A stretch of 57,710 bases of DNA from Kiritimatiellota bacterium (GTDB taxonomy: Bacteria > Verrucomicrobiota > Kiritimatiellia > Kiritimatiellales > Tichowtungiaceae), in NCBI GenBank assembly GCA_014381785.1, contig JACNKZ010000043.1, positions 1 through 57,710 of the forward strand, in the 5' to 3' direction. Positions 1 through 57,710 of this stretch are shown piece after piece; within the stretch, counting starts at the first letter, position 1, and every line of letters begins with the position of its first letter. The notes beneath the pieces were generated by a model. It was not told the DNA's origin, did not search any database, and was given only the letters and a program-made list of their open reading frames with translations. The translations under genes and the position numbers were made by a program.

Positions 1-847
1 ATTCTCGATCCAGCCAGCATTGAAGTGAATCGGAAAAAGCGGCGAGCTAAAACGGATCGGCTGGACGCAGAAAGTCTGGTTCGCTTATTGAAACGCTACC
101 TGAGCGGGGACGAAGATGTTTTTTCGGTTGTTCGCGCCCCAACTGTGGATCAGGAAGATGATATGCGTCTGGATCGAGAGCTCGAACGCTTAAAAAAAGA
201 ACGCTCCTCCCACGTCAACCGAATCAAGTCTCTTTTAATTCTCCACGGACTCTATATCAAGGGACCCCTCAGTAAGCTGCGAAAACAGATCGATACACTT
301 CGGCTTTGGAATGATAAACCACTTCCGGATTCACTTCGAAACGAGATCCTGCGTGAGTTGGATCGGCATGATCAAATCATTGAGCACATCCGGTTGCTTG
401 AAAACAAAGCAGGATGAGTTGAAGTCGCCGCAAACGAACGCTCAAAAACAGACTCGGGATTTGTTGCGCCTTCGGGGAGTTGGAGAGGTTTCTGCCTGGT
501 CACTCAGCCATGAATTTTTCGGCTGGCGGGAGTTTAAAAATCGGCGAGAGGTTGCGTCGCTGGCCGGACTCACACCAACGCCCTACGACAGCGGAAACTC
601 CCGCGTGGAGCAGGGAATCAGCAAGGCTGGTAATCGGAGAGTTCGCCGCATCATGATTGAATTGGCGTGGTCGTGGCTGCGGTTTCAGCCGGACAGCGAG
701 CTAAGCAAGTGGTTTGAAAAGCGTTTTGGACACGGATCGAAGCGGATGCGCCGAATCGGAATTGTTGCGCTGGCTAGAAAACTACTGGTCGCATTGTGGA
801 AATATGTTGAGTTTGGCGAAGTGCCCGAAGGTGCGATTCTCGTGTAA
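1..847 (+). pseudogene. IS110-family transposase, 5'-truncated by the window edge and frameshifted
   Basis: The reading frame is open from base 1 and carries the IS110 DEDD-domain end motif KTDRLDAESL (about bases 49-78), which normally lies near residue 100, so roughly the first 100 residues lie outside the window. After the helical linker the frame stops at 415-417, but the continuation (RLRGVGEVSAWSL, then SLAGLTPTPYDSG, then GNRRVRRIMIE, the Transposase_20 / IS116-IS110-IS902 domain) runs on in the next frame to the stop at 845-847. The shift falls near 395-405, within the sequence gaaaacaaagcagg, where one surplus base separates LLENK from QDELK. IS110 transposases are normally one uninterrupted frame, so I read this as an inactivated copy. 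A sequencing error or a programmed shift are alternatives. Confidence 0.85.
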
Positions 848-890
848 AAAGCAGATTGAGAAAGCAGGGATAAATAAGGATTTAAAATAA

Positions 891-958
891 GGCTGGTAAG
901 GAACCGCGTCGGTCCTGGGTTAACTACCGTTTTAATAGATTGGTCTCTTTACCAAGCC
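891..958 (+). other. Structured non-coding segment downstream of the IS110 transposase
   Basis: The 300 bases after the transposase stop contain no gene. They hold a long imperfect stem: ggctggtaaggaacc at 891-905 pairs with ggtctctttaccaagcc at 942-958. Two short hairpins follow, 1001-1014 (ggga/tccc) and 1034-1051 (cgctcgg/tcgagcg around TTAA). IS110-family elements encode a bridge RNA in a non-coding end, upstream or downstream of the transposase depending on the subgroup. This segment is therefore a candidate for that RNA or for the element end. Only the base pairing is seen; the role is inferred. Confidence 0.3.
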
Positions 959-1105
959 GGTTGACTGAGCTTTAAAAAGCGTATGCAGCATTAGGTGGCA
1001 GGGAATAAAATCCCGCACGGATAGAAGGTGGTTCGCTCGGTTAATCGAGCGCACATTCAAAGCAACCGGGCAGTCTTATTGGAAAAGAAGGAAAGGATTT
1101 TAGCC

Positions 1106-1143
1106 GAGGTGTTGACAGTCCCACATAGAAGGACTGACACCTC
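1106..1143. repeat. Inverted repeat GAGGTGT..CAGTCC / GGACTGACACCTC
   Basis: The left arm gaggtgttgacagtcc (1106-1121) pairs with ggactgacacctc (1131-1143) if a three-base bulge is allowed. It lies just beyond the 3' end of the small membrane gene on the minus strand and could stop its transcription, although no T tract is seen. A related string, aaggactgacccc, appears near the right edge at about 57619, so this may be one unit of a dispersed repeat. Confidence 0.35.
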
Positions 1144-1150
1144 AGCCACC

Positions 1151-1378
1151 TCAGCTGGCGACCGGGGCGGGGCGTTTAAAGTAGGTGGCTTTTACCCAGT
1201 TCCAGTTGAGGATCAGGTGAAGGACAATAACGACCGCCAGAACATATCCGCCGCCCCGGTGCAGAACTTCAAATGCTTTGTACGGAAGCGAATGGCCGAA
1301 TATTCCGCTCAGAAGCTGACTGATCACTAAAACCGCCAGAATCGGGTTGATTACTTTCAGGGCTGTGCTGCGTTTCAT
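1151..1378 (-). CDS. Small two-helix membrane protein, DUF4405-like
   Basis: This is a 75-residue protein with two hydrophobic helices (about residues 8-27 and 44-60). Between and after them are HRGGGYVLA and HLILNWNWVK. The pattern of a histidine at the start of the second helix and HxxLNWxWVK at its end resembles DUF4405, a family related to membrane cytochrome b subunits in which such histidines may bind heme. The start is well set: AGGAGGA lies seven bases before the ATG. No partner redox gene is adjacent. An overlapping plus-strand frame over the same bases has no family features and is rejected. The gene's reality is fairly secure; its function is unknown. Confidence 0.65.
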   Translation of the reverse strand: MKRSTALKVINPILAVLVISQLLSGIFGHSLPYKAFEVLHRGGGYVLAVVIVLHLILNWNWVKATYFKRPAPVAS

Positions 1379-1636
1379 CGGGCTCCTCCTTACAGATTTT
1401 AAAACCGTTTACTCCAATGTGATTTCCTGCTGGTATCCGGGTACCGAGCCAGAACCAGTCGGTTTTTTCAGCCAGCAGTTTCTGAATAGAGCCCGCAATC
1501 CGCTAAAATCCGCATTCCGCCCGCCTCAACCAGATAACGCGAGCCCCTTACATTCTGCGCCGCGCCTAAAAACTTCAGTTTGATATCCTCTAGTCCAGTT
1601 TCCTTTCGCTCCGCAAAGCCTAATGAAATTTAATCT

Positions 1637-1665
1637 CTCTATGAAAACATTTTACGGATTATAAT
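1637..1665 (+). promoter_or_regulatory. Possible promoter of the FKBP gene
   Basis: A perfect TATAAT lies at 1660-1665, 62 bases before the FKBP start codon, but no convincing -35 box sits 16-18 bases upstream. The rest of the 349-base gap 1379-1727 shows no gene or RNA that I recognise. Confidence 0.3.
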
Positions 1666-1727
1666 TTTCCATGCGCGTGCTCAACCTGTAGGATTTTCGC
1701 TCAATTTAACTAGATAAAGGACGCATC

Positions 1728-2147
1728 ATGATCGAAGACAGAAAAAAAGTACGCATTCACTACAAGGGCACGCTGAGCAACGGAGAACTATTCGACTCAT
1801 CCGAAAGCCGCGACCCGCTTGAATTTGAAACCGGCTCCGGCATGGTCATCCCCGGTTTTGACTCCGCCGTCCGCGACATGGAAGTCGGCGGCAAAAAAAC
1901 CGTCACCCTGCCCTGCAAAGAGGCCTACGGCGAACGGCGCGAAGAGATGATCGGTGATATTCCGAAAGCCAACTTCCCGGAGGGCATGGATATCCAGGTC
2001 GGCATGCCGCTGCAGATGTCCGGCCCGCAGGGCCCGCTGGCGGTGGTTGTGAAAGCGGTTAAGGAAGACGCCGTCACCATCGATGCCAACCACCCGCTGG
2101 CCGGCGAAGACCTGACCTTCGAGCTCGAGCTCGTCGAAATCGCGTGA
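1728..2147 (+). CDS. FKBP-type peptidyl-prolyl cis-trans isomerase, SlyD-like
   Basis: The 139-residue protein catalyses proline isomerisation and probably acts as a cytosolic chaperone. The FKBP half-domains flank an insert-in-flap segment: residues 8-25 (IHYKGTLSNGELFDSS) and GSGMVIPGFDSAVRDM come first. The insert follows from about residue 65 to 120, and the SlyD signature DANHPLAGEDLTFELELVEI closes the fold. It lacks the His/Cys-rich metal-binding tail of E. coli SlyD, so nickel handling is unlikely and it is closer to SlpA/short SlyD proteins. Start: ATG with aaagga upstream. It is transcribed alone and ends at a strong terminator. Confidence 0.9.
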   Translation: MIEDRKKVRIHYKGTLSNGELFDSSESRDPLEFETGSGMVIPGFDSAVRDMEVGGKKTVTLPCKEAYGERREEMIGDIPKANFPEGMDIQVGMPLQMSGPQGPLAVVVKAVKEDAVTIDANHPLAGEDLTFELELVEIA

Positions 2148-2198
2148 CGACTACAGCCTTTGAGATTGGCCACAAGAAACACAAAACAGATTCTGGTC

Positions 2199-2227
2199 GG
2201 GGCGGCCTATAAGCCGCCTCTTTTTTT
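2199..2227 (+). terminator. Rho-independent terminator of the FKBP gene
   Basis: The stem ggcggc/gccgcc (2201-2218) with a six-base loop is followed by TC and seven T residues. Its orientation fits the plus-strand FKBP gene ending at 2147. Confidence 0.85.
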
Positions 2228-2241
2228 GTGCCTTTTTGTGG

Positions 2242-2718
2242 CTATTCTTTTTCCTGAAAATCGAGCGCGGCGGAGTTGATGCAGTAGCGCATCCCGGTGG
2301 TTTCAGCCGGACCATCATTAAACAGATGGCCCAGATGGCCCCCGCACGTCGCGCAAAGAACTTCGGTGCGGATCATTCCGTGACTGAGATCTTTGCGCAG
2401 AATGACCCAGTCGGTCTGCGCCGCATCATCAAACGCAGGCCAGCCGCAGCCGGAGTGATACTTATTCTCTGAGGTGAAAAGTTCCGCCCCGCATCCGGCG
2501 CAGCGGTAAATACCCGGCGCTTGATTATCTGTCAGCACGCCGCTGTACGGCCGTTCCGTGCCCGCCTCGCGCAGCACATGATACTGCTCAGCGGTCAGTT
2601 CTTTTTTCCATTCCGCATCGGTTTTCTGAACAGGACTCTCACTCATAGCCACACCCTCCGGTTCCACAGAACAACCCGCCGCTAGCAACGCTATACAGAT
2701 TGGAATGACTGCTTTCAT
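2242..2718 (-). CDS. msrB: Peptide methionine (R)-S-oxide reductase, lipoprotein form
   Basis: MsrB reduces the R-diastereomer of methionine sulfoxide in proteins. The 158-residue product starts with a lipoprotein signal peptide (lipobox LAAGC, Cys16), so repair would take place on the periplasmic side of a membrane. Two CxxC zinc pairs are visible (CAGC and CATC). The catalytic cysteine is in RYCINSAALDF, and SGCGWPAF carries a further conserved cysteine. The start codon overlaps the stop of the upstream HAD gene as ATGA, so the two are translationally coupled. Family assignment is secure; periplasmic placement rests on the lipobox. Confidence 0.93.
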   Translation of the reverse strand: MKAVIPICIALLAAGCSVEPEGVAMSESPVQKTDAEWKKELTAEQYHVLREAGTERPYSGVLTDNQAPGIYRCAGCGAELFTSENKYHSGCGWPAFDDAAQTDWVILRKDLSHGMIRTEVLCATCGGHLGHLFNDGPAETTGMRYCINSAALDFQEKE

Positions 2719-3386
2719 AATTCACTCAGAATAGACAGCAGCCGGGCCGAATCCGTTAGATCTTCAAATACGTAATCTGCACCGGTTTTTTTCAAGGTTT
2801 GGAAATCGAAGATGCCGGTGGCGACGGCGATGGAGACCATACCGTTGGCCTGGGCGGCTTCGACGTCGCGCGGCGTGTCGCCGATCAGCACGGCCCGTTT
2901 TGGATTGCCGGCGCGTTCCAGCGCGATCCGGGCGATCTCGACGCGGTCGGGATGATCGCACCCGCAGCCGAATCCGCTCGGATCAAAGTAGTCCAGAAGG
3001 CCCGCGTGCTTCAGTTTGGCTTTCGCTGTCGCCTCGATATTTCCCGTTATAATTCCCATCCTCCACTGTTTGGAAAGTTCAGGAACAATTTTTCCAATGT
3101 TTGGAAAAAGTTCGGGCGGGATTTCGGCCAAGTGCTCCTCGATTCGGGTGCCGAGCCGCTCAAAAAAAGCCTTCTCCATCTCCGGCGTAGAGATTTCGCC
3201 GCGGTCGGCGGCGATGCGGCGGAACACGTCGAGATCGGTCGCGCCGTAGAAGTTAATGTGCTCCACGCCCTGATCCCATCCGAGCGCCTCATCAAACGCC
3301 TGGCGGAACGCTTTGCGCCCCGCACCGCGCGCATAGAGCAGCGTTCCGTCGATATCAAAAAAAATCCAGCCCCGTTCTTTTTCCAT
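2715..3386 (-). CDS. HAD-superfamily phosphatase (phosphoglycolate phosphatase-like)
   Basis: This 223-residue haloacid dehalogenase-type hydrolase carries motif I FFDIDGTLL near the start, motif II IITGN, and motif IV VLIGDTPRDVEAA, with a helical cap between I and II. All catalytic aspartates are present; the substrate is unknown. I chose the start at MEKERG, immediately before motif I; a longer upstream extension is low-complexity and overlaps leuB. The gene overlaps msrB by ATGA. It contains one exact copy of the dispersed palindrome TTCCAA-N3-TTGGAA (3092-3106), read as FPNIGK, and a degenerate one read as FQTLKK. Confidence 0.85.
   Translation of the reverse strand: MEKERGWIFFDIDGTLLYARGAGRKAFRQAFDEALGWDQGVEHINFYGATDLDVFRRIAADRGEISTPEMEKAFFERLGTRIEEHLAEIPPELFPNIGKIVPELSKQWRMGIITGNIEATAKAKLKHAGLLDYFDPSGFGCGCDHPDRVEIARIALERAGNPKRAVLIGDTPRDVEAAQANGMVSIAVATGIFDFQTLKKTGADYVFEDLTDSARLLSILSEL
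3091..3107. repeat. Dispersed palindrome, copy inside the HAD gene
   Basis: The sequence tttccaatgtttggaaa is an exact member of the TTCCAA-N3-TTGGAA family. It is read in frame as FPNIGK in the HAD phosphatase. Confidence 0.9.
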
Positions 3387-3465
3387 ATTGCCCTTCCAAA
3401 CCCCGGCCCGAGTTGGTAAAAACTGCCGCTTCAACTCAGATTTTAAAGCAAGAAAGCAGGGAAGC

Positions 3466-4539
3466 ATGTCCAAAACGTATAAAATTACTCTTTTGCCCGG
3501 CGACGGAATCGGCCCGGAAGTGATCGCTGAAAGCGTCAAACTGCTCGACGCCATTGCGGAACAGTCCGACTTTTCTTTTAAATACACCACAGCCCTCGCG
3601 GGCGGCGCGGCGATTGACGGTGCCAACGACCCAATGCCGCAGGCAACCATCGATGTCTGTAAAGCGTCCGACGCGGTACTGCTCGGCGCGGTCGGCGGCC
3701 CGAAATGGGATGAGCTGACCGGTGCGATGCGCCCGGAGTCCGGACTGCTGAAAATCCGCAAGGAGCTGGCGGTGTTTGCCAACCTGCGGCCGGTGGTGGT
3801 GCCGCCGTCGCTGGCGGAATCCTCCCCGCTGCGCCCCGGCGCGGTGATCGGCGTAGACCTGCTGACGGTGCGCGAGCTCACCGGCGGCATCTACTTCGGC
3901 CAGCCGGTTGGCAATGACGGATTTGAAGCCTTCAACACCATGCGCTACACCGTTCCTGAAATTGAGCGCGTCGCGCGCGTCGCTTTTGAGTGGGCCCGCA
4001 AACGCCGCAACAAAGTGACCTCTGTCGACAAAGCCAACGTGCTGGAAGTTTCCCGCCTGTGGCGCGACACCGTGAAAAAACTGCACGTCGCAGAGTTTTC
4101 AGACGTCGAACTCGAACACATGTACATCGACAACGCGACCATGCAGATGGTGATCAACCCACGTCAGTTCGACGTGATTCTGACCGGAAACCTTTTCGGT
4201 GACATTCTCTCCGACACCTCCGCCACGCTCGGCGGCTCGCTCGGTCTGCTGCCTTCCGCCAGCCTCGGCTGCGGCACCGGCCTGTTCGAACCGGTTCACG
4301 GTTCAGCTCCGGACATCGCCGGTCAAGGCAAAGCCAATCCGATTGCGATGATTCTTTCGACCGCGATGATGCTCGAGGATCTGGGTGAAAACGCCGCCGC
4401 GACGGCAATCCGTCAGGGTCTGGAAGCGGCGCTCGGCCACAACCTGCGTACAGCGGATCTGTGCCATACCGGATACACGCTGGCATCCACCTCGGAAATG
4501 GGCGAGTTGATCCGCAACGAGACGCTGCGGCACCTGTAA
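3466..4539 (+). CDS. leuB: 3-isopropylmalate dehydrogenase
   Basis: LeuB oxidises and decarboxylates 3-isopropylmalate with NAD+ in leucine biosynthesis. The 357-residue protein has the expected length. It shows LLPGDGIGPEV at the N-terminus, the substrate arginines in LLKIRKELAVFANLRPV, DLLTVRELTGGIYFG, the metal-binding aspartates in NLFGDILSD, and FEPVHGSAPDIAGQ. The start at 3466 is preceded by AGGGA; an in-frame upstream ATG at 3388 would add 26 non-conserved residues. It stands alone, with no leuCD in the window. It diverges from the HAD-msrB pair and converges with the SixA-like gene five bases away. Confidence 0.95.
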   Translation: MSKTYKITLLPGDGIGPEVIAESVKLLDAIAEQSDFSFKYTTALAGGAAIDGANDPMPQATIDVCKASDAVLLGAVGGPKWDELTGAMRPESGLLKIRKELAVFANLRPVVVPPSLAESSPLRPGAVIGVDLLTVRELTGGIYFGQPVGNDGFEAFNTMRYTVPEIERVARVAFEWARKRRNKVTSVDKANVLEVSRLWRDTVKKLHVAEFSDVELEHMYIDNATMQMVINPRQFDVILTGNLFGDILSDTSATLGGSLGLLPSASLGCGTGLFEPVHGSAPDIAGQGKANPIAMILSTAMMLEDLGENAAATAIRQGLEAALGHNLRTADLCHTGYTLASTSEMGELIRNETLRHL

Positions 4540-4543
4540 AAGG

Positions 4544-5194
4544 TTACTGCCCAGTCCGAACGACAGAGTCGGCACCGAAATACATCAACAACCCGAAGAT
4601 GGTCATGATAATCAGCAGGCAGATCACAAAAACGACTGCCAGCTCGATTTTCTGAATCCGCTCCCGCCGCCAGTGGGCGAACTTTTCGCGCCAGCCGATT
4701 GTCATTGGCTCCGCCACCGGAACATCCAGATGCAGGAGCGCGGACCGGCCGAAGGCCGCATCGCGCCACTGACCGTCAATGCTCAGCACAGCAAACGATG
4801 CGTACTTCAGGTTATAGATTTCCGCATTCACCAGATGATGAAGCAAGGAAGTCATCGCCGGATCGTGCCCGACCAGCATCACTGTATCCAACGATTCATC
4901 CAGCTGATGAACCACGCGAAGAATTTCCCGTTTTTCGGCTTCGAAGAGCTCTTCATCCACCTTCATCTGGGAAGCATTGAGCCCCAGCTTTTTACCGAAA
5001 ATTTCGGCGGTCTCGCCGGTGCGACGGGCCGGACTGGTCAGAATCAGATCCGGCACAATGTTCAGAGCGGCAAAGCGCTTCGCCACCTCAACCAGATCAT
5101 GGCGGCCCTGACGGGTCAGCGGGCGCCCGATGTTCGGGACAAAGGGATCCTTATGAATAAAGTCCCCGTGTCGAACTAGAATCAGAGTTTTCAT
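4544..5194 (-). CDS. SixA-like histidine phosphatase with a C-terminal membrane anchor
   Basis: This is a histidine phosphatase of 216 residues. It carries the RHG motif (LVRHGD, residues 7-12), the conserved arginine in TSPARRTGETA, and the second catalytic histidine in LVGHDP, as in SixA phosphohistidine phosphatases. Unlike compact SixA (about 160 residues), it continues into a basic stretch (WREKFAHWRRERIQK) and one transmembrane helix (about residues 183-206) near the end, so it should be tail-anchored with the enzyme in the cytoplasm. Its ATG overlaps the metG stop by one base (TAATG), implying co-expression. The target is unknown; the nitrogen PTS (ptsP at 34-36 kb) is only a speculative partner. 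Confidence 0.8.
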   Translation of the reverse strand: MKTLILVRHGDFIHKDPFVPNIGRPLTRQGRHDLVEVAKRFAALNIVPDLILTSPARRTGETAEIFGKKLGLNASQMKVDEELFEAEKREILRVVHQLDESLDTVMLVGHDPAMTSLLHHLVNAEIYNLKYASFAVLSIDGQWRDAAFGRSALLHLDVPVAEPMTIGWREKFAHWRRERIQKIELAVVFVICLLIIMTIFGLLMYFGADSVVRTGQ

Positions 5195-7119
5195 TATTTA
5201 ACAACAGCACCGCTGGAGGGCAATTCGCCGTCCACGGTTATCAGTTTCAGCTGATCGCCGACCGAGGCGCACAACAGCATGCCTTGCGATTCGACTCCGC
5301 GGATTTTAGCCGGTTTGAGATTAGCGACAATCACAATAATTTTACCAATCACCTCTTCAGCGCTATAGTGCTGAGCAATCCCGGCGATCAACTGGCGTTT
5401 TTCCTCGCCGACTTCGACCTGAAGTTTGAGCAGCTTATCCGCTCCCTCGACCTTTTCGGCCGCGAGAATTTTCGCGGTGCGCAGTTTCACGTTCATGACG
5501 TCGTCATAGGTAATAACGCCTTCAACCTCAGTGGGTTTCTCAGTTTTTTCAGTCACGGGCTTTTCCTCTTTCTTCGTCAATTCAACACGCGGGAACAGCG
5601 GGTCTTCCAAAGGTCGGATAGGCGTTCCGGGTTTTAATACGCCGAACTCACTCAATCTATCAAATTGCGGAACCACGTTATCCATTCCCAATGCACTGCG
5701 CAATTTTCCCATCCGTTCCGGCATAACCGGATAGAGCAATGCAGCGCAAACCCGGAGACATTCAACGGCAACATACAAGGTTGTGTCGACTCCCTCTTGA
5801 TTCCCCGCCTTCGCCATCGCCCAGGGGGCCTTGTCGGCTACAAATTTGTTCGCCGCGCTAATGCTGCCTCGCACACACGCGATCGCCCCATCCAACTTCA
5901 TCTGCGGAAGTAATTCCTGCACAAGGCCGACAGTTCCTGAAATCTTCGGTATCCAAAGATCACGCTTTGCCCGATCTACATCTGCGCTATCTGTCCATTG
6001 AGGTATTTTTCCATCACAATATTTTTCAATCATGCCCAGCACCCGACTAGCGAGGTTCCCCAAATCATTGGCCAAATCGCTGTTGTAGCGTTTCACAAAC
6101 GCCTCTTCGGTGAAGGAGGCGTCCTGCCCGAGGGTCATTTCGGCAATGAGGAAGTAGCGGAAGGCGTCGACTCCGTAGCGGTCGATCATTTCCATCGGGT
6201 TGACGACGTTGCCGAGCGACTTGCTCATTTTAGTGCGGCCGGTCAGCCACCAGCCGTGCGCGAAGATGGTTTTGGGCATTTCAACACCCATCGCTTTGAG
6301 CATGGTCGGCCAGTAAACCGTATGCGTGGTGAGAATGTCTTTGCCGATCAGGTGATGATTCACCGGCCACCACTTGTTAAACATTTCATCGTCGGTTTTG
6401 TAGCCGATGGCGGTGATGTAGTTGAGCAGGGCGTCGAACCAAACGTAGGTGACGAAGTCGGAATCGAACGGGAGCTCGATTCCCCAGGCGAGGCGGGACT
6501 TCGGGCGCGAGATGCAAAGATCCTGCAGTTCGTTGTTTTTGAGGAAGCCGAGCGTTTCATTGGCACGGAAGTCGGGCTGAATGAACTCCGGGTGCGTTTC
6601 GATGTAGTCGATGAGCCACTGCTGATACTTGCTCATGCGGAAGAAATAGTTGGATTCGACGATGGCGTCGACTTTGCGGCCGCACTCGGGGCAGTTGCCG
6701 TCCACGAGATCTTTTTCAATGAAAAAGCGTTCGCAACCGACGCAATACCAGCCTTCGTATTCGGCGCGGTAGATTTCGTCTTTATCAAAAAGCTCCTGCA
6801 GGACTTCCTGCACGATCTTTTTGTGACGATCCTCCGTGGTGCGGATGAAATCGTCGTTGGTGATCTCCAGCCGCTTCCACAGCTCTTGGAAACGGACAAC
6901 GGTTTGATCGCACTGTTCCTGAGCGGTGATGCCGTTTTTGTCGGCGGCCTGCTGCACTTTCTGTCCGTGCTCATCGGTGCCGGTCAGGAAATAAGTGGGG
7001 GTTCCGAGCAGGCGGTGATAGTTCGCCAGAACATCGGCCAGAATCGTGGTGTACGAGTGGCCGATGTGCGGCTGATCGTTCACATAATAAATCGGGGTCG
7101 TTACGTAGTATTTATCCAT
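5194..7119 (-). CDS. metG: Methionyl-tRNA synthetase
   Basis: MetG charges tRNA-Met. The class I signatures are PHIGHSY (HIGH, residues 17-23) and KMSKSLGN. One zinc knuckle is present (CVGC...CPEC), and the C-terminal 110 residues are an OB-fold tRNA-binding domain (VMNVKLRTAKIL, then GVESQGML), so this is the long dimeric type. I place the start at MDKYYVTTP, where the family begins. An in-frame ATG at 7152 has a better-spaced AGGA and would add 11 residues, so either may be used. It is followed without a gap by the SixA-like gene. Confidence 0.95.
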   Translation of the reverse strand: MDKYYVTTPIYYVNDQPHIGHSYTTILADVLANYHRLLGTPTYFLTGTDEHGQKVQQAADKNGITAQEQCDQTVVRFQELWKRLEITNDDFIRTTEDRHKKIVQEVLQELFDKDEIYRAEYEGWYCVGCERFFIEKDLVDGNCPECGRKVDAIVESNYFFRMSKYQQWLIDYIETHPEFIQPDFRANETLGFLKNNELQDLCISRPKSRLAWGIELPFDSDFVTYVWFDALLNYITAIGYKTDDEMFNKWWPVNHHLIGKDILTTHTVYWPTMLKAMGVEMPKTIFAHGWWLTGRTKMSKSLGNVVNPMEMIDRYGVDAFRYFLIAEMTLGQDASFTEEAFVKRYNSDLANDLGNLASRVLGMIEKYCDGKIPQWTDSADVDRAKRDLWIPKISGTVGLVQELLPQMKLDGAIACVRGSISAANKFVADKAPWAMAKAGNQEGVDTTLYVAVECLRVCAALLYPVMPERMGKLRSALGMDNVVPQFDRLSEFGVLKPGTPIRPLEDPLFPRVELTKKEEKPVTEKTEKPTEVEGVITYDDVMNVKLRTAKILAAEKVEGADKLLKLQVEVGEEKRQLIAGIAQHYSAEEVIGKIIVIVANLKPAKIRGVESQGMLLCASVGDQLKLITVDGELPSSGAVVK

Positions 7120-7188
7120 ATCCCGCACAGAATATAGATTCTGGCTCAACATTCCAGTCCTACAGGCGGTTTTTCTGCGATCAGCGGA

Positions 7189-8022
7189 TTAATGCCCGCC
7201 ATCCTTTATCAGCATCATAATGGCCACCGCAAAAACCAGAACGATCACGACACTATACAAAATCCGGTCAGGGATCTTCACCGACAGTTTGCTGCCGAGC
7301 GGCACGCCGATCAATGAGCCGGCGGCCATCACCAGTGCGGTCGCCCAGTCCACCTCCCCGCCCCTGCCATAGATCACCGAGGTCATCATCGTCAGCACGA
7401 GAGCAATAAAAATAGAGCTGCCAACTGTACGGCTGGTCTGCAACCCGAACAGCACCATCAGAATCGGCACAATCAACACGCCGCCGCCAATGGATGTCGC
7501 GCCGATCAGTGCGCCGACCACACCGCCCATTGCCACGCCGAGCAGGCGGCGACGCATCGGGTTTTCCGTGACATGATCCGATAACAGCGATGGCGACCCG
7601 GTCGCCTTTTGATTGCGAATCTGGCGAATCAGATTCCAGAGCATCACCGCCACACAGAAGAAGACCATACCGGTAATAAAATGCTGCAACGCGTTAGCGA
7701 ACTCCTCGCTCCCGCCGTGATCGGCCACCCAGCTCGCCACCAGAATATCCGCCGGAACCGCTCCAGCTAGGAACAGCAGGGAAAGCTTCCAGTCGATGGT
7801 TTTGAGTTTAGCGTGATGGATCGTCGCGGAAATTTTAGCCAGAAAGGAGTAGAGGCTGGCCGTTCCGACGGCCATCACTGCATTCATACGCAGAAAAATC
7901 GTGAGCGCGGGCAGCACCAGCACGCCGCCGCCAACACCCGTCAAGCCGATGCAGAATCCGACCGCCAGGCCGAGCCCGATCCGAATCACGATTCCTAGAA
8001 TATCCAACCCGAACAGTTCCAT
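7189..8022 (-). CDS. TauE/SafE-family (TSUP) membrane permease
   Basis: The 277-residue integral membrane protein has about eight helices in two halves. Each half carries the family glycine motif (GLTGVGGGVLVLP near residue 27; GATSIGGGVLIVP in the second half). TSUP proteins move sulfite, sulfoacetate or other organosulfur anions; the substrate cannot be read from sequence. The start at 8022 is supported by GGAGAG six bases upstream. One dispersed palindrome copy lies 39 bases upstream of the start. It lies between metG and tRNA-Arg on the same strand, with no evident partner. Confidence 0.88.
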   Translation of the reverse strand: MELFGLDILGIVIRIGLGLAVGFCIGLTGVGGGVLVLPALTIFLRMNAVMAVGTASLYSFLAKISATIHHAKLKTIDWKLSLLFLAGAVPADILVASWVADHGGSEEFANALQHFITGMVFFCVAVMLWNLIRQIRNQKATGSPSLLSDHVTENPMRRRLLGVAMGGVVGALIGATSIGGGVLIVPILMVLFGLQTSRTVGSSIFIALVLTMMTSVIYGRGGEVDWATALVMAAGSLIGVPLGSKLSVKIPDRILYSVVIVLVFAVAIMMLIKDGGH

Positions 8023-8060
8023 TTTCTCTCCACAACTAAGCCCCGAGACCGTACCGAATG

Positions 8061-8077
8061 TTTCCAATATTTGGAAA
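8061..8077. repeat. Dispersed palindrome, intergenic copy
   Basis: The sequence tttccaatatttggaaa is an exact family member in the leader of the TSUP permease gene. Confidence 0.9.
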
Positions 8078-8172
8078 CAACAAGTTTGCGGCCGGAACGG
8101 CTCGCCCCGCTCATCCGAATCGTTCAATAAAATGGCCCGTCGTGAGCGAGAAAGCAAAGCGAACGAGTTGAA

Positions 8173-8247
8173 TGGTGCGCCCAACAGGAGTCGAACCTGT
8201 ATCAATGGCTTCGGAGGCCACTATTCTATCCATTGAACTATGGGCGC
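8173..8247 (-). tRNA. tRNA-Arg (anticodon CCG)
   Basis: The minus strand folds as a cloverleaf: acceptor stem GCGCCCA/TGGGCGC, a D arm containing AGTTCAATGGATAGAA, an anticodon loop CTCCGAA that places CCG at positions 34-36, and the T-arm motif GGTTCGACTCC. Discriminator A and an encoded CCA end it at 8173. It reads the CGG arginine codon. Confidence 0.95.
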
Positions 8248-8306
8248 AAAGGAGAAGAGAAAGTACCGATTCCCGTTTCATAGGGAAACAGAAAAACACA
8301 AAAACA

Positions 8307-8330
8307 AAACGCCCCGCGGCGCGGGGCGTT
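8307..8330 (-). terminator. Rho-independent terminator of serC
   Basis: The stem gccccgc/gcggggc is flanked by aac/gtt. On the minus strand it is followed by a T-rich tail (TTTTGTTTTTGTG). It lies 24 bases beyond the serC stop. Confidence 0.85.
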
Positions 8331-8353
8331 CTGCAAACGGCGAAAAGGCCATT

Positions 8354-9433
8354 TTAGGCGTTAGCGGCTTCGAATTCCTTCATGAACTCGATCAGCGCAT
8401 CGACCCCTTCCGCGGGGAATGCGTTGTAGATGGAGGCGCGGATACCACCGACCGAGCGGTGCCCCTTGAGGCTGGTCATACCCTTCGCCGTAGCTTCCTT
8501 CACAAACTGCGCCTCGAGCTCTTCAGTCGGCAACCGGAAGGTGACGTTCATCGGGGAACGAAATTCCGGCAGCGCGGTTCCTTTGTAGAAATCAGACGCA
8601 TCGATCGCGGCGTAGAGCTTGCCCGCTTTCTCTTCGTTGCGTTGCTGCATGCCTTTGAGGCCGCCGTTGGCCAGCAGCCAGCGGGTGACCAGCGCGATGA
8701 TGTAAATCGCAAAGGTCGGGGCGGTGTTGGAGAGCGAATCGTTTTCCAACACATGCTTGTACTGGAACAACTCCGGCAACGCGTCCGGCGATTTTTCAGC
8801 CAGATCATTGCGAATGATCACCAGCGTGACGCCGGCGCAAGCCAGATTTTTCTGGGCACCGGCATAGATCATGCCGAACTGCGATACGTCGAGCGGACGG
8901 GAGAGGATGTCCGAGGACATATCGGCGATGAGTGGTGCATCGGTTTTCGGGAACTCTTTCACCTGTGCGCCGGAAATCGTTTCGTTGGAGCAGATGTGCA
9001 CGTAGGCCGCGCCGGGGGTAAATTGAAGGTCGTTGCCCGGAACACGGGTCGGAATATCTTTAGCGGTGTTGGCCAGCTCCTTGACGTTTGCGCCAAGCTT
9101 CTGTGCGGCTTTAATCGCTTTGGAACTCCAGGCGCCAGCGGTGATGTAGTCGGCGGTTTCGCCTTCGCTGAGCAGGTTCATTGGGATCAACGAAAACTGC
9201 GTGCTCGCGCCGCCGGTCATAAAGAGAATGCTGTAGTTGTCGGGAATGTTCAGCAGTTTCTTCAGGTTGTCTTTGGCTTCCTGATGAACGGCGGAGTAGT
9301 CCTTGCCACGGTGGGACATTTCCATGATGGACATGCCGGTTCCGTTAAAATCGAGCAGCTCGGCCTGAGCCTGTTTGAGAACCTCTTCCGGCAGAATCGC
9401 CGGCCCTGCACTGAAGTTATATGCGCGCGCCAT
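8354..9433 (-). CDS. serC: Phosphoserine aminotransferase
   Basis: SerC transfers an amino group from glutamate to 3-phosphohydroxypyruvate in serine synthesis, and also serves PLP synthesis. The 359-residue protein shows YNFSAGPA at the N-terminus, SHRGKDY, FMTGGASTQF and the PLP-binding lysine in YAGAQKNLACAGVT. It ends with RASIYNAFPAEGV, the expected full-length pattern. It is monocistronic, with its own terminator. The intergenic region toward metH (9434-9641) would carry both divergent promoters. Confidence 0.96.
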   Translation of the reverse strand: MARAYNFSAGPAILPEEVLKQAQAELLDFNGTGMSIMEMSHRGKDYSAVHQEAKDNLKKLLNIPDNYSILFMTGGASTQFSLIPMNLLSEGETADYITAGAWSSKAIKAAQKLGANVKELANTAKDIPTRVPGNDLQFTPGAAYVHICSNETISGAQVKEFPKTDAPLIADMSSDILSRPLDVSQFGMIYAGAQKNLACAGVTLVIIRNDLAEKSPDALPELFQYKHVLENDSLSNTAPTFAIYIIALVTRWLLANGGLKGMQQRNEEKAGKLYAAIDASDFYKGTALPEFRSPMNVTFRLPTEELEAQFVKEATAKGMTSLKGHRSVGGIRASIYNAFPAEGVDALIEFMKEFEAANA

Positions 9434-9570
9434 GGTGAACCTTTCTACTTAGTTGGAAAACAGATCTAAAATGTACCCATTCCAATCCGCACGGGCAACA
9501 AGTAATGCGACCTGAAAAATCTTCAATCGCAAGGTCGACGCGCACCCCCGCCGCTCGCCTGAAAGGGTCG

Positions 9571-9594
9571 TAAAATCCGTCTATCCGGATTTTA
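9571..9594 (+). promoter_or_regulatory. Hairpin in the metH leader
   Basis: The nine-base stem taaaatccg/cggatttta with a six-base loop lies 48 bases before metH. A weaker stem (cgacct 9508-9513 / aggtcg 9532-9537) precedes it. I do not recognise a SAM, SAH or cobalamin riboswitch here. A role in metH control is only a possibility. Confidence 0.3.
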
Positions 9595-9641
9595 GGATGT
9601 ATTGATTGCCAAACCCGGGCGATGCTGTTAAATTGCGCGGC

Positions 9642-12600
9642 ATGAAATTAAAAGAACGATTGAATTCCGGCCCCCTGCTACTCGACGGCGCTGCGGGAAC
9701 TTTTTTGCAAGGCTGCGATATCACACCCGAACAATGGGGTGATGTGGAAGGCTGTAATGAGTGGCTCAACCTCTCCGCCCCGGACATCATCCGCGGACTG
9801 CACCGCGCCTACTTGGAAGCGGGCTCGGACGCAGTGGAAACCAACACCTTCGGCGCGGCACCGGTCACCCTCGGCGAATACGATCTCGCGGACCGCGCTT
9901 ACGAAATCAACAAAGCCGCCGCCGCCCTCGCCCGCGAGGTCGCCGACGAATTTTCGACCCCCGACCAGCCGCGCTACGTGTTCGGATCGATTGGCCCAGG
10001 GACCAAACTGCCGTCGCTCGGCCACATCCAGTTCGACGAAATGGTCGACGGATATAAAATCCAGATTCAGGGCCTGCTCGATGGCGGCGCCGACGGGCTG
10101 ATTATTGAAACCTGTCAGGATCCGCTGCAAATCAAAGCCGCACTGGCGGCCGCCGACGACATTCTCGGGCCGGACAGCGACATTGTACGTTATGTCTCCG
10201 TAACCGTTGAAGCGACCGGAACTCTGCTCGTGGGAACCAGCCCGGCAGCGGCCGCAACCATTCTCGCGCCCTACCCGATCGACGTGCTCGGTCTCAACTG
10301 CGCCACTGGCCCCGATGCGATGGAGCACCACCTCAACACCTTCAACGACCTCTGGCCCGCCAAGCTGGCCTGTATGCCCAACGCCGGCATGCCGGAAGCG
10401 CGCGTGGATGGAACCGTCCTCTACCCGCTTCAGCCCGAAGAATTTGCAACCAAAGTCTCTGAGCTGGCCGCAACACACGGTCTATCCATTGTCGGCGGAT
10501 GCTGCGGCACCACCCCCGAGCATATTCGCCTGCTGCGTGCGCACGTTTCCAAGGGTTGGAAACTCCGCGAACCGGCAGCCGCGCCGCAACAGACCGCCAG
10601 CCTCTTTTCTCCGGTGGATCTAACGCAGGAACCGGCACCGCTTTACATCGGCGAGCGCGCCAACGCCACCGGGTCGCGCAAGTTCCGCGACACCCTGCTG
10701 GCTGATGATTATGAGAACGCATTTCATATTCTGACCGAACAGGAAGAGACCGGCGCGCACGTGCTCGACCTCAGCTGCGGCTATGCCGGGCGCGACGAGC
10801 GCAAAGATATCGCGGTGCTCGTACCGCGCATGGCGCGTGAGTGCACCGCACCGATGATGATCGACTCCACCTCCGCAGACGTCATTGAAGACGCGCTGAA
10901 GTGCTACGGCGGACGGGCGATGATCAACTCGATCAACTTTGAAGACGGCGGCGAACGCGCCGAACGGGTTGTGCCGATGGCAAAACGCTACGGCGCCACA
11001 CTGGTCGCGCTGACGATCGACGAAAAAGGAATGGCCATGACCGCCGCCGAAAAATTCGCGGTCGCCAAGCGACTGGTGGACTTCTGCGTCGAGCGCGGAA
11101 TGAAGCCCGGAGATCTGCTGATCGACCCGCTGACCTTTACGATCTGCAGCGGTGATGACACGCTGCGCGATGCCGCGTTCCAAACATTGGAAACTATCCG
11201 GCGCATCAAGGCGGAACTGCCGGGTGTGCGCACAATGCTCGGGCTGTCCAATATTTCGTTCGGCCTAAAACCTGCCCTGCGCAAGGTGCTCAACGCCGTC
11301 TTCCTGCATCAGGCGGTCGAGGCAGGCATGGACGCCTGCATCATCAATGTGGCGGCGATTGTGCCGCTGAATGGAATTCCTGGCGAACTGCGCAAGGGGG
11401 CCGAAGCGCTGCTGGCGAATGACCAAACCGACGGCGACCCGCTCGAAAACTACATCAACCTGTTTGAAAACGTGGTTGAGGAGCCCGAGGCGGAAATGAT
11501 CGCCCGGCCGGCCGATGAGGTGCTGCGCGACGCCATTATCCGCGGAAAAATTCCATGGCTGGACCCGGCGGTTCCAAATCTGCTTAAGGAGCATGCCGCG
11601 GAGGATATTCTCAACAACATCATGCTGCCGGCGATGAAGGAGGTGGGCCGCCTCTTTAACGACGGCATTATGCAACTGCCCTTCGTGCTGAAGAGCGCGG
11701 AAGTGATGAAGCGCGCGGTCGACATGATTAAGCCGTTCATGACAAAGAGCGAAGCGGGCGACAAGGTGCCGCTGTGCGTCTTGGCGACCGTCGCGGGCGA
11801 TGTGCATGACATCGGAAAAAACCTGGTCGGAATTATTCTGGCGAACAACGGATTTGATGTGGTCGACATCGGCATTAAAGCGCCCATCGAAAAAATGATG
11901 GCGGCGGTAAAGGAGCGCGATGCCGCCGCGCTCGGCATGAGCGGACTGCTGGTGAAATCCACCGCCGTGATGGCCGAAAACATGAAGATTCTCGAACACA
12001 ACGGATTTACCACGCCGGTGCTGCTCGGTGGCGCAGCGCTGTCTGAAGAATTTGTTGATCTGGCCTGTCGTCCGCACTACACCTCCGATGTGCTCTACTG
12101 CAAAGACGCCTTCGCGGGGCTGGCCGCGATGCAGACGCTGAAGGATACCGGAAAACTGCCCGGATACGTTGCGCCGACACGCGACGGCATCGGTTGCGAC
12201 ATCAAAGATGTTGTGGAAAAAACACCCAACAAGCCAATCAACCCCGACGTGCCGGTTCCGGACGTTGCCATCGACACCTGGGTTCAGAAAGAGATCGATC
12301 TGGATGAAGTATATAAGTACCTCGATCTCGGCGGAATGATCCGCGGAGCCTGGGGCTACCAGCAAGGGCAGCTCTCCGATGAGGAGTATCAGAAACAGCT
12401 CGATGAAGAGGTGTACCCCAAGGTCGAAGAGATGAAAGCAATCGGGCGGAAAATCTTTGAGCCGAAGGTGATTCACGGCTTTTTCAATTGCCGCTCGCAG
12501 GGCGATACGTTCTATCTCAAAAACCCCGCGACCGGCGAAGAGACCGCCATGCCCTTCCCGCGCCAGCAGCAAGAAGGCGGGCACTGTCTGGCCGACTTTT

Positions 12601-13019
12601 TCCGGCCCGACAATGATATCTGCGCATTAATGGCCGTCACGCTCGGCCGCGGCGTCGCAGACAAAGAGCAGGAGTTTCGTGATGCCGATGACTATCAGGA
12701 CTACCTGCTCTTCCACGGCCTCGCCGTAATGACCGCCGAGGCCCTGGCGGAATATGCGCACAAAAAGATCCGCGAAATCTGGGGTTCGGACGAAGGCGAT
12801 TTATCGCTGACCGAAATCTGGGGGAAGCAACTCGACCAAAGCCGGTTCGGCTTCGGCTACTCGGCCTGCCCCGATCTGGAAATGAACAAGGTGGTTTGCG
12901 ACCTGCTCGACACCGACCGCATCGGCTTGAATGTGACCGAGCTGTTTATGGCCGACCCGGAGGTTTCGACCTTCGCACTGGTGACCCACCACCCGCAGTC
13001 CTATTATTTTGATTTGTAA
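9642..13019 (+). CDS. metH: Cobalamin-dependent methionine synthase
   Basis: MetH moves a methyl group from 5-methyltetrahydrofolate to homocysteine through cobalamin. All modules are present in 1125 residues: the homocysteine-binding barrel (LDGAAGTFLQ; zinc cysteines in GLNCATG and GGCCGTTPEH), the pterin domain (YIGERANATGSRKF), the cap, the B12 domain with the cobalt-ligand motif DVHDIGKNLV, and the C-terminal AdoMet reactivation domain (FGYSACPDLE, ending HHPQSYYFDL). I start at 9642 (ATG) because the fold begins there; a TTG at 9606 is possible. Two dispersed palindromes lie inside the frame at 10546-10562 (SKGWK) and 11178-11192 (FQTLE). It probably heads a short transcript with acyP. 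Confidence 0.97.
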   Translation: MKLKERLNSGPLLLDGAAGTFLQGCDITPEQWGDVEGCNEWLNLSAPDIIRGLHRAYLEAGSDAVETNTFGAAPVTLGEYDLADRAYEINKAAAALAREVADEFSTPDQPRYVFGSIGPGTKLPSLGHIQFDEMVDGYKIQIQGLLDGGADGLIIETCQDPLQIKAALAAADDILGPDSDIVRYVSVTVEATGTLLVGTSPAAAATILAPYPIDVLGLNCATGPDAMEHHLNTFNDLWPAKLACMPNAGMPEARVDGTVLYPLQPEEFATKVSELAATHGLSIVGGCCGTTPEHIRLLRAHVSKGWKLREPAAAPQQTASLFSPVDLTQEPAPLYIGERANATGSRKFRDTLLADDYENAFHILTEQEETGAHVLDLSCGYAGRDERKDIAVLVPRMARECTAPMMIDSTSADVIEDALKCYGGRAMINSINFEDGGERAERVVPMAKRYGATLVALTIDEKGMAMTAAEKFAVAKRLVDFCVERGMKPGDLLIDPLTFTICSGDDTLRDAAFQTLETIRRIKAELPGVRTMLGLSNISFGLKPALRKVLNAVFLHQAVEAGMDACIINVAAIVPLNGIPGELRKGAEALLANDQTDGDPLENYINLFENVVEEPEAEMIARPADEVLRDAIIRGKIPWLDPAVPNLLKEHAAEDILNNIMLPAMKEVGRLFNDGIMQLPFVLKSAEVMKRAVDMIKPFMTKSEAGDKVPLCVLATVAGDVHDIGKNLVGIILANNGFDVVDIGIKAPIEKMMAAVKERDAAALGMSGLLVKSTAVMAENMKILEHNGFTTPVLLGGAALSEEFVDLACRPHYTSDVLYCKDAFAGLAAMQTLKDTGKLPGYVAPTRDGIGCDIKDVVEKTPNKPINPDVPVPDVAIDTWVQKEIDLDEVYKYLDLGGMIRGAWGYQQGQLSDEEYQKQLDEEVYPKVEEMKAIGRKIFEPKVIHGFFNCRSQGDTFYLKNPATGEETAMPFPRQQQEGGHCLADFFRPDNDICALMAVTLGRGVADKEQEFRDADDYQDYLLFHGLAVMTAEALAEYAHKKIREIWGSDEGDLSLTEIWGKQLDQSRFGFGYSACPDLEMNKVVCDLLDTDRIGLNVTELFMADPEVSTFALVTHHPQSYYFDL
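10546..10562. repeat. Dispersed palindrome, first copy inside metH
   Basis: The sequence tttccaagggttggaaa lies in the linker after the homocysteine domain and is read as VSKGWK. Confidence 0.9.
11178..11192. repeat. Dispersed palindrome, second copy inside metH
   Basis: The sequence ttccaaacattggaa in the pterin-domain coding region is read as FQTLE. Confidence 0.9.
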
Positions 13020-13084
13020 AAAAATCATGGAGTGCGGTAACTTGCTGCCGCGTTCACAGCCGAAGCAAGCTGCGGCTAACAAGG

Positions 13085-13100
13085 CGCAGGCAAGCCTGCG
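13085..13100. repeat. Short perfect hairpin between metH and acyP
   Basis: Cgcaggc-aa-gcctgcg lies ten bases before the acyP start. It resembles the core of the foldback element at 45402-45445 and would probably interfere with ribosome access or mark an inserted repeat. Confidence 0.45.
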
Positions 13101-13109
13101 TAATCCAAA

Positions 13110-13385
13110 ATGCTAAAGCGAATCACAGTTCGATACGAAGGCCGGGTGCAGGGGGTCGGGTTTAGATTCACGGTGGTGAATCTGGCGCAGACGCTGGATG
13201 TGGCCGGCTGGGTAAAAAATGAGTTCGACGGCAGTGTGTCGATGGTGGCGGAGGGAGCCGAGGATCAGCTGATGTCGCTGCTGCAGGCTGTGAAAAATTC
13301 ACACCTCGGACGGTATATCACCAACGAGCTGGTTCGCCGCTCGGCGGCGACCGGAGAGTTCGACCAGTTCAGCGTACGTTATTGA
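13110..13385 (+). CDS. acyP: Acylphosphatase
   Basis: The 91-residue enzyme hydrolyses acyl phosphates. It has the anion-binding loop with the catalytic arginine (RVQGVGFRF, residues 12-20) and the catalytic asparagine in GWVKNEFDGSV. The length matches the family exactly. It lies 90 bases behind metH on the same strand, with a small hairpin just before the start and no clear Shine-Dalgarno. Its last seven bases overlap the end of the convergent ispD-like gene. Confidence 0.92.
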   Translation: MLKRITVRYEGRVQGVGFRFTVVNLAQTLDVAGWVKNEFDGSVSMVAEGAEDQLMSLLQAVKNSHLGRYITNELVRRSAATGEFDQFSVRY

Positions 13386-14056
13386 TACAGACTCACCATG
13401 GCGTTGGCCCGTTCAAAATCCTGCGGGGTTCGGATTTTCATGTTGGCATCGCTTGAAACCACCAGATGAATCTCCTGCCGTGTTTTTTCGAGCAGTGCGG
13501 ACTCGTCGTCGATCAGCTTCGCTCCGCCCTTCAGCATTTTTTCAAACACATCCCGTTTGAAGACCTGCGGGCACTGCGCAATCCAAATGGTATTGCGGTC
13601 GAGGCTCTTGCTGGCTTTCTGCCCTTTTTCGGCCAGTTTAACCGCATCGGTGCAGCGGACTGCCGCCACCGCCGCGCCATATCTCTTGCCGGCTTTGACC
13701 GTCTCGGTGATGACATCTACGTCAACAAAGGGTCGGGAAGCGGAGTGTACCACCACGGCGGATGCACCATCCGGAAGCTGCTCGCAGGCTTTTTTTAGAT
13801 TACTCAGCCGAGTGCCAGAGCCTGCCACAAGGCTTTTCACTTTTTTGAGGCCATAAGACCGGACAACCTGAAGCGCGTTATCGACCCGCGGTTTTTTGAC
13901 AACGAGAATGATGCCTTCGATCAATTCACACTGCTGAAGCGTCAGCAGGGAGTGCGCCAGAACAGGCCGGTCTCCAAGGGCCAGAAAAGCGACATCCACT
14001 CCCGCTGTGATCTCCTGTTCTTTTCCACACGCTAAAACAATCGCCCATGCTGACAT
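13379..14056 (-). CDS. IspD-like nucleotidyltransferase with an altered CTP-binding loop
   Basis: The 225-residue protein aligns with 2-C-methyl-D-erythritol 4-phosphate cytidylyltransferase (non-mevalonate isoprenoid pathway). The C-terminal landmarks are kept: VVVHSASRPFV, IWIAQCPQVFKRDVF, DDESALLE and ANMKIRTPQDFERA. The N-terminal signature, normally AAGxGxRMG..PKQ, is replaced by LACGKEQEITAGVDVAFLALG, so the glycine loop, arginine and lysine that bind CTP are not recognisable. It could be the organism's divergent IspD, a nucleotidyltransferase for another sugar or polyol phosphate, or an inactive paralogue. Start at 14056 with GGAGG well placed. The 14138-14470 gap upstream holds only repeats. 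Confidence 0.75.
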   Translation of the reverse strand: MSAWAIVLACGKEQEITAGVDVAFLALGDRPVLAHSLLTLQQCELIEGIILVVKKPRVDNALQVVRSYGLKKVKSLVAGSGTRLSNLKKACEQLPDGASAVVVHSASRPFVDVDVITETVKAGKRYGAAVAAVRCTDAVKLAEKGQKASKSLDRNTIWIAQCPQVFKRDVFEKMLKGGAKLIDDESALLEKTRQEIHLVVSSDANMKIRTPQDFERANAMVSLYQ

Positions 14057-14389
14057 AATACTTCCTCCTAATCGGAACCAAGATCCCCTCCGCGCATGCG
14101 ACATGCAACCTGCGGTGTAGCAGGAATTTAACAACATGTCACAGCTCTGTCAAAGATATCCCCTTTGGATACTTATCTTTTCCCGAATAATCCGCCTTTT
14201 GGAGATGAATTTTGTTTTTCATCTGATTTTTTGATTATTTTCAGTCTGGTTTTGATTCGAAACGTGCCGGTTTTAGTCTTTTTTAAATGGCTGGAACCTT
14301 TCAGAGCGAATTTTCCACCCGAGACGCAGTCGAGACCCGCCTGCAACGCTGTGCGTAGCACTGCGGGCAGGGAGACTGGCGCGCAGCGA

Positions 14390-14457
14390 CGGCAACGCGT
14401 TGGAGCGAAGCGGAAACATAATTTGTCGGCGGCAAATAATGAGCGTAGCGAATAATT
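14390..14457. repeat. Dispersed intergenic element, copy A
   Basis: The segment contains gagcgaagcg, then acataatttg and caaataatga as inverted arms, then gcgtagcgaa. The same order occurs on the minus strand at 26350-26430 and in reduced form at 57305-57375. Translated in one frame, copies A and B both give LN(Y/H)SLRSLFA, a spurious peptide that exposes the homology. The rest of 14138-14470 shows no gene. Confidence 0.6.
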
Positions 14458-14485
14458 CAACAAAGTGCAGTGGCAAACCCTGGAA

Positions 14486-14518
14486 ATAAAAAAAGCCCCC
14501 TGCTTTCCCAGGGGTCTT
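14486..14518 (-). terminator. Rho-independent terminator of glnN
   Basis: The stem cccctg/cagggg (14497-14514), with an aaag/cttt extension, is followed on the minus strand by a run of T residues. It lies 20 bases after the glutamine synthetase stop. Confidence 0.88.
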
Positions 14519-14537
14519 TCGCTTTGATGTTCTTCGA

Positions 14538-16571
14538 TTAGATGAAAAGCATGTCAGCATAGCTGGGCATCGGCCAGAGGTCGGCCGGAACGATGGCTTC
14601 AAGCGCATCAGCTGCGGCACGAACTTCGTTCATAGCGACGATCTGCGCTTTGGCACCTTCGGCAGCATCCAATTTCGCAACAGAGGCGACCAGCTTTTCG
14701 AGAAGGCTGGACATCTCAACCGCAATGCCGGCAACTGCCGCAACCGCAGAGTATTCCGTGATCGCGGTAACCGCGGCGGGAATAATCATGGTTTTGGCGA
14801 TGTCGGCGCAGGTGCCAGCTTCGATGGCAATGATCGTTTCGTAGCATTCCACGTAGGTGTTGTAGCGGGACTCGAGTTCTTCATTGCTCAGCACGTTATA
14901 CTTGGCGAAAAGATCTTTCGCTTTTTGCGAAGCCAGCGGCTCGAGGGCCTCTTCGCAATTGACCAGATTGGGCAGGCCGCGTTTGGCGGCTTCTGCTAAC
15001 CATTCGCCAGTGTAGCCGTCGCCGTTGAAGAGGATGCGTTTGTGCTCTTTAATGATTTCAGCGAGGATTTCCTGCAGAGCGGCATTGAACTCTTTGCCAT
15101 CGGCAACAGCGGCTTCCACCTTGGTGCAGATGTAGTCGAAGGCTTCGGCCACGATGGTGTTGAGCACGATGTTGGCTCCTGCAGGGCTCTGGTTGGAGCC
15201 AACAGCGCGGAACTCGAAACGATTACCGGTGAAGGCAAACGGTGAGGTGCGGTTGCGGTCGGTGTTACCCCGCGGCAGTTTCGGAAGCAGGTCAACGCCG
15301 AGCTCAATGTGGCCGCCGTCTTTGGAACTGCTGGCTCCACCGGCTTCGATCTGCTCAATCACATCGGTCAGGCAGTCGCCGAGGAAGATGGAAACAACAG
15401 CCGGCGGGGCTTCATTGGCACCGAGGCGGTGATCGTTACCCGCGGAGGCAACAGAAGCCCGGAGCAGGTCGGCATGGGTATCGACGGCTTTCATGAGCGC
15501 ACAGATAATGGTCATGAATTTGGCGTTGGCGTGCGGGGTGTCGCCCGGTTTCAGCCAGTTTTTACCATCCGGTCCCGTGATGGACCAGTTGTTGTGTTTA
15601 CCGGAACCATTGACGCCGGCGAACGGTTTTTCGTGCAGGAGGCAGGTGAACCCGTGCTTCTCAGCGAGGGTCTTCATGACTTCCATGGTGATCATGTTGT
15701 GGTCAACAGACACGTTGAGGGTTTCAAAGACCGGGGCCAGTTCGAACTGTGCGGGGCACACTTCGTTATGACGGGTTTTAGCCGGCACGCCGAGTTTCCA
15801 GAGTTCGCGGTCGAGATCAGCCATGTATGCGGCAACGCGAGGTTTAATGGCCCCGAAGTAGTGGTCGTCGAGCTGCTGGTGCTTGCTGGCCGGTTTGCCG
15901 AACAGAGTGCGGCCGGTCTGAATAAGGTCCGGACGGGCAGCATAAAGCTCTTCGTCGAGGAGGAAGTATTCCTGCTCAGAACCGAGGGTGGCTTTGGCCA
16001 TGGTGTCGCCGCAGTCGATGCCGAAGAGCTTGCCGAGGCGAACGGTCTGCTCGGAGAGCACTTTCATGGAGCGCAGGAGCGGAGTCTTTTTGTCGAGGGC
16101 TTCACCGTGGTATCCGCAAAAGACGGTCGGGATACAGAGCGTAGCCGCATCACTGGCATCATATTTGATGAAGGCCGGGCTAGTCGGATCCCAACCGGTG
16201 TAACCGCGGGCTTCGAAGGTGGCGCGCAGGCCGCCTGACGGGAAGGAGGAGGCATCCGGTTCACCTTGGATCAGTTCATCGCCGGAAAAGGCGGTAACAA
16301 TGCCACCTTTGAAGTCCGGGAAGATAAAGGAGTCGTGTTTTTCGGCAGTGGCGCCGGTGAGCGGCTGGAACCAATGGGTATAATGTGTGGCGCCTTTGCT
16401 CATGGCCCATTCTTTCATAGCTTCAGCAACTTCATCCGCAATGCTTGCGTCGAGCTGTTTTCCGCTATCGATGGTTTCTTTGAGTGATTTAAAGGTCGCA
16501 TCAGACAGATGCTCCTGCATTGCCTTCAACCCGAAGACGTTTTCCCCGAATATTTCCTTAGGATCAACCAT
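14538..16571 (-). CDS. glnN: Glutamine synthetase, type III
   Basis: This enzyme makes glutamine from glutamate, ammonium and ATP, the assimilation step behind the ammonium transporters at 29-34 kb. Its 677 residues fit GSIII rather than the 450-residue GSI. GSIII landmarks include the N-terminal FGENVFG, TGATAEKHDSF, RHNEVCPAQFE, GVNGSGKHNNWS (the ATP/glutamate loop) and NRTSPFAFTGNRFEFRAVGS. AAGGAGATT precedes the ATG. It is transcribed alone, with a strong terminator. The GSI adenylylation site is absent, as expected for the type, so control is probably transcriptional or by small proteins. Confidence 0.97.
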   Translation of the reverse strand: MVDPKEIFGENVFGLKAMQEHLSDATFKSLKETIDSGKQLDASIADEVAEAMKEWAMSKGATHYTHWFQPLTGATAEKHDSFIFPDFKGGIVTAFSGDELIQGEPDASSFPSGGLRATFEARGYTGWDPTSPAFIKYDASDAATLCIPTVFCGYHGEALDKKTPLLRSMKVLSEQTVRLGKLFGIDCGDTMAKATLGSEQEYFLLDEELYAARPDLIQTGRTLFGKPASKHQQLDDHYFGAIKPRVAAYMADLDRELWKLGVPAKTRHNEVCPAQFELAPVFETLNVSVDHNMITMEVMKTLAEKHGFTCLLHEKPFAGVNGSGKHNNWSITGPDGKNWLKPGDTPHANAKFMTIICALMKAVDTHADLLRASVASAGNDHRLGANEAPPAVVSIFLGDCLTDVIEQIEAGGASSSKDGGHIELGVDLLPKLPRGNTDRNRTSPFAFTGNRFEFRAVGSNQSPAGANIVLNTIVAEAFDYICTKVEAAVADGKEFNAALQEILAEIIKEHKRILFNGDGYTGEWLAEAAKRGLPNLVNCEEALEPLASQKAKDLFAKYNVLSNEELESRYNTYVECYETIIAIEAGTCADIAKTMIIPAAVTAITEYSAVAAVAGIAVEMSSLLEKLVASVAKLDAAEGAKAQIVAMNEVRAAADALEAIVPADLWPMPSYADMLFI

Positions 16572-16779
16572 TTTAATCTCCTTGCGCTGTGCGCGTTCTC
16601 GTTAAACCAAATTCTAATTTCCCAGCATTCCCCATCGAAACCCGATGGAACCCAGTTTTTTAGCAATAACTATGCCTCTAAAGCCGCGCCAAGGTGCATA
16701 TTAGCATAACCAGTTTTGAATCAACACTTTACAACAAACGAACCTGTAATATTTTTTATTACAAAATTGGCTATAAATC

Positions 16780-16790
16780 ACATTTGTGTA
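16780..16790. promoter_or_regulatory. Candidate shared operator upstream of glnN
   Basis: ACATTTGTGTA lies about 210 bases upstream of glnN. Its exact reverse complement occurs at 33951-33961 in the amt2 leader. The 269-base AT-rich gap 16572-16840 shows no gene and no clear sigma-54 site. Confidence 0.3.
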
Positions 16791-16840
16791 GTCATTTTGC
16801 CGCTAAAACGACAAACTTGTGTTCGTCTACGTTACTCGGC

Positions 16841-17854
16841 TCACTTGCGAACCTCTTTTTCCAATGCGGCCAAACGTTTTTTGAGTTTCGGCAATAACGC
16901 AACCGATGCGAGACTTCTTTTGTATTGCGATTCAGAAACCGCCGGCATGCCCATGACACATTGTCCGGGCTCAACGTCTTTGGTTACGCCGGTTTTGGCG
17001 GCGATTACAACATCGTTGCCCACCTTGATGTGCCCGGCAACGCCGGCATGCCCGGCGATGATGGTGCGATCTCCGATCGAACAGCTCCCGGCAAGAGCCA
17101 CCTGAGCAATGATCACCGCATTTTCACCAATCGTCACGTTGTGGGCAATCTGAACCAGATTATCAATTTTGGTTCCATTCCCGATGGTGGTTTGTCCGAA
17201 CCGCGCACGGTCAATCGTTACATTGGCGCCAATCTCGACATCATTTCCGATCTTGACACTTCCAATCTGGGGAATTTTTGTCCGAACGCCGTCGCTGTCA
17301 ACGGAGTACCCGAAGCCATCGCTACCCACAACGGTTCCGTTGTGAATAATGGTTCGATCCCCAATGATAACGGATTCCCGCACGGAAACGTGCGGATAAA
17401 GAAAGCTGTCTGTTCCGATGGTGACTTGCCGGCCGATATAACACTGGGCTGAGATCACGGACTGCGCACCAATCTTTACACCGGGTTCGATTACGCAAAG
17501 CGGACCAATGCAGACGCCCTCCCCCAGTTCCGCATCATCCGCGACAACCGCCGAAGGATGAACGCCCGGTTCCGGTGCGGGCACCGGTGTATAGAATAGA
17601 GTGGCCGCCTGTGCGAATGCGGCATCCGGGTTCTGTGTGCGAATCAACGCGGCAGGGCACTCCCCGGTCCAGTCTTCGGAAACAATCACGACGCCCGCCT
17701 GCGTTGCGGCGGCCTGCGATGCATATTTGGGATTGGACATGAAGCTGATCTGGCTGGAAGCCGCCTCGCGGATCCCCGCTACACCCTGAATTTCAATGTT
17801 TCCATCGCCTTCCAGAGTTCCGCCAATCTTCTCAACTAATTCGAGCAACTTCAT
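16841..17854 (-). CDS. lpxD: UDP-3-O-acylglucosamine N-acyltransferase
   Basis: LpxD adds the N-linked hydroxyacyl chain in lipid A synthesis, showing that the cell makes lipopolysaccharide. The 337-residue protein has the N-terminal uridine-binding domain (about 1-100). A left-handed parallel beta-helix of hexapeptide repeats follows (VCIGPLCVIEPGVKIG onward), with the active-site region IDNLVQIAHNVTIGENAVI, and a short C-terminal coiled coil. Its start overlaps the skp stop (ATGA). It is the last gene of an eleven-gene minus-strand run beginning at prs; no lpxA or fabZ follows in the window. Confidence 0.96.
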   Translation of the reverse strand: MKLLELVEKIGGTLEGDGNIEIQGVAGIREAASSQISFMSNPKYASQAAATQAGVVIVSEDWTGECPAALIRTQNPDAAFAQAATLFYTPVPAPEPGVHPSAVVADDAELGEGVCIGPLCVIEPGVKIGAQSVISAQCYIGRQVTIGTDSFLYPHVSVRESVIIGDRTIIHNGTVVGSDGFGYSVDSDGVRTKIPQIGSVKIGNDVEIGANVTIDRARFGQTTIGNGTKIDNLVQIAHNVTIGENAVIIAQVALAGSCSIGDRTIIAGHAGVAGHIKVGNDVVIAAKTGVTKDVEPGQCVMGMPAVSESQYKRSLASVALLPKLKKRLAALEKEVRK

Positions 17855-18489
17855 TCTTTTTCGGGAGCCTCTTCTTCGGTTGTGCCGTTCACCTTTTCAG
17901 CATCAGGGGACTCGCCGCCACCCACAATATCTGGACGCCGACTGTTCAGCATGGTCAACATGGCATCGGTAACATCTACGTCGGGATGAATATAAATAAA
18001 TACACCAACCGCAGCACGGCGGGTAGAACTGTCAATCACCGCCTGCAACCCTTCTTGTTTGGCATACTCAACGATGGCCCCCCGGATTTCATCCATAACG
18101 GTCTGGCTCATGCGAGACACCTGCATCTGGAGTTGTTGCTGGCGGCGCTCACTAAACTCTCCGATTTCCTTCCGTTTATCACGAAGCTCCAACACACGTT
18201 CTTCGTAAAGAATCCTCTTTTCGTCGCGAATCTCCTGAGAAAACGTTACATCCCTAGCCTCTTTTCTGAGAACATCCACCTCGTCGTTGACGATGGTCAT
18301 TTCATCAACCATGAGCTGTCGTTCCGCCTCAATATCGGCTTGCTGCACCTGCACTTTGGATTTGGCCAGCTGAGTTTTATAAAACTCGTTAAACACGCGC
18401 TCCAGATCCACAAACACGATGCGCTCAGCGGCGCCGGCCGCGCTGGCAAGAAACAGTAGAACAAAAGCGATCAGTAAATGTTTTTTCAT
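17851..18489 (-). CDS. skp: OmpH/Skp-family periplasmic chaperone
   Basis: The 212-residue protein begins with a Sec signal peptide (MKKHLLIAFVLLFLASAAGA) and contains the long alpha-helical tentacle region typical of Skp (about residues 45-130, rich in E, K, R and Q). RIVFVDLERVFNEFYKTQ is the conserved first strand. It would carry unfolded outer-membrane proteins across the periplasm to BamA, encoded 18 bases upstream. The C-terminal acidic tail (GGGESPDAEKVNG onward) extends past the usual end of about 160-170 residues. Confidence 0.9.
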   Translation of the reverse strand: MKKHLLIAFVLLFLASAAGAAERIVFVDLERVFNEFYKTQLAKSKVQVQQADIEAERQLMVDEMTIVNDEVDVLRKEARDVTFSQEIRDEKRILYEERVLELRDKRKEIGEFSERRQQQLQMQVSRMSQTVMDEIRGAIVEYAKQEGLQAVIDSSTRRAAVGVFIYIHPDVDVTDAMLTMLNSRRPDIVGGGESPDAEKVNGTTEEEAPEKE

Positions 18490-18507
18490 ATCGAAACCCT
18501 CTCCTTT

Positions 18508-20898
18508 TTAAAATGTATATCCCAGTAAGAAGTTCCAGCGCGGGGTGGCACCCTCATTGTCTTCGTCTGTTAAGTGCGGGAAGGCATAGTCCAGCCGCAA
18601 CGGGAACATCGGCAGGTCGAAGCGGACACCGAATCCGTACGAGGAATTAATCGCCGGCTCAAAAAAGTTGAACGCCTCCGGCGAGACCGCTCCGATATCG
18701 TAGAACACGGCACCGCGAATTTTGCTCCAGAGCGGGACAATGTACTCGGCGCTTGCGAAATAGCTGCTTTTTCCACCGACCGGCTCGTCCGGATTAGATA
18801 TCGACCTCGGGCTGACATCGCGATATTCAAACCCGCGAATGGAGCGCGGACCGCCGAGGAACAGCCGGTCGAAAATCGGGACATCGCCGTCACCATAGGA
18901 GTCAACCGTGCGGAGTTCTCCTTTTACATTCAGTACATGATCTTTCCAGAGCGGCCAGAACTGCGAGGATTTGACTTCAAAGGCAACAATCTCAGTATCA
19001 CCGCCCAGCGGACCGCCAGAAAATTCCACGCTGGCCGAACTGTGATTCCCGCGTGTAGGGATAAAGAACTGGTCGCGCGTGTCACGGGAGATACTGAGCC
19101 CGACCGTTGATTTCAGACGAACGCCTTCCTCATCACGGATTTCACTCGGCGCATTCGTTGACACCTCATATACATCAAAACTCTCGAGCGAATAGCTAAG
19201 TGTTCCGCGCACAAACGGACTAAGCGGTTTGCTGAGCGAAAGGCGTCCGCCGATGGTCTGCAACTGGTAAAAATCACTGTAATATCCGGCATTACGCTGA
19301 TAGAGATCGACGCCAAGAGCCAGCTTGCGATCGAGAAACCACGGTTCAACAAAAGAAAGTTCCAGGTCATTGCGTTCCGAACCGGCCTGCACGCGGATTT
19401 TCATCTTCTGCCCATCACCGACCGGCGGCCAGCGCTTGATATCAAAGTTGCCATGGGACAGCTCCGCAAACCCGACCAGGCTGTCGACACTGGAGAATCC
19501 GGCCCCGATCATGAAACTTCCCATCGACTTTTCTTTTACATCAAACGTCAGGTCATAGGTGTTGGTACCCTCTGCCGGAATATAACTGCTGTCGACGGTT
19601 TCAAAATAGCCGAGATTTTTCAGGCGGCGTTCACTGGTCTCCACTTTCTGCTGGTGAAACAGTTCACTGGGAGCAACAGCCAGCTCACGGCGGATCACCT
19701 CATCGCGGGTCTTTTCATTGCCGCGAATGTCGATCTGGTTAATATAGCCTAGCGATCCCTCGCTGACACGGAAAAGGACATCTGCCTCCAGCGATTCGGA
19801 GTCGGTCGCAACAACCGGCTCCACCCGGGTGCGAATATAGCCCCGGTTCCCGTAATAACGCGTGACCGTCGCGGCAGCCGAATCAATGGCGGTCCGAGAG
19901 GCGATGTCCGCCGGTTTCAACCGGATCTGCTTTTCAAGTGCCTCTGTATCAAAAAGCGTCACCCCTTCGAACCCAAGCGTTCCGATCCGGTACTGCTCTC
20001 CTTCGTGAATAGGATAGGTCAGCGCGAGGCGGCCGCGGCCTTTGTTTTCCACATCCGGCGAATCCACCGTGACATCCAAAAATCCGCGGTCGAGGTAGAA
20101 TTTTTCCAGTGTCGCCATGTCTGTATCGATCACTTCCGGGCGATAAGCCCCGAACCAAGGTGTAATCCAAAATGTTTTTTTCTGCCGGAGCAACCCCCGT
20201 ACTTGATCGGTTTCAAAGCGGCCGGTATTCTGAGGGTCCTCCTTGCCGGGAATCAACTTTTCAAAAAACCGTCCGGTCCTCGCCAGACGGCTGTCGCTCA
20301 GGAACCGCTCGCCGACCAGATTGATTTTTTTAACGCGAAGTTTCTCTCCTTCGGTAACCGTCACCAGCAGATCCGCCGCGGACGTCTCCGCATCGGGCGT
20401 CAGCACCCAGGAAACAAACGCATCCGGATATTTATTCTTGCGGCAGTAGGCCTCCACCTTGCGGACCTTTTCCCCCACGATCGCTTCATCAACATAGTCG
20501 CCCAGTTCCAGTTCAAGCTGTGTGTTGATTTTACGGTTGCCGATCCCTTTCGCGCCGACAATCTTGATATCCCGCAACCGGAGCCGCGGTTCCACGCTGT
20601 AAACAAGGGTCAGTTTTTCATCAGCCTGCTCCACCGATGCGCGCACATAAGAAAAGCGGCCGGAACGGCGCAGGTTGTCGACATCCTTCGCGACCGCGGC
20701 GTTGAGCTCCGTTTCGGTCTCCACCGCCTGACCGGCGCGCAGTGAGGTGTAGGCCCGCACAAACGAAGGATCCAGCGCGGTTTTCTCCAGATTTTCAATC
20801 CGGATGTTATCAATGGTAATTGCGGCCCATCCGGTGGCGGAAAGAAGGAGGCCAAGAATCAACAGGCTTACAAATCGGCTTAGTCTTTGGGTCATCAT
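18508..20898 (-). CDS. bamA: Outer-membrane protein assembly factor BamA
   Basis: BamA inserts beta-barrel proteins into the outer membrane. The 796-residue protein has a signal peptide, about five POTRA domains (residues 25-430, for example VEPRLRLRDIKIVGAKGIG and GYINQIDIRGNEKTRDEV) and a C-terminal Omp85 barrel. The barrel carries the lid-loop motif SIRGFEYRDVSPR and ends in phenylalanine (LLGYTF). Two adjacent ATGs are available at the start (MMTQRL). It lies between dnaB (six bases) and skp, the usual bamA-skp-lpxD order. Confidence 0.97.
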   Translation of the reverse strand: MMTQRLSRFVSLLILGLLLSATGWAAITIDNIRIENLEKTALDPSFVRAYTSLRAGQAVETETELNAAVAKDVDNLRRSGRFSYVRASVEQADEKLTLVYSVEPRLRLRDIKIVGAKGIGNRKINTQLELELGDYVDEAIVGEKVRKVEAYCRKNKYPDAFVSWVLTPDAETSAADLLVTVTEGEKLRVKKINLVGERFLSDSRLARTGRFFEKLIPGKEDPQNTGRFETDQVRGLLRQKKTFWITPWFGAYRPEVIDTDMATLEKFYLDRGFLDVTVDSPDVENKGRGRLALTYPIHEGEQYRIGTLGFEGVTLFDTEALEKQIRLKPADIASRTAIDSAAATVTRYYGNRGYIRTRVEPVVATDSESLEADVLFRVSEGSLGYINQIDIRGNEKTRDEVIRRELAVAPSELFHQQKVETSERRLKNLGYFETVDSSYIPAEGTNTYDLTFDVKEKSMGSFMIGAGFSSVDSLVGFAELSHGNFDIKRWPPVGDGQKMKIRVQAGSERNDLELSFVEPWFLDRKLALGVDLYQRNAGYYSDFYQLQTIGGRLSLSKPLSPFVRGTLSYSLESFDVYEVSTNAPSEIRDEEGVRLKSTVGLSISRDTRDQFFIPTRGNHSSASVEFSGGPLGGDTEIVAFEVKSSQFWPLWKDHVLNVKGELRTVDSYGDGDVPIFDRLFLGGPRSIRGFEYRDVSPRSISNPDEPVGGKSSYFASAEYIVPLWSKIRGAVFYDIGAVSPEAFNFFEPAINSSYGFGVRFDLPMFPLRLDYAFPHLTDEDNEGATPRWNFLLGYTF

Positions 20899-20904
20899 CG
20901 GTGT

Positions 20905-22278
20905 CTACTCCATTTCATCAGCTACATGTCGCGCATCGCGATCCTCAAAACGGGTGAATTCCTTAAAGAAGTTCATTTCAACATTTCCAGTCGGTCCGTT
21001 ACGGTGCTTGGCAATAATCACCTCAGCCAACGGGTCATCTTCATCCACGTCGCCCTTGTGCGCATCATTAAAAGAGGGGCGGGTCAGCAGCAACACGACA
21101 TCAGCATCCTGCTCAATCGCCCCGGAGTCACGAAGGTCGGACAGGCGCGGCTTACCGTCGCGTCCGCCCTGTTCAGGCGCACGGCTGAGCTGACTGAGAA
21201 TCAGCACAGGAACGTTCAGGTCTTTGGCCAATTTTTTAATGCTGTTGGAAATCGAGGCGGTTTCCTGCTGACGCCCATCGCGCATCCGGCGCTTGTCGTG
21301 CAGGAGTTGAAGATAGTCAATGATGATCAGATCCACTTTATAGAGCCGTTTCATACGGCGTGCGCGTGAGCAGAGATCCATCACATCCAGACCGGCGGAA
21401 TCGTCCACGACAATCGTGGCTTTGCCGAGCTGATCGGCCGCACTAACGAGCTTTGCATGATCGGAATTGTGAATCTGATCACGCCAGGCGGGGATGCGCG
21501 CTTTACTGAAAAGCATACGGCGAACCAGCTGCTCCTGCGACATTTCGAGACTGAACACGCCGATGGCGAACGGCTTGTGCTCTTTATTTTTTCCGAGCGC
21601 CGCATGTTCGGCGATATTCATCGCCAGAGAGGTTTTCCCCATGGAGGGACGGGCGGCGAGCACGATCATGTCGGTCGGATGGAGCCCCCGGAGTTTTTTG
21701 TCGAGGTCTGCATAGCCGGTCGGCACGCCATAAGACTGCTTGCCATCAATCTTCGCCATGGTTTGGCTAACCGCGACCTTCCAGTCCTCGGTCTTGCTGA
21801 TCTGCTGACCGCTCAGATCGAAAAAGGCGGACTCCGTCCGGTTCAGGATCGTTTCAGCATCCTCTTCGGTTTCGGTATAACAGCGGTCAATTGCAGAGGT
21901 TGCTTCGTTGATGATATTGCGAAGCAGATGTTTTTGCCGCACAAAGCCGATGTAATATTCGGCATGGGCGGCGGTCGGGGTGCTGTCGATCAGCCCCTCC
22001 AGAAAAACATAGCCGCCGGTGGAATCGAGGCGGCCGTTTTGTTTGAGATGCTCTCCGACCGTGAGAAGATCCACCGCCTTCCCGGCCTGCGTCATTTCCT
22101 GAAGCTGTTCAAAAAGATGACGATGGGCCGGAACGTGGAACGAGTCGGCGGAGAGCTGGTTGTCCGAGCAAAGCTCGAGCACCTTTTCAGAATCAATCAA
22201 AGCGGAACCGAGAACCCCCCGTTCGGCTTCCTCACTATAAGGCGGAAGACGATATCCGCTCTGATCGACAGAACTCAT
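20905..22278 (-). CDS. dnaB: Replicative DNA helicase DnaB
   Basis: The hexameric 5'-3' helicase of the replication fork has 457 residues. The N-terminal helical domain begins PPYSEEAERGVLGSALID. A RecA-like motor follows, with Walker A in AARPSMGKTSLAMNIAEHA, Walker B in DLIIIDYLQLL and the arginine-rich KPRLSDLRDSGAIEQDADVV. No intein is present. Its ATG overlaps the rplI stop by one base (TAATG). The rpsF-ssb-rpsR-rplI-dnaB order is widely conserved in bacteria. Confidence 0.97.
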   Translation of the reverse strand: MSSVDQSGYRLPPYSEEAERGVLGSALIDSEKVLELCSDNQLSADSFHVPAHRHLFEQLQEMTQAGKAVDLLTVGEHLKQNGRLDSTGGYVFLEGLIDSTPTAAHAEYYIGFVRQKHLLRNIINEATSAIDRCYTETEEDAETILNRTESAFFDLSGQQISKTEDWKVAVSQTMAKIDGKQSYGVPTGYADLDKKLRGLHPTDMIVLAARPSMGKTSLAMNIAEHAALGKNKEHKPFAIGVFSLEMSQEQLVRRMLFSKARIPAWRDQIHNSDHAKLVSAADQLGKATIVVDDSAGLDVMDLCSRARRMKRLYKVDLIIIDYLQLLHDKRRMRDGRQQETASISNSIKKLAKDLNVPVLILSQLSRAPEQGGRDGKPRLSDLRDSGAIEQDADVVLLLTRPSFNDAHKGDVDEDDPLAEVIIAKHRNGPTGNVEMNFFKEFTRFEDRDARHVADEME

Positions 22279-22727
22279 TATTCCTCGACGATCCAGACCT
22301 TCAGTATAGCCTGCACTTCCGGATGGAGGCTGATTTCGACATCAAACACACCCAACTCATGCAGCGGGGCGGCGAGTTTAATCTGATTGCGTTCAAGCGT
22401 CACATTCTGCTCTGCCAGTTTCTCAAGAATCTGGGCAGCCGTCACGGAACCGAACAGCTTGCCGCCTTCGGAGGTTTTCACCGCGATGGTGCAGGACAGA
22501 TTCTCAAATTTCTTCGCCAGCTCTTCTGCCGCGCCCTGTTCTTTCTTCATGAGCTCAAGGCGCTCAATCCGCTTCTTCTCGACCTGGCGTTTTTTGCCTT
22601 CGGTTACTTCCGATGCAATTCCGCGCGGAAAAAGGTAGTTGCGGGCGTAGCCTTCGGCCACTTTCACCACATCGCCTTCGATCCCCAGACCGGCTACGGC
22701 ATCCATCAATAAAACTTCTACAGCCAT
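22278..22727 (-). CDS. rplI: 50S ribosomal protein bL9
   Basis: The 149-residue ribosomal protein has the conserved N-terminal domain (AGLGIEGDVVKVAEGYARNY, then LFPRGIA), the long connecting helix rich in K, E and R, and the C-terminal domain (SEGGKLFGSVTAAQI). AGGAG is present upstream in agaggagacaagacaATG. It is translationally coupled to dnaB downstream. Confidence 0.97.
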   Translation of the reverse strand: MAVEVLLMDAVAGLGIEGDVVKVAEGYARNYLFPRGIASEVTEGKKRQVEKKRIERLELMKKEQGAAEELAKKFENLSCTIAVKTSEGGKLFGSVTAAQILEKLAEQNVTLERNQIKLAAPLHELGVFDVEISLHPEVQAILKVWIVEE

Positions 22728-22750
22728 TGTCTTGTCTCCTCTGAATTCGT

Positions 22751-22963
22751 TTAGCGCAAAAGACCCATCACGCGTGCCTGGCGGATAGCCCTTTTGACCT
22801 GACGCTGTTGCTTGGAAGTCACGCCGGTGTAGCGACGCGAAAGAATCTTCCCGCGCTCGGTCATAAACTTGCGGAGCAGTTCAGCATCCTTGTAATCGAT
22901 TTCGGTCACACCTTCGAGAAGGCGGCCGCTGATCTTTTCTTCATTGTTCCCCATATAAGCCAT
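22751..22963 (-). CDS. rpsR: 30S ribosomal protein bS18
   Basis: The 70-residue small-subunit protein shows the family core [19 protein letters not shown] and the RNA-binding segment [21 protein letters not shown], followed by LLR. It lies between ssb (19 bases) and rplI (23 bases). No zinc-binding cysteines are present, so this is the C-minus form. Confidence 0.96.
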
Positions 22964-22982
22964 TTTTATATCCTTTCCTTAA

Positions 22983-23408
22983 TCAAAACGGGATGTTGTC
23001 GTCATCACCAACCGGTGACGACGGGGCCTCTGAAGCCGGAGTAGCCTGGTGCGGCATATCGGTTCCATCCGCCCGCTTCGGCGAACCGAGAAACTGTACC
23101 CGATCCGCACGCACACGCAACTTACTGCGCTTTTCGCCCTGTTGATTTTCCCACTGGTCGAGTTTCAAGCGGCCTTCCACAAACACCGGCGACCCCTTGT
23201 AGAGGTATTCGGCGCAGGTTTCGGCCTGCCGGGCCCAGACTTCCACATCCACAAAAACGGTGCTTTCGACGTTTTCGCCGGCTTTGTTTTTGTAGGTTTC
23301 GTTCACGGCCAGCCCAAGGTCTCCCACCGCTGTTCCGGAAGGCGTATAACGCACTTCGGGATCACGGGTCAGGTTGCCCATCAGGAACACTCGATTCAAT
23401 GTCGACAT
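22983..23408 (-). CDS. ssb: Single-stranded DNA-binding protein
   Basis: The 141-residue protein has an OB fold (LNRVFLMGNLTRDPEVRYTPSG.. through VEGRLKLDQWENQQGEKRSK), a short flexible linker and the acidic tail DDDNIPF that recruits partner proteins. Located one base after rpsF in the classic rpsF-ssb-rpsR order. Confidence 0.97.
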   Translation of the reverse strand: MSTLNRVFLMGNLTRDPEVRYTPSGTAVGDLGLAVNETYKNKAGENVESTVFVDVEVWARQAETCAEYLYKGSPVFVEGRLKLDQWENQQGEKRSKLRVRADRVQFLGSPKRADGTDMPHQATPASEAPSSPVGDDDNIPF

Positions 23409-23409
23409 T

Positions 23410-23721
23410 TTACGCCTCCTGCGTTACGTCCGACTCGTCCTTTTTCACAAACTGCGAACGAAATACATTTGTGGAGAGCTTCAGGCGATGCTTGAACGCC
23501 GGAATCTGACCGCCGTCGAGATGGAACATGATGATCGCGTAGATCCCCGCTTTTTTCTTCTTCATCGGGCGGGCGAATGAACGCTTGCCGAGGCGGGTTG
23601 TGCTCTCCAGTGAACCACCGAGCTTTTCGAGCTCAACTTTCACTGCGTCAATTGCCTGGTCCAGCTGTTCTTCGTCCAGCGTTTCCGGGAAAATAAAAAG
23701 TCCTTCGTACAATGCTTTCAA
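23410..23721 (-). CDS. rpsF: 30S ribosomal protein bS6
   Basis: The 103-residue ribosomal protein has the ferredoxin-like fold pattern: MKALYEGLFIFPETLDEEQL, then RLGKRSFARPMKKKKAGIYA. It pairs with bS18 on the 30S platform. The leader is AAGGAGAAAGAC followed by ATG. Confidence 0.95.
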   Translation of the reverse strand: MKALYEGLFIFPETLDEEQLDQAIDAVKVELEKLGGSLESTTRLGKRSFARPMKKKKAGIYAIIMFHLDGGQIPAFKHRLKLSTNVFRSQFVKKDESDVTQEA

Positions 23722-23746
23722 TGTCTTTCTCCTTGCTCCTGTATCC

Positions 23747-24307
23747 TCAATTAAAAATGTTCATCGCCCGCGCGACTCCCTCGCCGCAGGCCATCTCCGC
23801 AGCATCGGCCGCGCGTCCAATCACATCATCCAATGTCTCTCGCTCAGCCGCCGAAAACGGCCCCAATACGTAATCTGAGAGCGACACCTTATCAGGTTTC
23901 AATCCGATTCCAACCCGAATCCTGCCGAAAGCACCGTCCCCCAGCGTATTCAATACCGACTGCACTCCGTTGTGCCCGCCGGCCGATCCCTGCGCGCGAA
24001 CACGCAGCCGGCCCCATTCCAGAGCCGTATCATCAAACACCACCAGCAAATCCTCTACCGCACCTTTTCCTTTACGGAGAATCGGCCCGACGGCCGCTCC
24101 ACTCCGGTTCATATACGTTTGCGGCTTCACCAGCCAAACCGGCTCATCGCCGATCGTTCCTTTCGCGATGCGGGCGGGAACCCGCCAGCTTCTGCGAAAC
24201 GAAAGGCCGTTCCGGGCGGCAAGCTCATCCAGCACCAGAAACCCGATGTTGTGGCGGGTGGTTTCATACTCCCGCCCCGGATTTCCAAGCCCGACAATAC
24301 ACTTCAC
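23747..24307 (-). CDS. pth: Peptidyl-tRNA hydrolase
   Basis: Pth releases tRNA from prematurely dropped peptidyl-tRNA. The 186-residue enzyme shows GLGNPGREYETTRHNIGF with the catalytic histidine, KPQTYMNRSG with the conserved asparagine, VVFDDTALEWGRLR with the catalytic aspartate, and GSAGGHNG. It sits in the common rplY-pth pair, 25 bases after rplY. Confidence 0.97.
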   Translation of the reverse strand: MKCIVGLGNPGREYETTRHNIGFLVLDELAARNGLSFRRSWRVPARIAKGTIGDEPVWLVKPQTYMNRSGAAVGPILRKGKGAVEDLLVVFDDTALEWGRLRVRAQGSAGGHNGVQSVLNTLGDGAFGRIRVGIGLKPDKVSLSDYVLGPFSAAERETLDDVIGRAADAAEMACGEGVARAMNIFN

Positions 24308-24332
24308 TCAGACGACCTCCGGGGGAACAGAA

Positions 24333-24983
24333 CTACTCTGCTCCCTCTTCCTTCTTCTCGGTAATCACTTCGGGCTCAGCTGAGGCGCCTTCGGCACCCT
24401 CTTCACCCTCTTCGCCCTCAACCGCCACACGCGGAGCAAGGACAGACGCGACGGCGGTATCGCCGTCCAGCAAAATTTCATATTTCGACGTGTCGAGCTC
24501 GATATCTTTAACCGTCAGCACATCACCCATCTTGAGCGAGCTTACATCCACTTCGATTTTCTCGAGGATGTCATCCGGCAGACACTCCACCTCAACCGAG
24601 TAAAGCGTGTGGTCGAGAACGCCGCCGTCTTTTTTAACGCCTTCGGCTTCCCCGGTCAGCTCGATCGCGATTTGAACCTTGAGTTTCTTTGTCAACGACA
24701 CCTTCTGGAAGTCCACATGCAGGATATCGCTAGAAAGCGCAGCATGCTGAACATCTTTCAACAGAACCGACTCATTTTTCCCGTCAATCTCAATAGCGAC
24801 CATCATCTGTTCACCGGCATGGTGATGAAGCATCAGCTTGAACTCATGTTGCGGAAGGCTCACTTCGCGGGCTTCGCCGCCTTCGCCGTAAATCACACCG
24901 GGAATCAGGCCGGCGCGGCGCATGCGGCGCACATTGGCTGAACCTTTTTTATCCCTGCTTGTTACAATTAATTTCGCGTCCAT
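24333..24983 (-). CDS. rplY: 50S ribosomal protein bL25, long (Ctc) form
   Basis: The protein binds 5S rRNA. The 216-residue product has the N-terminal bL25 domain (MDAKLIVTSRDKKGSANVRRMR, then GLIPGVIYG) and a C-terminal TL5/Ctc domain (VECLPDDILEKIEVDVSSL), then an acidic tail. I prefer the ATG at 24983 because AGGAGA is eight bases away; the ATG at 24989 would lie too close to it. It follows prs and precedes pth. Confidence 0.95.
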   Translation of the reverse strand: MDAKLIVTSRDKKGSANVRRMRRAGLIPGVIYGEGGEAREVSLPQHEFKLMLHHHAGEQMMVAIEIDGKNESVLLKDVQHAALSSDILHVDFQKVSLTKKLKVQIAIELTGEAEGVKKDGGVLDHTLYSVEVECLPDDILEKIEVDVSSLKMGDVLTVKDIELDTSKYEILLDGDTAVASVLAPRVAVEGEEGEEGAEGASAEPEVITEKKEEGAE

Positions 24984-24996
24984 AATCATTTCTCCT

Positions 24997-25926
24997 CTAC
25001 GTAATTTTAAAAAGTGATGTCACCGAGCTGTTGTTGTGAATACGCTGAAGCGCCTCGGCCAGCAGCTCCGCCACCGAAAGCACCGTCACCTTATCACCGA
25101 CATCACAGCGTTGCGGCACACTGTCGGTAATCACCAGTTCCTCAATCGGTGAATTTTCAAGGCGCTCGACCCCCTTGAGGTTCAGCAAGGAATGACTCAC
25201 CGCCGCGCGGATCGACGCCGCACCGGCCTCTGCCAGCAGATTAGCCGCCGCCACCAGCGTGCCCGCGGTCGACGTCATGTCATCCACCAGCACCGCATTG
25301 CAGCCCTTCACATTCCCCACCAGATGGGTGGCCTCCACATTTTCCGCGCTCTTGCGCTCCTTGCCAACCACCGCAAGACCCGCGCCGAGCATATCGGCAT
25401 ACGCCGCAGCCTGCTTCATTCCGCCGGTATCCGGCGAAACAACCACAAGATTTTCGGGCGTTTTTTCGCGTAAGTACTTCACAATCACCGGTGCCGCATA
25501 GAGATGATCCACCGGGATGTCAAAAAAGCCCTGAATCTGCTGCGCGTGCAGATCCATTGTCAGCACACGGTTCGTTCCGGCGGCAACCAGCAGATTGGCC
25601 ACCAGTTTCGCGGTAATCGGAACGCGCGGTTGATCCTTACGATCCTGGCGCGCATAGCCGTAATAAGGAAGAACTGCGGTAATGCTTTTGGCTGATGCGC
25701 GCTTGGCCGCATCAATCATAATCAGCAGCTCCATCAGGTTTTCATTCGGCGGAAACGACGTCGGCTGAATGATATACACATCGAGACCGCGAATGTTTTC
25801 CGTGATTTTCACGAAAACCTCGCCGTCCGGAAACCGGCTGATCTCGGCTGCGCAAAGCTCCGTACCGGCCGCTTGGGCAATCCGTTTCGCCAGGTCCTGA
25901 TGTGCTGTCCCTGCTAAAATTTTCAC
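24997..25926 (-). CDS. prs: Ribose-phosphate pyrophosphokinase
   Basis: Prs makes PRPP for purine, pyrimidine, histidine, tryptophan and NAD synthesis. I start at a GTG (25926) preceded by AGGATAT. This gives 309 residues beginning VKILAGTAHQ; a longer frame would run through the tRNA upstream. Motifs: RFPDGEVFVKI, the ATP loop YYGYARQDRKDQPR, the catalytic KERK flexible loop, and the PRPP loop VLVDDMTSTAGT. It heads the eleven-gene run ending at lpxD. Confidence 0.95.
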   Translation of the reverse strand: MKILAGTAHQDLAKRIAQAAGTELCAAEISRFPDGEVFVKITENIRGLDVYIIQPTSFPPNENLMELLIMIDAAKRASAKSITAVLPYYGYARQDRKDQPRVPITAKLVANLLVAAGTNRVLTMDLHAQQIQGFFDIPVDHLYAAPVIVKYLREKTPENLVVVSPDTGGMKQAAAYADMLGAGLAVVGKERKSAENVEATHLVGNVKGCNAVLVDDMTSTAGTLVAAANLLAEAGAASIRAAVSHSLLNLKGVERLENSPIEELVITDSVPQRCDVGDKVTVLSVAELLAEALQRIHNNSSVTSLFKIT

Positions 25927-25974
25927 AATTTCTATATCCTTACTATAAGGGTTCTTCTTATCCAAAAGTGGATT

Positions 25975-26045
25975 TTGCCCGACCAGGGCTCGAACCTGGA
26001 CACCAAGAATCAAAATCTTGTGTGCTACCATTACACTATCGGGCA
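25975..26045 (-). tRNA. tRNA-Gln (anticodon UUG)
   Basis: The minus strand has acceptor stem TGCCCGA/TCGGGCA, a D arm with AGTGTAATGGTAGCA, an anticodon loop TTTTGAT between CAAGA and TCTTG (UUG at 34-36), and the T arm GGTTCGAGCCC. CCA is not encoded. It lies 49 bases upstream of the prs start and is transcribed in the same direction. Confidence 0.94.
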
Positions 26046-26124
26046 GCCCTTTTCAGTACCAAAAAAACACCTCTCCCTTCCGGAAGAAGCGATGAACCAT
26101 AAGAACAGCCCCCCTGCTTGTCAA

Positions 26125-26301
26125 TTAAAACAGGACATGAACAATCAGGAGCAAAATCGCCACTCCGGCTTCGACAAATGCGATCCGCGGAATATTGATT
26201 TTCGGAGCCATTTCGACAAACCGGTCGTGATTCCACAACCCGAACGCAGCATCCAGCAGCAGAATGATCGCCACCCAGAACCGAATTGCGCCCCAATTCA
26301 T
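26125..26301 (-). CDS. Small membrane protein, 58 residues, two helices
   Basis: The frame runs from an ATG at 26301 to a TAA at 26125-26127 and is too short for common length cut-offs. It begins MNWGAIRFWVAIILLLDAAF (helix one), continues with a polar middle containing NHDRFVEMAPK, and ends with a second helix, AFVEAGVAILLLIVHVLF. The regular hydrophobic-polar-hydrophobic layout argues for a real inner-membrane protein. The ribosome site is weak (GAGAG directly before the ATG). It lies just upstream of tRNA-Gln and prs on the same strand. I do not recognise the family. Confidence 0.5.
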   Translation of the reverse strand: MNWGAIRFWVAIILLLDAAFGLWNHDRFVEMAPKINIPRIAFVEAGVAILLLIVHVLF

Positions 26302-26349
26302 CTCTCACGCCCCCCCTTTTTTGCCGCTGCGCTACCGTCGCTCCGCGCC

Positions 26350-26430
26350 AGCCTCACTAAACCATTCCCTTCGGTCATTATTTGCTGTGCAAATTATGCG
26401 TCGCTTCGCTCGCGCGTGTCCAATGCTTGG
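26350..26430. repeat. Dispersed intergenic element, copy B
   Basis: On the minus strand this copy reads gcgagcgaagcgacgcataa, then tttgc, a five-base spacer, gcaaataatgaccgaaggga. It matches copy A at 14390-14457. A degenerate dispersed palindrome (26418-26434, tccaatgcttggaaa) abuts it. The remaining bases to 26501 carry no gene. Confidence 0.6.
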
Positions 26431-26501
26431 AAACATCACGGCCAAACGTTCCATCCGCCTTCGTTCCATTACGGCGCGACGAAATGGTTGGAAACGTACG
26501 A

Positions 26502-27686
26502 TCAGCCGAGCTGACTGACAAAACGGGCAATGCGGGGCATAGCGGTTTTCAGGTCGTCCAGCGCGGTGGCGTAGCAACAGCGGATGCTGCCCTCCCCGCA
26601 GGGGCCGAACGCAGTGCCGGGCACAACCGCAACGTTTTCAGCTTCGAGCAGTTTCATGGCGAAGTCATAAGAGCTCATGCCGAATTTTCCAATGGTTGGA
26701 AACATGTAGAACGCGCCGCCGGGCAGGAAGCAATCGATGCCCATATTGGCAAAGGCGCTGTGCATGAAATTACGGCGCACCGCATAGCTTTCGCGCATTT
26801 CAGCAATGTCTTCGGCCGGATTCTTCAAGGCCTCGAGCGCGGCGCGCTGGCTGAGGATCGGAGCGCACAGCATGGTGTACTGATGAATTTTCATCATGGC
26901 ATCCGTGAGCTCCGGCGGGGCGCAGGCGAAGCCGAGGCGGAAGCCGGTCATGGCCCAGGCTTTGGAAAAGCCGTGCAGGTAAACGGTGCGCTCTTTCATA
27001 CCGGGAACCGAAACAAAACTGACGTGCGTCTGGTCGTAGGAGAGCTCGCCGTAGATTTCGTCGGAAAGAACGATCAAATCGTGTTCGATGGCAAAGGCGG
27101 CGACCTCTTCGGTTTCCTTACGCGACAGGGTGGCGCCGGTCGGGTTGGTCGGAAAGTTGAGAATCAGCACTTTGGTTTTGTCCGTCACCTTAGCTTCGAG
27201 CTGTTCGCGGGTGAGCTTGAAGCCGTTTTCAGCGGTGGTTTCAACTTTAACGGGAACGCCGTGAGCAAAGGTGATGACGGGGTTGTACGAAACGTAGCAG
27301 GGCTCGTGATAGAGCACCTCGTCGCCGGGCTCAATGAGCGCGCGCAACGCGAGATCCATCGCTTCGCTAACTCCCACGGTGATCAGAATTTCATTGTCCG
27401 GATTATATTCGGTGCCGGTGATGCCTTTGACATAGCCGGAAAGCTCTTTGCGCAGACTGAGCAGGCCGAGGTTGGAGGTGTAGCTGGTGACCCCCTGTTC
27501 GAGAGCGCTAATAGCGGCCTCGCGGATGTGCCAGGGCGTGACAAAGTCCGGCTCGCCGACGCCGAGGCTGATCACGTCGTCGCGGGAGCTTACAATATCG
27601 AAAAAGTCGCGGATGCCCGAACGCGGAATATCGCGCACGTGAGCGGCGATTCGACTATGGAGAGATTTGGGGACGTTCGTTTTCAT
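26502..27686 (-). CDS. Class I/II PLP-dependent aminotransferase
   Basis: The 394-residue fold-type I aminotransferase resembles aspartate/aromatic aminotransferases. It shows ISLGVGEPDFVTP, LILNFPTNPTGATLS, VLSDEIYGELSY and the PLP lysine in HGFSKAWAMTGFRLGF, with the carboxylate arginine in GSIRCCYAT. The start at 27686 (MKTNVPKS) overlaps the end of the Lrp gene by 32 bases, so the pair is translationally linked. The regulator probably responds to the amino acid that the enzyme handles. An exact dispersed palindrome at 26686-26702 is read as FPTIGK. The substrate is not determinable from sequence. Confidence 0.9.
   Translation of the reverse strand: MKTNVPKSLHSRIAAHVRDIPRSGIRDFFDIVSSRDDVISLGVGEPDFVTPWHIREAAISALEQGVTSYTSNLGLLSLRKELSGYVKGITGTEYNPDNEILITVGVSEAMDLALRALIEPGDEVLYHEPCYVSYNPVITFAHGVPVKVETTAENGFKLTREQLEAKVTDKTKVLILNFPTNPTGATLSRKETEEVAAFAIEHDLIVLSDEIYGELSYDQTHVSFVSVPGMKERTVYLHGFSKAWAMTGFRLGFACAPPELTDAMMKIHQYTMLCAPILSQRAALEALKNPAEDIAEMRESYAVRRNFMHSAFANMGIDCFLPGGAFYMFPTIGKFGMSSYDFAMKLLEAENVAVVPGTAFGPCGEGSIRCCYATALDDLKTAMPRIARFVSQLG
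26686..26702. repeat. Dispersed palindrome inside the aminotransferase gene
   Basis: The sequence tttccaatggttggaaa is read in frame as FPTIGK near the C-terminal domain. Confidence 0.9.
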
Positions 27687-28134
27687 CGGGTGTGTGCATG
27701 AGCACGTCGTTTTTCTTGTAGGTTTTAAGCATGAAATGGGTGGCGGTGCCGACCACGCCGCTGAGGGTGGACAGCTTTTCGCTGACGAAGCTGGCGACTT
27801 CGTTGAGCGTTTTTCCGCTAACGAACAGGAGCAGGTCGTAGCCGCCGGACATGAGGAATGCGGAGCGCACTTCGGGGAAGCGGCTGATGCGTTCGGCAAT
27901 CCGGTTGAAACCGCCTTCGCGTTCGGCGGTCAGGCGCACTTCGATGGCTGCCGTAACAGGGGCACCGTCGATTTTATCTTCGTTAATAACGGCCTGATAG
28001 CCCTGAATGATGCCCTCGGCCTCATAGGTCTCAATCTGAGCGATAATATCCTCGACGGATTGACCGAGCAGTTTGGCCAGATCTTCCGGGCTCTCTTTGG
28101 CGTTGTTCTTCAGTAGTTTAAGCAGTTCGTCCAT
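27655..28134 (-). CDS. Lrp/AsnC-family transcriptional regulator
   Basis: The 159-residue protein has an N-terminal winged helix-turn-helix (LLKNNAKESPEDLAKLLGQS, then VEDIIAQIETYEAEGII) and a C-terminal ACT-like RAM domain (VTAAIEVRLTAEREGGFNRI, then FPEVRSAFLMSGGYDLLLFV). Such regulators usually sense an amino acid and control neighbouring metabolic genes. AGGAGAAG precedes the ATG. It overlaps the aminotransferase gene, its likely target. Confidence 0.92.
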   Translation of the reverse strand: MDELLKLLKNNAKESPEDLAKLLGQSVEDIIAQIETYEAEGIIQGYQAVINEDKIDGAPVTAAIEVRLTAEREGGFNRIAERISRFPEVRSAFLMSGGYDLLLFVSGKTLNEVASFVSEKLSTLSGVVGTATHFMLKTYKKNDVLMHTPDENERPQISP

Positions 28135-28230
28135 GGGCTTCTCCTAATGTGGGAAAGCCTGAATTATAGACGGTTTTGCAAACCTTGGAAAGCAACTTTG
28201 TTACATCACAGACACCATTCATCATCACGT

Positions 28231-28261
28231 AAAAAAAGCGCCCCGCGAGTGCGGGGCGCTT
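28231..28261 (-). terminator. Terminator of the first amt-glnB-porin cassette
   Basis: The stem aagcgccccgc/gcggggcgctt with loop GAGT is followed on the minus strand by seven T residues. It is nearly identical to the terminator at 31204-31237, so it seems to have been duplicated with the porin gene. Confidence 0.92.
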
Positions 28262-28282
28262 CCGATCTTCTTTGAACTTCAA

Positions 28283-29011
28283 TTAGAAGTCGTAGGAGAT
28301 GCCCACACTGGCAACGAGGCTGACATCGTAGTCGTCATCGCTGAGGACTTCGTCGTCGAGCTGTGCAATGTAGGTGAGACCCGCACCGATCGACCAGTTG
28401 TCGTTCAGGGCATAACCCAGACCGATGGATGCGGTCGCGTCGTTGAAGCCATCCGCTCCGGTATCGCTGATCAGGTAACCAACGGTCACACCGGCCGATG
28501 CGGACAGTGCGTCGCTGAGTTCCATTTCGTAGTCAAGCGCACCCTGGAGGTAGAGGTCTTTTTCGATTGCTCCGCCGACACCGTAGTTGAAGCCAACAGA
28601 GGCATAGAGACCGTTGGTTCCAATAGCGGATCCGAGGGTCAGGTTGAGTTCCTTATCTGCATTGTCTCCGCTTTCCGGATAGGTGTACTCGGTATACGCC
28701 ACGCTGACATCCAGCGCTTCGACCGGCAGGGTGTAGGAGATGTAGTAGTCGATTTCAGAGAAATCGGACCCCTCGCTGTCGATGGCATCGATGTCGTAGT
28801 TGGCCCAGATACCGATAGCGAGCGAACCGTACGCTTCGTCAATCGGGAATCCGGAAATCTCCGCACCGGGCTGCATCACAAATCCGTCGTTCAGGGTGAC
28901 ACCACGGAAGACATAGGCGCTGGCGAAGTCCACATACGTGCTCACGTCGGCGGCCTGGGCGGCAACAGCCGCGCAAGCGGCAAGGGTCATAATTACGATT
29001 CCTTTTTTCAT
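28283..29011 (-). CDS. Outer-membrane porin, TorF/Gcw_chp-like (copy 1)
   Basis: The 242-residue protein starts with a signal peptide (MKKGIVIMTLAACAAVAAQA) and continues with STYVDFASAYVFRGVTLNDG, the N-terminal pattern of the TorF/Gcw_chp putative porins. The rest alternates in short amphipathic strands (for example WSIGAGLTYIAQL) and ends in a C-terminal phenylalanine (VGISYDF), the outer-membrane barrel signal. It is the last gene of amt1-glnB1-porin1, 105 bases after glnB1. Its close relative ends the second cassette. Substrate unknown; the context suggests ammonium or a small nitrogen compound. Confidence 0.8.
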   Translation of the reverse strand: MKKGIVIMTLAACAAVAAQAADVSTYVDFASAYVFRGVTLNDGFVMQPGAEISGFPIDEAYGSLAIGIWANYDIDAIDSEGSDFSEIDYYISYTLPVEALDVSVAYTEYTYPESGDNADKELNLTLGSAIGTNGLYASVGFNYGVGGAIEKDLYLQGALDYEMELSDALSASAGVTVGYLISDTGADGFNDATASIGLGYALNDNWSIGAGLTYIAQLDDEVLSDDDYDVSLVASVGISYDF

Positions 29012-29116
29012 TCTATTTTCCTTTTTGTTTTTGTTGTTGTTGAGATGTAGGTGAGCACGCCCGCCGGCCCTTTCTCCCCCGATCAGACCGACCGGGCGCA
29101 CTCTGGTTTCGGATGT

Positions 29117-29458
29117 TCAGCCGATTGCGTCGGCTCCTTTTTCTCCCGTACGGATGCGGATACACTCCACAAGATCCTGTACGAAAATTTTACCGTCTCC
29201 GATGTTCCCGGAGCGTGCGCCGCTGATGATCGCGTCGATGGTCGAATCGACGAAATCAGTATTCACCGCAATCTCCAGACGGACCTTCTTGAGCAGATTC
29301 ACTTCGATATCCGCTCCGCGGTAGGTTTCGTGGTAGCCTTTCTGCTGCCCGCAACCCAGTGCGTTGGTGACCGACATTTTGAATACTTCTTTTTCGTACA
29401 GCGCCTGCTTCACCGCGGTGAGCTTGTCGGGCTGTATGTAAGCAATGATCAGTTTCAT
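29117..29458 (-). CDS. P-II nitrogen regulatory protein (copy 1), Ile51 variant
   Basis: The 113-residue P-II protein senses ATP/ADP and 2-oxoglutarate and plugs the partner Amt channel. Nucleotide- and effector-binding segments are intact ([50 protein letters not shown]). At the T-loop tip Tyr46 is kept but residue 51, the uridylylated tyrosine in E. coli GlnB/GlnK, is Ile. Control by GlnD-type uridylylation therefore seems excluded. It follows amt1 by 32 bases, the usual amt-glnK coupling. It shares 102 of 113 residues with copy 2. Confidence 0.95.
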
Positions 29459-29490
29459 TTTATTCTCCTTATATTCGCTAAAGGGTTAAC

Positions 29491-30810
29491 TTACTGGGTT
29501 GTCCAGAGCTGGAAGCCGTTGTAGGCCTCTTCGCCGTGTTCGCCAATATCCAGACCGCGGAGTTCCTCTTCCGGAGAAACACGCAGAGCGCCCAGCTTCT
29601 TCAGGATGCTGAACAGGATAAACATAGTGACAAACGCCCAGATCGGAATAACAACCGAGCCGACAATCTGTGCAACCATCGGATGTCCACCGAAGATCCA
29701 GGTGGCCAGACCACCCCAGACTCCGCAAACACCGTGAACCGGGAAGGCTCCAACCGGGTCGTCGATTTTGAGCAGGTCGAGCATTTTAATGGCGAGAACA
29801 ACCAGGATACCGGCAATCACACCAATAACGATCGCTTCGACGTTGGTGACAGAGTCACAGTTGGCGGTAATACCGACCAGACCGGCCAAGATACCGTTGA
29901 GGGCCATCGTGAGGTCCGGTTTCTTATGTAGAATCCAGGTGGTGATCATGGCAAGGAATCCACCGGCGGCAGCGGCCAGCGTGGTGTTGACCGCGATCAA
30001 CATGACGGCGTTGGTGTTATCCGCACCGACAATGGCGAGCTGCGAACCGGGGTTGAATCCGTACCAGCCTACCCACAGGATGAATACACCCAGCGCGGCG
30101 AGCGGCAGGTTGTGCCCCGGCATCGCTTTGGATTTACCATCGGCAGTAAAGCGTCCGATACGCGGGCCGAGTACAATGGCACCGGCCAGACCGGCGAAAC
30201 CACCGACTGCGTGCACAACGAGCGAACCGGCGAAGTCATAGAAACCCATGGCATCGAGGAAGCCGCCGCCCCATTTCCAGAAACCGCTGATCGGATACAC
30301 CAGGCCGGTCAAAATGGCACTGTAGATCAGATAAGCAGAAAATTTAAGGCGCCCTGCCACCGCACCCGATACAATCGTTGCGGCCGTTGCAGCGAAGGCA
30401 ACCTGGAACAGGAAGTCACACTGCGGAGTCAGCGAACCGGCTGCCACGTCGCCGCCGATTCCGCCGATTCCCATGCCGCCCCAGCCCATAAAGCCGCCGA
30501 GGATCGCATCACCGTACATGATGCCGTATCCAAAAAGGAAGTACAGCAACACGCCGATACACAGGTCCATTACATTTTTAAACAGGATGTTCACCGCGTT
30601 TTTCGCGGAGTTGAATCCCGATTCCACCATCGCAAATCCCGGCTGCATAAAAATCACCAGAATCGCGCCCAACAGCAGAAACATATTGTCAATCGCGTAA
30701 CCGCTCTCCGCGGCCACGGTCTCTGCTGTCACTACTTCGTCGGCATGCACCGGAATGGCCAGACAAGCCAGCACCGCCAATACACCCATTATACGTATCA
30801 TCTTCTTCAT
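29491..30810 (-). CDS. amt: Ammonium transporter (copy 1)
   Basis: This 439-residue Amt channel has a cleavable signal peptide (MKKMIRIMGVLAVLACLAIP) and eleven membrane helices. Pore residues are visible: FQVAFAATAATIVSGAVAGR, the first pore histidine in YDFAGSLVVHAVGG, and the second in PVHGVCGVWGGLATWIFGG. The signature DFAGSxVVHxxGG confirms the family. The C-terminal tail EEELRGLDIGEHGEEAYNG is the P-II docking segment. It precedes glnB1 and porin1. It is clearly diverged from amt2 although the two P-II proteins are nearly the same. Confidence 0.96.
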   Translation of the reverse strand: MKKMIRIMGVLAVLACLAIPVHADEVVTAETVAAESGYAIDNMFLLLGAILVIFMQPGFAMVESGFNSAKNAVNILFKNVMDLCIGVLLYFLFGYGIMYGDAILGGFMGWGGMGIGGIGGDVAAGSLTPQCDFLFQVAFAATAATIVSGAVAGRLKFSAYLIYSAILTGLVYPISGFWKWGGGFLDAMGFYDFAGSLVVHAVGGFAGLAGAIVLGPRIGRFTADGKSKAMPGHNLPLAALGVFILWVGWYGFNPGSQLAIVGADNTNAVMLIAVNTTLAAAAGGFLAMITTWILHKKPDLTMALNGILAGLVGITANCDSVTNVEAIVIGVIAGILVVLAIKMLDLLKIDDPVGAFPVHGVCGVWGGLATWIFGGHPMVAQIVGSVVIPIWAFVTMFILFSILKKLGALRVSPEEELRGLDIGEHGEEAYNGFQLWTTQ

Positions 30811-30914
30811 GGTACTTTCCTTTCCTCTCTTTCTTTCGTTCGAAGGTTTCTACCAATTACCTTGCAGACCCTCTGCAAAATCACTTGCCGTTTAATTAGC
30901 AAAATATATGCCTA

Positions 30915-30966
30915 AAAATATGCTTAATTCATAAGACGTTGATAATGAGAATATTAAGCATATTTT
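30915..30966. promoter_or_regulatory. Perfect 14-base inverted repeat upstream of amt1
   Basis: AAAATATGCTTAAT (30915-30928) is repeated exactly in reverse complement at 30953-30966, about 38 bases centre to centre. A half-like aaaatatatgcct lies at 30901-30913. It sits 105-156 bases upstream of amt1, a typical place for a dimeric activator or repressor. The remainder of 30811-31203 shows no gene. A weak sigma-54-like string (CGGCAAG..TTTGCA on the minus strand, about 30871-30888) has the wrong spacing. Confidence 0.5.
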
Positions 30967-31203
30967 GACTGTTTACTTTTTTGATAGCGGGATTATTTTA
31001 AGCACAAATATGTAACTATACGCATTTTAAATACATTTTTGACGGCACGTTTGTGGGGCTTGTAGATTTCGTCAGGTGAATCCGGGGTTCTCACCAAAGC
31101 CGTGGCATTCGGAACCGCCCCGGACGGCGCCTCACAACGGGGTGTGAAGCCCACGCCGCGCATTCATCCAAAGAAAAGCCCAAGGCGCTACCCCGTCGAC
31201 CGC

Positions 31204-31237
31204 ATAAAAAAAAGCGCCCCGCGAATGCGGGGCGCTT
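31204..31237 (-). terminator. Terminator of the second amt-glnB-porin cassette
   Basis: The stem aagcgccccgc/gcggggcgctt (31212-31237), with loop GAAT and a T tract on the minus strand, matches the first cassette's terminator except in the loop. Confidence 0.92.
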
Positions 31238-31259
31238 CCGGTCTTCCGTGAGCTTCTAA

Positions 31260-32003
31260 CTAGAAGTTGCAGGAGATCCCGACGCTGGCAACGAGGTCTA
31301 CATCGTAGCCGGCGGCAGTCGGCGTAGGATCAGTTAACACATCGCTGTCGAGCTGTGCAATGTAGGTGAGTCCGGCTCCGAGCGACCAGTTCTCGTTCAG
31401 GGCATAACCCAGCCCAAGCGATGCGGTCGCGTTATGGAACCCATCGGATCCTGTATCGTTGACAAGGTAAGCAACGGTTGCGCCCGCAGAAGCGGTCAGC
31501 GCATCGCTGAGTTCCATTTCATAGTCGAGTGCAGCTTCGATGTAGAGGTTGTTCTCAACCGCGCCGCCAACACCGTAGTTGAAGGTGATGGAGCTGTATA
31601 GACCGTTAGTTCCGATCTCAGAGCCAAGACTCAGGGCGATTTCTTTATCTGCGTTGTTGCCGCTTTCCGGGTAGGTGTACTCGGTGTACGCCACGCTGAC
31701 ATCCAGCGCGTCAATCGGCAGGGTGTAGGAGAGGTAGTAGTCGATTTCAGACACATCGGATCCATTGCTGTCGATCGGATCGATGTCGTAGTTGGCCCAG
31801 ATACCGATGGCGAACGCGCCGTATTCCTCGTCGATCGGGAATCCGGAGATTTCAGCGCCGGGCTGCATGACGAATCCGTTGTTCAGGGTGACACCACGGA
31901 ATACGTAAGCACTGGCGAAATCAACATACGTGCTGACTTCGGCAGCCTGAGCAGCCACTGCCGCAAAAGCGGCGATTGTCATAAGGATCAATGTTTTCTT
32001 CAT
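31260..32003 (-). CDS. Outer-membrane porin, TorF/Gcw_chp-like (copy 2)
   Basis: The 247-residue paralogue of the porin at 28283-29011 has signal peptide MKKTLILMTIAAFAAVAAQA and the same STYVDFASAYVFRGVTLN start. Strand pattern is the same and the end is ISCNF. The two copies differ mainly in scattered substitutions and in a small insertion before the last strand (DPTPTAAGYD). A free cysteine appears next to the C-terminus in this copy. It closes the amt2-glnB2-porin2 cassette. AGAGATA precedes the ATG. Confidence 0.8.
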   Translation of the reverse strand: MKKTLILMTIAAFAAVAAQAAEVSTYVDFASAYVFRGVTLNNGFVMQPGAEISGFPIDEEYGAFAIGIWANYDIDPIDSNGSDVSEIDYYLSYTLPIDALDVSVAYTEYTYPESGNNADKEIALSLGSEIGTNGLYSSITFNYGVGGAVENNLYIEAALDYEMELSDALTASAGATVAYLVNDTGSDGFHNATASLGLGYALNENWSLGAGLTYIAQLDSDVLTDPTPTAAGYDVDLVASVGISCNF

Positions 32004-32107
32004 TATCTCTCTCTTTCGTTGTTTTTCCTGGTCTATTTGAATGCATCCGCCGACCCTCCTCCCCCGATCAGGCCGGCCGGACACACTCTTCGCGAAATCA
32101 ACTTCGA

Positions 32108-32449
32108 TTAACCAATCGCGTCGTTTCCTTTTTCCCCCGTACGGATTCGTATACACTCTTCAAGGTTCTGGATAAAGATTTTTCCATCCCCAATATTTCC
32201 GGAGCGGGCCCCGGAAATAATGGCCTCAATCGTCGGCTCGACAAACTCGGAGTTCACGGCAATCTCGAGACGAACCTTTTTAAGCAGATTCACTTCGATG
32301 TCGGCGCCGCGATAGGTTTCGTGGTAGCCCTTCTGCTGCCCGCAACCCAGTGCGTTGGTGACCGACATCTTGAAAATTTCTTTTTCGTACAGCGCCTGCT
32401 TCACCGCGGTGAGCCTGTCAGGCTGAATATATGCAATAATCAGTTTCAT
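32108..32449 (-). CDS. P-II nitrogen regulatory protein (copy 2), Ile51 variant
   Basis: This 113-residue P-II protein differs from copy 1 at 11 positions, clustered around residues 67-76 and near the C-terminus. The T-loop is identical, including Tyr46 and Ile51. It lies 18 bases after amt2 and is expected to gate that channel. Because the T-loops are the same, each P-II could in principle dock on either Amt. Confidence 0.95.
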
Positions 32450-32467
32450 ACTATTTTCTCCTTTGAA

Positions 32468-33790
32468 TTAGCTGTTGGTGAAGAACTGGAATCCACTATA
32501 GGCCTCCATACCGTGCTCGCCGATGTCGAGCCCCTTGAGCTCTTCCTCTTCGCTGACGCGAATACCGATAGTGCTCTTGAGAATGAACATGATCAGGAAG
32601 GCGGCCGGGAAGCAGAATGCACCATACGCCAAGACCCCGAGCGCCTGCACACCAAGCGTGTAGTCCGGGCTGAACACGCCGACAAACAGCGTTCCGAGAA
32701 TCCCGCAGACCAGATGGACGGTGGTCGCACCGACCGGGTCGTCAATCTTGAGCTTGTCAAACATCATAACGGAAACCACAGCAACCGTGCCGCAGATCAG
32801 GCCGATTAAAATCGAAGCAGAAACCGAAACCACGTCCGCGCCGGCGGTGATTCCGACCAGGCCGGCCAAACAGCCGTTGAGCACCATGGTGAGGTCCGGT
32901 TTTTTCTGGATCGTCCACGTGGCCATCATTGAGCCGATAATACCAGCCGCCGCAGCCATGGAGGTGGTGACGAGCACGTAGGATACGCCGCCCGGATCGC
33001 CGGAAAGCACAGAACCTCCGTTGAAACCGAACCAGCCGAGCCACAGCAGGAATACCCCGATGGTGACCAGCGGCATGTTGTGGCCCATGATCGCTTTAGT
33101 CCGGCCGTTAACATATTTACCGAGGCGCGGGCCGAGCAGTATGACTGAGGCCAGTGCACCCCATCCGCCGACCGAGTGAACCAGCGTAGAACCGGCGAAG
33201 TCGTGGAAGTTCATTTCTGCAAGCCAGCCGCCGCCCCAGACCCAGGAACCGACGAACGGGTAGACGATCGCAACATAGATTGCGGAGAAGATCAGGAACG
33301 AAGGCAGTTTGATGCGCTCAGCTACCGCACCGGAAACGATGGTGGCCGCTGTGGCCGCAAACATGCCCTGAAACAGGAAGTCGGTCCAGTAGGAGTAGGC
33401 TCCGCCGGCATAATCAATCAAACCGGCCGCGCCTTCGGGAGCCACCACGCCGAATCCGGCAAAACCGAAAATACCTGAGATGATGTTGAAATCACCCGGG
33501 TACATCAGGTTGAACCCGATCAGCGCGTAAGTCAGCAGACCGATCGCAACAATCGCGGTGTTTTTAAACAGAATATTAACGGTATTTTTAGCGCGCGTCA
33601 GACCGGTTTCCACCGTGGCAAAACCCAGATGCATGATAAACACCAGGAAGATGGAAACCATCATCCAGATATTATTGGCCGTAAACATGGCATCGGCAGC
33701 CGTTACAGCCGGCTCCGCCTCTTCCGCAAAGGCTCCTGCTCCGAGCGCCAGAACGGCCGCCATCAGCAGTGCTTTTTTCCATACTTTCAT
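32468..33790 (-). CDS. amt: Ammonium transporter (copy 2)
   Basis: This 440-residue Amt has a signal peptide (MKVWKKALLMAAVLALGAGA). The pore histidines lie in HDFAGSTLVHSVGG and TVHLVCGILG; FQGMFAATAATIVSGAVAER and the P-II docking tail EEELKGLDIGEHGMEAY are also seen. The start at 33790 has AAAGGAGAAG upstream; an in-frame earlier start would add 14 polar residues before the signal peptide. Its periplasmic loops differ strongly from those of amt1, so affinities may differ. Confidence 0.96.
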   Translation of the reverse strand: MKVWKKALLMAAVLALGAGAFAEEAEPAVTAADAMFTANNIWMMVSIFLVFIMHLGFATVETGLTRAKNTVNILFKNTAIVAIGLLTYALIGFNLMYPGDFNIISGIFGFAGFGVVAPEGAAGLIDYAGGAYSYWTDFLFQGMFAATAATIVSGAVAERIKLPSFLIFSAIYVAIVYPFVGSWVWGGGWLAEMNFHDFAGSTLVHSVGGWGALASVILLGPRLGKYVNGRTKAIMGHNMPLVTIGVFLLWLGWFGFNGGSVLSGDPGGVSYVLVTTSMAAAAGIIGSMMATWTIQKKPDLTMVLNGCLAGLVGITAGADVVSVSASILIGLICGTVAVVSVMMFDKLKIDDPVGATTVHLVCGILGTLFVGVFSPDYTLGVQALGVLAYGAFCFPAAFLIMFILKSTIGIRVSEEEELKGLDIGEHGMEAYSGFQFFTNS

Positions 33791-33943
33791 AACTTCTCCT
33801 TTAGGTTGAACATCCAAACCCGCCTCTGTCACCGGCGATATGGTCTCCCTTTAAGCACGAAATAGGCCAAAGAAATTATTCAGAAAAGCTGAAAACGTAA
33901 AACGTTTATAATAATGAGTTTGCAGAATAAACGCGCCAGACCC

Positions 33944-33961
33944 TTTGTGTTACACAAATGT
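33944..33961. promoter_or_regulatory. Palindrome in the amt2 leader
   Basis: TTTGTG-TTA-CACAAA (33944-33958) is a perfect interrupted palindrome 154 bases upstream of amt2. Its right part TACACAAATGT (33951-33961) is identical, in reverse complement, to 16780-16790 upstream of glnN. A second small palindrome, aaacgt-aaa-acgttt, lies at about 33893-33907. Confidence 0.4.
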
Positions 33962-33984
33962 ATCTAGGCTGTTTTTATGTACAT

Positions 33985-36228
33985 TTATGTATTATTTAAA
34001 AATGATTCCACTTCAGAAATCCGACTCAACTCCAGCATCTGACGGGCGGCATAAACCGCTTTTTGCATGCTGACCGCTTCTATGGCCTGCTGAATCTCAA
34101 CCATCTGCCGGGGAGAAATACTGATCTTTCGAATTCCGACTCCCAGCAAAAAAGGAATCATTTTGGGGTCGCGCGCAATATCGCCGCAGATCGACACATC
34201 TTTGCGGTGGTTGCGCGCCACCGATACCACGCGGTCAATCGCCCGCAAAATGGCCGGATGATGGGAGAGGTAAAGGCTGGAAACCATCTCATTGGTCCGG
34301 TCAACCGCCAGCATATACTGAATCAGATCATTGGTTCCGATCGACATAAAGTCGACTTCATGGGCCAAGTCTTCGACCAGCACCACCGCCGACGGTAGCT
34401 CGATCATCACGCCGAGCTGGGTGTCACGGTTGTATTCCACTCCGCGCTGGTCCAGCTCGCCCATACACTGCTTCACCAACTCCCGCGCCTCCACAAACTC
34501 GTCCACCGAGGAAATCAGCGGGAACATGATCCGGGAGTGCCCGCCGACACCGGCGCGCAGCATGGCGCGCAGTTGTTCAGCAAACACCTCTTTGTTTTTG
34601 AGCAGAAACCGGATTCCGCGCAGACCGAGGAACGGATTGGCCTCCTCCACCTCATCCTGATAGGAAAGCAGCTTATCGCCGCCGATATCCAACGCGCGGA
34701 AGGTCACCTCGCGCTCGCCCATCGCCTCCACAATGCGGCTGTACACCCGATACTGCTCCTCTTCCGAAGGGAAATCGTTACGGATAATAAACGGAAATTC
34801 ACTGCGATAGAGGCCGACCCCCTCTGCGTTGAACTTATCCGCCAGCTTCAGATCACTGAGCAGGTTGATATTGGCGAACAACTGAATGCGGGTGCCGTCG
34901 GCCGTATGGCTCTCCGGATTCATCGGCGGAGCCGCCTCCAGCGCGTCGGCCCGGCGCTGATGTTTGACGTACTCCTTCAACACCTCCTCCGACGGCTGGA
35001 TATAAACCGTCCCCGCGGAACCATCGATCAGCAATTCACAGGATTCCGTGAACAGATCGAACTGCTGCGCATCCACCATCACCATCGGTTTCTGCAGTGA
35101 GCGGCAGATAATGGCGATGTGTGAGGTCATACCGCCCTGCACCACAAAGCCCTCCGCCTTTTCCGTGGCCAGCTTGAGCACGTCGGACGGCAGCAGCGAA
35201 TCGGCCAGAATAATCTGCCCGGTATAGTCTCCGGGCGCACGCTCTCCGCCAATCAGGTTTTCCATCAGACGATGGCCGAGGTCTTTGAGGTCGTGCACCT
35301 TCTCCTGCAGGCGCGGGTTCGGGCTGGCCGAAAAAATATCAATATAGCGGTTCACCACATCCACCAGCGCATCGGCAGGATGGATTCCCTCCTGAATCTG
35401 CCGACGGATCGCGCCGGAAAACTCGTCATCGGCCAGAATCAGTAAATGGGCACTGAAAATCAGCTGCGCCACGTCCGACAAAGTCACGGCGGCCTCGCGC
35501 TGCAGGTCCGCCAGCTGCTGCTCACTGGCTTTCAGCGCGCGCTCAAAATCGTCCAGCGTTAACTCATCCGGTGTCGATTCATGCTTGCGGAAACGGCCGG
35601 CGCGACCCGAGACCACCATACTGCCGATCCCGCGCGCCACACCGCTGCTGCCCGACCGGCCCTTAATCATCTTGCTCACCGGAGTCACCTGCACCGGTCG
35701 CACATCCTCCTGCCGGTGCAGCGCCATCAGCAGATCCGCGTTTTCAATCACCGTGGCCAGCTGGCCGGCAATCGCGCGCAGCGCCTGCTCGTCTGCGCCA
35801 TCAAAATAATCCGCCTCGGTGTCCTGCACCGTCAGCACCCCGACGCGCTTGAGCTGCCGGCGGATCGGCACCGCCAGAAACGCCTGATACTTCTCCTCGC
35901 CAATCCCATCCACCGGCTCAAAACTCGGACTTTTCGAGGCGCACCCCGTACAGATCGACCGCAGCTCCTTCAGCGCCAGCCCGGCAATCCCCTGCCCGAG
36001 GCGCAGCTGAACCTTACCCACCGCATCGGCGCTAAGCCCCTGCGTGGCGCGCAGCGTCAGCATCCGGCTGGCGTCATCATAAATATAGATCGAACAGACC
36101 GCCGCCTGCATGTGGTAGGCCACCGTGCTGACGGCCGCCTGCAGAAAATCATCCAGGCTGTTGCTCTTCTCAAACAGAGAGGTCAGTTCCGCCACATCAC
36201 AGATCATATTGACATTTGCTTTTCCCAT
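33985..36228 (-). CDS. ptsP: Phosphoenolpyruvate-protein phosphotransferase PtsP (EI-Ntr)
   Basis: Enzyme I of the nitrogen phosphotransferase system passes phosphate from PEP to NPr. The 747-residue protein has an N-terminal GAF domain (about residues 15-165), then PEP-utilising domains. The phosphohistidine is in VVQGGMTSHIAIICRSLQKP; the TIM barrel follows (LFANINLLSDLKLADKFNAE, GVGLYRSEFPF, MSIGTNDLIQY), with the catalytic cysteine in SICGDIARDP. GAF domains of EI-Ntr bind glutamine or 2-oxoglutarate. It is directly upstream of amt2 on the same strand. NPr and EIIA-Ntr are not in the window. Confidence 0.93.
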   Translation of the reverse strand: MGKANVNMICDVAELTSLFEKSNSLDDFLQAAVSTVAYHMQAAVCSIYIYDDASRMLTLRATQGLSADAVGKVQLRLGQGIAGLALKELRSICTGCASKSPSFEPVDGIGEEKYQAFLAVPIRRQLKRVGVLTVQDTEADYFDGADEQALRAIAGQLATVIENADLLMALHRQEDVRPVQVTPVSKMIKGRSGSSGVARGIGSMVVSGRAGRFRKHESTPDELTLDDFERALKASEQQLADLQREAAVTLSDVAQLIFSAHLLILADDEFSGAIRRQIQEGIHPADALVDVVNRYIDIFSASPNPRLQEKVHDLKDLGHRLMENLIGGERAPGDYTGQIILADSLLPSDVLKLATEKAEGFVVQGGMTSHIAIICRSLQKPMVMVDAQQFDLFTESCELLIDGSAGTVYIQPSEEVLKEYVKHQRRADALEAAPPMNPESHTADGTRIQLFANINLLSDLKLADKFNAEGVGLYRSEFPFIIRNDFPSEEEQYRVYSRIVEAMGEREVTFRALDIGGDKLLSYQDEVEEANPFLGLRGIRFLLKNKEVFAEQLRAMLRAGVGGHSRIMFPLISSVDEFVEARELVKQCMGELDQRGVEYNRDTQLGVMIELPSAVVLVEDLAHEVDFMSIGTNDLIQYMLAVDRTNEMVSSLYLSHHPAILRAIDRVVSVARNHRKDVSICGDIARDPKMIPFLLGVGIRKISISPRQMVEIQQAIEAVSMQKAVYAARQMLELSRISEVESFLNNT

Positions 36229-36411
36229 AAGGACAGGTTTTTACCCGATTTCCCCGCCCAATGGAAGGCTATAGCTTGGCGGCCCGCGCTTTTTTCACCC
36301 GGCCCCCGAGAGAGAAGCCGCACAGATATGCGGCAGGGAGCTCAACACCTGACAAGTACAGGAGCAACGCGGCGGAGCGCTTTTCCAGCCGGTGGACATT
36401 GCGCCGGCGAA

Positions 36412-36430
36412 TTTTCCAAGGCTTGGAAAA
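36412..36430. repeat. Dispersed palindrome, intergenic copy
   Basis: The sequence ttttccaaggcttggaaaa is a 19-base symmetrical copy in the gap between the divergent ptsP and sensor kinase genes (36229-36546). Nothing else was recognised in that gap. Confidence 0.9.
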
Positions 36431-36546
36431 AAGCGCGGCCCGCACAAAACCACCTATAAGGTTGGATTTATTTCGGTTGCCCGCTATCATTGCTAACTCG
36501 CACGTAGCAAACCAATCTTTCTGGTGGAATCGGAGAATTTTGCAGA

Positions 36547-39500
36547 ATGAAAAAATCCATTCGCATCCTGTTGCTGTTTTTTTTGGTTTTCGGTTCGGGC
36601 CTGAGCTTCAGCCAGACGCTGCGCTCAGCCGCCGAGCCGAACTACCCGCCGTTTTCTATAGTCAACCCGGATGGCAGTGCAGACGGATTTGCGGTTGAAC
36701 TGCTGCGGGCGGCGCTGTCTGAAGTAAACCGGAAGGCCTCTTTTCAAACCGCCCCGTGGAATCAGATCAAAAATGAGCTGGCCGCGGACGAGCTGGATGT
36801 TCTGCCGCTGGTGGGCCGCACACCCGAACGGGAAGTGCTGTTCGATTTCACGTTTCCTTATCTGACCCTGCACGGTGCGCTGTTTGTCCGGAACGACGAA
36901 ACTGCGATTCAGAGCCTGTCCGATCTGCCCGGAAAAAAGATCGCGGTGATGACGGGCGACAACGCGGAGGAGTATGTGCTGCGCGCAAAACTTTCCGATC
37001 AGATCATCAGCACAACCACCTTTGAAGAGGCCTTCAACCTGCTCTCGTCCGGTGAAGCTGACGCTGTGATTGCGCAAAAACTGATGGGCGTTTCTCTGCT
37101 TAAACAACTCGATATCCGCAATATCAAGGTGGTCGGGAAACCGAACGAGGAATTTAAGCAGGATTTCTGTTTCGCCGTTACCGAAGGCAATGCGGAACTG
37201 CTCGCCGAACTCAACGAGGGGCTGGCGATTGTTGTGGCCAGCGGAACGCATCGCCGCCTCATGAACAAATGGCTTGGCGCGGGTGAAGCCATCGCCGCGC
37301 GCTCACGGGTTCTGCTTTACGGCGATGACCCGACCTATCCGCCCTATATGTTTCTCGATGAACAGGGGCAGCCCGCCGGCTTCCATGTCGAATTACTTCA
37401 GGCGATTGCTGAAAAAACCGGCATCGAGATTGCCTTCCGGCCTGACCCCTGGAGTGAAGTCCAACGCAAAATGATGGACGGCGAACTGGATATCACCAGT
37501 ATGCTCTATACGCCGGAACGGGATCAGGTCCTGGACTTCTCTCTGCCGCATTCGGTGATGTATGCGTCGGTCTTCACCCGAACCGGAGCCCCGTCCTATG
37601 CCGCCGCCGACCTGAAAGGTCACCGCATCGCAGTTCAAAAGGGCGATATGCTGAATGAATATGCACTGGCGCAGGGTTGGGGAGACACGCTGACCGTCGC
37701 GGAAAGCGAGGAAGAGTCGCTGGCTCTGCTGGCGGATAGAAAAGTGGATTTTGTCCTGGGCTATCATATCCCGGGGCTTTACTGGATTCATAAAAACGGC
37801 TGGGACAATATACGCGAAGCCGAGCCCCGCCTGATGAAGGCGGAATACTGTTTTGCTGTTCAAAAAGGAGATAGCGAACTGCTGCACCTCCTCGACAACG
37901 GTCTGCGGCAACTGCAGGAAACCGGAGAATACAAAACAATTTATAATAAATGGCTGGGCGCTTTCGACGATACGCCACGCCCCCTTCCCGTCTGGTTCTG
38001 GACTATCGCCTATGGAATCGGCAGCGCGACGATCCTGCTGTTCGGAATCAACCGCCTGCTCAAACACCAGATTGAAAAACGCACCGCCGAGCTGCGCGCC
38101 AGCGAAGAAATGATGCGCAACTCGCAATCTGTGGCGCATATCTGCTCTTATTCAACCACTCTGAACGTGGACGAAATCGAGAAGAGCCAATGGGCGTGCT
38201 CACCGGAATTTTACAAAATATTCGGGATCGACGAAACCTATCCGCACACCATAGAGAGTTGGGCGGGCTTTATTCATCCGGACTTCCTCGATGAAGTGAC
38301 TGCGTGCCACGAATCGGTCATAAAAGAGAAAACCTCTTTTGACAAGGAATATAAAATCATCCGGATTGACGACGGCGCGGAACGCTGGGTTCACGGCACA
38401 GGCGAACTCGAATTTGATAAAGAAGGAACCCCCATCCGAATGCATGGGGCCATACAGGACATCACCGAACGCAAACAGGCTCAGCAGGAGCTGGAGGAAT
38501 CCCGTCAGCTGCTGCACAACATCATCGACACCATTCCTGATCGCGTGTGGTGGAAAGATCTCGACTCCCGCTATTTGGGCTGCAACATCCATGTTGCGCA
38601 GGATGCCGGCCTCGACCATCCGGATCAGCTGATCGGCAAAACCGACTTTGACATGATCTGGGCAGATGAGGCGGAGAGGTTTATAGCCAACGACCGCAGC
38701 GTGATCGAATCCGGCATGCCAAGGTTCACCGATGATCGGCTTCAGGTGCTAGCAGACGGCACGACCCGTTGGATTAACGTCAGCCAGTTCCCTCTCAAAG
38801 ATACGAACGGGGAAATCATCGGCACGCTGAGCACCTATATCGACGTTACAGAACGAAACCAGGCTCAGCAGGCGGTGGAGGAGGCTCGTCAACTGCTGAG
38901 CAACATCATCGACACCATGCCTCAACGCGTGTGGTGGAAAGATCTTAACTCCCGCTACATGGGCTGCAACATCCTTGTTGCGCAGGATGCCGGCTTCGAC
39001 CATCCGGATCAGCTGATCGGCAAAACCGACTTTGACATGCCCTGGGCAGAGCATGCGGAGACGTTTATAGCCAGCGACCGCGAGGTGATCGAATCCGGTG
39101 AACCGAGGCTCTACGAGCCTGAGCGTCAGGTTCTGGAAGACGGCAGCATCCGTTGGATTGAAGTCAGCATAGTCCCTCTCAAAGATACGGCCGGGAAGAT
39201 CTTCGGCGTGATGGGAGCCTATGCCGACATCACAGACCGCAAACTGGCTCAACTGGCGCTGGAGGAGTCTCGTCAGCTGCTGTACAACATCATCGACACC
39301 TTGCCTAACCGCGTGTGGTGGAAAGATCTCGACTCCCGCTACATAGGCTGCAACATCCTTGTTGCGCAGGATGCCGGCCTCGACCATCCGGATCAGATGA
39401 TCGGCAAAACCGACTTTGACATGCCTTGGGCAGAGCAGGCGGAGGCGTTTATAGCCAATGATCGCAAAGTGATCGAATCCGGTATGCCGAGACTCTACGA

Positions 39501-42099
39501 TGATGAGTGTCAGGTTCTGCCCGACGGCAGTACCCGTTGGATTAACGTCAGTCAGTTCCCTCTCAAAGATACGACCGGGAAGATCATCGGCACGCTGAAC
39601 ACCTATGCCGACATCACCGAGCGCAAACGGATGCAGGAAGCGATTGAAAAACAGATCCTCGCTCTAACCCGCCCGCTGGAAGGCGGCGAAGACATTACAT
39701 TCGAACAGCTGTTCAACCTGAAAGATATCCAGCGCATTCAGGACGAGTTCTCGGATGCGACAGGAACGGCGGCTCTCATCCTCCGTCCCGACGGAACCCC
39801 CATCACCGAACCCAGCAACTTTATCGATCTATGCAAACTGATCCGGGCAACGGAAAAAGGGTGCGCCAAGTGCCTGAAATCAGACAAAGCCATCGGAGCA
39901 CGCCACCCCGGCGGACCTCTCATTCAACCCTGTATGAGCGCTGGGCTCTGGGATGCTGGCTCAAACATTATGGTCGGCGGCAAGCACATTGCCAGTTGGC
40001 TGATCGGTCAGGTGCGCGACGAAACCCAGACCGAAGACCAGATGCGGGCTTACGCCAGAGAAATCGATATGGATGAAACGGTCTTTATTGAAGCCTTCCG
40101 CAACGTTCCCGCCATGCCGCGCGAAAAATTTGAAAAAATCGCACAGGCGCTGTCCACCCTTGCCAATCAGCTCTCCACCTCCGCCTATCAGAACATGCAG
40201 CAGGCCCGTTTTATTTCCGACCAAAAGAAAACCGAACAATCCCTGCGGGAAAGCGAAGAACGATTTAAATCCCTGCATGACGCATCCTTTGGAGGGATCG
40301 CAATTCACGACAACGGGATTATTCTGGAATGCAATCACGGCTTATCGATCATCACCGGCTATTCAGAAGAAGAATTGATCGGCATGAACGGCGTGACGGA
40401 GCTGATCGCGGAAGACTCGCGCGACGTGGTCATGGACAGGATTCAGGCTGGCGATGAAAAACCGTATGAGGCAACCGGGCTGCGTAAGAACGGGGAGACA
40501 TACCCCGTGCGAGTGGAAGCCAGGAACGTTCTCTACAAAGGCAAACGGGTTCGGACGGTCGAGTTCAGAGACATCACCGAGCGCAAAAAAACCGAAGAGG
40601 AACTGCGGCGTCTGTCCACCGCTATCGAACAATCTCCGGAAACAGTGATGATTACCGACATCAAGGGAACCATTCAGTATGTGAACCCGGCGTTCACCAC
40701 CATCACCGGCTACACGCGCGAAGAGGCCCTCGGGCAGAATCCACGCATCCTAAAAAGCCGAGCACACGACGAGGCATTTTATGCCGCCATGTGGAAACGC
40801 CTGCTCGCCGGACAAATCTGGGAGGGACGGATTGTCAATAAACGCAAAGACGGCTCCCTCTTCACCGAGGAGGCCTCCTTTGCGCCGGTTAAGGATCCAA
40901 ATGGGGACGTCACCAATTTTGTTGCGGTTAAGCGCGATATCACCAAAGAGCTGCTGCGGGAAGAGCAGATGCAGCAGGTTCAGAAAATGGAAGCCGTCGG
41001 TCAATTGGCGGGGGGCATCGCTCACGACTTCAACAACATTCTACAGGCCATCCTCGGCTTCAGCGAACTGCTTCTGATGACTCTTGATGAGCGCGCAGAA
41101 CAACCGCGAAACAATGTACTCGAAATTCAGAAAGCCGCCCAGCATGCCGCAGACCTGACGCGGCAGCTTCTGGCCTTCAGCCGCAAACAAAATGTTGACT
41201 TTAAACCGGTCAACCTGAACGACGCCATTCGGAACACGCTCAGTTTCGCCAAAAGCATTATCGGTGAAGCCATTGAGATCAAAACCGATCTTGAACCGAA
41301 ACTAAATCTGGTTGAAGCCGACTCCCGACAGATGGAGCGAACCATTCTGAACCTGGTTCTCAACGCCCGCGACGCCATGCCGCAGGGGGGGGTGCTGACG
41401 CTCAAGACAGAAAATATATGTTTCCTGGCAGAAGATGCCACGGCCTCTATTCAAGAAGGAGAGTTTGCCTGCCTGATCATCAGTGACACCGGCACCGGAA
41501 TCCAATCCGACATCATCGAGCATATTTTTGAACCGTTTTTCAGTACCAAACCCCCGGGACAGGGAACCGGACTGGGACTCGCCGCTATTTACGGGATTAT
41601 TCAGGATCACAAAGGCTGGATTGATGTCTATAGCGAACCGGGCCGGGGAACGACCTTCAAAATGTATCTGCCGACGCACCGGTGCCGTTCGCCACGCGAA
41701 GCGACAAAACCCGCACGCCACGAAACAGGCCACGGCGAGCGAATCCTCGTTGTCGAAAATGATGCCGCCACCCAGATTTTATCCAAAAACACCCTGCAAA
41801 AAGCGGGATATGTCGTTACGGTCACGTCAACTGCTGAAGAGGCCGAGATCCTTTTTGACAAAGAAAATGGACGGTTTGACCTGTTGTTCAGTGATGTGAT
41901 TCTGCCGGGTAAAACCGGGACCGATCTGGCCGCCGCCCTGCTCCAAAAAAATCTGAACCTCAAGGTTTTGCTCTGCAGCGGCCACCCGGTCAATCGCATT
42001 AAAAGTTCGACGGTAGGCCGGAATAATCTCTTTTTCCTTGAAAAACCGTTTTCCATTGTCAACCTGTTACATCTGGTCAATCAAATATTAAAAGGTTAA
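36547..42099 (+). CDS. Hybrid sensor histidine kinase: two SBP_bac_3, six PAS, PocR-like domain, HisKA, HATPase, receiver
   Basis: The 1850-residue membrane sensor begins with a signal sequence and two periplasmic family 3 binding domains (about 24-240 and 254-475; EPNYPPFSIVNPDG and DDPTYPPYMFLDEQG). One helix follows (about 481-503). Inside are a PAS domain (518-645), three near-identical PAS copies (about 650-777, 778-905, 906-1033; each with VWWKDL.SRY.GCNI), a PocR-like domain (about 1051-1200, with cysteines in GCAKC and QPCM), two more PAS (about 1235-1470), HisKA with the phospho-acceptor His1493 in GGIAHDFNN, HATPase_c, and a receiver with Asp1783. Family 3 binding domains usually bind amino acids or polyamines. 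The CheY-like gene 24 bases downstream is the likely partner. Confidence 0.93.
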   Translation: MKKSIRILLLFFLVFGSGLSFSQTLRSAAEPNYPPFSIVNPDGSADGFAVELLRAALSEVNRKASFQTAPWNQIKNELAADELDVLPLVGRTPEREVLFDFTFPYLTLHGALFVRNDETAIQSLSDLPGKKIAVMTGDNAEEYVLRAKLSDQIISTTTFEEAFNLLSSGEADAVIAQKLMGVSLLKQLDIRNIKVVGKPNEEFKQDFCFAVTEGNAELLAELNEGLAIVVASGTHRRLMNKWLGAGEAIAARSRVLLYGDDPTYPPYMFLDEQGQPAGFHVELLQAIAEKTGIEIAFRPDPWSEVQRKMMDGELDITSMLYTPERDQVLDFSLPHSVMYASVFTRTGAPSYAAADLKGHRIAVQKGDMLNEYALAQGWGDTLTVAESEEESLALLADRKVDFVLGYHIPGLYWIHKNGWDNIREAEPRLMKAEYCFAVQKGDSELLHLLDNGLRQLQETGEYKTIYNKWLGAFDDTPRPLPVWFWTIAYGIGSATILLFGINRLLKHQIEKRTAELRASEEMMRNSQSVAHICSYSTTLNVDEIEKSQWACSPEFYKIFGIDETYPHTIESWAGFIHPDFLDEVTACHESVIKEKTSFDKEYKIIRIDDGAERWVHGTGELEFDKEGTPIRMHGAIQDITERKQAQQELEESRQLLHNIIDTIPDRVWWKDLDSRYLGCNIHVAQDAGLDHPDQLIGKTDFDMIWADEAERFIANDRSVIESGMPRFTDDRLQVLADGTTRWINVSQFPLKDTNGEIIGTLSTYIDVTERNQAQQAVEEARQLLSNIIDTMPQRVWWKDLNSRYMGCNILVAQDAGFDHPDQLIGKTDFDMPWAEHAETFIASDREVIESGEPRLYEPERQVLEDGSIRWIEVSIVPLKDTAGKIFGVMGAYADITDRKLAQLALEESRQLLYNIIDTLPNRVWWKDLDSRYIGCNILVAQDAGLDHPDQMIGKTDFDMPWAEQAEAFIANDRKVIESGMPRLYDDECQVLPDGSTRWINVSQFPLKDTTGKIIGTLNTYADITERKRMQEAIEKQILALTRPLEGGEDITFEQLFNLKDIQRIQDEFSDATGTAALILRPDGTPITEPSNFIDLCKLIRATEKGCAKCLKSDKAIGARHPGGPLIQPCMSAGLWDAGSNIMVGGKHIASWLIGQVRDETQTEDQMRAYAREIDMDETVFIEAFRNVPAMPREKFEKIAQALSTLANQLSTSAYQNMQQARFISDQKKTEQSLRESEERFKSLHDASFGGIAIHDNGIILECNHGLSIITGYSEEELIGMNGVTELIAEDSRDVVMDRIQAGDEKPYEATGLRKNGETYPVRVEARNVLYKGKRVRTVEFRDITERKKTEEELRRLSTAIEQSPETVMITDIKGTIQYVNPAFTTITGYTREEALGQNPRILKSRAHDEAFYAAMWKRLLAGQIWEGRIVNKRKDGSLFTEEASFAPVKDPNGDVTNFVAVKRDITKELLREEQMQQVQKMEAVGQLAGGIAHDFNNILQAILGFSELLLMTLDERAEQPRNNVLEIQKAAQHAADLTRQLLAFSRKQNVDFKPVNLNDAIRNTLSFAKSIIGEAIEIKTDLEPKLNLVEADSRQMERTILNLVLNARDAMPQGGVLTLKTENICFLAEDATASIQEGEFACLIISDTGTGIQSDIIEHIFEPFFSTKPPGQGTGLGLAAIYGIIQDHKGWIDVYSEPGRGTTFKMYLPTHRCRSPREATKPARHETGHGERILVVENDAATQILSKNTLQKAGYVVTVTSTAEEAEILFDKENGRFDLLFSDVILPGKTGTDLAAALLQKNLNLKVLLCSGHPVNRIKSSTVGRNNLFFLEKPFSIVNLLHLVNQILKG
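38494..39645 (+). repeat. Three tandem 384-bp repeats encoding PAS domains
   Basis: Units start at about 38494, 38878 and 39262. Each encodes 128 residues with the same core (LLxNIIDTxPxRVWWKDL, then AQDAGxDHPDQxIGKTDFDM). Long stretches match at DNA level, showing recent in-frame duplication. Confidence 0.85.
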
Positions 42100-42123
42100 C
42101 CTTAGCTCCCACGGAGGTATCAC

Positions 42124-42504
42124 ATGGCTCACATTTTAGTTATCGATGATGATGAAGCGATCAAAAAAGTTTTTGAGCAGTTTTTGATCCACCTGAACCA
42201 CCGGGTGGAGACGGCCTCGAACGGCAAAGAAGGCTTAGCCAAAATGAAAAAAGAAGCGCCGGATCTGATCATTACAGATATCATGATGCCGGAAATGGAC
42301 GGCCTCGAACTGGTGCAGGCCATTCGCGATTACGACCCGACGCTGCCCATCATTGCCATCTCCGGCGGCATGCAGACCTCGCCCATGAACTTCCTGCCGC
42401 TGGCCAAACGGTTCGGAGCCTGCCAGGTGTTTGAAAAACCGGTCACACTGGTCAAGCTGGAAGCGGCTATAGATAAACTGCTCGGCATATCCGACCCCGA
42501 ATAG
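42124..42504 (+). CDS. Single-domain CheY-like response regulator
   Basis: The 126-residue receiver domain has no output domain. The acidic pocket (VIDDDEA, residues 6-12), the phospho-acceptor in ITDIMMPEMDG, the conserved serine in AISGG and the lysine in FEKPV are all present. A strong GGAGG lies 10 bases upstream of the ATG. It follows the hybrid kinase by 24 bases and could take phosphate from it or from its receiver, acting by protein contact. Confidence 0.93.
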   Translation: MAHILVIDDDEAIKKVFEQFLIHLNHRVETASNGKEGLAKMKKEAPDLIITDIMMPEMDGLELVQAIRDYDPTLPIIAISGGMQTSPMNFLPLAKRFGACQVFEKPVTLVKLEAAIDKLLGISDPE

Positions 42505-42509
42505 AAAAA

Positions 42510-43472
42510 TCAATTCTCAGAGAAAACCGGTTTAGTTTCGAAATAGATTTTGTCAGCCTGCGGACAGATGGTGACCCGGTAATTCTGCAGCAGACGCGCG
42601 CCAATGCGCACCTCTCCCGGCAACACCGAAACCGCCGGATTCGAAAACGAAAAATTCTCTCCGAGCTGCAGCATAGAAACCCCGCCCCCCGAAGAAGCAG
42701 CCACCTCAAAGTCTCCGGCCGGATCGATCAGAATGACCCCGTCTTGCCCGTCCACCGTCCCGCGCACTGCGCAGACGCCGGCATACTTCACCAGCGGAAG
42801 TTCAGCCACAACCAACGCGGGGTTGGGCTCATACGCCTCCGTTGTCTTCAACACGACATGCCCCACAGAATATACAAACTGAATCTGCTCCAACTTCTGT
42901 AAAATATTCCATCCCACAACCCCCCTCAAAACCGGCTCCTCAATTTCCCGGGCCGCCGGGCCGAGCGGCCCGTTTGCCAGTCGAACATAGACCAGCGGGC
43001 TCTCCACAAACAGCTGCCCCAGCCGAAGAGACGGAATCAGCGACAAGCAAGATGGAATCTCATCGCCCGGGCGTGTCGCCAGCTTCGGCACCCGCTGCTC
43101 CCCGACCGCCAAGGCGCCGGCTTTTCGTGCCGTATTGAATTCCATCAGGCTCGCGGAAGACGCGCAATCCAGCAACACCGGCCACTGCACGCCGAAATTC
43201 CCATGCAGATTCACCACCGGCCGGAACGGTTCGTCTACCAACATCGGCAACGCCTCTGCCTGCGCAGGATGCAACCGGCCGCCGCCGCGAATCTCCACCC
43301 CGGACGGGGTCTGGTAAATTCCCAGCCCGAAAACACGCGGGTCACGCACTTTCCTCAGATACGCCTGCTGTTCTTCCCATGAGACCGGCGTTGTTTTTTC
43401 CGGCTCAGTCGTTTTGCAGCCCGCCAGCATCAACAGGACAGATGTCAGTATAAAAACGATCCGTTTTTTCAT
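42510..43472 (-). CDS. Lipoprotein with two retropepsin-like lobes lacking the active site
   Basis: The 320-residue lipoprotein (signal peptide with lipobox LAGC, Cys19) contains two segments shaped like aspartyl-protease lobes. The first is WPVLLDCASSASLMEFN; the second is GVILIDPAGDFEVAAS. The catalytic D-T/S-G triads are DCA and DPA, so proteolysis looks unlikely. The loop VLRGVVGWNILQKL is the counterpart of the psi-loop region (GxxGxxxL). It may be a binding protein built on the fold. It converges with the CheY-like gene five bases away. I am fairly sure of the gene and lipoprotein nature, less of the fold. Confidence 0.6.
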   Translation of the reverse strand: MKKRIVFILTSVLLMLAGCKTTEPEKTTPVSWEEQQAYLRKVRDPRVFGLGIYQTPSGVEIRGGGRLHPAQAEALPMLVDEPFRPVVNLHGNFGVQWPVLLDCASSASLMEFNTARKAGALAVGEQRVPKLATRPGDEIPSCLSLIPSLRLGQLFVESPLVYVRLANGPLGPAAREIEEPVLRGVVGWNILQKLEQIQFVYSVGHVVLKTTEAYEPNPALVVAELPLVKYAGVCAVRGTVDGQDGVILIDPAGDFEVAASSGGGVSMLQLGENFSFSNPAVSVLPGEVRIGARLLQNYRVTICPQADKIYFETKPVFSEN

Positions 43473-43674
43473 AAGTTTCTCCCTTTTTCTGCCAAACGAC
43501 AGAGTGAACCATTCCGCATATCATGGCGTGCCTCACAGGCGGAGCCAACCTCAAAGATTCAATACAAAGACCCTTTACACACAGAAAGACCGCCAGCCCG
43601 GCAACATTTATTCTTTTGCTGTCGAAACCGCTATCGTTATTTCTTACACTGCAATCTCCGGAGGCTACCATATT

Positions 43675-45372
43675 ATGGATGAAAAAAACGATGAGTGTTG
43701 CAGCACTGAAATGATGCAGGCACTGAGCAGTTTCGGAAAAATGCTCAGTATCGCCTCCATCTACGGGATGAACCACCCGTCCATTGCCACTCCTCTGGAA
43801 GAGGCGCGCCGCAGCCTGTGCGACGCGCTGGAAAAAGATGAAATGGTGATGCTCGGTCTGTTCAACAAAACCCTGACCATCAACGACAAAATGCTCACCG
43901 AGTATACGGTTCACCTGCGGGCCCTGGAGCGGCGGTTTATTGCCCTCGATGTTCCCCATCTCGTTTTTCGAAAAGGAGTATCTACAGAAGAACTGGGCCA
44001 ACTGCTCGACGCGCTGTGTTCGTCTGGCGGTGGAGCACACATGCCGATCAAAGAACGGCTCGATGCCGCCGGTCTGGTAAATATCAAGGCCGATAAGGTT
44101 CAATATGTGGCGCAGCACGAAGGGCAGCGCCTTGTCGGCGACGGCGACGGCCCGGGAGACGGTCTGGAAGACGGCGCCAACGCCGGCGCCGGGGTCTTCT
44201 CCAAAAAAGGAGCCGAAGAAGCAGAAAAAGAAGCGCCCCCCGAAGAGCCGGAAGAAGAAATAAAAAAAAACCCGGAGCCGACCATCAAGGTTGAACAGAT
44301 TGTCGCCTTCCTTAAAGGAGCGCCGGGCGCAACGGACACGCCGGGCGACGACCTGCAGGAACTGGTTGCCGACCCCGAGAAGCTCGGCCAGCTCATCATG
44401 GAATCCGCCGACATCCGGCAATCCGCCCAGTCGATAGACCAGGGCGAATCGCTGGCCGACATCGTGATCGGGTGTCTGCGCAAAACCTACGACGGTCTGC
44501 ACGAGCAGAGAAAATATAAGTCCCCAACGGGCAAAGCGAACCTTCACAAAGCCATGCTTCTGCTCGAAAAAACCGTCGTCGACAAAATCCGCAATGCCGT
44601 TGGAGAAGAACAGCCGGAAATCGACGCACATATTCTCGAAGCCCTGCGCGAGGCCGAAGAACAGCGGCAGGTGGAAATCCTCGCCGCGCGCTTTGTTGAG
44701 CAGCAGAAAAAAATCACCAAAGTGGAGATGGATATCCTCCGCTACGTCCGCGAATACGGCGAAGAAAAAGCCCGGCAGATGCTCAGCTCATCGGAAATTC
44801 CGGAGGAGGAATGGAACCGTCTGATGATCCAGAACCGCCGCTCCGGCGGTTCGGGTGACGGAGAAGGCGGCGGCCCGGGCGGCGGCGGCAATGGCGGAAG
44901 TGGAGAAGGCCTCGATATGGGCGCACTGGCGATCGTGCTCGATAAGCTCGAAACCATTATGGACCTCGACGACATCCCGCCCGAAATCATCAAAAGCACG
45001 GTTGAAGAGGTGCGGGAAACGGTTGAAGAGACCGCTGCACAGGCGACCAAACAAGTCGAATCACTGGAAGAACAGGTTGAGCAGCATGAAGAAGATGTCG
45101 GCAAACCGCCCGAAGCCCGCAAGAGTAAAAAGAGCCGGGCCGAACTCCTGAGCGAACTCGCCAATCTTGCGCTCACGCTGTCTCAACCCCTGACGGTCAT
45201 CACCGTATCCATTGAAGCCGCCCTGAAGGACAGCACGCCGCCGGATATCCGCAAAGAGGTGTTGGAGCTCGCCTGCGAAAGCGGACAGCGCATGAAAGAA
45301 CTGATGAAACGACTGACCCAGCTGGTGGGCTACCCCTCCATGAAAGTCGCCGACGCGGGGATTGAGGAATAA
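43675..45372 (+). CDS. Cytoplasmic protein with a C-terminal HisKA-like helix pair lacking histidine
   Basis: The 565-residue soluble protein starts at ATG 43675 with GGAGG upstream. The N-terminal 140 residues (SIYGMNHPSIATPLEEARRS, then ALERRFIALDVPHLVFRKGV) resemble helical modules linked to bacterial signalling. A charged linker and a glycine-rich stretch (about residues 388-414) follow, then a coiled coil (about 445-485). The end (ELANLALTLSQPLTVITVSI) matches the H-box of QPL-type histidine kinases, but Thr stands where the histidine should be and no ATPase domain follows. It may dimerise with, or bind, a partner in phosphotransfer. Function unknown. Confidence 0.65.
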   Translation: MDEKNDECCSTEMMQALSSFGKMLSIASIYGMNHPSIATPLEEARRSLCDALEKDEMVMLGLFNKTLTINDKMLTEYTVHLRALERRFIALDVPHLVFRKGVSTEELGQLLDALCSSGGGAHMPIKERLDAAGLVNIKADKVQYVAQHEGQRLVGDGDGPGDGLEDGANAGAGVFSKKGAEEAEKEAPPEEPEEEIKKNPEPTIKVEQIVAFLKGAPGATDTPGDDLQELVADPEKLGQLIMESADIRQSAQSIDQGESLADIVIGCLRKTYDGLHEQRKYKSPTGKANLHKAMLLLEKTVVDKIRNAVGEEQPEIDAHILEALREAEEQRQVEILAARFVEQQKKITKVEMDILRYVREYGEEKARQMLSSSEIPEEEWNRLMIQNRRSGGSGDGEGGGPGGGGNGGSGEGLDMGALAIVLDKLETIMDLDDIPPEIIKSTVEEVRETVEETAAQATKQVESLEEQVEQHEEDVGKPPEARKSKKSRAELLSELANLALTLSQPLTVITVSIEAALKDSTPPDIRKEVLELACESGQRMKELMKRLTQLVGYPSMKVADAGIEE

Positions 45373-45474
45373 TACCAATTTCAGTTTGGTTTCGGGACAA
45401 GGCAGGCGGGACGCCTGCGATACGTACCGCAGGCGTCCCGCCTGCAAATACCGAAAGCTATCTGAATTTGGTAT
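45372..45474. mobile_element. 103-base foldback element with terminal inverted repeats
   Basis: ATACCAATTTCAG (45372-45384) is repeated inverted at 45462-45474 (CTGAATTTGGTAT). Inside, gcaggcgggacgcctgcg (45402-45419) pairs exactly with cgcaggcgtcccgcctgc (45428-45445) around an eight-base loop. Nested inverted arms without a gene are the layout of a MITE or REP-type unit. It starts at the last base of the preceding stop codon, so it also forms that gene's 3' end and probably acts as a terminator. Confidence 0.7.
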
Positions 45475-45485
45475 AATCTCCGCCG

Positions 45486-46037
45486 CTACGGAGCCCGCGA
45501 GGCGGCGCGTCCATCCGCGGTATCCAGCAATCTGTAAATGTCGTGGCTGTCGCTTGAAATCGAACAAATCAGTAGCCCCTCCGTAATCGCAAAGCGCACC
45601 TTCATCCAGGACGGGAGCGACGGATGTTCCACCTTCCAGACCAACCACGCCGCATAGGGCCGCGCTGGCGAGATCCCTTGCGGGGCAAGCAGCATCATCC
45701 GCCAGCGCAATGCCACCGCCGCCGGAGCGCCCAGCTCGCTCACCACCACCCAGGTGTCGCGCCGCTCACGCCCGCCGAACGGCACGGCCGCCACCGTCAA
45801 TGGATAGTTTTCCAATGTGTGAAGACAGTTTTTCCAATGTTTGGGAAATCCAGATCCGGTTTTTCCGAGGTTTGGAAAAACGGTGAGTAGATTATCGGGC
45901 GACTGCTTGCTGTAGATCAGCTGAGCATGTGCGGGGATCGCCTGCAGTCGGCTCAATGCGGGCGTAAACAAAAGACTGCTGATTGTCACAGCGGCCAGTA
46001 CAACACTCAGCCCGATGAACAACCCGCGGCGTTTCAC
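45486..46037 (-). CDS. Hypothetical membrane-anchored protein carrying palindrome insertions
   Basis: The 183-residue protein has an N-terminal membrane anchor (LFIGLSVVLAAVTISSLLFT). Residues about 50-80 are built from three adjacent copies of the dispersed palindrome, read as FPNLGK, FPKHWK and LHTLEN. The rest (RDTWVVVSELGAPAAVALRW, then WMKVRFAITEGLLICSISSD) matches no family that I know. Start is a GTG overlapping the pyrD stop as GTGA, so it is coupled to pyrD. Confidence 0.6.
   Translation of the reverse strand: MKRRGLFIGLSVVLAAVTISSLLFTPALSRLQAIPAHAQLIYSKQSPDNLLTVFPNLGKTGSGFPKHWKNCLHTLENYPLTVAAVPFGGRERRDTWVVVSELGAPAAVALRWRMMLLAPQGISPARPYAAWLVWKVEHPSLPSWMKVRFAITEGLLICSISSDSHDIYRLLDTADGRAASRAP
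45831..45879. repeat. Cluster of degenerate dispersed palindromes
   Basis: Two copies lie side by side: tttccaatgtttgggaaa (45831-45848) and ttttccgaggtttggaaaa (45861-45879). A half copy, tttccaatgtgtg, starts at 45808. All are inside the hypothetical gene after pyrD. Confidence 0.8.
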
Positions 46038-46951
46038 GCCTCAACCGTTCCGCGAAGCTCGGCAACCGAGCCGATGTTCTTGCCCGCCATCCAGCGTTCC
46101 AACCCGTCGATCACACGCAGCGCGCTGGACGGGTCGGTGAAGTTCGCGGTGCCGACCGCCACCGCGGTGGCTCCGGCCATAATAAATTCCACGGCATCTT
46201 CGGGCTCAGTTATTCCACCCATTCCGATGATCGGAATCTTGACCGCCTGCGCGGCCTCCCAGACCAGCTTGATCGCAATCGGCTTAATCGCCGGGCCGGA
46301 GAGTCCACCGGTGCGATTGGCCAGCTGCGGCTTGCGCGTTTCGATGTCGATCGCCATGGCGGGATAGGAATTCATAATCGCCAATCCGTCGGCGCCGCAC
46401 TCTTCGGCCGCTTTGGCGAATGCTTTAATGTCCGCCACGTTGGGGGCGAGCTTGACAATAATCGGGATGTCCGTTTTGGCGCGCACTTCATCCACCACGG
46501 TGCGGAACAAATCGACGTTGGTTCCGTAAAGCGCCCCGCCCTCTTTGACGTTCGGGCAGGAGACATTCACCTCGAGCGCGCCGACTCGTTCCTGCGCACC
46601 GAGAATTTCAGCCACACGGCCGTAGTCTTCAACCGTTTTACCCCAGATGTTAACGATCAGTGGAACGTCGTAGTTTTCATAGAATGGGATCGTTTTATCG
46701 ATAAAGCCCTGCGCGCCGGGACCGGGAAGCCCGATGGCGTTGAGCATGCCGCTGGCGGTTTCGAAGGTGCGCGGGGTCGGATTGCCGATGTGCGGTTCAA
46801 CCGAAATTCCTTTCACCGTTACCGCGCCGAGACGGTCGAGGTCGATATAGTCCGCATACTCCGGTCCGTATCCAAACGTTCCGGAGGCGACCGTCACCGG
46901 ATTTTTCATCTCCAAAGACCCTATTTTCACTCTTAAATCCGGCTTGCTCAT
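46034..46951 (-). CDS. pyrD: Dihydroorotate dehydrogenase B, catalytic subunit
   Basis: The FMN-containing subunit oxidises dihydroorotate to orotate in pyrimidine synthesis and passes electrons to PyrK. The 305-residue class 1B enzyme shows NPVTVASGTFGYG, SGMLNAIGLPGPG, the catalytic cysteine in LEVNVSCPNVKEGG, IIVKLAPNV, GLSGPAIKP and IIGMGGI. It lies 97 bases after pyrK, with an inverted repeat in the gap, and overlaps the next hypothetical gene. Confidence 0.96.
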   Translation of the reverse strand: MSKPDLRVKIGSLEMKNPVTVASGTFGYGPEYADYIDLDRLGAVTVKGISVEPHIGNPTPRTFETASGMLNAIGLPGPGAQGFIDKTIPFYENYDVPLIVNIWGKTVEDYGRVAEILGAQERVGALEVNVSCPNVKEGGALYGTNVDLFRTVVDEVRAKTDIPIIVKLAPNVADIKAFAKAAEECGADGLAIMNSYPAMAIDIETRKPQLANRTGGLSGPAIKPIAIKLVWEAAQAVKIPIIGMGGITEPEDAVEFIMAGATAVAVGTANFTDPSSALRVIDGLERWMAGKNIGSVAELRGTVEA

Positions 46952-46963
46952 CTGGTTTATTTA

Positions 46964-47034
46964 AACCACGAAATACACGAATCACACGAAAGAAAATCGG
47001 CTGAAGTTTCGTGTATTTTGTGTATTTCGTGGTT
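46964..47034. repeat. Inverted repeat between pyrK and pyrD
   Basis: AACCACGAAATACA (46964-46977) is matched by TGTATTTCGTGGTT (47021-47034), with further inner pairing (acacgaaa/tttcgtgt). It belongs to a loose CACGAA/GCGAAT repeat class also seen at 53886-53965 and 57207-57232. It may trim pyrD expression relative to pyrK. Confidence 0.6.
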
Positions 47035-47048
47035 AATCCTTCCGTGGT

Positions 47049-47834
47049 TCAATCTTCCCAAAGTATTTCTTCCGCGTTGAAGACGGGGCCGTCTTTGCAG
47101 CAACGGGCCCATTCCCATCCGGTTTCGGTTTTGCGTTTAATGACACAGGTCAGGCAGGCGCCGACACCGCAGGCCATGTTGCGGTCCATCGACAGCCAGG
47201 CGGTGAAGCCTTTATCGAGGGCGCGGTCGCCGACCGCTTTAAGCATCGGGTTGGGGCCGCAGGAGAAAACTTCCACGGCTTGGATAGTTTCCTGTTCCTC
47301 GAGCCACGGATCGAGCGCGGCGGTCACCAGGCCTTTGATGCCGAGCGATCCGTCGTCGGTGGCTACGCGCACGTCCCAGCCAAGCGCCTTAAATTCGTCG
47401 ACGCAGAGGATATCCTGCGCGGTGCGGCCGCCGAAGAAGGCGATTCCTTTCACCGGCAGGGTTGCCGCCTGCAAATAAAGCGCGGCGTTACCGTAGCCTC
47501 CGGCAACCAGTACCGGAGTCGTGGTGTTTTTTCCAAGATTTGGAAACCCAGTGCCGAGCGGGCCGAGCAGACAAACCTCTTCGCCCACCTGAACCGAGTT
47601 GAGCGCTTCGGTGCCCATGCCGATGGTGGCGTATAAAATGGATAGCCCCTCTGCGTCGGCTTTAAAGACGCTGAAGGGGCGGCGGAGCACAGCATTTTCA
47701 AGGCGCGGGATACGCAGGTGGACAAACTGCCCCGGCTGCACCTGCGGGCCGATTACCGGCGCGGCGACGCGGAGCAGACGATAGTCGCCCTGAAAAAGTT
47801 CGTGCTGAACAACGGTGGTTTTTTCCTGATTCAT
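47049..47834 (-). CDS. pyrK: Dihydroorotate dehydrogenase B, electron transfer subunit
   Basis: PyrK carries FAD and a [2Fe-2S] cluster and links PyrD to NAD+. The 261-residue protein has the FAD-binding beta-barrel (PGQFVHLRIP, then LRRPFSVF), an NAD-binding domain (VLVAGGYGNAALYL) and the C-terminal cluster cysteines in MACGVGACLTCV and RCCKDGPVF. An exact dispersed palindrome (47530-47546) between the domains reads FPNLGK. Usual pyrK-pyrD pairing. Confidence 0.94.
   Translation of the reverse strand: MNQEKTTVVQHELFQGDYRLLRVAAPVIGPQVQPGQFVHLRIPRLENAVLRRPFSVFKADAEGLSILYATIGMGTEALNSVQVGEEVCLLGPLGTGFPNLGKNTTTPVLVAGGYGNAALYLQAATLPVKGIAFFGGRTAQDILCVDEFKALGWDVRVATDDGSLGIKGLVTAALDPWLEEQETIQAVEVFSCGPNPMLKAVGDRALDKGFTAWLSMDRNMACGVGACLTCVIKRKTETGWEWARCCKDGPVFNAEEILWED
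47530..47546. repeat. Dispersed palindrome inside pyrK
   Basis: The sequence tttccaagatttggaaa lies in the loop joining the FAD and NAD domains and is read as FPNLGK. Confidence 0.9.
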
Positions 47835-47894
47835 CGGGCGCAGATTGTGGGGGCTTTCAAAAGCGAGGTCAAACGCATTTCCAAAAGAGCCGTT

Positions 47895-48899
47895 TTAAAA
47901 GGCGGATGTCGGCTCTGGGGTGCGCCCTTTCAATTTCTGCCGGTGCGCCTCCATAAACTCGAGGATTTCCGTGTGATGCGCCGCGCGGGCGAGATCTTCC
48001 ACGCCGAGATTCTCATCATCTTTCACATCAATATCCGCGCCGGCATTCACCAGCTCACGAAGTTCATCAATACACCCTCTCTGCGCGGCCAACAGCAATG
48101 GAGTCTGCCCGTCCAGATCCCCGGCCTCCAGATCAGCCCCGTTTTCCAGTAGCAAACCAATCAGGTCGATACGCTCAGCGTGCACGGCGTGATGCAGCGG
48201 GGTCCAGCCGTGCCGGTCGACAGCATGTACGTCCGCACCATATTGAATAAGAACCCGCGCGGCATCCAACTGCCCTTCGTGAGTCGCATACAGCAACGGC
48301 GTGATTCCCGCAAACGAACTGAGGTTCACCTCTGCCCCCCCATCCAGCAGTTGCGACAGCACCGGCAGACACCCGCTGCGCGCCGCGTAAAAAATATATT
48401 CATCCCCTGTTTTCTCGCCCGCTTCATCCAGCTCCACGCCCCGCTCAAGCAACAGCACAATACCTTCGCCATTATACTGAATGGCCAGACAAAGCGGAGA
48501 CTCCCCGGCCCGATCCTTTACATGTGGATTCGCCCCGGCATTCAGAAGAGCTGTGATCAGCTCGGAATTGTCCATAGAAACCGCGTAGTGAAGCGCCGAA
48601 GAACCATCCGGGGAAAGCTCATTCACATCGGCCCCAGCCATTAGAAGCAACGCCACCGCATCCACCTGCCCGGCTTTTACAGCATAGATCAGCGGGGTCA
48701 ATCCCTCTTCATTCAAGACATCAAGGTCAGAATTTGTTGCGACGATCTTCTGCAGTCGCTTGAGATCACCGTTCGCGGCAAGCTCATGAAGCGTCGGCTC
48801 CGGACGCACCTCCAGCCAAATCAACAGGGATAGAGTCAGCGCCGACAAAATCAACGGCGGAATCCAGGCAAGTGTTCCCTTTAAAATTGCGGTGTTCAT
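47895..48899 (-). CDS. Membrane-anchored ankyrin-repeat protein
   Basis: The 334-residue protein has one N-terminal membrane helix (LAWIPPLILSALTLSLLIWL) followed by about eight ankyrin repeats (for example GLTPLIYAVKAGQVDAVALL, then LMAGADVN; and GWTPLHHAVHAERIDLIGLL, then LENGADLE). Ankyrin arrays bind proteins; with the anchor first, the array probably lies in the periplasm. I start at the ATG at 48899, with GGGGGAT upstream; an earlier ATG adds 20 residues. Repeats of this kind also occur in eukaryote-directed effectors, but nothing here suggests export. Confidence 0.82.
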   Translation of the reverse strand: MNTAILKGTLAWIPPLILSALTLSLLIWLEVRPEPTLHELAANGDLKRLQKIVATNSDLDVLNEEGLTPLIYAVKAGQVDAVALLLMAGADVNELSPDGSSALHYAVSMDNSELITALLNAGANPHVKDRAGESPLCLAIQYNGEGIVLLLERGVELDEAGEKTGDEYIFYAARSGCLPVLSQLLDGGAEVNLSSFAGITPLLYATHEGQLDAARVLIQYGADVHAVDRHGWTPLHHAVHAERIDLIGLLLENGADLEAGDLDGQTPLLLAAQRGCIDELRELVNAGADIDVKDDENLGVEDLARAAHHTEILEFMEAHRQKLKGRTPEPTSAF

Positions 48900-48994
48900 G
48901 CTTAAAAGATCCCCCGGAAAACGATCAACAATAACAGCCGCTGCTACCGTTCCACTCATCCTAGAGAACTACATATGTATTACAACCCCATATT

Positions 48995-49438
48995 TCATGG
49001 ACTTAACAACTTAAACCCGGTTTCCGAATCGTAACACCGCGCAGAAGAGGGGCTGATGATTTCTGTCAGAATCACCTCAAGCACATGCCATACCTTGACG
49101 CCGCTGCGCACACAGCCGGTGACGGTTTTCTCCCCGCGGCCACAGGCGAGGTGCATATGCAGAACCGGGAATCCCTCCTCATCCGGAAACAACGTGCCGG
49201 CGCCCGTCACCTCGCAGACATCATCCAGAACATGTTCGACCGGAACAATGGGTTCCGACCGGCCCTCCGCCGGGCCGACAATCAGGCGGCTACCGGCGTC
49301 CACGCCGCCGACCGCGGTGAGCGACGCCGCCTGAATTCCGTTTTCAGTGGCAAAGCGTTCAATCTCTTCGTGCAGGATGTCGCCATCCTCCAAACGAATC
49401 ACAAACACACGACCGGGTTTGGCTTCAGAAAATTTCAT
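48995..49438 (-). CDS. PPC/DUF296-domain protein
   Basis: The 147-residue protein is a single PPC (DUF296) domain, known in plant AT-hook DNA-binding proteins and as a trimeric stand-alone protein in bacteria. Landmarks are GRVFVIRLEDGDILHEEIER, then GIQAASLTAVGGVD, and the putative metal-binding HMHLACGRGEKTVTGCV. Its ATG overlaps the mazG stop (ATGA). Bacterial function is unsettled. Confidence 0.85.
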   Translation of the reverse strand: MKFSEAKPGRVFVIRLEDGDILHEEIERFATENGIQAASLTAVGGVDAGSRLIVGPAEGRSEPIVPVEHVLDDVCEVTGAGTLFPDEEGFPVLHMHLACGRGEKTVTGCVRSGVKVWHVLEVILTEIISPSSARCYDSETGFKLLSP

Positions 49439-50223
49439 TGTCCGCGCTCCTCGTTTTTGACGGCCTGCCAGACGGCTTCGAGCTCAACGATGGAACAGTT
49501 TTCCAGCTCACGGCCTTCGGCATGCAGACTGTTTTCCAACCCTTGGAACCGGCGCATAAATTTAGTGATGTTTTCATTCAGAAGCTCTTCAGACTCATGC
49601 CCGAGATAACGGCTGAGGTTAACGGTCGAAAAAAGCAGGTCGCCCAACTCTTCACGGATCGCATCCGCATCTTTCTGGGCCATAGCTTCTTTGACTTCCG
49701 CCAGTTCCTCTTCGAGTTTATCGACCACGCCGCTGATTTCGTCCCACTCGAAGCCGACTTTAGCGACGCGTTTCTGAACCAGATACGCTTTAGAGAGCGC
49801 CGGTAGATGCTTTGGAATTCCGTCGACCAGCGAGCGCGGCGTTTCGCCGCCCTTTTCCGTCTTCTTGATTTTTTCCCAGTTTTTGATCACCTGATCGGGT
49901 GTGTCGGCCTGCACATCGCCGAACACATGCGGATGACGGCGCACCAGCTTGTCGGTAATCCCCCTAGCAACATCATCAAAAGTGAAAACGCCCTCTTCGG
50001 CGGCAATCTGCGCCTGAAAAACCACCTGTAGCAACAGATCCCCCAGCTCCTCGCAGAGCGCGGCGCGATTGCCGCTGTCCATGGCATCGACCACCTCGTA
50101 GGTTTCCTCAATCAAACAGCCGCGCAGCGACTCAATGGTCTGCTCGCGATCCCACGGGCAGCCATCGGGCGCACGAAGACGGCGCATCACATCCAACAGG
50201 CGGTCAATTGACGGTTTGTTCAT
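49435..50223 (-). CDS. mazG: Nucleoside triphosphate pyrophosphohydrolase
   Basis: MazG hydrolyses NTPs to NMPs and clears aberrant nucleotides. The 262-residue protein has two MazG domains, each with the EExxE..ExxD magnesium motif (LIEETYEVVDAM..EELGDLLLQ; ELAEVKEAM..EELGDLLFS). PDGCPWDREQT is the family start. I start at 50223 (AGGAGAAAC upstream), giving MNKPSIDRLL. An exact palindrome (49532-49548) reads FQGLEN near the C-terminus. Confidence 0.95.
   Translation of the reverse strand: MNKPSIDRLLDVMRRLRAPDGCPWDREQTIESLRGCLIEETYEVVDAMDSGNRAALCEELGDLLLQVVFQAQIAAEEGVFTFDDVARGITDKLVRRHPHVFGDVQADTPDQVIKNWEKIKKTEKGGETPRSLVDGIPKHLPALSKAYLVQKRVAKVGFEWDEISGVVDKLEEELAEVKEAMAQKDADAIREELGDLLFSTVNLSRYLGHESEELLNENITKFMRRFQGLENSLHAEGRELENCSIVELEAVWQAVKNEERGQ
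49532..49548. repeat. Dispersed palindrome inside mazG
   Basis: The sequence ttttccaacccttggaa is read in frame as FQGLEN. Confidence 0.9.
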
Positions 50224-50235
50224 CTGTTTCTCCTG

Positions 50236-50275
50236 TAAAAAATAAAGGGGCTGAACGAAACCGTTCAACCCCTTC
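50236..50275 (-). terminator. Terminator between the HAD-like gene and mazG
   Basis: The stem aaggggc-tgaacg/cgttca-a-cccctt around AAAC is followed on the minus strand by TATTTTTT. It ends the HAD-like transcript just before the mazG ribosome site. Confidence 0.85.
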
Positions 50276-50299
50276 GATTCATCGTCTCTGCGAGCTGGC

Positions 50300-51016
50300 T
50301 TAGTGACGGCTGACCAGATCGAGCAGCTCGGCCGGTTTCATCTCACCCAGCGAGTCGAGGATGAGTTTGGCGCCGGAGAAATCTTCGAAGGAGGTATACT
50401 GATCCGGAACCGCGACGCAGGTGGCGCCAGCAGTCAGCGCACCGCGGCAGGCGGCTGCAGAGCTGACCAGAGCGATGACCGGGATGGTGTCCTGTTCACG
50501 CTGTTTAAGCAGACGCAGCCAGTGGTCGGCGCGCGGGAAAACCGCTTCTTTACAGTCGAGCGCAACCAGTTCAACACCGAGCTCGTCCAGACCCAGCTTC
50601 TTCATCAATGCGGCAGCCTGTTCTTCACCCCACGGGGAAAGAGCAACCACTTCGATACCCTGAGCCTGAGCGGCTTTGATCAAGGCGGGAAGCGCAGCGT
50701 TCAGCTCCGCCCCATCCGCAAAAAACTTTTTCAATGCGGTTTCCGCTTGATCAGCGAGCTGATCCCCGGTGGTCAGGTTGCGTCCGGAATCATCGATCAT
50801 CGCCTGAATGGCCGCTGCCGGACGGGATGTAAGGCCGCATTTTGCAAACAGAGCCTGCGTGACATCCAACTCCTTGGATTTCATCACCTTCTTGAGCGCA
50901 TCAAACATGGCCTCGCGCCCACTCGCAGCGAACGTTTCGAGTTCAAAAAACAGCACTTCGCGCGCTGTACTTTTCTCAGCGGTCTCTTTGGTTTCTACAG
51001 CTTCAGCTTTACTCAT
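50300..51016 (-). CDS. HAD-like protein lacking catalytic residues
   Basis: The 238-residue protein follows the HAD fold order: a first strand (VLFFELETFAASGREAMFDA), a helical cap, then VVALSPWGEEQAAALMKKLG and a last Rossmann strand ALVSSAAACRGALTAGATCV. Motif I, normally DxDGT, reads ELETF, and motif IV, normally GDxxxD, reads SSAAACRG, so all catalytic aspartates are gone. It is probably a binding or regulatory relative. It has its own terminator and is divergent from carA. Confidence 0.6.
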   Translation of the reverse strand: MSKAEAVETKETAEKSTAREVLFFELETFAASGREAMFDALKKVMKSKELDVTQALFAKCGLTSRPAAAIQAMIDDSGRNLTTGDQLADQAETALKKFFADGAELNAALPALIKAAQAQGIEVVALSPWGEEQAAALMKKLGLDELGVELVALDCKEAVFPRADHWLRLLKQREQDTIPVIALVSSAAACRGALTAGATCVAVPDQYTSFEDFSGAKLILDSLGEMKPAELLDLVSRH

Positions 51017-51204
51017 TAAATACTCCTTAAAACGGGGACTTTTTTTAAAAACAGGGGCACAGTGTATGCGTCCGCCCCCTTCCCGTCAAGCTCCAGAAAA
51101 ATATCCACAAGTCGGGGGGCGAAAAGGGTTGCAAGGATGCGGTTTGGTTGTGAAACTATTCGTAATTTTAGCGGAATCAGAACAATTAGTTGGACACGGT
51201 TAAC

Positions 51205-52308
51205 ATGAAAAAAGCGATGATCGCACTCGAAGACGGCACCTGTTTTGAAGGCCGGGCATTTGCCGGAAACGGCGAATTTTACGGTGAACTGGTGTTTAAC
51301 ACATCGATGACCGGCTATCAGGAGATTCTCACGGACCCCTCCTATAACGGTCAGATCGTCACCATGACCTATCCTCTTATAGGAAACTACGGGGTGAATC
51401 CCGAAGATGTGGAGTCGCGCGCGGTCTTCGCCAAAGGGTTGGTCATCGGCGAGTGCAGCCGGATCGCCAGCAACTGGCGCTCCACCATGACGCTGCCCGA
51501 CTACCTCGAACAGGCCGGCATTGTCGGCGTCGATCAGGTCGACACCCGCGCCATCACCCTGCACATCCGCGACAAGGGCGCGATGAAGTGCATCATCTCC
51601 ACCGAGGACTTCGATAAAGAAAGCCTTGTCGCCAAGGCCAAAGCCTCCGAAGGCCTCGTCGGGCGCGACCTCTCCACCGAAGTCAGCATCACCGAAGCCT
51701 ACACCCATCCCGAAGGCGGCAAAGCCGACGCTACATTCCGCGTCGCCGTGCTCGACTGCGGAATCAAGCTCAACCAATTGCGTATTTTCGACGAGCTCGG
51801 CTGCGAATGCCGCGTCTTCCCCAACGGTGCCACCGCCGACGAGATTTTAGCCTGCAAACCGGACGGATTGTTCATCTCGAACGGCCCCGGCGACCCGGCT
51901 GGCGTTCCGCACATCGTGAAAACGGTTATGGCGCTGGTTGAAGCGCGCCTGCCAACATTTGGAATCTGCTTCGGCCATCAAATGCTCGGCCTCGCCCTCG
52001 GCGGAACCACCTACAAGCTCAAGTTCGGTCACCGCGGCGGCAACCAGCCGATTCAGGACCTGCGCACCAGAAAGGTGGAAATCGCCTCGCACAACCACGG
52101 CTTCTGCATCGACGCCGACTCCATCGACCCGGACGTCGCAGAAATAAGCCACATCAATCTCAACGACAACACCGTCGCCGGACTCCGGCACAAAACGCTG
52201 CCGCTCTTCTGCGTGCAGTATCACCCCGAAGCCTGCCCCGGCCCACACGACCCCTTCTACCTCTTTGAAGAATTCATGGAGCTGATGGAAAAGGAAAAAC
52301 GCTCATGA
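51205..52308 (+). CDS. carA: Carbamoyl-phosphate synthase, small (glutaminase) subunit
   Basis: CarA releases ammonia from glutamine for CarB. The 367-residue protein has the N-terminal CPSase domain (FNTSMTGYQEILTDPSYNGQ) and a class I amidotransferase with FISNGPGDP, the nucleophile cysteine in FGICFGHQ, and the His-Glu pair in VQYHPEACPG. I start at the ATG 51205; a TTG at 51190 is less likely. A degenerate palindrome (ccaacatttggaa, about 51953-51965) overlaps the active-site codons. It overlaps guaA by ATGA. Confidence 0.96.
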   Translation: MKKAMIALEDGTCFEGRAFAGNGEFYGELVFNTSMTGYQEILTDPSYNGQIVTMTYPLIGNYGVNPEDVESRAVFAKGLVIGECSRIASNWRSTMTLPDYLEQAGIVGVDQVDTRAITLHIRDKGAMKCIISTEDFDKESLVAKAKASEGLVGRDLSTEVSITEAYTHPEGGKADATFRVAVLDCGIKLNQLRIFDELGCECRVFPNGATADEILACKPDGLFISNGPGDPAGVPHIVKTVMALVEARLPTFGICFGHQMLGLALGGTTYKLKFGHRGGNQPIQDLRTRKVEIASHNHGFCIDADSIDPDVAEISHINLNDNTVAGLRHKTLPLFCVQYHPEACPGPHDPFYLFEEFMELMEKEKRS

Positions 52309-53852
52309 AGCATACCGAATGGATCGCCATTTTAGATTACGGCTCACAGGTCACCCAGCTGATCGCCCGCCGTATCCGTGAACAAAAAGTCTACTGCGAA
52401 ATTATCCGTTTCGACACACCGGCCGAAGAAATCGCGAAACGCGCGCCGAAAGGAATCATCCTCTCCGGCGGGCCGTGCAGTGTGCCGGATGCCGACTCGC
52501 CCAAGTGCGACCCCGCCCTGTTTGACCTCGATATTCCAATCCTTGGAATCTGCTACGGCATGCAGCTCACCGCCCACACCCTCGGCGGCAAAGTGCACCC
52601 CGGCCTCAAGCGCGAGTACGGCAAAGCGATGATGAAGATCACCGGCGAGAGCCCGCTTTTCCAAGGCTTGGAACCCGACCTGCAGGTCTGGATGAGCCAT
52701 GGCGACAAGGTGGAAGAAATGCCCGAAGGCTTTGAAGCCGTCGCCGAATCCGACAACTGTCCCTACGCCGCCATGCAGAACCTCGAGAAAAAGCAGTTCG
52801 GCGTGCAGTTCCACCCCGAAGTCGTCCATACCCCGCAGGGCAAAGAGATGCTCTGGAACTTTGCATTTGCTATCTGCAAGTGCGCCGGCGACTGGGAAAT
52901 GAGCAAATTTATTGAAGAAAACGTGGCCGCCATCCGCGCCAAAGTCGGCACCGACCACGTGCTGCTCGGCCTCTCCGGCGGCGTCGATTCCTCCGTAGTC
53001 GCCGCCCTGCTCCACAAAGCCATCGGCCCGCAGCTCCACTGCGTCTACGTCGACAACGGCCTCATGCGCCACCGCGAAACCAAAGAGATTGAAAAACTAT
53101 TCGGCGACGCCTTCGGCATCGACCTCACCGTCGCCCACGAAGGCGATCTCTTCCTTGAACAACTCAAAGGCATTTCCGATCCCGAGCAGAAACGTAAAAT
53201 TATCGGAGGCTTATTCATCGATGTCTTTGCAGACAAAGCGCGTACGTTTGCTGGAAAAGTAAAATACCTCGCGCAAGGTACGCTCTACCCCGACGTCATC
53301 GAATCGGTCTCTCCGATCGGTGGCCCGTCGGCCACCATCAAGAGTCACCACAACGTCGGCGGCCTGCCCGACGACCTGCAGTTCGACCTCATCGAACCGC
53401 TGCGTGAACTCTTTAAAGATGAAGTCCGCGAAGTGGGCCGCGAGCTCGGCCTGCCGAGCTACGTTGTCGACCGCCAGCCCTTCCCCGGCCCGGGACTGGC
53501 CGTCCGCATCATCGGAGACATCACGCCCGAGCGCATCGAGGTTATCCAGCAAGCCGACCTGCGCGTTCGTGAAGAAATTTTAAAAATGGAAAATCATCTG
53601 GATGTCTGGCAGTACTTCGCCGTGCTGCTGCCCATTCAGACCGTCGGCGTGATGGGCGACGACCGTACCTACGAAAACGTCGTCGCCGTGCGCGCGGTCG
53701 AAAGCCGCGACGGCATGACCGCCGACTGGTACAAACTGCCCTATGACGTGATGGACTCCATATCCAACCGCATTATCAACGAAGTCAAAGGCGTCAACCG
53801 CGTCTGCTACGACATCTCCTCCAAGCCGCCCTCCACCATTGAATGGGAGTGA
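52305..53852 (+). CDS. guaA: GMP synthase (glutamine-hydrolysing)
   Basis: GuaA converts XMP to GMP. The 515-residue protein has the amidotransferase domain (ILSGGPCSV, LGICYGMQL with the nucleophile, QFHPEVVHT), the ATP-pyrophosphatase P-loop LLGLSGGVDSSVVAALLHKA and the C-terminal dimerisation domain (MTADWYKLPYDVMDSISNRI, then VCYDISSKPPSTIEWE). It is translationally coupled to carA. Two exact palindromes lie at 52534-52548 (read as IPILG around the active site) and 52657-52674 (FQGLE). Confidence 0.97.
   Translation: MKHTEWIAILDYGSQVTQLIARRIREQKVYCEIIRFDTPAEEIAKRAPKGIILSGGPCSVPDADSPKCDPALFDLDIPILGICYGMQLTAHTLGGKVHPGLKREYGKAMMKITGESPLFQGLEPDLQVWMSHGDKVEEMPEGFEAVAESDNCPYAAMQNLEKKQFGVQFHPEVVHTPQGKEMLWNFAFAICKCAGDWEMSKFIEENVAAIRAKVGTDHVLLGLSGGVDSSVVAALLHKAIGPQLHCVYVDNGLMRHRETKEIEKLFGDAFGIDLTVAHEGDLFLEQLKGISDPEQKRKIIGGLFIDVFADKARTFAGKVKYLAQGTLYPDVIESVSPIGGPSATIKSHHNVGGLPDDLQFDLIEPLRELFKDEVREVGRELGLPSYVVDRQPFPGPGLAVRIIGDITPERIEVIQQADLRVREEILKMENHLDVWQYFAVLLPIQTVGVMGDDRTYENVVAVRAVESRDGMTADWYKLPYDVMDSISNRIINEVKGVNRVCYDISSKPPSTIEWE
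52534..52548. repeat. Dispersed palindrome, first copy inside guaA
   Basis: The sequence ttccaatccttggaa is read as IPILG directly before the nucleophile motif GICYG. Confidence 0.85.
52657..52674. repeat. Dispersed palindrome, second copy inside guaA
   Basis: The sequence ttttccaaggcttggaac is read as FQGLEP. Confidence 0.9.
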
Positions 53853-53885
53853 GAAGGAAACTTGAAATTTTAAACTGGGAATTTG

Positions 53886-53965
53886 GATCACGAATCACAC
53901 GAATTCACGCGAATAAAAAAACTCTAAACCAAAATTCGTGTTAATTAGCGAAATTCGCGATCAAC
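53886..53965. repeat. Imperfect inverted repeat of the CACGAA/GCGAAT class upstream of carB
   Basis: The segment gatcacgaatcacacgaatt with cacgcgaat is roughly complementary to aattcgtgttaattagcgaa followed by attcgcgatc. It fills the 140-base gap between guaA and carB; no attenuator or PyrR site was recognised. Confidence 0.5.
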
Positions 53966-53992
53966 ATCATTTTAGTCATTGAGGGATACAAC

Positions 53993-56900
53993 ATGCCAAA
54001 AAGAACTGACATTCATCATATATTAATCATTGGGTCCGGACCGATTGTGATCGGTCAGGCCTGTGAGTTTGACTATTCCGGAACGCAGGCGTGTAAAGCG
54101 CTGCGCGAAGAGGGATACACCGTCTCGCTGATCAACTCCAACCCGGCGACGATCATGACCGACCCGGCGACAGCGGATCATACCTACATCGAGCCGATCA
54201 CGCCCGAAGTGGTCGAAAAGATTATCATCAAAGAAAAGCCGGACGCCATCCTGCCGACCCTCGGCGGACAGACCGCGCTCAACACCGCGATGAAGCTGGT
54301 GGAAAACGGAACCCTTGAAAAATACGGCGTCGAAATGATCGGCGCCACCTACGACGCCATCATGCGCGGCGAAGAACGCGACCTGTTCAAGAAAGTCATG
54401 GCCGAAGCCGGCCTCGAAACGCTCCGCAGTTATGAAGTGCACGACCTGACTGAGGCCAGACGGGTCGCCACTGAAGATCTCGACTTCCCGATCATCGTGC
54501 GCCCGTCGTTCACCCTCGGCGGAACCGGCGGCGGGATCGCCGACAACATGGACGAGCTGATGGAAATCGCCGAAGGCGGTCTCAAAGCCAGCCTCACCAC
54601 CGAAGTCCTGCTCGAAGAATCCGTCTTCGGCTGGAAAGAATTTGAGATGGAAGTGATGCGCGACAAGGCCGATAACGCCGTCATCATCTGCGCCATCGAA
54701 AATATGGACCCGATGGGCATTCATACCGGCGACTCCATCACCGTTGCGCCCGCCCAAACCCTGACCGACCGCGAATATCAGGTCATGCGCGATGCCTCGC
54801 TCAAAATCCTGCGGGTGATCGGCGTTGAAACCGGCGGCTCCAATGTGCAGTTCTGCATCCATCCCGAGACAGGCCGCATGGCGGTGATCGAAATGAACCC
54901 GCGCGTATCGCGCTCCTCCGCGCTGGCCTCCAAAGCGACCGGCTTCCCGATCGCCAAACTCGCCGCCAAACTGGCCGTCGGCTACACGCTCGACGAACTG
55001 CCCAACGATATCACCAAAGAGACGCCCGCCTGCTTCGAACCGTCCATTGATTATATCGTCACCAAAATTCCGCGCTTCACCTTTGAAAAATTCCCGTCCG
55101 CCAACCCGAAACTCGGCGTCAGCATGAAATCGGTCGGCGAAACGATGGCGATCGGCCGCAACTTCAAGGAGTCGCTTCAGAAAGCATTCCGAAGCTTGGA
55201 AATCGGTGTCGACGGGCTCGACCTCAAAGCCGAAGCCAAACTCGACCCCGCCCTGCTCGATACCTATCTGACCACCACCTGCACCGAGCGCACCATCGCC
55301 GTCAAAGTGGCCTTCAAAAAGGGATACTCCATCGAGAAGATCGCAGAGATGACCAAGATGGACCCGTGGTTCCTCGATAACATCCTGCAGATCGTTGAAA
55401 TCGAAAAAGAGATTCTCGATGCCGAAGAGCTGGAGTTCGATCTGCTTAAATACGCCAAGAAAAACGGTTTCTCCGACGACCAGATCGCCGCGCTGCGCGG
55501 TTGCAAGGGCGACGACATCCGCGCGCTGCGCAAAAAACTGGGCATCATCCCGGTCTTCAGCCTCGTCGACACCTGCGCCGGCGAGTTCCAGGCCTCCACG
55601 CCCTACTTCTACTCCTGCTACGGCGAACTCGACGAAACCCGCCAAACGGACAAACAGAGTGTTATCGTTCTCGGCTCCGGCCCGAACCGCATCGGCCAGG
55701 GAATCGAGTTCGACTACTCCTGCGTGCACACCGTCAAGGCTCTGCGCGAAATGGGCTACGAGGCCATTATGGTCAACTCCAACCCGGAAACCGTCTCCAC
55801 CGACTACGACACCTCCGACAAACTCTACTTCGAGCCGCTCACCTTCGAAGATGTCATGAACATCTACGAAGCGGAAAAACCGATCGGCATGATCGTTCAG
55901 ATGGGCGGACAGACTCCGCTCAACCTCGCCGACCGCCTGCTCGCCGCCGGGGTTCCAATCCTTGGAACGTCGCCGAAGAACATCGCCGCCGCCGAAGACC
56001 GCGAACTGTTCCGTCAGCTGCTCGAAAAACTCAACCTGAAATCCCCGCAGTCCGCCACCGCCATGACCATGAAACAGGCGGAAGCCGCCGCCGAAAAAAT
56101 CGGCTTCCCGGTGATGATCCGCCCCTCCTTCGTGCTCGGCGGCCGCGCCATGATGGTGGCCTACGAGGAAGAAGAGCTCGAACCGTTCGTTAATGCCGCG
56201 TTCGCCGCCAGCCCGGACTTCCCCGTACTGATCGACCGCTTCCTCGAACACGCCATTGAAGTCGATGTCGACCTCATCTGCGACGGAACCGACGTCTACG
56301 TCGGCGGTGTGATGGAACATGTGGAAGAAGCGGGGATTCATTCCGGCGACAGCGCCTGTTCAATCCCGCCCTACACCCTTTCCGACGACATGATCCGACG
56401 CATCAAAGAGGCCTGCACCCAAATGGCGCTCGAGCTCGACGTGCACGGACTGATGAACACCCAGCTCGCCGTCAAAGACGACGAGTTCTACATCATCGAA
56501 GTCAACCCGCGCGCCTCACGTACGGTTCCTTACGTTTCTAAAGCCACCAACGTGCCGCTGGCCAACATCGCCACGCAGGTCGCCATGGGCAAAACGCTCA
56601 AAGAACTCGGACTGGTCGGCTTTGAACCGAAGATCGAATGGTTCGCCGTTAAAGAAGCGGTCTTCCCCTTCAACCGCTTTGCGGGTGTCGACCCGATCCT
56701 CGGCCCGGAAATGAAATCCACCGGCGAAGTGATGGGCATCGATAAAACCTTCGAACTCGCCTTCTGGAAAGCCGAGCTGGCCGCCGGTCAGGTTCTGCCG
56801 ACCGAGGGAACCGTTTTTGTCAGCACCAAAGACCGCGACAAGGATTGGATCACCGTGGTTTCTAAAGAACTGGCCGACATGGGCTTCAAACTCGTCGCCA

Positions 56901-57199
56901 CCGAAGGCACCGCCAAAGTGCTGAAAGAGGCCGGACTCGAAGCAACCGTCACGCACAAGCTGGCGGAAGACGGAACCAACGTGATCGATCTAATGAAAGC
57001 AAACGGCGTACAGCTGCTGATCAACACACCGAGCGGCCCGGTCGCCCGCGTGGACGAAATCAAAATCCGCTCCGAAGCCATTCTGCGTGGACTGCCGATC
57101 GTCACCACCCGCTCCGGCGCCGAAGCGACCGTCAAGGCGATTAAATACATCAGCGAAAACGACTGGGATGTGAAATCCATTCAGGATTATCATAAGTGA
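53993..57199 (+). CDS. carB: Carbamoyl-phosphate synthase, large subunit
   Basis: CarB makes carbamoyl phosphate for pyrimidines and arginine. The 1068-residue protein has the two homologous ATP-grasp halves (first: [57 protein letters not shown]; second: [54 protein letters not shown]) and a C-terminal allosteric domain ending in [11 protein letters not shown]. The usual carA-carB pair is split by guaA. Palindromes: an exact copy at 55953-55967 (VPILG) and a degenerate one at 55187-55201 (RSLE). Confidence 0.97.
55953..55967. repeat. Dispersed palindrome inside carB
   Basis: The sequence ttccaatccttggaa is read as VPILG, the same 15-mer as the first guaA copy. Confidence 0.85.
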
Positions 57200-57206
57200 T
57201 TTTTTG

Positions 57207-57607
57207 ACCGCGAATCACGCGAATGGACGCGAATTCCAATGGTTGGAAAGTGGAACAGGCATCTTGCCTGTCTATCAAGAATCAGCTTCCAATGTCTGGA
57301 AGGGTTTTAGCCGCGCGCGAGCAACGCGACGCATAATTTCCGAAGGAAATAGTGCCAACGGCACGGTTCAAGAGCGCAAAAAACGCAAAAGTTCCGAGCA
57401 TTGGAAAATTCAGATAGGGATGGACCGCCGGGCCGTCCGAAGTTTCCAATGATTGGAAGATTTGTTTCCAAGGCTTGGAATTTATGACACCGCAGGCGTT
57501 AACGTAGATGCGACGCCCTCGTCGCATTACCGCCGAAGGCGGCATGAATTTCCAAGATTCGGAAAAAGTAGAGCCTGCGCCCCGCTTGCTGTTTCAATGG
57601 CTGGAAA
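57207..57607. repeat. Repeat field downstream of carB
   Basis: This 400-base stretch holds a GCGAAT-class repeat (57207-57232) and seven palindrome copies (57234-57248, 57287-57301, 57392-57407, 57443-57458, 57465-57480, 57549-57565, 57592-57607; three exact). It also holds an acaggc/gcctgt hairpin (57255-57271), copy C of the dispersed element (about 57305-57375), and two short hairpins at 57507-57532. The short frames across it have no family features and I call no gene. Confidence 0.8.
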
Positions 57608-57618
57608 GTCAGAATTCA

Positions 57619-57710
57619 AGGACTGACCCCTTTCCGTGAAGAGGAATCGAAGTATTGTCCGACCGGGGACATGGGTTACAAACTATCCGGGTACATGGGT
57701 GACACTTTGA
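57619..57710. mobile_element. Probable end of an insertion sequence entering from the right
   Basis: After aaggactgacccc (57619) come two imperfect direct repeats at a 24-base period: ccggggacatgggttacaaa (from 57663) and ccgggtacatgggtgacact (from 57687). Repeated ccgggNacatgggtNaca strings resemble transposase-binding sites at the ends of IS481/IS3-type elements. No transposase is visible before the window stops. Confidence 0.4.

Follow-up and report, generated by a model that had tools for sequence, protein, structure and literature searches.

A BvgS-type hybrid kinase of a Kiritimatiellota bacterium with a variable sensing half and a triplicated VqmA-type PAS unit that lacks the family lysine

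Both large hybrid kinases rich in sensory domains and the shuffling of domains among kinases are known, and there is, to our knowledge, no settled explanation for the long PAS chains of many bacterial kinases. The kinase described here bears on that question, as the number of PAS units, the likely order of events and a residue of the binding pocket can all be compared. The closest described system is the BvgS family, with which the kinase has in common tandem Venus flytrap (VFT) domains before a membrane helix, a cytoplasmic PAS, HisKA/HATPase domains and a C-terminal receiver. Passages of PMC4352136 describe one to five VFTs and varied domain compositions among predicted BvgS homologues, a Geobacter VFT that is closed without ligand, and a membrane-proximal VFT that is probably closed in the BvgS family; as for the PAS of BvgS, the portion of PMC5829827 that deals with it reports no evidence for signal perception and suggests a transmission-only role. 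Two further systems are related to single domains of the kinase. VqmA is a DNA-binding regulator with a PAS, of which F67, F99 and K101 are given as critical for DPO binding in an extract of PMC10426928, and the kinase repeats this type of PAS within a membrane protein. The PocR domain is predicted to sense simple hydrocarbon derivatives, according to excerpts of PMC1592074 and PMC5847659. The kinase itself is fairly ordinary; what makes it of interest is that its triplicated unit lacks the lysine and that its conserved core carries a variable sensing half.

The window, that is, the whole stretch of 57,710 nucleotides that was analysed, belongs to a genome of 2.22 Mb in 88 contigs that is 98% complete, and a single open reading frame of 1850 residues with an ATG start exactly fills positions 36547-42099 (Table 1). 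The Pfam scan of the product placed two SBP_bac_3 domains, PAS_3/PAS_4/PAS_9, PocR, HisKA, HATPase_c and Response_reg, all of them intact and scoring above the Pfam cut-offs. These results bear out the initial annotation, made from the letters alone, of a hybrid kinase with dual binding domains, and the Pfam search that it had proposed (SBP_bac_3, PAS, PocR, HisKA) located every domain named. Its triplicated PAS was right as to three repeated units and fell short of the PAS total of about six, which comprises one domain before the triplet, the triplet and two domains after PocR. Judged from its sequence, the protein is a very large yet recognisable bacterial sensor kinase of BvgS-type (VFT-domain) hybrid architecture.

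Table 1. Features of the kinase and its two downstream neighbours, with positions numbered from the first letter of the window.
Feature	Residues	Positions	Strand	Remark	Basis
Hybrid sensor histidine kinase	1850 aa	36547..42099	+		ORF, Pfam
N-terminal hydrophobic segment	1-23	36547..36615	+	signal peptide or first membrane anchor	hydropathy
VFT1 (SBP_bac_3)	24-246	36616..37284	+	Arg95 kept, Gln177 at amine-Asp position	
VFT2 (SBP_bac_3)	253-475	37303..37971	+	Arg325 kept, Tyr406 at amine-Asp position	
Probable membrane helix	483-505	37993..38061	+	WFWTIAYGIGSATILLFGINRLL	read from sequence
PAS0 (PAS_3)	549-635	38191..38451	+		Pfam
Amplified VqmA-type PAS unit 1	638-765	38458..38841	+	Gln747 at VqmA K101 position	
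Amplified VqmA-type PAS unit 2	766-893	38842..39225	+	Ile875 at VqmA K101 position	
Amplified VqmA-type PAS unit 3	894-1021	39226..39609	+	Gln1003 at VqmA K101 position	
PocR domain	1055-1214	39709..40188	+		Pfam, alignment, model
PASa	about 1222-1345	40210..40581	+		further Pfam PAS stretches and sequence reading
PASb	1346-1470	40582..40956	+	present in 9/9 related kinases compared	Pfam
HisKA	1485-1549	40999..41193	+	phospho-acceptor His1493 in IAHDFNN	by eye (His1493)
HATPase_c	1592-1710	41320..41676	+		Pfam
C-terminal receiver	1733-1844	41743..42078	+	Asp1783 in FSDVILP	by eye (Asp1783)
Stand-alone receiver	126 aa	42124..42504	+	directly after kinase	Pfam; synteny
Gene P	320 aa	42510..43472	-	putative lipoprotein (LAGC by eye), convergent	ORF; synteny

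The likeness to the BvgS family rests on VFTs that precede a membrane helix and a histidine kinase, the helix being read from the sequence and falling below the 19-residue hydropathy cuts. Unlike the family, the kinase has about six PAS domains plus PocR, and no HPt domain was found in its Pfam scan, so that of the receiver and HPt phosphorelay that BvgS unites in one protein only the receiver is present; two Hpt matches occur elsewhere in the focal genome. Moreover, a separate single receiver adjoins the kinase here, in place of the HTH regulator described for BvgA. Among solved chains, the VFT region matches the sensor protein 3h7m (E 2.2e-45) and BvgS (4q0c, E 2.7e-19); VFT2 aligns with 3h7m along its length (E 1.3e-45), and the match of VFT1 is 4zv1, an ancestral Gln/Arg binder (2.1e-29). 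The chain closest to VFT2, 3h7m, has Ala at the position of the amine-contacting Asp and holds one VFT, and the comparison covers that chain only. In the amino-acid binders of SBP family 3, an Arg presumably contacts the carboxylate and an Asp the amine. Alignments to 4zv1 indicate that both VFTs of the kinase retain the Arg (Arg95, Arg325) and that the Asp is replaced in both, by Gln177 in VFT1 and by Tyr406 in VFT2, so that the residue pair of an amino-acid binder is present by half. The focal genome holds two SBP_bac_3 matches at E 0.001 or better, both in this kinase, and no free SBP_bac_3 binding protein was found in its 2.2 Mb (98% complete).

PF10114 sits between the PAS domains of the kinase; PocR itself is, we presume, a regulator carrying this domain, unlike the hybrid kinase. 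The match is full-length and reaches 172.9 bits against a cut-off of 23.9, which rules out a false call, and it includes the motifs GCAKC (from residue 1105) and QPCM (from residue 1127) by which the PocR-like domain had originally been recognised; the domain search, on whose failure to place PocR the early reading had been staked, placed it at E 5.7e-51. All 18 aligned PocR domains, including three from short open frames of 290-395 aa, share Cys1096, Cys1109 and Cys1129, and Cys1106 is partially conserved in an alignment of 15 rows, 14 of them distinct because one repeats the focal sequence. No solved PocR relative was found by sequence in the PDB. The model of the domain (pLDDT 93.4) matches many IclR, GAF and roadblock-like folds, with Z of 8.1-10.5 among the best 50, the top matches being of IclR type with scores that differ by about one Z at most, and Foldseek places CodY best at 9.3e-4. 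A pocket for a small molecule would be in keeping with this predicted likeness to GAF folds and to the effector domains of IclR. As regards the cysteines, no paper linking them to an iron-sulfur role appeared among the best 15 of 1,983 literature matches, and a kinase with VFT and PocR together appeared neither among the best 15 of 29 matches of one literature search nor among the four of another.

The three direct repeats start at 38458, 38842 and 39226, with spacings of 384/384 nt, and the 384-nt register across three copies rules out a chance repeat. Over 384 nt, the unit pairs are 81.5, 86.5 and 84.9% identical in DNA and 70, 80 and 74% identical in amino acids, as expected from the initial annotation, which had called the 384-base units alike at the DNA level. 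Between units, dS is 0.19-0.25 and dN is 0.12-0.21, a ratio that rests on few sites; dS is lower in mid-unit (0.10-0.13), which may reflect gene conversion, and for the C-terminal half two of the three unit pairs show a dN close to dS or higher, the third pair a dN of half of dS. In a tree of 114 unit rows, 111 of them different, the focal units form one clade (100/99) in which units 1 and 3 are sisters (100/84), and the sister relation of the outer units, with the middle one apart, points away from simple serial copying and towards unequal crossing-over or conversion. The unit profile, run over 97 genomes, listed matches of 115 bits or more in 49 open frames, of which 44 have one such unit, four have two and one, the focal kinase, has three. 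Since relatives have at most two strong units and the focal units are monophyletic, the amplification appears to be lineage-specific; it is also in-frame and, as the divergences support, not very young. The annotated "recent in-frame amplification" therefore stands as a lineage-specific event, while "recent" has to be read as a dS of about 0.19-0.25 and not as strain-level; a fixed number of PAS copies in relatives, which was to speak against the amplification, is not what was found, unit number being variable. A frame with four related-type PAS units, which cluster in the tree and of which the best pair is 42% identical, was also found (L111, genome G002) and may reflect a similar amplification of greater age.

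Among solved structures, the PAS of VqmA matches the unit best (phmmer E 1.2e-7 with unit 3, 7e-5 with unit 2). The model of unit 3, built from a 36-row alignment (pLDDT 94.9), has VqmA as its top Foldseek match (E 7.1e-11; rmsd 1.6 over 116 columns), and a second structural comparison of the same model gives VqmA entries at Z 17.3, 17.1 and 17.0 and the next protein at 14.4. The VqmA PAS structures compared were 6ide, 6ugl and 6kju, and 6ide_B aligns with the model at Z 17.3 over 131 residues (28% identity, rmsd 4.3). As modelled, the unit is more similar to VqmA than to other PAS domains, and it is in this sense of the predicted fold that it is called VqmA-type. The position of K101, assigned by counting residue numbers in the phmmer alignment, holds Lys in all 81 distinct non-focal units that score 110 bits or more, a set in which Legionella loci are over-represented; the peptide patterns that collected the PAS loci omit this position, and the conservation of the Lys is not a product of the scan. 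Among 27 weaker units (80-110 bits), the position is occupied by Lys in 13, Ala in six, Gly in five, Arg in two and Val in one, and a profile made without the focal rows retrieves Lys in 33 of 34 distinct non-focal units and Gln in the other, this set overlapping partly with that of 81. Conversely, the focal units have Gln747, Ile875 and Gln1003 there. Two residues earlier, at the position of F99, they have Val against the usual Thr/Ser, and the position of F67 is Phe in all three, so that a VqmA-like DPO receptor is matched at F67 and departed from at F99 (Val) and K101 (Gln/Ile/Gln). Because the Lys is absent from all three copies, its loss most simply preceded the amplification. Together with the Asp missing from the VFTs, the missing Lys suggests that some "sensors" of this kinase may be transmitters or may bind something else. 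The early picture of two outside and several inside sensors consequently survives in its domains, while its assumption of ligand binding is weakened by the lack of the amine Asp and the PAS Lys; its proposal that the kinase combines a solute signal from outside with a metabolite signal from inside is plausible.

The Lys-bearing VqmA-type PAS is also found in Legionellaceae (Legionella, Tatlockia; among L035-L061), in which many loci have it in tandem pairs near the start of open frames of mostly about 820 aa.

Kinase, stand-alone receiver and gene P are on one contig in eight of 14 genomes of the genus, namely the focal genome G000 and the comparison genomes G003, G007, G008, G009, G010, G012 and G013, one genome representing each species. 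Of the others, G004 showed no receiver between its kinase and P, G002 combines receiver and P with the end of a kinase at the contig border, the P of G006 is on a different contig from its kinase and receiver, G001 and G011 have P without a kinase on the examined stretch, and G005 has no P. Gene P, thus present in 13 of 14 and next to both kinase and receiver in eight, has a lipoprotein-like N-terminus (MKKRIVFILTSVLLMLAGCK, by eye), matches no Pfam family at E 0.001 and is possibly a partner of the kinase. Nine relatives were compared in detail, the seven other syntenic genomes plus G004 and G006, and are 50-71% identical to the focal kinase in the HK part and 54-65% in PASb; the kinase's own receiver is in eight of them and absent from the G012 frame. 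VFTs occur in G013 alone of the nine, with none in the uncut kinases of G003, G006, G007, G008, G009 and G010, the frames of G004 and G012 being cut at a contig end with their N-termini missing. The sensing half consists of three VFTs, PAS and PocR in G013, 5TM-5TMR_LYT, PAS and PocR in G003, hydrophobic segments at 37 and 224, PAS and PocR in G008, hydrophobic segments and PAS in G010, CHASE and PAS in G007, and PAS only, with neither VFT nor PocR, in G009. PAS only is likewise found in the 673-aa kinase of G006, PAS in the frame of G012 that runs off the contig end, and a CHASE cut by the contig end in G004. Stop to stop, the seven uncut syntenic kinases span 989-1982 aa, the focal one 1863, against 577-647 aa in 11 rows of 10 genomes for another kinase family taken as a rough control with orthology assumed. 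As far as these alignments and domain assignments indicate, related genomes keep a conserved signalling end at one place while the sensing end varies, a contrast that was out of reach of the initial annotation.

The modules of the kinase differ in their nearest kin. The kinase-core tree, with one starred branch of seven, joins the focal genome to G009 (100/100), as does the tree of gene P (96/92), and the two trees are in weak conflict over G010. The PocR tree (163 columns; nine of 12 inner branches open) joins it instead to G020, which is of another family (98/99), and the VFT pair, present at E 1e-40 or better in four of 43 genomes of the order (G000, G013, G012, G015), is absent from G009 and closest in G013 (61%). 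These different relationships fit an exchange of sensing modules, and both exchange and differential loss appear possible. Composition gives no sign of recent foreign origin, since GC3 ranges between 54 and 72% along the gene with no break between the sensing and kinase halves. The related kinase of G013 is 67% identical to the focal one in VFT1, 66% in PocR and 63% in PASb, and has one strong PAS unit, which bears the Lys and is 47-51% identical to the focal units. Its third VFT (L117, G013:C32) is most like VFT2 (49%, against 54% for its second VFT), so VFT number varies too, with more outer domains in G013 and more inner units in the focal kinase. The same locus sets one strong Lys-bearing unit beside three Lys-less ones on related cores.

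As a whole, the locus is best explained by a BvgS-type kinase with a variable sensing half and a triplication of a PAS that lacks the family lysine, an account that we hold to be probable and in which each ligand and phosphotransfer step is one that we infer. The two VFTs would lie in the periplasm and would relay whether they are open or closed through the membrane helix and along the helically linked PAS series; PocR, with its predicted IclR/GAF-like fold and conserved cysteines, would add an internal small-organic or redox input above PASb, which would switch the kinase. His1493 would then phosphorylate Asp1783, and the signal would reach the stand-alone receiver either directly or via an HPt protein from another locus. 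In the amplified units, the ancestral contact to a ligand had most likely gone before they multiplied, and they would now be transmission or length modules, or binders of something else; the PAS of BvgS, for which no perceived signal is reported in the relevant part of PMC5829827, offers a precedent for ligand-blind units. The sensing half was most likely assembled by module exchange or shuffling at helical linkers, and differential loss of VFT and PocR would also yield the patchy pattern. A bolder version, which we put forward tentatively and consider rather doubtful, is that of a sensor socket, in which a core of PASb and kinase, together with the receiver and the lipoprotein-like partner, would have its sensing halves swapped between species at helical linkers, an already lysine-less PAS unit being then amplified into ligand-blind modules that set the length or gain of the signal path.

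The lysine is also where this account parts from a reading in which all input domains are working sensors, the VFTs of an outside solute and the PAS units and PocR of internal metabolites, with integration of the two. Its domains are intact and above the Pfam cut-offs, the PocR model resembles ligand-binding IclR effector domains at a Z of about 10, and the F67 position is Phe in all three units; however, the Lys is missing from each of them, Val takes the place of the usual Thr/Ser two residues earlier, and the amine Asp is missing from both VFTs, which together with the PAS of BvgS, without a found signal in the text quoted from PMC5829827, and the membrane-proximal VFT, thought closed in that of PMC4352136, makes the reading unlikely. 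If the Lys was lost, the PAS units may instead have been re-specialised for a new ligand, with tripling and fast amino-acid change tuning dose or specificity. Several conserved positions did change together (EE to DR/PE/DE, T to V, K to Q/I), two of three unit pairs have a dN close to dS or higher in the C-terminal half, and identity to the G013 unit is 47-51%, where VFT1, PocR and PASb reach 63-67%; yet relaxed constraint predicts the same pattern, dN is half of dS in the third comparison and the candidate ligand is only hypothetical, for which reasons we regard re-specialisation as possible and rather improbable.

The origin of the sensing half leaves room for descent without exchange, if the VFT-PAS-PocR half were ancestral at the locus and had been lost separately in G009, G010, G007 and others. 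The absence of a compositional break and the order VFT-PAS-PocR-PASb-HK-REC-REC2-P of G013, which is on the other branch of the core tree and has the same order as the focal locus, speak for such an ancestry, and we give it appreciable weight, if somewhat below an even chance, as the VFT pair is found in only four of 43 genomes, PocR groups with G020 of another family (98/99), and the 5TMR-LYT of G003 and the CHASE of G007 are different sensors and not remnants. The repeat or the mosaic might lastly be an artefact of a draft genome in 88 contigs. The units differ by 13-19% and hence are not one unit assembled three times, the reading frame is open throughout, and the downstream genes are collinear with those of G009, which is a single 3.88-Mb contig, and of other genomes; on the divergence of the units and the collinear neighbours, an artefact was rejected as extremely improbable. 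The natural variety of sensing halves also supplies ready-made parts for testing how far a sensor can be swapped on one kinase.

The surroundings of the kinase include a nitrogen-related neighbourhood (14538-16571, 29491-30810, 32468-33832 and 33985-36228) with genes for a type III glutamine synthetase, two ammonium transporters and a GAF-bearing PEP-utilising enzyme (PtsP-like), the last divergent from the kinase. A conserved upstream neighbourhood with PtsP was ruled out, as relatives with both genes have them on different contigs or far apart (0.83 against 2.19 Mb in G009). On the other side, a long open frame on the + strand (43414-45372) codes for a glycine-rich region and a weak HisKA-like stretch (20.6 bits, below the cut-off), and its counterpart in G009, 58% identical, also adjoins gene P.
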